Below are positions 1 through 20,930 of a stretch of DNA of 20,930 nt, piece by piece. The stretch spans positions 1-20,930 of IMG/VR virus record IMGVR_UViG_3300045902_000127; one strand, written 5' to 3'. The notes under the pieces are model-generated. The model worked only from the letters and a program-made list of their open reading frames with translations, did no database searches and had not been told where the DNA came from. A program made the position numbers and the translations under genes. This stretch comes from a virus. Numbering within the stretch: position 1 is the stretch's first letter; every line of letters begins with the position of its first letter.

Positions 1-116
1 TCTTCGTTTGCTCAATAGGTGAGGCTTCACCAGAAACAATACGTCAATATATCCTTTCACAAAGTTAATGGTCGCTTACATCCCACCCACATTCTGATGG
101 GTGGGTTTTACGCTCC
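1..116 (-). mobile_element. Left end of a TnpB-type IS200/IS605 element (partial, runs off the window)
   Basis: The block at 71-116 is a near-palindrome with conserved outer sequences (GGAGCGTAAAAC ... GTGGGATGTAAGCGAC on the minus strand). It encloses a stem of CCCACCCA pairing with TGGGTGGG. The same outer sequences recur at 5342-5386, where they directly precede the 3' end of a tnpB gene. I therefore read this block as the left-end (LE) hairpin of a related element whose body continues to the left beyond base 1. A Bacteroidota-type -7 box lies just inside it. No ORF can be assigned to bases 1-60. The element starts only 15 bp after the DNA polymerase stop codon. Assignment as LE rather than another internal hairpin is an inference from the second copy. 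Confidence 0.5.
60..67 (-). promoter_or_regulatory. Possible -7 promoter box inside the IS left end
   Basis: On the minus strand the sequence TAACTTTG fits the Bacteroidota -7 consensus TAnnTTTG. It sits directly after the LE hairpin and points into the element body outside the window, so it could drive tnpB. No good -33 TTTG is seen 19-20 bp upstream. Confidence 0.3.
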
Positions 117-130
117 GTCATATAAAAACA

Positions 131-2416
131 CTAAGTGTGACCATCTCGCCAGTTTATCGCTATTTCAGGAGGTGCTGGCAATGGCAGTGATAGTTTCGTT
201 GTGTTCTCCATTTTGTCCTTTACAATGTCCTTTGCCAGTTGAGATTGATCCTTTTTAACATGCGCGATTATCTGGTCATGTATCTGGGCAACAACCTTTC
301 CATCAATTCCTTGTCTCTTAAACTCTCTGTTTATCTCTATCATCGCCCTGTTAACAATTGAAGCAGCCAATCCTTGGATCTGAAAGTTACGGGAATTGTT
401 AAGGCCATTTTTATAGTCCATGTACATATCCTGAACTTCCTTGCTTTCGTACTTGGTCAGAAGTTCTCTTCTAAAGTCCCAATTAAGAATACTATCTCCA
501 AACAGGTCGTAAACTTCTTTAACCTTGTTTAGATGCCTTATCCTTCCTAATTGTGTTTTAATGTAACCAAGTTCTTTTGCTTGCTTTGCTGATCTGTCCA
601 TCCAATTCCTTAACTCTGGGAACCCTGACAAATAACCCTCTACTAGTTCGGTAGCATCTTTTTGAGCAACTCCAATAGATAAACCAAGAGCATAGGCAGA
701 CATTCCGTATGGAATACCAAGACAGTATGCTTTTGCTTTCTGTCGTGCTGGCTTATTGACTTTACCAAGGTAATTATCTGCTTTCTTATCAGCCGACACA
801 CCCGGTATCTTCTCTGTTTCTATAGCAATGGTTGAGTAGAAATCCCACCCATTCAAGAATATGTCAATCAAGCCTTTATCTGCGGTAACGTGCGCAAATA
901 CACGAGGTTCCAGAGTTTCATAGTCACAGTCAATGAAGATATATTCTGGGTCTGGAATAAAGAAAGCCCGAACCGAATTATTGTGTTTCAATACCACAGG
1001 CTCTAACTCCCCCTCTTCCTTCTTCCTCGGAAGTTGTTGGGCATCAGAGGCATATCTTCCAGAAATGGTTCCATGTTGTTTGTAGTAGAAATAATATCTA
1101 CCGTTCTCATTACGTTCAAGGTATCTATCAACGTATGATGATTTTATCTTCACCAATTTATTGAAAATCTTTAGGTCTTTAGCCCAACTGTGTTTCTCTG
1201 CAAGGCGATCTATAAGTTCATCGTTAAATTGATATGCGCCCTTCTCAGTTTTGCTGAGTGGCTTTATTTTCATATAATGAAATGCAATCTCTCCAAGTTG
1301 TTTATTTGACCGAATATTTACTAAACCACCCTCATGTTCCTTCCACAAGTTTATAGCTATCACTACTCCATCTTTTACAGGCAACAAATTCTCTTCGCCT
1401 GTTATTAAGTAATACTTTATGTCAGAGTCGGGCAAGGATTCTAAAGTATTCTTTGTCAGAATATATTTTCCAGTCTTTTCGGACACTGGTAAGTCAAGAC
1501 CGTAGTGTTTAACAATGGCCTGAGCAAAGATACCTTTATTTGACGGAGGATAAACCTTTAAAGCAGTCTCCATAACCCACTTTCTAAATGCTGGTATCTT
1601 TTTAAGAGCCTCTACAACTTTTTCCCTGTAAGTTTCTATATCCTTAGTAATTTCCTCATCAACCTGTCTGATGTAATCCATGTCAAGGAGTACTCCAGCC
1701 TGTTCCATCGGAATGGTCACCTCTCTAAGTAAAGGCATAACCTCTTCCTCGAAGAAGAATTTTTGAAGACCTTCTTGTATAAGTTTTTTCCAGTAATGCT
1801 TACAAACACGGAGCGTAAGGTCAACATCCTTTACGGCATATGGCCAGATAGCGTTTAAATCGGCCTTGTAGAGTTCAAAGTTGCCTTTGGATACTGCACC
1901 TCCATTTTTCTTTACATTTTCTTTAAGAGCTATTTGCTCTTCGTTTGCGACACTCTCCACATCAAACCCAATCTGATCCTGAATAGACACCGCAATATCC
2001 TTCAATGCGAATGAGCCTTCTTCTCTAACAGTATGTACCAACAATATAGTATCAATGAACAGATAAGGCAGCAAATCAACTCCAAGATCATTCAAAGTTA
2101 TCTGAATATCATAAGAACTGTTGTGAATTATTAGTTTTTTACCTAATAAATGTCGGACTACATTTGCTGCCATATTCGAGGCTTTAACCCCTTCTATGTA
2201 TATGTCATCTAATGTCTGTGTCTCAACATTCCATTCGTATATTGGAAAGTAGTAACCTTCCCCAATTGCGCCCGTTACTGCAAACCCTATAATCTTTGAA
2301 GTCCTTACATTCAACCCAGTTGACTCCACGTCATAGGCAAGATACTCGTACCTATCTATGTGGCCGAGCATCTCCATTAAAATCTTCTTAGTTGAAGCAA
2401 GTTTATAGTTAGTCAT
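131..2416 (-). CDS. polA: Family A DNA polymerase (3'-5' exonuclease + polymerase)
   Basis: This is the phage replicative polymerase, 761 aa, with no 5' nuclease domain; that activity is encoded separately at 13840-14883. The proofreading domain has D29 and E31 (motif DVEST), D103 (HNSSYD) and Y193/D197 (YAVKD), equivalent to the E. coli Pol I Exo I-III residues, so it looks active. The polymerase domain has R454 (SGRYAS), motif A D498 with E503 (DCDYETLEPR), motif B R558, K562, L566, Y570 (RQKAKAYCLGIPYG) and motif C H713-D714-Q715. Position 566 corresponds to Pol I Phe762 and is Leu here. The usual HDE of motif C is HDQ. The start ATG follows the small Cys-rich ORF by 4 bp, so the two are probably co-transcribed. 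Function is confident from the motifs; the substitutions are read directly from the sequence. Confidence 0.96.
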   Translation of the reverse strand: MTNYKLASTKKILMEMLGHIDRYEYLAYDVESTGLNVRTSKIIGFAVTGAIGEGYYFPIYEWNVETQTLDDIYIEGVKASNMAANVVRHLLGKKLIIHNSSYDIQITLNDLGVDLLPYLFIDTILLVHTVREEGSFALKDIAVSIQDQIGFDVESVANEEQIALKENVKKNGGAVSKGNFELYKADLNAIWPYAVKDVDLTLRVCKHYWKKLIQEGLQKFFFEEEVMPLLREVTIPMEQAGVLLDMDYIRQVDEEITKDIETYREKVVEALKKIPAFRKWVMETALKVYPPSNKGIFAQAIVKHYGLDLPVSEKTGKYILTKNTLESLPDSDIKYYLITGEENLLPVKDGVVIAINLWKEHEGGLVNIRSNKQLGEIAFHYMKIKPLSKTEKGAYQFNDELIDRLAEKHSWAKDLKIFNKLVKIKSSYVDRYLERNENGRYYFYYKQHGTISGRYASDAQQLPRKKEEGELEPVVLKHNNSVRAFFIPDPEYIFIDCDYETLEPRVFAHVTADKGLIDIFLNGWDFYSTIAIETEKIPGVSADKKADNYLGKVNKPARQKAKAYCLGIPYGMSAYALGLSIGVAQKDATELVEGYLSGFPELRNWMDRSAKQAKELGYIKTQLGRIRHLNKVKEVYDLFGDSILNWDFRRELLTKYESKEVQDMYMDYKNGLNNSRNFQIQGLAASIVNRAMIEINREFKRQGIDGKVVAQIHDQIIAHVKKDQSQLAKDIVKDKMENTTKLSLPLPAPPEIAINWRDGHT

Positions 2417-2420
2417 TTAG

Positions 2421-2666
2421 TTAGGAACTTTCTTTTTTAAGAAAGTTAGAATAGTAATCAAGACTCTTATCTGAGTAGAACGGTTTGTCACAATATGAGC
2501 AAATCAAACCCTTCCCATCAACAGTCCAAATGCAATATTTAATGCCCCTAATATCATTCTTCTCATAGAAAGGTTTACAATTGCTGCAAGTGCATAAGTT
2601 TAACTTATAGCAGTGTGGGCAAGTAAACCCTCCAACCGTCTTTATTTTTCCTATGTGTACGGGAAT
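2421..2666 (-). CDS. Small Cys-rich zinc-finger-like protein, no ATG start
   Basis: About 81 aa between the metallophosphoesterase and the polymerase. The frame carries CPHC, CTCSNC, a lone Cys and CSYC, which look like zinc-binding knuckles, and it ends at TAA 2421-2423. No ATG, GTG or TTG occurs in frame: the frame opens after TGA-TGA near 2673-2678. Only ATT (2664-2666) or ATA (2652-2654, 2643-2645) can serve as a start. The upper limit given here uses ATT and overlaps the 3' end of the upstream gene by 16 bp. It could be translated from a rare start codon, by coupling to the upstream gene, or be a 5'-damaged gene. Regular codon use and the ordered Cys pairs argue that the frame is or was coding. 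Function unknown. Confidence 0.55.
   Translation of the reverse strand: MPVHIGKIKTVGGFTCPHCYKLNLCTCSNCKPFYEKNDIRGIKYCIWTVDGKGLICSYCDKPFYSDKSLDYYSNFLKKESS
2426..2447. repeat. Perfect 9-bp inverted repeat just upstream of the DNA polymerase gene
   Basis: AACTTTCTT and AAGAAAGTT are separated by four bases, inside the last codons of the Cys-rich ORF and 10 bp before the polymerase ATG. On the minus strand no T-run follows, so it is not a typical terminator. It could influence translation of the polymerase or be chance in AT-rich DNA. Confidence 0.4.
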
Positions 2667-3274
2667 ACATTTTCATCATAAAATTTCTGCATGGCATTCC
2701 AGCAACCCAAAACATCTACTTCAGAGACGGGTTTAAACCACCAAGTATCTATGCCAACATTAATCATACCCTTTTGAACCTTCCATAGTCCATAGATATG
2801 CCCAGTTAGTGCAAAACTGATAGGTTTATTACCAAAAGTGACTACATCCCTGTCCATTATAGATTTACATTTAATTGGGTAGTGGTTTAACAATACCTTT
2901 AAATACGGGTCTTCTTTTGTAGTATCTATCATGTGTATATAACCTCCATCATCCCAAACCATATCAAAATAAAGTCTTAGCAGATCAAGTTTGTCCTTGT
3001 CATAATCCCCTACCACAAGGTTAAACTTTGAGTTAGGATATTCCTTCTTTAACTCGGCCAGTTTTTTCTGATTATACGGGGTAGGGTTTACTATTACATC
3101 TCCTAAATTCCATAAAGTGTCGCCGTCTCTAAACCCAGAATTTTTTATTCCAGAAAAAATATTAGCATCGTTCATTACCGAGGATTTCCAAGGCCGGTAG
3201 AATAGATTAGGTTTACCATTATCTCCTCCTAATCTATCCTCTCCAAGATGCCAGTCACTCGTGTAGTAGTTCAT
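2651..3274 (-). CDS. Calcineurin-like metallophosphoesterase
   Basis: 207 aa. The N-terminus has the D-x-H motif (TSDWHLGE). It is followed by a GD motif (LWNLGDV), a GDYD segment at the place where the family usually has GNHD/E, NHYPI, and GHIYG where the family usually has GHxH. The order and spacing are those of a compact phage metallophosphoesterase, a two-metal hydrolase of phosphomono- or diesters. The GNHD to GDYD and GHxH to GHIY changes remove expected metal or catalytic ligands, so activity is uncertain. Similar proteins are common in phages with unassigned substrates. The ATG start lies 2 bp after the stop of the upstream 154-aa gene, so the two are likely in one transcript. Confidence 0.75.
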   Translation of the reverse strand: MNYYTSDWHLGEDRLGGDNGKPNLFYRPWKSSVMNDANIFSGIKNSGFRDGDTLWNLGDVIVNPTPYNQKKLAELKKEYPNSKFNLVVGDYDKDKLDLLRLYFDMVWDDGGYIHMIDTTKEDPYLKVLLNHYPIKCKSIMDRDVVTFGNKPISFALTGHIYGLWKVQKGMINVGIDTWWFKPVSEVDVLGCWNAMQKFYDENVFPYT

Positions 3275-3276
3275 GT

Positions 3277-3741
3277 TTAATCGTGTTCGTACTCTTCTAC
3301 CAAAAGGGATCCGTCTCTGTTACAGGTTACTTGTACGTGATCCCCAAACATTTCAAGGTAAAATTCTTCTGGTATTGACTCAAGTGCTTCTTGAATCTCG
3401 TAAACTATCTTATACTCCTCAATGTCCCAGTTTTTTCCCTGCACTTCTTTTGCATATTTCCCCCCACTTAGGGGGTGCTTTACTTCCCAGCCATATCGGT
3501 CTAAGTCTTCCGGAAGACTTCCGTTCACATATATGTCACCAAAATTGCAACTAAAAGTACACTCATCCCCGTCATTGAAGTATGGGGTGTACTGAGTCCA
3601 ACTGATGCTGTTTATCAGTTTAGACTTTTCAAAGAAAGGAGCAAGGATGCTCGAAAATTCTGCCCTCAACTGTTCAACTAAGACTCTTTTTTTCTCAGCA
3701 AACTCTTCTAGTGATTGTTTAATCTGCTCTAATGTTGTCAT
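3277..3741 (-). CDS. Hypothetical protein with N-terminal coiled coil
   Basis: 154 aa from the ATG at 3741. The frame stays open upstream to 3798, but that extension is rich in Arg and Asn and runs through non-coding-looking DNA. The first 40 or so residues are a charged heptad-like helix (EQIKQSLEEFAEKKRVLVEQ). The rest is acidic, with aromatic residues and two Cys. Overall it is a small acidic soluble protein. No family is recognised. It sits 2 bp upstream of the metallophosphoesterase. Confidence 0.65.
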   Translation of the reverse strand: MTTLEQIKQSLEEFAEKKRVLVEQLRAEFSSILAPFFEKSKLINSISWTQYTPYFNDGDECTFSCNFGDIYVNGSLPEDLDRYGWEVKHPLSGGKYAKEVQGKNWDIEEYKIVYEIQEALESIPEEFYLEMFGDHVQVTCNRDGSLLVEEYEHD

Positions 3742-3806
3742 ATTGTTAATTTTAAACTTTTGAAAATATTGATTGTTATTTCGACACGTCCGTCGCACTC
3801 CTCGTC

Positions 3807-3953
3807 CTATTCAGTGTTAAAAAAGTAATTTTTATAATTTAACACCTCTCTGATTTTTTCAGCATCTTCCTTTGTGTACAGTGTTGCTTCCGAAAGTACA
3901 TAAAGTTTATCACTTGGCTGAAGGCAGTATTCGTCATTGTACTCCCTACCCAT
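3807..3953 (-). CDS. Small hypothetical protein, 48 aa
   Basis: A short ORF from ATG 3951-3953 to TAG 3807-3809, in the gap between two larger genes and in the same direction. The sequence begins MGREYNDEY and contains an amphipathic segment (YTKEDAEKIREVLNY). An AGGA-containing stretch lies upstream. The charged, regular composition and position in the operon support translation. Function unknown. Confidence 0.5.
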   Translation of the reverse strand: MGREYNDEYCLQPSDKLYVLSEATLYTKEDAEKIREVLNYKNYFFNTE

Positions 3954-3979
3954 CAACAACTATATAAGTTCTTTCCTTT

Positions 3980-4393
3980 TTAGTCAATTACAGTCTCATC
4001 CCTTTCTACATAAAATTTGACCTCTTTTCTGTTTTTAAATTGAAGCGAACATCTGCGCGGTACCCCTGATCCGTTGTTCATCCAGTCTTGCATAACCATA
4101 TTTTCAAGATAGTCCTGAACACTTGGTATAAACCTCATTTTATAGTCTTCGAGTATGTGGTACTCTCCGACATCTTTAACATTGTAAACCTTTCCCTCAC
4201 TGTTTGTACGCCTGTGCCCGAAAACCTTTGGTAGGATTGTAACCACAAACCATGAGTTGTGTGTTAGTACCCTGTGGAGATTGTTAGGGAATGCTGCTTT
4301 GGAGGAGTCCATAAGCTCGTGTATATCGAGGTAATCCTCTGGCACACCTCCGTATCTCTTTGCTGACAACTCAGCATGAATGTAGGGTATCAT
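3980..4393 (-). CDS. Hypothetical protein, 137 aa
   Basis: I choose the ATG at 4393 (MIPYIHAEL) because the longer frame, up to 4468, would run back through most of the upstream 70-aa gene. With this start the overlap is 23 bp. The protein is soluble and fairly basic, with aromatic residues and a C-terminal beta-like stretch (EVKFYVERDE). No domain is recognised. Overlap with the upstream gene suggests translational coupling. Confidence 0.6.
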   Translation of the reverse strand: MIPYIHAELSAKRYGGVPEDYLDIHELMDSSKAAFPNNLHRVLTHNSWFVVTILPKVFGHRRTNSEGKVYNVKDVGEYHILEDYKMRFIPSVQDYLENMVMQDWMNNGSGVPRRCSLQFKNRKEVKFYVERDETVID

Positions 4394-4583
4394 TTTTATA
4401 GTCTTTTGCGTTAAAAATAACCCACTTCCTCTTAGGTTCAATACCTTTGGTATCTCTGAGCCACTCATCTTTAAAGATTAAATGCTCTTTGAGCCTGTTT
4501 GCATCTTCTAAAGATAATGGGATCGAGATATATGGCTTTGTGCCTCCAGTTTCCATCTCTTCTATTACAAGCCAAATTTTCAT
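4371..4583 (-). CDS. Hypothetical protein, 70 aa
   Basis: Starts MKIWLVIEEME and ends in TGA inside the next gene. The N-terminal beta strand, a middle helix (SLEDANRLKEHLIF) and a basic end resemble small phage proteins of mixed alpha/beta type, but no family is recognised. It uses TGA as a stop, which helps show that TGA is a normal stop codon in this genome. Confidence 0.6.
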   Translation of the reverse strand: MKIWLVIEEMETGGTKPYISIPLSLEDANRLKEHLIFKDEWLRDTKGIEPKRKWVIFNAKDYKNDTLHSC

Positions 4584-4646
4584 TTATTAAGGCGAGATAG
4601 TTCTGTTAAAATTTAAAAGAAATTTGTGCTTTTATAAGAAAAAACC

Positions 4647-4733
4647 CTATCGTACCATTGACTTGTAAATTACAACAGCCAACAAAACATGATATAAAAA
4701 TACCCCTGCGGTAACGAGTTTTTTGTGTCTCAT
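4647..4733 (-). CDS. Very small membrane peptide, 28 aa
   Basis: ATG 4731-4733 to TAG 4647-4649. A short basic N-terminus (MRHKK) is followed by one hydrophobic segment (VFLYHVLLAVVIY). It is the first ORF after a strong promoter match, 17 bp upstream, and so would be the first product of that transcript. Single-span peptides of this size are common in phages. Role unknown; it may also simply be leader RNA. Confidence 0.45.
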   Translation of the reverse strand: MRHKKLVTAGVFLYHVLLAVVIYKSMVR

Positions 4734-4749
4734 ATTATTAATTTCACTG

Positions 4750-4781
4750 CAAAGGTAAACCTTTATAGAAAGTATTCCAAA
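4750..4781 (-). promoter_or_regulatory. Bacteroidota-type promoter with a dyad over the -7 box
   Basis: The -33 box TTTG (4778-4781) and -7 box TACCTTTG (4750-4757) are separated by exactly 20 bp, matching TTTG-N19/20-TAnnTTTG. A perfect dyad AAAGGT-TT-ACCTTT (4751-4764) overlaps the -7 box and could be a repressor site. A nearly identical -7 region (TTACCTTTGCAGTrAAAT) precedes the split polymerase at 20.13 kb. It probably drives the genes from 4733 down to the family A polymerase. Confidence 0.7.
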
Positions 4782-4902
4782 CTATTTAACCTTTTGTTAA
4801 CAAATATACAAACACATTGCTTTACAAGGTTGAGGAGAACGCCGACACTCAAGAGTTTTACATTGCAACTCTGAAAAATCTTTGAGGGTGAACTGTGCAA
4901 TG

Positions 4903-5121
4903 CTAAAAGATCCCATTGTCTCTGTTTGCGAATTGACCCGTGAAAGAACGAACTATCGCCCTGACATCGTCACTTGATTGTGGGTGGATAACCCAACAAG
5001 TTTCTGTTTTAGAAAACATACCATTTTTTACTGTCAAATATGCTTTCCAATGGGTTCCACTATTTGTAATTCTGAATTCTAAACTTCCTGTTGATGATAA
5101 GACTTTTAATTCGTTAGTGAA
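4903..5121 (-). pseudogene. 5'-truncated gene fragment abutting the IS right end
   Basis: About 70 codons remain open after the end of the mini IS element, running to TAG 4903-4905. The encoded segment (VLSSTGSLEFRI, THWKAYLTV, SDDVRAIVRSF) looks like real protein, but the first in-frame ATG is about 30 codons in. The frame is, by chance or not, the same as that of the tnpB remnant across its TAG. The simplest reading is a gene whose start was removed by the insertion. It does not resemble the continuation of the methyltransferase on the other side of the IS. Downstream (4848-4886) is a small nested inverted repeat, perhaps a weak terminator. Confidence 0.45.
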
Positions 5122-5346
5122 CTACCCATTTGCTAAAGACAAATGGGCTTCGGGTTTCACAGACTTGCGCTTCTTTACAGAAGTCTTATTTGTGTCTCCA
5201 CCCGTGTAATCGCCAGTTCCTGACGATATTATTTTTAATCCTTCTTTGAAAATATTCTTTGCAGCATTAAGGTCACGGTCTAATATGTGACCATTCTTGC
5301 AAGTCCTGATACTATTCGTGAGTATATCCTCAATCAGGTTAGTCGC
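5122..5346 (-). pseudogene. tnpB: tnpB remnant: C-terminal zinc finger/RuvC III end only
   Basis: The frame reads through RTCKNGHILDRDLNAAKNIF, the hallmark TnpB C-terminus with the RuvC III DRD-x-NAA motif, then a Lys/Ser-rich tail (TSVKKRKSVKPEA) and TAG at 5122-5124. All of the N-terminal and central protein, including the first catalytic Asp and Glu, is absent: the coding part is fused directly to the LE hairpin. The second Cys of the usual zinc knuckle is missing (CKNGH). The tail is about 80% identical to that of the partial copy at the right edge of the window. It cannot encode an active nuclease. Confidence 0.8.
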
Positions 5347-5386
5347 TTACATCCCACAGGATAAAGACCCGTGAGTTTTACGCTCC
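5122..5386 (-). mobile_element. Internally deleted IS200/IS605 (TnpB-type) element, about 265 bp
   Basis: In minus-strand order it consists of: an LE hairpin (5386-5342; stem CTCACGGG/CCTGTGGG) with the same outer sequences as the copy at 71-116; then, immediately, the last roughly 75 codons of tnpB; then a right-end hairpin (CCCATTTG ... CAAATGGG) around the tnpB stop. The right boundary is set by comparison with the copy at 20.8 kb: identity ends after TAGTTCACT. The true ends may lie a few bases further out (to about 5115 and 5395). No transposase gene remains, so it could move only in trans. The part kept is the part from which TnpB guide RNAs (omega RNAs) are processed in this family. 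Confidence 0.75.
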
Positions 5387-5388
5387 TT

Positions 5389-5688
5389 TTATAAAAATAA
5401 CCTCTCTAAAATAGGTGTTCTCAAACTATACGGGGGATTGCTAATAATGTAATCATAATTTTGCGGCTCATACTCAAAAAAGTTCTGCCCTGTTTCAATA
5501 TGCCCATAAATTACTTTGTTTCCTTTCGCATCAAATAGTTTCACAAAATTACTTTCCTGTTTGTCAAAAGGACACCATATTGTTTTATCACTTGGTATGT
5601 ATTTCAATAACGGTTTTATAGCATATTCTAATGTATAATATTCATCTGATTTATTTATTTTATGTTGTTTAAATTCGTGCTTTTCCAT
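5389..5688 (-). pseudogene. DNA (adenine) methyltransferase fragment, truncated by the IS
   Basis: 99 codons from ATG 5688. The fragment has the hallmarks of the small phage adenine methyltransferases: an N-terminal DEYYT segment, IWCPFD, a mid Rossmann stretch (NKVIYGHIETGQNFF) and the catalytic NPPY motif (YDYIISNPPYS). It stops at the left boundary of the mini IS element, about 15 residues after NPPY. Family members usually run on for another 80-100 residues, so the C-terminal half is missing. With the target-recognition part gone it is probably inactive. The missing half is not found on the other side of the IS, so a deletion accompanied or followed the insertion. Confidence 0.7.
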
Positions 5689-5732
5689 TTCTAAAAAATT
5701 ATTAAATTTTGTTTTGTTCTTCTTATAATCAT

Positions 5733-5828
5733 TTATACTTGATTAACCACAACTCCATATGACACAGGTTCGATAAAAGCGGGGCTTCCGTTTTCCAATT
5801 TAACACTTGTGCTAAAACCACCTTTCAT
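5733..5828 (-). CDS. Tiny ORF, 31 aa, cassette-like
   Basis: ATG 5826-5828 to TAA 5733-5735, encoding a peptide beginning MKGGFSTSVKLENG and ending GVVVNQV. It lies just downstream of an attC-like half-site and upstream of the methyltransferase fragment. A degenerate copy of its 5' end (TTTTTAGCACAAATGTTTA, near 5913-5934) lies 100 bp away, which suggests duplicated cassettes. Function unknown; translation not proven. Confidence 0.35.
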   Translation of the reverse strand: MKGGFSTSVKLENGSPAFIEPVSYGVVVNQV

Positions 5829-6083
5829 ATTTCTATTAAACTTTTTTGGTTAAATCGCCCACCTTCGCCAATCCCTAAACCGTTATCGTCAACAGGGCAT
5901 ACGCGATTAGTCTAAACATTTGTGCTAAAAATCCATACTGCCATATAGGTTTGGCAAAATGGCTGTTCTGCAATTCTATCAAACATTCGTTTTTAATTAT
6001 GGGTTTTTGTTTTTCGATTAAACATTCGGTTCGGCCTATACGCAAAGCCGAAAAACGTTGTAAACTTACATTTATTTCTTCAT
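5829..6083 (-). other. Non-coding stretch with degenerate attC-like half-sites
   Basis: No convincing gene. On the minus strand 6061-6033 (CAACG..CGGCTTTGCGTATAGGCC) can pair with 5965-5938 (CAGCCATTTTGCCAAACC), the GGCTTTGC/GCCAAACC signature of attC stems seen clearly at 18.0 and 18.6 kb. At 5890-5852, GATAACGGTTTAGGGATTGGCGAAGGTGGG repeats the 5' half of the 18.1-kb attC (CATAACGGTTCTCGGCTTGGCGAGGTTGGG), but a matching 3' half is not evident. I read this as the decayed remains of a gene-cassette array. Confidence 0.45.
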
Positions 6084-6635
6084 TTAAAATACAAACTGCT
6101 TTCCTATGAACAATTGCTTAAACTTACTATCGAACTCGCCCTCAAGCGTAACTCCCTTATACCCCAGTCCAAGTTTAAAGGTAGCGTTTTGAGACACTGC
6201 CCCTGAGACCATCCACTTTGGTTTTGGAATCTGTACCACCACTGGCCTCTTTTCGTACACAGTAAATTTTGGATCGAAGTATATCAAATGACCAAAGGTC
6301 TCTATGCAATAATCGAACCTGTAATCATCTGTCTTGATGGAGTCTCTGTACTGGTTAATCGGTACGGGGGTTGTGTCTGGTATGTAAACGTTTGTCCACT
6401 TATCTATCGAATCAAACACTGTAACGTAGGCACTGTCAGTTCTGGTAACGTATTTTGTAACGTATTTTGGTACGTCAACTTTTATGGTGTAAACCATTGT
6501 ATCAACAACTGTCTTGGTCACTACAACAGGTGCATCCTCTTTGTTGCTTCCGAATCTGTTTAGATAAAACAACAGGTATCCAATTCCGACTCCTATCAGG
6601 AGGCAAAACACGTTAGTTAAAACATTCTTCATCAT
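6084..6635 (-). CDS. Membrane-anchored periplasmic protein, spanin-like (DUF6808-like)
   Basis: 183 aa. One N-terminal hydrophobic segment (VFCLLIGVGIGYLLFYL) is followed by a Val/Thr-rich extended region (residues 37-75) and a beta-rich C-terminus ending in GKQFVF. This layout resembles the DUF6808-type proteins of Bacteroidota phages, whose N-terminal anchor and extended periplasmic body suggest an inner-membrane spanin or other envelope role. That resemblance is from memory of the family, not a search. Its ATG overlaps the stop of the Mom-like gene, so the two are translationally coupled. An alternative is a generic membrane-tethered lysis or exclusion factor. Confidence 0.5.
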   Translation of the reverse strand: MMKNVLTNVFCLLIGVGIGYLLFYLNRFGSNKEDAPVVVTKTVVDTMVYTIKVDVPKYVTKYVTRTDSAYVTVFDSIDKWTNVYIPDTTPVPINQYRDSIKTDDYRFDYCIETFGHLIYFDPKFTVYEKRPVVVQIPKPKWMVSGAVSQNATFKLGLGYKGVTLEGEFDSKFKQLFIGKQFVF

Positions 6636-7495
6636 TCTCCCCTATTTTTTGGATATTGATACGTCTTATTCCTTGCTTCAAAGGCATCTCTTAGTTTTTT
6701 AGTCTCTTTCTTGCTCCTGCCAAGTAAAAAGGCATATTTATGTTTAGGCTCTACAATTCTTGATTGACAAGATTTTTGATATTCTTTGGAAAGCCTTTTT
6801 AGTTTATCTGATACATCCTTTGGCATTCTACAAAAGTGAACTTTATCCCCAGTAGACCAGTTTGATTCCCATACTATTCCACTCTCCCTAGCAAGTTTTT
6901 TATAAACACTCCTGCTTCTAAAGTATCTATCAGAAACCCACTTACCCTCTCTTATTTTAAACTGAGCCTTGGTTCCGGACTTCTTTCCAAGATAATAGAA
7001 ATTACAAGCCTGATAGATTGTCCCAAGTTCTTTTGCCTCCACATCACTATAAGCAGTAAATAGCCTGTAAGGGGTGTTTTTAACCATCCACTTAATCGAG
7101 TAAGATATTAACTTACTTGCAAGATTCTTAGGAGACCAAGATATACAAGCGCCCCTGCTAATCAACCTTTCCACCTTTTTAGTGTCCTCGCCCAACAATT
7201 TGCTAAATGCTGTGGGCATGTCCATAACTACTACCCCCGCCAAAATACCTTTATACCTAGCTGTGAAGAAGTGTGTGGGGTATAAAGACAATTTGCCGAG
7301 CCATTCATGGGTTTCTATAAAAAGCCGCACTTCTGGCAACACTTCCGACTTGGCTTCGTTTTTTAAGACAAAATCCGAACACTTTAATGCCCGTACTTCC
7401 TCCTCTGTTAAACCAGAACTCCTTAAATCTCTTTCAGCGTTCTTTAGTCTAATATCATATTGCCAACAATGATTTTCTTTATATGTTTTTACCAC
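6632..7495 (-). CDS. Mom-like DNA adenine modification protein (GNAT-related)
   Basis: 287 aa from a GTG that overlaps the SNase stop codon. The central region matches the Mom family pattern: a core strand followed by ISRGACISWSPKN, a helix (ASKLISYSIKWM), then TAYSD ... GTIYQACNFYYLG, and later KHKYAFLLG. In phage Mu, Mom converts adenine in DNA to N6-carbamoylmethyladenine and protects it from restriction. Here the same role is inferred. Residues 1-55 and the basic C-terminal tail are less typical. The gene is sandwiched with overlaps between the SNase and the membrane protein. Alternative: another GNAT-fold acyltransferase acting on a different substrate. Confidence 0.72.
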   Translation of the reverse strand: MVKTYKENHCWQYDIRLKNAERDLRSSGLTEEEVRALKCSDFVLKNEAKSEVLPEVRLFIETHEWLGKLSLYPTHFFTARYKGILAGVVVMDMPTAFSKLLGEDTKKVERLISRGACISWSPKNLASKLISYSIKWMVKNTPYRLFTAYSDVEAKELGTIYQACNFYYLGKKSGTKAQFKIREGKWVSDRYFRSRSVYKKLARESGIVWESNWSTGDKVHFCRMPKDVSDKLKRLSKEYQKSCQSRIVEPKHKYAFLLGRSKKETKKLRDAFEARNKTYQYPKNRGE

Positions 7496-7992
7496 AGGTC
7501 TTCGTATATTTTAGAGGTTCTAATCCTTTTGTTATATTTACGCCATGTAGCGGGTCTGACCTTTCTCCCCGATATGCCCCACAATCCTTTTTTAGCAGCC
7601 TTTGCAGCCTCGTGCAAGCCTTTCAACTTTGAAACTACATCAGGTTTCATTTTAGGTTCTAACAGCCACCAAGCAAGTCCGTTAGTTACGAGGTGTTCTG
7701 TTAAGTCAAGCCCGTCAAGGGCAACTTTACAAACCATCCTGTTATATATGTCCCTAAATAAAGTTTCTACTTGAACTTTTTTCCCTTTTACCAATTCTCT
7801 CAAGGCTTTACCACTATCAACCCCAAAAGGTTGATTGGCACTTACATAGTTTGAGATTACTTCCGGTGCATCGCACCCGTACAATCGCACCCAAACAGTC
7901 TCAGATGGGAATACGACCTTGATGCTGTCTCCATCATGTACTGCTGTTACGATACCTTCAAGCGTTTGATGTTCTACTATTTTGTACTTCAT
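7489..7992 (-). CDS. Staphylococcal nuclease-like (SNase/TNase) enzyme
   Basis: 167 aa, the length of a single SNase OB-fold domain. It has VHDGDSIKV, VRLYGCDAPEV (metal and catalytic region), RDIYNRMVCKV and LTEHLVTNGLAWW, in family order. The fold is that of Ca-dependent nucleases that cut DNA and RNA without sequence specificity. No signal peptide is seen at the N-terminus (MKYKIVEHQT), so it would act in the cytoplasm, perhaps in host DNA breakdown or genome processing. The stop codon overlaps the GTG of the Mom-like gene. ATG start 11 bp after the preceding membrane-protein gene. Confidence 0.9.
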   Translation of the reverse strand: MKYKIVEHQTLEGIVTAVHDGDSIKVVFPSETVWVRLYGCDAPEVISNYVSANQPFGVDSGKALRELVKGKKVQVETLFRDIYNRMVCKVALDGLDLTEHLVTNGLAWWLLEPKMKPDVVSKLKGLHEAAKAAKKGLWGISGRKVRPATWRKYNKRIRTSKIYEDLW

Positions 7993-8003
7993 TTATCTAT
8001 TCC

Positions 8004-8201
8004 TTATTTATTTCCTTTATGCCATGCTACTGATGTGAAATACACAACCATCCAACCTAAAACGAACCCTGAAAGGGTTTGAAGAAACGTCACAGGCTGG
8101 AGAGAGTACATCTCCAAAATGTTGTTCAAACAAAACTGTAATATCAATAAAATTGTTACATATATAACAATTACTTTAAGTAAATTTTCTATTTTTTCCA
8201 T
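8004..8201 (-). CDS. Small membrane protein with two transmembrane segments
   Basis: 65 aa with two hydrophobic stretches, about residues 9-28 (VIVIYVTILLILQFC) and 41-58 (LQTLSGFVLGWMVVYF), and a charged C-terminus (AWHKGNK). The start overlaps the upstream 123-aa gene by 13 bp. Size and topology would fit a holin-like or accessory membrane protein, and a spanin-like gene lies 1.4 kb downstream, but no endolysin is seen nearby, so no function is assigned. Confidence 0.6.
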   Translation of the reverse strand: MEKIENLLKVIVIYVTILLILQFCLNNILEMYSLQPVTFLQTLSGFVLGWMVVYFTSVAWHKGNK

Positions 8202-8560
8202 TCTAAAGATTTTAAAGTTGAGCCTTCTGGCAAGAGGCTATTTATTATTGTGTAAAAAGTTTCTAAAATATACTCCTTATCGGTGCTGTTCACTGTCAAG
8301 AAAGGGTCTGCTAACGGGGACACTCTCCTCAACAACTCAACCTCCTCTTCTTCAAGCGGAGATTCTAATGACGTTACAATCTTATTATGCAGTAGCCTTC
8401 CAAGCCAGTCCTCAAACCTTAAATCCTGTATATTTGAATTTCCTATAAAAGTGGCTTTAAATACAACGGACTCTGGGAATAACGTTACCCCATCCCTTCT
8501 AAAATATCGGTATCTTGGAGTTTTTATGGAGTACTCCGTTCCTTCATTTGTTATTCTCAT
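8189..8560 (-). CDS. Hypothetical protein, 123 aa
   Basis: Begins MRITNEGTEYSIKTPRYRYF. A beta-rich N-terminal half is followed by a helical, strongly acidic segment (SPLEEEEVELLRR) and an amphipathic C-terminus. It overlaps the HNH gene upstream by 17 bp and the small membrane protein downstream by 13 bp. The family is not recognised. The overlap pattern suggests the HNH gene was inserted directly upstream with little spare sequence. Confidence 0.6.
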   Translation of the reverse strand: MRITNEGTEYSIKTPRYRYFRRDGVTLFPESVVFKATFIGNSNIQDLRFEDWLGRLLHNKIVTSLESPLEEEEVELLRRVSPLADPFLTVNSTDKEYILETFYTIINSLLPEGSTLKSLEWKK

Positions 8561-9113
8561 ATTGTGTTACTTTTTTACATAATTCTATAAAATATTCTTG
8601 ACTGTATGACTGTTTCATGTTGTTTATATCTTTATGTACCCATTGTACATTTCCAACATGATACCCTATGCTCGAATCTATCCTGTCTATTGATGCGTTA
8701 TTTATTGTATTGTCATTGGAAATTATCAGAGGCATACCAGATAATGCACATCTTTTTTTTTGTTTTAAAAATAATTCCCAAGCATATTCTATAGTAATAC
8801 TAACACCTAACAATCTTCTACGCTCTCCTCTACTTCTTAAATTTCTAAGGATTGCTCTATTCCAAAAGTCGCCGCTTATGTCTCCACACCCTTTCCAAAG
8901 AGGATTTTTAGAACCTTTTTTTACCTGCTCACAACCACAAGACTTAACAGGATGTTTTTTTCGAACTAAATGGCGCTGTGATACATAATAATCCTCCCGT
9001 CCACATGCTTCACACCTACATAAATAGACAACTGATTTGTTTTTCCGTTTTTCAGTCTTTTTCAAGACTGTTAGGTTGTTAAATCTAAGACCTTCTAAAT
9101 TTATTATCTTCAT
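8544..9113 (-). CDS. Free-standing HNH endonuclease
   Basis: 189 aa. The N-terminal part has a zinc-binding module (YLCRCEACGRE and SCGCE, residues about 30-60), then KGSKNPLWKG, which is typical of phage HNH homing-type nucleases. The C-terminal half has the HNH-like core: CALSGMPL, ASIDRIDSSIGY and GNVQWVHKDINNMK. It would cut DNA at or near a recognition site. It overlaps the end of the intein-bearing ribonucleotide reductase gene by 4 bp (ATGA), a typical place for a selfish nuclease next to a conserved gene. The likely target is the intein-free or HNH-free version of this locus. Confidence 0.88.
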   Translation of the reverse strand: MKIINLEGLRFNNLTVLKKTEKRKNKSVVYLCRCEACGREDYYVSQRHLVRKKHPVKSCGCEQVKKGSKNPLWKGCGDISGDFWNRAILRNLRSRGERRRLLGVSITIEYAWELFLKQKKRCALSGMPLIISNDNTINNASIDRIDSSIGYHVGNVQWVHKDINNMKQSYSQEYFIELCKKVTQYENNK

Positions 9114-12100
9114 TTTACCTCACACTGCCCACCACTACATGCTAATTCGCCTTGTAAATTAGTCTCATCATCAAACTCAACAACCTTAGACAAGTCTATT
9201 GCACGTAATGTTTTCATTAATTCTTCGTATTTCTCCTCTGTTATTGTCTCAAAAGGCGACTGTATGTAAGTACCGCTGTCATATGGAAGCACAGACAGCC
9301 CGTTATAGGAGTCCCTGTTCTGCCACATCCATTCGCCTACGATCTCCCACTCGTCCGGCTTTATTGATACAGTAGCCGATATATTGTGAGTGTTTTGTCC
9401 ATCATGGTGACCTTTAGAGACCCAAGTATTGTAGAACAATTTTACCCTCTCTAGTAAATCAATAGGGGACTCGTGTCTCAAGATTGAACCTTCTGGAGCT
9501 TTTTGCGGAATACTAATAACGGCTGTGTCATGTGGTCTGAAATATTCATCCTCGATTAATTCTGGATGATGTATAGACAAGTAGGTGTATATAGCCTCAT
9601 TCTTGTTCACTCTAATCCTTCTTATGTAGTGACTGTCATGCCAAGCATGTATGCCAGAAGACGTTCCAAACACCAAACTACTCGTACCCGCTGGTTTTAC
9701 AGTGGTTATTCTTGATGCATAGTTTATGCCTATCCTTGCTGCGTAGGACAGGTTTACTTGGTTTGCCACTTCTGCTGCTTCCTCTAAATCCAAATTAAGC
9801 ACTTTACCGCTTCCTATACCTGTCATAGATACTCCAAGTAGTGCATCTTTTTCAGTAGTTCTCTTCCATATAGGACGTAAATAGTGAAAGTCAGTATAAC
9901 TTGCTTGCAGTGTTCCAAGAAAAGTGGCCGCTGCTACCCTCTTATTTAGCTCCTCTTGGGTTTCTACATCAGATGCATTAATCTCTACTAGATTACAAAA
10001 CTGAAAAGGTCTGAGGGCAATCTCGCAGCAATTTCCAGTAATACTATGCGATATTTGAAAGCAATGTGTTTCATCCATTACAGATATATCCCAAACGTCT
10101 TCCTCTAAATCTGTTTCCATTACAGATATTACTTTTATTGTACTATTATCATAAACACTTTTATTTTCCCACACAAATTCGTCGAGTAAATTTTGCTTGT
10201 ACTCAACAGACAGTTTAAAGACGCTTCTAAAATGTTCTATGTTAGACTTTCCTGTTATACTAACATCATATATAGTATATTCAGTATTCTCTATCATAGA
10301 AATAGACTTTGAAAGATTTGTTTTTATCCCATAGAAGCCTAATAAATCAGAAATATCCTTAGCCATTGCTTCATTGGCAGTTGTAAAGGTTATTCTTTTC
10401 TTTACACCAGTTTCTACAATCCCATTGGAACTAAACAGAGCATCTATAAGTCCCTTTCTAAAAGATTCAGATGCACGATTCCATACAGTTTTTGGAAGTC
10501 CTTCTCTTTTATTTGAATACTCAAACCTTTCCTGAAACCTTTCCCAATCTTTGTCTGATGTATTCAACTCATAAGATGTTCCTCTACTAATTAGGTTAGC
10601 ATTTACACCTATCCCCCTTAAACATTCTATTAACTTATCCTTTATTCCATCTTTTTCTGTACATATCAACCCATGTTGCAAATAACCTTCTTTTCTAACA
10701 GTAGTCCACCCATCCCCAAGATGCCATCCACATAAGAATCCTTCATCATAAGTTCCTTCAAACCCAAAACCAAGTTCTGATTTTATTATATTTGGAAATT
10801 TATCTCCCTTTTTAAGGTGTTGAGTTTTTACTTTTAAAAAAGTTCCATTAGGCTGTTTTACAGCCCACTCATGCTCTTTTGTAGCATAATACTTATGACC
10901 TCCTTCTAAAGTTATTTCCCATAATTTTTGATTATTCCCAGACAGCCAGCATTTTGCAGGAGATAACTGTCCCTCTAAATTTGTAACTAAGAAAACTTTA
11001 TCTTGTAACTCTTCAATAGGGAATATTCCACAATTTGTCCACACCCTTGTTCCGGCTCTCAATGATGGATTAGTTCCCCATGTCTTATCGTTGCTCAGGT
11101 ATATTCCCGGCTCACCTGAATTACTGTTCTTTATCCGCTTCCACAAATCTAAGAAATACTCCTTCGTAACCTTGTGCCTAAGCAACACTGCCGAATTATT
11201 TGCTCTGCCTCTCTGTGGGTTTAGTTCCCACCAGTTCCCGCTCTTGCATGAGATCATCTCATCGTCATCTGCGTTAAACAGGGAAATTAAGGCCGCCCTC
11301 CTTATACCTCCTGCAAGTACTGCGTCTGCTATGTGGCAAATGATATCGTGTACTTCAATTGGCCTAAGTTTGTCGCCGTCTTCCTTGCTCGATAGTATAC
11401 CTTCAATCTTAACAAGACATTCTTTCAGCGGCTGAGGGCCGGGGGCTTTGCCTCCCGATGTTACCAATCTTGAACCTTTTGGCCTAATGTCTCCAAAGTC
11501 AAAATTTATCGTAGCCCCTCCTTGGAAGTAAGACTTCATCAAAACTTTTATGGCATCAGCCCAACCTTCTATACTATCTCCTACTAACCACCTTCTCCTC
11601 CTATCTTTCCTTGGTTTTCGTATTTCAGGGAGTTTTTCAACGTGATGGTTTTGAACTGAAAAACCTACACCTGTTCCCCCTAACAATAGAAACATGGTCT
11701 CTGAAAATGCTCTCCAATCGTCTATTGGAAGGAAAGCGCAGTTTCCAGTAGAAAGTCCACCAGAAAGCACAAATGCCCTTGTATTCTCGACCTCTAAACA
11801 CCAAACATCTTCGTATTCAACATTATATTGTATATCTCTCAAAACCCAATACATTCCTTGAATAGGGTCTGCCTCTTCATAATTAAAATTAGAAAATGTG
11901 TCCGTTACTGGAAGCAACTTGTCTCCTATTTTTATACTTGTGGTATCACTTCCATCGCTTAATATCCATCTATGATTATTAGTTGCATATACAGTTTTTT
12001 CTGATTTGTTCTTTATAAAGGTTAACTTAGATAATGGCTGTTTACCATACTGCTTAACCCTTGCAGGTTGCCATGTTCCATCTGGTGACAATACAACTAT

Positions 12101-12436
12101 CTCATCTCCATCATTAAAATCTTCAAAAGATTTAACTCCAATCGAAGTAATAAACTTAGTGTTTCGTTTAAAACAATTGTAAATTCTTGTTGGGTTTATT
12201 TCTATTGGCTTTCCTGCAAACTGCAATGATCGCATAGAAGGCAAAACTTTCTTGTCGTACACAAATTTATACGCTTCTTCTATCTCCTCAACAAGATACG
12301 GAAATTTATTTATGTGCATCTCTTTGTTTCGCTCAATCAATTCTTGCCATGTTTCCCTTCTCTGTTTTGATGGAATGTATTTCGCATACTTCATAAAAAC
12401 AGTTAAGTCGCTCAGTATTCTCTGACTAATGTCCAT
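9110..12436 (-). CDS. nrdJ: Class II (adenosylcobalamin-dependent) ribonucleotide reductase with two inteins
   Basis: 1108 codons, of which about 618 form the mature enzyme after removal of two inteins (residues 88-232 and 458-802). It reduces ribonucleotides to deoxyribonucleotides for phage DNA synthesis using a cobalamin-derived radical. Extein landmarks: RIYN/CAFLPIDDW, GGTGVGFSV, SGEPGIYL, GTNP/CCEIALRPFQFC, TTVKPAGTSS and a C-terminal ACSGGQC tail. C803 and C814 are spaced 11 residues apart, like the thiyl cysteine C408 and redox C419 of the Lactobacillus enzyme. C233 fits the position of C119, and the two tail cysteines fit the reductant pair. No separate small subunit is present, consistent with class II. 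It is preceded 10 bp upstream by an AAGGAG site and follows the helicase gene by 18 bp. Confidence 0.95.
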   Translation of the reverse strand: MDISQRILSDLTVFMKYAKYIPSKQRRETWQELIERNKEMHINKFPYLVEEIEEAYKFVYDKKVLPSMRSLQFAGKPIEINPTRIYNCFKRNTKFITSIGVKSFEDFNDGDEIVVLSPDGTWQPARVKQYGKQPLSKLTFIKNKSEKTVYATNNHRWILSDGSDTTSIKIGDKLLPVTDTFSNFNYEEADPIQGMYWVLRDIQYNVEYEDVWCLEVENTRAFVLSGGLSTGNCAFLPIDDWRAFSETMFLLLGGTGVGFSVQNHHVEKLPEIRKPRKDRRRRWLVGDSIEGWADAIKVLMKSYFQGGATINFDFGDIRPKGSRLVTSGGKAPGPQPLKECLVKIEGILSSKEDGDKLRPIEVHDIICHIADAVLAGGIRRAALISLFNADDDEMISCKSGNWWELNPQRGRANNSAVLLRHKVTKEYFLDLWKRIKNSNSGEPGIYLSNDKTWGTNPSLRAGTRVWTNCGIFPIEELQDKVFLVTNLEGQLSPAKCWLSGNNQKLWEITLEGGHKYYATKEHEWAVKQPNGTFLKVKTQHLKKGDKFPNIIKSELGFGFEGTYDEGFLCGWHLGDGWTTVRKEGYLQHGLICTEKDGIKDKLIECLRGIGVNANLISRGTSYELNTSDKDWERFQERFEYSNKREGLPKTVWNRASESFRKGLIDALFSSNGIVETGVKKRITFTTANEAMAKDISDLLGFYGIKTNLSKSISMIENTEYTIYDVSITGKSNIEHFRSVFKLSVEYKQNLLDEFVWENKSVYDNSTIKVISVMETDLEEDVWDISVMDETHCFQISHSITGNCCEIALRPFQFCNLVEINASDVETQEELNKRVAAATFLGTLQASYTDFHYLRPIWKRTTEKDALLGVSMTGIGSGKVLNLDLEEAAEVANQVNLSYAARIGINYASRITTVKPAGTSSLVFGTSSGIHAWHDSHYIRRIRVNKNEAIYTYLSIHHPELIEDEYFRPHDTAVISIPQKAPEGSILRHESPIDLLERVKLFYNTWVSKGHHDGQNTHNISATVSIKPDEWEIVGEWMWQNRDSYNGLSVLPYDSGTYIQSPFETITEEKYEELMKTLRAIDLSKVVEFDDETNLQGELACSGGQCEVK
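10031..11065 (-). other. Intein 2 in the ribonucleotide reductase, with LAGLIDADG endonuclease domain
   Basis: 345 aa (residues 458-802), located between GTNP and CCEIALRPF. It begins with Ser rather than the more usual Cys and ends ...SITGN, followed by Cys+1. The splicing blocks are visible: ATKEHEW (block B) and VWDISVMDETHCF (block F). The middle holds a LAGLIDADG-type homing endonuclease with FLCGWHLGDGW (block C) and GLIDALFSSNG (block E). In block E the position usually Asp is Asn, so cleavage may be impaired. The insertion point is the active-site loop: the Cys that completes splicing is also the presumed radical-bearing cysteine. Thus no active enzyme exists until splicing occurs. 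Confidence 0.92.
11741..12175 (-). other. Intein 1 in the ribonucleotide reductase, mini-intein
   Basis: 145 aa (residues 88-232) between RIYN and CAFLPIDDW. It starts with Cys (CFKRNTKF), has TNNHRW (block B) and EDVWCLEVENTRAFVLSGG (block F), and ends LSTGN before Cys+1. The penultimate residue is Gly instead of His, as in intein 2. There is no endonuclease domain, so it is a minimal splicing element that cannot home by itself. Both inteins have the same terminal TGN, suggesting common ancestry or convergent fit to Cys+1 sites. Confidence 0.92.
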
Positions 12437-12446
12437 GTATTAATTT

Positions 12447-12452
12447 CTCCTT
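12447..12452 (-). promoter_or_regulatory. Shine-Dalgarno site of the ribonucleotide reductase gene
   Basis: AAGGAG lies 10 bp before the ATG at 12436 and supports that start. Clear Shine-Dalgarno sites are unusual in Bacteroidota; the gene at 20757 also has one (GGGAGG), while most other starts here do not. Confidence 0.6.
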
Positions 12453-12454
12453 TT

Positions 12455-13855
12455 TTAAAACATCCCTTCTTTAGGTTCTTGTCTATTTTGTTCAACAAAC
12501 TGACGGAATTTATCGTTTGCTATTCTTTTTATATACTGTTCATCGGAAATCATCTCTTGATATGTCTTCTTTCCTTTATCCGACTTAGGAGCATATAGTT
12601 CTATTAAGCCAATATCCGTATCCATCTTTCCGGGGAACGTGATGCCATCTGGGCCTAATCTTGATTTTGCTATGTGAACCCTTACCGTTTTATGTTGTTT
12701 GTCTTTGTCCTTTCTTGAGACTGTTGCCAACAAGTCAACTGCGAATAATTTTGCATAAGAATTTGATATTCGGTTGGTGCCTATTACATCTTCATCACTA
12801 CCTTCCCTGTTGCTTTGATCTGCTGACCAAACTGCTACGTTTTTAGTGCCCGCAAGCCCTCTTAAATCCTTATACAACTCCCCCAATACTTTAGTCTCAC
12901 TAATGTTGCCTGTGAAGGGTATTTTTAGAAGTTCAACATAGTCGAGTACAACGATGTCTGGGACTATACCATTCATTATGAACTTATCTATATGAGACTC
13001 AAGTCCTTGCAACGATAACGTGCCGGGCGGGAACTCCTTTATAAAAAGTTTACCTTCATATTTTTTAAGAGACTTTTTTACCTTATCAATGTTGTACTTT
13101 AAGTTTCCGAAAGGTATTCCTGTTAAAATTGTATCATACCTTTGAGCCACATAAATATCATCTAACTCTAAAGTATAGTGCAAAACGGTCTTACCTTGCT
13201 TCAAAGCATGTGCGCCGATTGCTGCAAGAAACCACGACTTTCCTATTCCAGTAGGAGCCATGATAATGGCCAACTTTTTCTTAGGCAATCCTCCCCCTGT
13301 AATGTCGTCCATCACCTGCCACGGAGTTTCTATCTTCTCATCATTTGCTTCTTCTGTGTATCTATAATCAATATCATTTAGGTAGTCATGGCCAAGATTG
13401 GTATTAATATTAACACGTTTTGTAACGTCTTTAAATGCCTTTTCTAATTTGTCAAAATCTCTAGACTCATATAAGTCAACACCCTCCACAAGAAACTTTT
13501 TATACTCCTGATTTACACAGAATTGCATAATATCTTTCTTGATAAAAGGCAAATCTTCACTTCCTATGCTCGTCCACACATCCTTTAAAGCGCTTATTAC
13601 CTCTTTTTTAAAGATACTATCTTTGTCAAGTTTCGATATTTCTACTTGAAATACCTCTAATGTGGGCATGGTTTTAAAATCCTTAAAATAACCAAGTGTT
13701 TTGTCACACAACCACTGTAAGGCTTTGCTGTCAAAATAAGACTTGTCAAAAATATCCAGTATTTGAGTAGTAAACTCCCTGTCTGTTATTATGCAGGTTA
13801 AAATTTTTGCTTGAACGGAGTATCCGTATTCAAAAGTATCTACTTTGTTGACCAT
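12455..13855 (-). CDS. dnaB: DnaB-like replicative helicase
   Basis: 466 aa from the ATG at 13855; the frame is open to a GTG at 13888, but that lies deeper within the FEN gene. An N-terminal helical domain (about residues 1-150) resembles the primase-interaction region of DnaB. It is followed by the RecA-fold motor: Walker A APTGIGKSW, a Walker B-like PDIVVLDYVEL, a motif 3-like WSADQSNR, and a C-terminal basic segment with RLGPDG. It unwinds the fork ahead of the polymerase as a hexamer on the lagging strand. No primase domain is fused, and none is seen in the window. The overlap with the upstream FEN gene and the 18-bp gap to the reductase indicate one operon. Confidence 0.88.
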   Translation of the reverse strand: MVNKVDTFEYGYSVQAKILTCIITDREFTTQILDIFDKSYFDSKALQWLCDKTLGYFKDFKTMPTLEVFQVEISKLDKDSIFKKEVISALKDVWTSIGSEDLPFIKKDIMQFCVNQEYKKFLVEGVDLYESRDFDKLEKAFKDVTKRVNINTNLGHDYLNDIDYRYTEEANDEKIETPWQVMDDITGGGLPKKKLAIIMAPTGIGKSWFLAAIGAHALKQGKTVLHYTLELDDIYVAQRYDTILTGIPFGNLKYNIDKVKKSLKKYEGKLFIKEFPPGTLSLQGLESHIDKFIMNGIVPDIVVLDYVELLKIPFTGNISETKVLGELYKDLRGLAGTKNVAVWSADQSNREGSDEDVIGTNRISNSYAKLFAVDLLATVSRKDKDKQHKTVRVHIAKSRLGPDGITFPGKMDTDIGLIELYAPKSDKGKKTYQEMISDEQYIKRIANDKFRQFVEQNRQEPKEGMF

Positions 13856-14883
13856 AAATTTAGTGTGTTGAAGGTACTGTTTAACCACCCATCAAAGTTT
13901 GAAAACGATGTATGCAGGTAGTCCTCTGCGAGGAAAATTTTCATCCTTGCCTTATCAACCTTTGGTATAGGCTGTTGTAATATCTCTACTATCCGAACCT
14001 TACTGATTGATGATATGTAAGTATCTTGTAACTGCATCAAGTCCATGTTTCGAGATATAATATGCTTGTTTTCAAGTATTGTTTGGTATATTTTTGAAGG
14101 TCTCTTTCTCCCCTCTGTTGAGGCCATTCTCTCTGACTCGTTTACTAAATACTCCACGTCCAAAACTTTACTAACCACTTCTGGAAAGTATTTTTTTAAA
14201 GTCTTCAAACCTATACCCGGCACTCCTGATATATTATCGCTGTCATCTCCATCTAATATTCTGTACAACAGATAATTCTTTGGATGTATTCCAAATTCTT
14301 CCTCTATCGCGTGCAAATCGTACAACTTCTTCTTAACAGGAGAGTACACCTCTACCTGTTCAGACACCAACTGTAAAAAATCTCTATCTGTGGAAACTAT
14401 GCGTATTTTATTTGCACGACTGTTGAAATATTGCATTGTCATGTACGCAATAACATCATCGGCTTCAACGTGATCTATGCAAACTATTTGTACTGGAAGT
14501 AGATCAAGATACTGTATCAATCTAACCAATTGCTTGTGTCTGGCAGCGTCTTCTTCTTCCTTGGTGGAGAAGTACTCTCTTCTCAGGTTGTACTTGCCAA
14601 CTCTGTTTTCTTTGTAATCTGGGTGAAGTTTCTTCCTTCTCATACTCCCCCCCTTTCCGTCAAAAACAACAATGCAACGGGTTGGGTTGAAGTCCCGTAT
14701 TTCCTTAGCAATAGAACGTAATGTCCCTATAATACCTCCTACGTGTTCTCCGTTTTCAGATATTACGGGAACACTTGAGAAGATTCTTAGATAGGTGTTC
14801 AGTCCGTCAATTATCAAGACTCTATCATTAACAGAATCGGTGCTATCCTCTTCCATTCGGTTAAACACATCGAGTAGGTTCAT
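13840..14883 (-). CDS. FEN-type 5'-3' exonuclease
   Basis: 347 aa from ATG 14883; a GTG 21 bp earlier is possible, but the ATG forms an ATGA overlap with the preceding small ORF. It carries the acidic metal-binding set of the FEN/Pol I 5' nuclease family: LIIDGLN, VFDGKGGSMRR with a following HPDYKENR, VEADDVIAY, VSTDRDFLQLV and DGDDSDNISGVPGIG, the last beginning the helix-3-turn-helix DNA-binding motif. It removes RNA primers and flaps during lagging-strand maturation. It supplies the 5' nuclease absent from the family A polymerase at the left of the window. The last codons overlap the helicase start. Confidence 0.92.
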   Translation of the reverse strand: MNLLDVFNRMEEDSTDSVNDRVLIIDGLNTYLRIFSSVPVISENGEHVGGIIGTLRSIAKEIRDFNPTRCIVVFDGKGGSMRRKKLHPDYKENRVGKYNLRREYFSTKEEEDAARHKQLVRLIQYLDLLPVQIVCIDHVEADDVIAYMTMQYFNSRANKIRIVSTDRDFLQLVSEQVEVYSPVKKKLYDLHAIEEEFGIHPKNYLLYRILDGDDSDNISGVPGIGLKTLKKYFPEVVSKVLDVEYLVNESERMASTEGRKRPSKIYQTILENKHIISRNMDLMQLQDTYISSISKVRIVEILQQPIPKVDKARMKIFLAEDYLHTSFSNFDGWLNSTFNTLNLWSTK

Positions 14884-15047
14884 TTCAGTAATAGTTTGAG
14901 ACACTCGTGCGCCTCCTGTGCGCCAGCAAGTGCATTGTATATGTATGGTTCTGGCTCTACGCCAAGTAGTTTGTTTCGGTTTGTAAAACTTACGTCATAG
15001 AAATACACAAGATATAGTGTGTATCTAATTTGCTTCATATCGGACAT
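14880..15047 (-). CDS. Small hypothetical protein, 55 aa
   Basis: ATG 15045-15047, with GGAAGGAAAGG shortly upstream, to TGA 14880-14882, which overlaps the FEN ATG in an ATGA junction. The protein has an aromatic N-terminal strand (YTLYLVYFYDVSF), a short linker and a helix (YNALAGAQEAHECLKLLL). The tight coupling to the nuclease gene and good codon use support expression. Family not recognised. Confidence 0.55.
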   Translation of the reverse strand: MSDMKQIRYTLYLVYFYDVSFTNRNKLLGVEPEPYIYNALAGAQEAHECLKLLLK

Positions 15048-15323
15048 GGTCAGAACCTTTCCTTCCTACACCATTCTATTCGGTTTTAAGGATATAACTA
15101 TATATGATCGAACAGGTTGTGCGTTTGTTCTATTAACCTTTACATTGATATCAAGTATTTCTGACAGACATTGGGCAGTCTCCTCTTGCCCTCGCTGATA
15201 CTATGTTCAAAAGACCCTGTGCATTAATCAATTATTTTGCGTACTCACGGGTAATCGCAACAACCTTCACTAACTATGGTGACAGCATTATTTGTATTAA
15301 ATAAATATATCATGTTAGGTAGT
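15048..15323. other. Intergenic region without a recognised gene
   Basis: 276 bp between the recombinase terminator and the small ORF. Only very short ORFs are seen. A minor stem (GGGCA ... TGCCC near 15173-15191) is present. No convincing -33/-7 pair is found, yet the terminator just upstream implies that a promoter for the FEN-helicase-reductase operon lies here. No tRNA or known riboswitch was recognised. Confidence 0.5.
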
Positions 15324-15364
15324 TAAAATAATACTGGTGCCAAGTCTTTACTCAACACCAGTAT
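15324..15364 (-). terminator. Intrinsic terminator after the recombinase gene
   Basis: On the minus strand a perfect 9-bp stem ATACTGGTG/CACCAGTAT encloses a 16-base loop and is followed by TATTTT. It begins 18 bp after the recombinase stop codon and would end the SSB-RecA transcript. Confidence 0.8.
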
Positions 15365-15381
15365 CTTTGGTTTACGGATTA

Positions 15382-16533
15382 TTAATCTTCATCATGTACT
15401 ACATCTTCCCTGATGATAGAATCTGTGTCGAAATCATCTCCAATGTTGTACTTCATAATATACGCAGAGCAAATCTGGTCGTATATAGTCTCTCTCATTC
15501 CGGGAACCTCGTTAACCAACTTCTTGAAATCTTTAGCCAAAAATTTGTGAATCTTCTGCTCTCCTGTCTCCCTGTCCACACTTTCGTAGGAGTACCATGC
15601 GCCCGATTGTTTAAGGAACCCAAAGTCTTTGAGCGCCTCTAACCATGAACTCATGTCATCTATCCCACTTTCATAGGTTATGTCGAACTTCGCGCTTCTG
15701 CCCGGTGGGCCAAGCCTGTTCTTTATTACAGTAACTTTTACAGTGTTTCCATATTCGTCCTTTGTGTTTGGGTAATACAGCTTCTGCTCAAGTTTTGTTT
15801 TTAGCCTTACTGATGAGTGGAAACCTATGGCAAAACCACCAGAAGTAGTTGTGTTATCTCCAAACTGGACACCCAGTTTACTTCTTACTTGGTTAATGAA
15901 TATGATAAGTATTTTCCTACCAACCATTAAACTCGTAATCTTTCTCATTGCCTGCGATAAGATAATTGACTTTCCAGTTGCCCAGCCCTCTTTAGCGTAG
16001 TCTGCCTCAAGTTCTGCCAAAGTAGTAGCGCCCATTACCGAATCAACTACGATGGTTACAGGCTTATCTTCGCCTGCTGCAATCTGTCTCTCAATTATTA
16101 TCGCTATTGTCGTAAAAATCTCTTCTAAAGCACGGAGTTTGTCTGAGTATATCGCTCTTTCTACGTCTAATCCAAAGGATCGGTAGAAATCCAACATACC
16201 AACAGCATTTTCTGTATCAAATAGTACGGCAAGGCCACCTTGCTTTTGCGTATTGGCCAGTACATGTGCTGCTATCAGAGATTTAGAAGAAGCGGATGGG
16301 CCAAAAATCTCACAGATTATACCATAACCGAGTCCTCCGTTCGGTCTATTAGATATCGCCAAATCTAAAATAGACGATCCAGTGGATACCCAATCTGTCA
16401 CAAGGTTTGCATTTGACATGTAAACCAGTGAATTAGGGATGTCTTTGAATTTTTTGTTAACGACGGCCATCACGTCTTCGGCCAGCGAATCCATCTGCTC
16501 GTTCTTGGTTTCTTCGGATTTCTTCTTCGCCAT
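15382..16533 (-). CDS. recA: RecA/UvsX-like recombinase
   Basis: 383 aa. The core ATPase has Walker A GPSASSKS (residues 78-85), FDTENA with E108 in the place of RecA E96, Walker B IVVDS (D164), FINQVRSKLGVQFG with the flexible L2 region (about 215-235) and TSGG. It polymerises on single-stranded DNA and drives strand exchange, supporting recombination-dependent replication and repair. In Walker A the Gly before Lys (GPESSGKT in E. coli) is Ser, which is atypical. The C-terminus is strongly acidic (DDFDTDSII ... VHDED), as in RecA. The gene starts 2 bp after the SSB stop, so SSB and recombinase are co-expressed, and it ends in a terminator. Confidence 0.92.
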   Translation of the reverse strand: MAKKKSEETKNEQMDSLAEDVMAVVNKKFKDIPNSLVYMSNANLVTDWVSTGSSILDLAISNRPNGGLGYGIICEIFGPSASSKSLIAAHVLANTQKQGGLAVLFDTENAVGMLDFYRSFGLDVERAIYSDKLRALEEIFTTIAIIIERQIAAGEDKPVTIVVDSVMGATTLAELEADYAKEGWATGKSIILSQAMRKITSLMVGRKILIIFINQVRSKLGVQFGDNTTTSGGFAIGFHSSVRLKTKLEQKLYYPNTKDEYGNTVKVTVIKNRLGPPGRSAKFDITYESGIDDMSSWLEALKDFGFLKQSGAWYSYESVDRETGEQKIHKFLAKDFKKLVNEVPGMRETIYDQICSAYIMKYNIGDDFDTDSIIREDVVHDED

Positions 16534-16535
16534 AT

Positions 16536-17378
16536 TTAGAATGGTATATCGTCAATTGACAAGGAAGATTCAGGTTCATTAACATCTTGCTTTGAAAAAA
16601 TCTTTTCAAACTTTTCCGTAAATTCATCTGCAACCTTGTTAACCTCATGTGAAGTATCCGATTTATCTTCCTTTGCCTGTGCTACGTCCCCAGCATCTCC
16701 ACTGATGTAAGCGAGCAGTGCTGCTTCAAGCTCTTCTTCTGTTGGGCACTTGTAAACATCAACTATGTTCTTGATGCCCTTGATTTTTTCAAAGAGCACA
16801 GGATCATCAGTCATCCTAGAGGGATTTCCTCTAGGACGGATAAAAGTCTCTGGAAATGCGCCTTCTTTGGATGGTGGAACAAACTCTACTGTTAAATCTC
16901 TGCCACTGTCAACGTCCGAAATATCTCCGTAGTCTTCATCTGCATATAGTTTCAAGACCTCAGCGTAGTACGATGGAGCCATGCCCCAGTAGAAAGGGCC
17001 TGTATCGGGCTGACCGTCTGTGCCTCTAACAATTATTGGAACAAATACCCTCTTCTTTGCAGAAATTTTATTTGCGACCTTCCAGTTGTTAGAAACCGTT
17101 TCTTTGTCGCCTTTCTCGCCCTTCAACTTGTTGCAGAACTTCACAATAGGGTCTGGCAGACCGAAAGAGGAAGGTGCAAGCATTGGCTTTCCAAACTCGT
17201 AATAGAAGAAAAGTTCTGTGCCGGGGAAGTCCGGGTTGTGCGGGCTTGGGACTATCCGAACCCTCTGGGTTCCGGGTTTTGGTTTCCAGAAAAGAGGATC
17301 GCCCTGAGTTCCTGATTTTTGCTGTTGCTTGGCAGCATTGTGCTCTGCCAATTTTTGTCTGATTTTTTCTAAATCCAT
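16536..17378 (-). CDS. gp32-like single-stranded DNA-binding protein
   Basis: 280 aa. A basic, Gln-rich N-terminus (KLAEHNAAKQQQK) is followed by LFWKPKPGTQRVRIVPS, typical of the OB-fold core of T4 gp32-like SSBs. Then come KFCNKL, ISAKKRVFVPIIVRG and FYWGMAPSYY. The acidic C-terminal tail ending SIDDIPF is the usual docking site for partner proteins. It coats single-stranded DNA and helps load the recombinase encoded 2 bp downstream. The four-ligand zinc site of T4 gp32 is not evident. The gene is the first after the cassette block and appears to have its own promoter. Confidence 0.85.
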   Translation of the reverse strand: MDLEKIRQKLAEHNAAKQQQKSGTQGDPLFWKPKPGTQRVRIVPSPHNPDFPGTELFFYYEFGKPMLAPSSFGLPDPIVKFCNKLKGEKGDKETVSNNWKVANKISAKKRVFVPIIVRGTDGQPDTGPFYWGMAPSYYAEVLKLYADEDYGDISDVDSGRDLTVEFVPPSKEGAFPETFIRPRGNPSRMTDDPVLFEKIKGIKNIVDVYKCPTEEELEAALLAYISGDAGDVAQAKEDKSDTSHEVNKVADEFTEKFEKIFSKQDVNEPESSLSIDDIPF

Positions 17379-17451
17379 AATGGTAAACTTTGTTGTAAAC
17401 GGTTAAAAAAAGATAATATTGAAGTCGCTTACGGATACCAAACGTTTTCCG

Positions 17452-17482
17452 CAAGATACAACATTTAATGTCATATTCCAAA
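17452..17482 (-). promoter_or_regulatory. Possible promoter of the SSB-recombinase operon
   Basis: TTTG (17479-17482) and TATCTTG (17452-17458) are separated by 20 bp, about 75 bp upstream of the SSB ATG. The -7 box deviates from TAnnTTTG. A second AT-rich candidate (TATTATCTTTT) lies closer to the gene. Confidence 0.4.
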
Positions 17483-17632
17483 TATTTTTTTGTTATATTT
17501 TCCTAAAAGCATATACTATTTTTATATTTTTTATATCTCTGAAAAAACGCCAGTTTCACGCAACTCAGAACAAAACGATTGAAAACATAAAAAGTACGAC
17601 AAAAGTTTCGTATATTTAAGAGTTATGCGAGA

Positions 17633-18013
17633 TTATACGACAACCTCCCAATAAGACTGAATTTCACTTGACAAAAGCCATTCAAAATCTTGGTTTTCTT
17701 CTATCAATCTCTCCTCGTATGGCTTTGCTTCTATTTCGTCTAACGCCTGTTTTTTTGACATAATTCCTAATGCAACTTTTGACCAATATTTACCCCGATA
17801 CCATTCTACTTTATCAGCAAATCTTAATGTATCACCGAAGTAAATCTTAGTTTTATTTCTATCAATAACTCCAGTAAACTGTTGCATTTTAAATTTACTC
17901 AAATCAAGTTTTGAAAGTGTAATTAAATCGGAATATTTATTTGATATGTAAAATACATCTCCGTTTTCGGCTGTTAATTTAAAGTCAAACGGCAACCCAA
18001 AATAACCTCGCAT
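17633..18013 (-). CDS. Cassette gene: YopX-like protein
   Basis: 126 aa. The segment MQQFTGVIDRNKTKIYFGDTLRF matches the hallmark of YopX-family proteins (QFTG-hxDxxxxxIYxGD), and VEWYRGKYW fits the following strand. The N-terminus is shorter than usual for the family. YopX proteins are widespread in phages and mobile DNA; their role is unknown. The ATG lies within GTTATGC, the core of the upstream attC site, so the recombination point and start codon coincide. The downstream side has GCATAAC right after the stop, the beginning of its own attC, whose second half is missing. Confidence 0.6.
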   Translation of the reverse strand: MRGYFGLPFDFKLTAENGDVFYISNKYSDLITLSKLDLSKFKMQQFTGVIDRNKTKIYFGDTLRFADKVEWYRGKYWSKVALGIMSKKQALDEIEAKPYEERLIEENQDFEWLLSSEIQSYWEVVV

Positions 18014-18142
18014 AACATCGGTTTGGCAAGATTGGGGGTTTTGTTCTAAATTTTTAATTTATATTTCTATTAAAAATTTGTATTAAAATTGAGCGATTGT
18101 GCTTCTAAGTCCCCAACCTCGCCAAGCCGAGAACCGTTATGT
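18010..18142 (-). other. attC-like recombination site 1
   Basis: The 5' half ACATAACGGTTCTCGGCTTGG, continuing to GCGAGGTTGGGG, pairs with the 3' half CCCCCAATCTTGCCAAACCGATGTTATGC across an AT-rich centre. Outer 7-mers are ACATAAC and GTTATGC, close to RYYYAAC and GTTRRRY. Two or three extra bases on one arm give the extrahelical bulges typical of attC. It directly follows the stop codon of the gene at 18149-18511. Confidence 0.7.
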
Positions 18143-18148
18143 GCAAGG

Positions 18149-18511
18149 CTACTTTGACACTTCGATAATAGCATCAGGATATTGTTTACAGGCTTCTAAA
18201 TACTTTTCGACAAAATGGACAAAATGTTCATACATTCCCCACCCATTAGGGGAATTGAATTTTTCAAAATGTTCTGGTCTTTTCTTTAAATCAGCTAATC
18301 CTTTTTCAAGTAGTTCAACTATTTCACTTGCTTTTGATTTTCCAATTTCGTCTGGTCTCCAAAGTGCTTCGTAAATTCCTGCTTCATCTGCCATTTTACC
18401 TAAATTATGGGTAATGTTTGCATCATAAACAGTCTCATCTTCCTCTGTTAATGTTTTGCCAGCATCGTAGCTAATCCATTTTTTTCGTGTTAAATAAACA
18501 TCTAAACTCAT
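18149..18511 (-). CDS. Cassette gene: hypothetical protein, 120 aa
   Basis: I choose the ATG at 18511 (MSLDVYLTRKKW) because the longer open frame upstream runs through the attC stem. The protein is acidic and helical, with conserved-looking stretches TEEDETVYDANITHNLGKMA and YEALWRPDE. It strongly resembles small proteins of unknown function that occur widely in bacteria, starting with the same MSLDVYL motif, but I cannot name a family with certainty. Its stop TAG is 7 bp from the attC site downstream, the compact layout of an integron cassette. Confidence 0.7.
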   Translation of the reverse strand: MSLDVYLTRKKWISYDAGKTLTEEDETVYDANITHNLGKMADEAGIYEALWRPDEIGKSKASEIVELLEKGLADLKKRPEHFEKFNSPNGWGMYEHFVHFVEKYLEACKQYPDAIIEVSK

Positions 18512-18550
18512 ATTAATTTTTTTAAGTTTCCTACTGATAAACCGCCCAGC

Positions 18551-18649
18551 AGGTAACAGCGGTTTTGTGCTATTTGCCCCATTAACATTTGTGGCAACTT
18601 GAAGCATTGTGCAAGGGGCAAACAGACACAAAGCCGCAAAGCGTTAGCG
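18551..18649 (-). other. attC-like recombination site 2
   Basis: The 5' half CGCTAACGCTTTGCGGCTTT, continuing to GTGTCTGTTTGCCCC, pairs with the 3' half GGGGCAAATAGCACAAAACCGCTGTTACCT. The outer 7-mers are CGCTAAC and GTTACCT; arms match over GCGGyTTTGTG and TTTGCCCC with an unpaired insertion (GCTTT) on one side. The stop codon of the preceding truncated cassette gene lies inside the 5' outer core. Confidence 0.7.
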
Positions 18650-18838
18650 GTCATTGCTAACAAGCTCTTTATACTTATGGAATATTTCAAGTATTCCAAA
18701 TTCAGTTATTCTTAATTCATTATTTACACCTTCGTAAACAAATTGACTACCAATGTCTGCCAACACTTTTGTTTGTTCATCTGTTAATTGCAACGAACCG
18801 CTAATAACAAATATCTGTTCCTTGGTTTGTGATTGGAT
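18644..18838 (-). pseudogene. 5'-truncated cassette gene
   Basis: About 64 codons are open (ISGSLQLTDEQTKVL, GSQFVYEGVNNELRI) up to TAA inside attC 2. No start codon is available: the frame opens inside the last codons of the polymerase and its beginning coincides with the polymerase stop. The beginning of this cassette was therefore probably lost where the array joins the phage sequence. Function unknown. Confidence 0.5.
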
Positions 18839-19533
18839 TACGGTAATTTTATTGTTTTCATGTTCTGATAGTCTTTTCCTATCTTAACACTGTACGGTAT
18901 CTCCTTGAACACCTTCTTTATCAGGCCAATTATTAAATCTCGCTCATCAATGTGCACATCAAACAAGAAAGAGTCATATGTATATAGTATCAACTTAGTG
19001 CCGCTATCTCTTAAACCTTGTAACAGTTCTGTTATGAGCAGTGAGTTAAACTCTGTTTCAAGATTCTGCAACATGTAGTTGAAAATCTTAGTCTTAGTAG
19101 ACTCTCCTATCATGTTCTTATTTATCGGCCTCTCAAACAACAAAGTCTTTAAAGTGCCCGCCATGAACTTGTCATATATAGACTGAGCAAGGGCATTTAT
19201 AGAATAAAAAGGCTCCTTGTCAAGTAAATCCTTGTGGATGCCTCCATATATTTGCTTGAAGGTGTAATCCTTTGGATTTACTCCAGCTGGGTAGTGCTTA
19301 GATAAATCAGAGTACACATCCTTTGGGAAATCTATGTCACAAATCATGTACAATAGATACAAGTGAAAACCGCTCAAGTCCACTTCCATCAGACCTCCTT
19401 TGCCTCCATGCCTACTTATGAACCTTTTTCTGGTTCCGTCTTCCTTATTCATAGCAGCATAGTTTACTTGATTGAAGTGGTTGCTTGGTCTACCTGTCAA
19501 GGAGTAGGGGTTGTACTCACAATATTCAAACAT
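18838..19533 (-). CDS. Divergent DNA polymerase, catalytic (palm) half after an in-frame TGA
   Basis: 231 aa from ATG 19533, in the same frame as the ORF that ends at TGA 19564-19566. It has YNPYSLTGRPSN, NYAAMNKEDG, MEVDLSGFHLYLL (motif A-like, catalytic Asp), YTFKQIYGG (finger region), a nucleotide-binding FERPI segment and LYTYDSFLFDV (motif C-like, Asp). This order is that of the divergent family A-like polymerases of some phages. The C-terminus (GKDYQNM) looks natural, so the cassette array begins right after the stop. It needs the upstream half for a complete enzyme. Either two polypeptides associate, the stop is suppressed, or the gene is dead. Alternative: re-initiation at this ATG, which lies 30 bp after the stop. 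Confidence 0.7.
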   Translation of the reverse strand: MFEYCEYNPYSLTGRPSNHFNQVNYAAMNKEDGTRKRFISRHGGKGGLMEVDLSGFHLYLLYMICDIDFPKDVYSDLSKHYPAGVNPKDYTFKQIYGGIHKDLLDKEPFYSINALAQSIYDKFMAGTLKTLLFERPINKNMIGESTKTKIFNYMLQNLETEFNSLLITELLQGLRDSGTKLILYTYDSFLFDVHIDERDLIIGLIKKVFKEIPYSVKIGKDYQNMKTIKLP

Positions 19534-19563
19534 CTTAAAAAGATACGCTATAAAATAATGTAC

Positions 19564-20127
19564 TCAGGCTTCCTTTACATAAAGTCCTTGCATCTCTATC
19601 TCTGATAAGTTGTCAGATATTTTTTGGTATCGGATTAACGATTCTGAGATTGTGATACTGGTTAGTTGGGTTAAAATATTATCTTTTACAGACCTGCACG
19701 TTTCTAAGTGCCTCATTATAGGAATGAAGTCGTTTACATTCGGAGTGTTTCTAAAGTCAGACCAATACCTTTTTACAGTACGATCTACTTCGTAATAAAA
19801 CCTTTCGTTGGTAGCAAACCAGTGCACCATCTCAATATCAAGCATTGACTCCCAGTTAGGGAGTCCATACAAATATTTTTTCTTTAGCGCAAAGGTATCC
19901 TTACCTACCAAGGGACTTAACACCTTCCGATCAAATCTGTGAAGATCGTTGTGGTTGAAGCCCAACATCAATTCTTGGTGAGTGCTGATATTAAACACGT
20001 AGGCAAAAGACAGCCTGTTTGTGCACCAATGGGCTTTGTGGTCACTCAAAACCGGAACGATAAGTTTCGGGTCGTTCATAAACATCCCTACGCTAATTTC
20101 CCTGTTTTTTTCGTTACCGAAAGTCAT
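19564..20127 (-). CDS. Divergent DNA polymerase, N-terminal half ending at in-frame TGA
   Basis: 187 aa if started at the ATG 20127 (MTFGNEKNREIS); an upstream TTG at 20148 would lie within the promoter. The region LIVPVLSDHKAHWCTNRLSF and HDL/DIEMVHWFATNERFYY resembles the N-terminal, exonuclease-like part of the same phage polymerases, ending EIEMQGLYVKEA before TGA. Ten codons without a stop separate this TGA from the ATG of the catalytic half, and no frame change is needed to join them. The rest of the window uses TGA as an ordinary stop, so a nonsense mutation or a genuine split is more likely than recoding. The short spacer to the promoter suggests a nearly leaderless mRNA. Confidence 0.65.
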   Translation of the reverse strand: MTFGNEKNREISVGMFMNDPKLIVPVLSDHKAHWCTNRLSFAYVFNISTHQELMLGFNHNDLHRFDRKVLSPLVGKDTFALKKKYLYGLPNWESMLDIEMVHWFATNERFYYEVDRTVKRYWSDFRNTPNVNDFIPIMRHLETCRSVKDNILTQLTSITISESLIRYQKISDNLSEIEMQGLYVKEA

Positions 20128-20134
20128 TTTACTG

Positions 20135-20163
20135 CAAAGGTAAGTCAACCTGTTTTAACAGGT
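20135..20163 (-). promoter_or_regulatory. Promoter -7 box with adjacent palindrome (possible operator)
   Basis: TACCTTTG (20135-20142) matches the Bacteroidota -7 box and lies 7 bp before the ATG of the split polymerase. The flanking TTACCTTTGCAGTrAAAT is shared with the promoter at 4.75 kb. A perfect dyad ACCTGTT-TT-AACAGGT (20148-20163) sits in the spacer and is a plausible repressor site. A clear -33 TTTG is not seen. Confidence 0.55.
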
Positions 20164-20187
20164 AAGCCCATTAACAAACTTTAACAC

Positions 20188-20757
20188 TTATTTGTAAAAT
20201 TCGAGCGGATTTGGCAGGAAAGCGCCAATTCCGGGAAATTTTGGGGCACTAACTTGAAGTGCGTATTGGTTTAGGTATTTAGCATCTTCTTTTGGTATCT
20301 TGCTTATCCTCCAGTTTATTTGAAGCCTGTTCCACAAAACACCGTTTATGCCGGGATTGTTCAAAGTATTGACCTGATTAAATTGAGCACCGTCAATTTC
20401 TACTATCGTGTTGAGCGGGCTATTCCTTTTTTGAACAAAGAATCTGTCAAAATTCCCTTTCTTGTACTCTTCTATGGTTGGCATGGGTTGATAGGAGATG
20501 GGAGGGACGTACCTGTTAATCTTGTTTCCAGTTATCTGATTATATCTAAGTATGTCTTGAGTTGGGTTCATCTTCTTCTCAAAGAGTTCAACGGATTTGT
20601 CCGTCGGTCTAAACTCGCTGAACCTTCTTTCATTAGGAAGAACGTGGTACCCTCCCACGTAGTCCTCTCCAGTAATCAACACAAACTCGCCTCCGTCAGT
20701 GTATTGGCCAAGTAGTATCTGGTGTAAGTTGTAATGTGGTTGTTGGATTCTTGGCAT
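20188..20757 (-). CDS. Hypothetical phage protein, possibly virion-associated
   Basis: 189 aa. A strong GGGAGG site lies 9 bp before the ATG. The protein has EFVLITGEDYVGGYHVLPNE, Pro/Asn/Gln-rich linkers (IEEYKKGNF, SPLNTIVEIDG) and a beta-like end (VSAPKFPGIGAFLPNP). The G-x-x-Y-x-G-x-Y-H-x-x-P pattern recurs in structural or tail-region proteins of marine-type phages. That impression is from pattern memory only. It is the first full gene at the right edge, immediately downstream of an IS right end. Confidence 0.5.
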   Translation of the reverse strand: MPRIQQPHYNLHQILLGQYTDGGEFVLITGEDYVGGYHVLPNERRFSEFRPTDKSVELFEKKMNPTQDILRYNQITGNKINRYVPPISYQPMPTIEEYKKGNFDRFFVQKRNSPLNTIVEIDGAQFNQVNTLNNPGINGVLWNRLQINWRISKIPKEDAKYLNQYALQVSAPKFPGIGAFLPNPLEFYK

Positions 20758-20803
20758 TACTTATACCTCCCTTTCATCCATCTATTTAAAACATGATCCT
20801 AAA

Positions 20804-20930
20804 GTGAACTACCCACCCACGCCAGAGGCGATGGGTTGGGCTTCTGACTTCACAGACTTGCGCTTCTTTACAGAAGTCTTACTTGTGTCTCCATCAGTGT
20901 TATCGAGCGTCCCACCCGATATTATTTTTA
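20804..20930 (-). mobile_element. tnpB: Right end of a TnpB-type IS200/IS605 element with tnpB 3' end (partial)
   Basis: The tnpB frame enters from the right edge and ends at TAG 20809-20811, with a tail SKTSVKKRKSVKSEAQPIA that is closely similar to that at 5.1 kb. The stop is preceded by a hairpin (CCCATCGCC ... GGCGTGGG). A conserved small stem (CTTCT-GTAA-AGAAG) lies inside, as in the other copy. It has the same orientation as the two other IS pieces. Only 30-50 bp separate it from the next gene. The body, and whether its nuclease is intact, lie outside the window. Confidence 0.75.

Follow-up and report, generated by a model that had tools for sequence, protein, structure and literature searches.

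It is quite probable that the DNA analysed here carries a small array of integron-like cassettes, that arrays of this type are common in Bacteroidota phages, and that their units are exchanged at AAC/GTT boxes by a recombinase. The window spans an entire IMG/VR virus record (20,930 bases), and its array consists of two complete units and one gene remnant, with all genes on the minus strand. Sites, units, an attI-like end, synteny with a recombinase in related phages, and gain and loss of units at the boxes among isolates of two cultured phages were read directly from the sequences compared. The array and its two neighbouring genes, listed from the upstream side, comprise the following features. 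The unit limits derive from segments shared between phages and from isolate junctions.

18838..19533, minus strand: phage gene of 231 aa, upstream of the array and conserved in relatives L002-L010
18643..18837, minus strand: remnant of the first cassette gene, an open frame entering from the 231-aa gene and ending in R'' CGCTAAC (18649-18643)
18551..18649, minus strand: attC-like hairpin site 2, R'' CGCTAAC 18649-18643, R' GTTACCT 18557-18551
18136..18642, minus strand: unit A (hairpin 2 and c121), AAC box to AAC box
18149..18511, minus strand: cassette gene c121, 120 aa, phrog_4019, unknown function
18010..18142, minus strand: attC-like hairpin site 1, R'' ACATAAC 18142-18136, R' GTTATGC 18016-18010
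17622..18135, minus strand: unit B (hairpin 1 and c126), ending in R'' GCATAAC 17628-17622
17633..18013, minus strand: cassette gene c126, 126 aa, weak YopX-like match, phrog_98
17609..17624, minus strand: attI-like junction AACTCTTAAATATACG, rank 1 among the 861 AAC triplets of the window
16536..17378, minus strand: SSB gene, next after the array, phrog_1192

Phage replication genes stand on both sides of the array, all on the minus strand; besides SSB they encode UvsX (phrog_97), a 5'-exonuclease (phrog_107) and DNA polymerase (phrog_17). An earlier note on this DNA had placed the block in a phage replication module and not in a bacterial chromosome, which these matches bear out. The same note put the array between the polymerase and SSB genes. 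The SSB side of that statement held; the 231-aa gene on the other side gave no match in Pfam and PHROG searches, and the family A DNA polymerase gene lies at 131-2416. No tyrosine recombinase was found in the 20.9-kb record, in agreement with the earlier claim that no integrase is present, and the SSB gene occupies the position that the recombinase gene has in related arrays. Two observations were made by eye: TATCTTGC before the SSB gene is promoter-like and fits Bacteroidota, and a 1108-aa ribonucleotide reductase-like ORF (9110-12436, minus strand) has two apparent intein-like insertions.

The window comes from a metagenome assembly, and the array could be a chimera of bacterial cassettes and phage DNA. 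We consider this extremely improbable: a separate contig, L001, carries the array in the same place with identical junctions (99.96% identity to the window; three mismatches, none at the array junctions), and the sequence at the array end is attI-like, of the phage type. The array is missing from more distant relatives. In a 122-kb relative (L002/G003), a different gene fills the corresponding gap, no attC-like site was found in the 120 kb scanned, and no tyrosine recombinase was found in its 122 kb.

The two palindromes described earlier as having attC layout are present, and when folded as single strands both form hairpins above the level of shuffled sequence. At site 1 the inner arms form a duplex of -19.6 kcal/mol, compared with -14.8 for the best of 60 dinucleotide shuffles of the window; the whole site folds with z = -4.66 (0/200 shuffles as good), and its outer boxes, ACATAAC and GTTATGC, are paired. 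The arms of site 2 reach -23.0 kcal/mol, with a folding z of -2.62 and weaker outer boxes, in which 5/7 positions pair. The sites show the attC combination of R''/R' boxes (..AAC/GTT..), pairing arms, an asymmetric unpaired spacer and structure conserved over sequence, and they follow the canonical RYYYAAC/GTTRRRY form in part (GTTAT.. and GTTACC.. boxes). A single consensus fitted 30 hairpins taken from different units; compensatory changes were seen in 19 of its 26 pairs, and its TAAC and GTTA boxes were invariant. This covariation is partly built in, because the sites were picked for pairing. An Rfam search of the window, both at the gathering threshold and with E-values as high as 10, returned chance matches to eukaryotic RNA families only. 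With its two sites less than 650 bp apart, the window qualifies by form as a CALIN, that is, at least two attC sites close together and no integrase.

The array of the window ends in GCATAAC TCTTAAATATACG. A model of the right half of the attI-like site scored this end at 5.6, first of the AAC triplets on both strands, with the next at 2.4; the score is lower than that of every training site (minimum 7.6). In the recombinase-bearing phages the attI-like consensus is AACTATTATATATA, with AACTCTTATATATACG as the L351 version. The sequence ATTG......TAAC TATTATATATA was conserved at most of 80 loci, usually 45-60 bases before the recombinase, and its TAAC is the end box of the last cassette gene. 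AACTATTATATATA before the phage recombinase is an analogue of an attI beside an integrase, and the array end of the window is similar. The upstream hairpin of the gene remnant is gone, and the remnant had a left-half score of 7.7 for the R''/attI motif; a search for its relatives found L001 alone.

Box-bounded segments common to different phages ran from R'' to R'' (hairpin and gene) in four cases or from R' to R'' (c121 alone), and none ran from R' to R'. One 315-bp R''-to-R'' unit was 100% identical in L177 and L314, with different flanks, and ended at AAC boxes. The longest ORF between sites lay along the array direction in 129 cases versus 8 against it. These shared segments and the ORF direction point to a unit composed of a hairpin followed by a gene read toward attI. 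A classical unit, gene then attC, was adopted first and was dropped in view of the shared segments, which were R''-to-R'' and never R'-to-R', and of the unrelated sequence after c121 copies. Breakpoint counts of shared segments are not independent and were used for position alone. The earlier description of small genes flanked by sites corresponds to two units and a remnant. The shared segments and isolate junctions of related arrays indicate that such sites bound mobile single-gene units, in which the classical order is replaced by hairpin then gene, pointing to attI.

Relatives of c121 were found at 40 IMG/VR loci and on two bacterial MAG contigs. Close relatives (78-93% identical) occurred in many phage contigs and in a Bacteroidota MAG, where the site comes after the gene. 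Close copies have a common unit that starts with GTTACCTGC and ends with GCAGGTAAC, with unrelated sequence outside: in 12 copies the median gene identity was 0.89, and the median over the 75 bases past the end box was 0.48, equal to the level of shuffled sequence. Over the 75 bases ahead of the start box, identity exceeded 0.9 in three pairs. As a marker, GTTAYSTGCTGGGCGG alone gave mostly chance matches in 120 stretches and was kept only in combination with the gene. For c126, whose start codon lies inside the R' box of site 1, a search for relatives found L001 alone. A c121 relative (44%) was also seen in the Tetrasphaera phage TJE1, a published CALIN phage (L062 4870-5190 = NC_019930 48869-49189), as its last gene, followed by an annotated terminator palindrome.

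Some hairpins have been swapped between genes. One hairpin sequence of 23 exact bases was present in 15 stretches, after different genes, on contigs of up to 464 kb. Identical hairpins stand before different genes, and hairpin 2 of the window with its leader GTTACCTGCTGGGCGG has a 90% copy in L102 (~6223, minus strand) ahead of a different gene. The 3' arm of GCAAATATGAGAAGTAAATC hairpins (L190, L194 and other loci) holds TATATTTG, which resembles the Bacteroidota -7 promoter element, and such a hairpin may therefore also drive the gene behind it. The 60 cassette ORFs surveyed for cargo were mostly unknown and included three DNA methyltransferases; no match to other defence genes stood out among them.

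A tyrosine recombinase was present in 9/29 phage records examined, most of which had been picked for holding such sites, and the seven intact genes belong to one family of ~266 aa. The nearest array lay upstream of the recombinase and pointed to it in 9/9 records, at a distance of 0.7 to 5.8 kb. A search with this family yielded about 80 phage loci on contigs of up to 362 kb. At these 80 loci, site density was 0.9/kb in the first kb upstream and decreased to 0.25 at 6 kb; 198 sites within 6 kb lay in the gene direction versus 2 reversed, and the downstream side held 2 sites in about 490 kb. A site was found at most 3 kb from the recombinase in 46 of the 52 loci with enough sequence. The scanner is a heuristic of our own, most loci are uncultivated contigs, and shuffled sequence gave no site in 414 kb. 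Shuffles and the downstream side served as negative controls; Freya and Ingeline, two cultured phages whose integrases were meant for this purpose, had similar sites in front of those genes, so cultured phages gave no clean negative control. Several recombinase records contain a terminase gene, including the 310-kb G009 and the 276-kb G025. The recombinase genes of L203 (G018) and L207 (G022) seem truncated within their own arrays, with open frames of 160 and 178 aa.

The earlier note had considered a cassette block in a phage replication cluster unusual. Some 80 recombinase-bearing contigs make the array type a common one in Bacteroidota phages, and its identification of integron-type cassettes holds for the attC anatomy and not for simple bacterial cassettes stranded in a phage, since the same sites occur beside a non-IntI recombinase. 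Against the NCBIfam integron integrase model TIGR02249 the phage family scored 148-159 bits versus a cut-off of 265, and the IntI insert (about 27 + 14 residues) was missing from all phage, bacterial A1-type, Freya and Ingeline sequences compared. The best family scores were Xer-type (NF040815 XerA_Arch, XerC/XerD), with L201 at 178.8 bits, under the cut-off of 220; to our knowledge, descriptions of these Xer-type families contain no link to cassette arrays. In the tree, phage recombinases formed one group (94/52), separate from IntI (100/100). A predicted recombinase structure (mean pLDDT 73, pTM 0.55), whose top PDB match was IntI 2a3v followed by Xer and Cre, was too weak to argue from. Relatives of the phage recombinase were detected in 110/396 Bacteroidota genomes sampled, with sites mostly 3' of the gene, and true IntI above the NCBIfam cut-off in 105/396, some with similar sites nearby. 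Both kinds of recombinase (L366-L415, L416-L427) are commoner in Bacteroidota genomes than older literature suggests.

The closest recombinases in cultured phages were those of Polaribacter phage Freya and Cellulophaga phage Ingeline, at 36-37% identity to L201; Danklef, a relative of Freya, has a related recombinase. Seven Freya isolates shared identical sequence as far as a position inside the array that directly precedes the recombinase. Beyond it they differed by losses of one or several units and by one gain, every one of them at AAC and most of them into attI: four different AAC boxes were joined straight to one attI-like AACACCCCTATAAC in Freya_1, 2, 5 and 9, one internal unit was lost from AAC to AAC in Freya_8, and a 472-bp unit missing from the other isolates was present at attI in Freya_6. 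Danklef_3 was without a 781-bp DNA methylase unit present in Danklef_1 and 5, cut at TAAC on both sides. In the stretches compared, variation in both phages was confined to the region upstream of their own recombinase gene. The Freya boxes (CAAC) differ from those of the large-phage family. In Danklef the annotation gives the recombinase gene as a short fragment next to an ORF in reverse orientation (L438 7973-8492, L439 8964-9483), and the gene may be broken; the isolates differ by one unit despite this. The text of the article on these phages (Bartlau et al. 2021, PMC8776804) is silent on integrons, insertions and deletions.

These junctions bear on two further explanations. Transcription terminators, named as an alternative in the earlier note, or unrelated repeats between small phage genes would account for hairpins that sit between genes, and weak terminator activity has been ascribed to attC sites (PMC9892861); the invariant TAAC and GTTA boxes, the covarying arms, the identical hairpins ahead of different genes in a single fixed orientation, and unit boundaries that fall at the boxes, above all at the Freya and Danklef junctions, contradict this and leave it very improbable. 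Equally hard to sustain are non-autonomous, hairpin-ended transposon units moved by single-strand transposition of the IS200/IS605 kind. The hairpins, the small size of the units and the separate exchange of hairpins and genes would suit them, whereas the recurrent neighbour is a tyrosine recombinase, the head-to-tail arrays of up to 11 sites end at a single attI-like sequence, and the junctions have only AAC or TAAC in common.

A weightier alternative, which we still judge unlikely, is that the window holds an ordinary CALIN, whose cassettes were formed and mobilised by an IntI of the host and picked up by the phage as it infected, and that the phage recombinase next to other arrays is incidental. 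IntI is frequent in the Bacteroidota genomes sampled, c121 occurs in a Bacteroidota MAG followed by a site, and such clusters are known in virulent phages and are active with IntI1 (PMC9892861). An orientation-specific synteny with a non-IntI phage recombinase and an adjoining attI-like site is hard to call incidental, as is the restriction of Freya and Danklef variation to the region before their own recombinase gene. Recombinase-driven exchange, the reading we prefer, has points against it as well. The IntI of 105/396 Bacteroidota genomes could move such units; the Freya recombinase is ~36% identical to the large-phage family and its boxes differ; exchange of hairpins between genes goes beyond simple cassette movement; in bacterial relatives the array lies on the opposite side of the gene; and recombinase is absent from both the window and the 122 kb of G003, while the attI-like score of the window falls under the training minimum.

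If recombinase-driven exchange is correct, the mobile unit would be a hairpin site, capable of folding as a single strand, followed by one small gene, and units would join at AAC/GTT boxes. The ~266-aa tyrosine recombinase, without the IntI additional domain and located behind the attI-like site at the array end in other phages, would cut at AAC, excise units and insert them at attI, so that the array would grow and shrink beside it. Synteny and junctions suggest that this enzyme catalyses the exchange, which may take a single-strand route. The source of incoming units is probably excised circles, supplied by co-infecting phages or by the host. What the window phage retains is a pair of units, the remnant of a gene and an attI-like end, with no recombinase in its known sequence; its own units, presumed mobile, would thus need a recombinase in trans, from a different phage, from the host or from some unsequenced stretch of its own genome, or else be frozen.

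We also lean, with less assurance, toward a broader reading: that large Bacteroidota phages and cultured flavobacterial phages run an integron-like system of their own, in which a non-IntI recombinase recognises folded hairpin sites, cuts at AAC and moves units, DNA methylases included, into an attI-like site next to its own gene, recombinase-less phages act as carriers, and hairpins and genes also recombine independently. New cassettes could then arise when a gene is joined to a circulating hairpin. Integrons have been treated as bacterial and, lately, archaeal platforms whose IntI recombines folded attC hairpins, and the additional domain of IntI has been described as necessary for activity. 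This domain is unique to integron integrases (as cited in PMC2426708), and by that usual criterion the phage system is no IntI-type integron, because its recombinases are without it. If the broader reading is true, a recombinase of this kind would suggest that the domain is not required, the arrays would be a dedicated phage organ for swapping accessory genes, including methylases, plausibly in evasion of host defence, and they would offer an independent view of the origin of cassettes, a long-standing open question. Freya and Danklef exist in culture, with isolates that already differ from one another, which makes the reading directly testable. In the open-access literature searched, we came across no account of a family of phage recombinases that has an attI-like site and hairpin arrays of its own, and none of such arrays in these large phages. 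attC sites in phages are already known; no phage-borne integron-like system with a non-IntI recombinase was found in the literature searched.

Among known systems, the integron, including the sedentary chromosomal integron, is similar in having a tyrosine recombinase beside an attI-like site, an array of one-gene units, structure-conserved hairpins, GTT and AAC boxes, and gain and loss at those boxes. The phage system differs in being carried by phages and in a recombinase without the IntI additional domain; furthermore, a classical cassette is a gene followed by attC and read away from attI, whereas the phage unit is a hairpin followed by a gene and read toward attI. Reverse (inverted) integrons occur in Treponema and planctomycetes, with IntI as the integrase. 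They share an odd orientation of integrase and cassettes; unlike them, the phage arrays reverse the gene-to-attI direction itself and have no IntI. Freya and Danklef (PMC8776804) resemble the large-phage system in a related recombinase with a variable region before its gene, and differ in a recombinase only ~36% identical to that family and, in Danklef, a gene that looks broken in the annotation. That phages carry attC sites and cassettes, as the earlier note proposed, had already been demonstrated, and some of these sites work with IntI1 (Qi et al. 2023, PMC9892861). Scanned with our own site scanner, one such phage, Polaribacter phage P12002L, had no array of the window type. Similar to the window, these phage CALINs (PMC9892861; P12002L, Tetrasphaera phage TJE1) have attC-like sites and small genes with no adjoining integrase in virulent phages; unlike them, the site family of the window is tied, in other phages, to a phage recombinase and an attI-like site.
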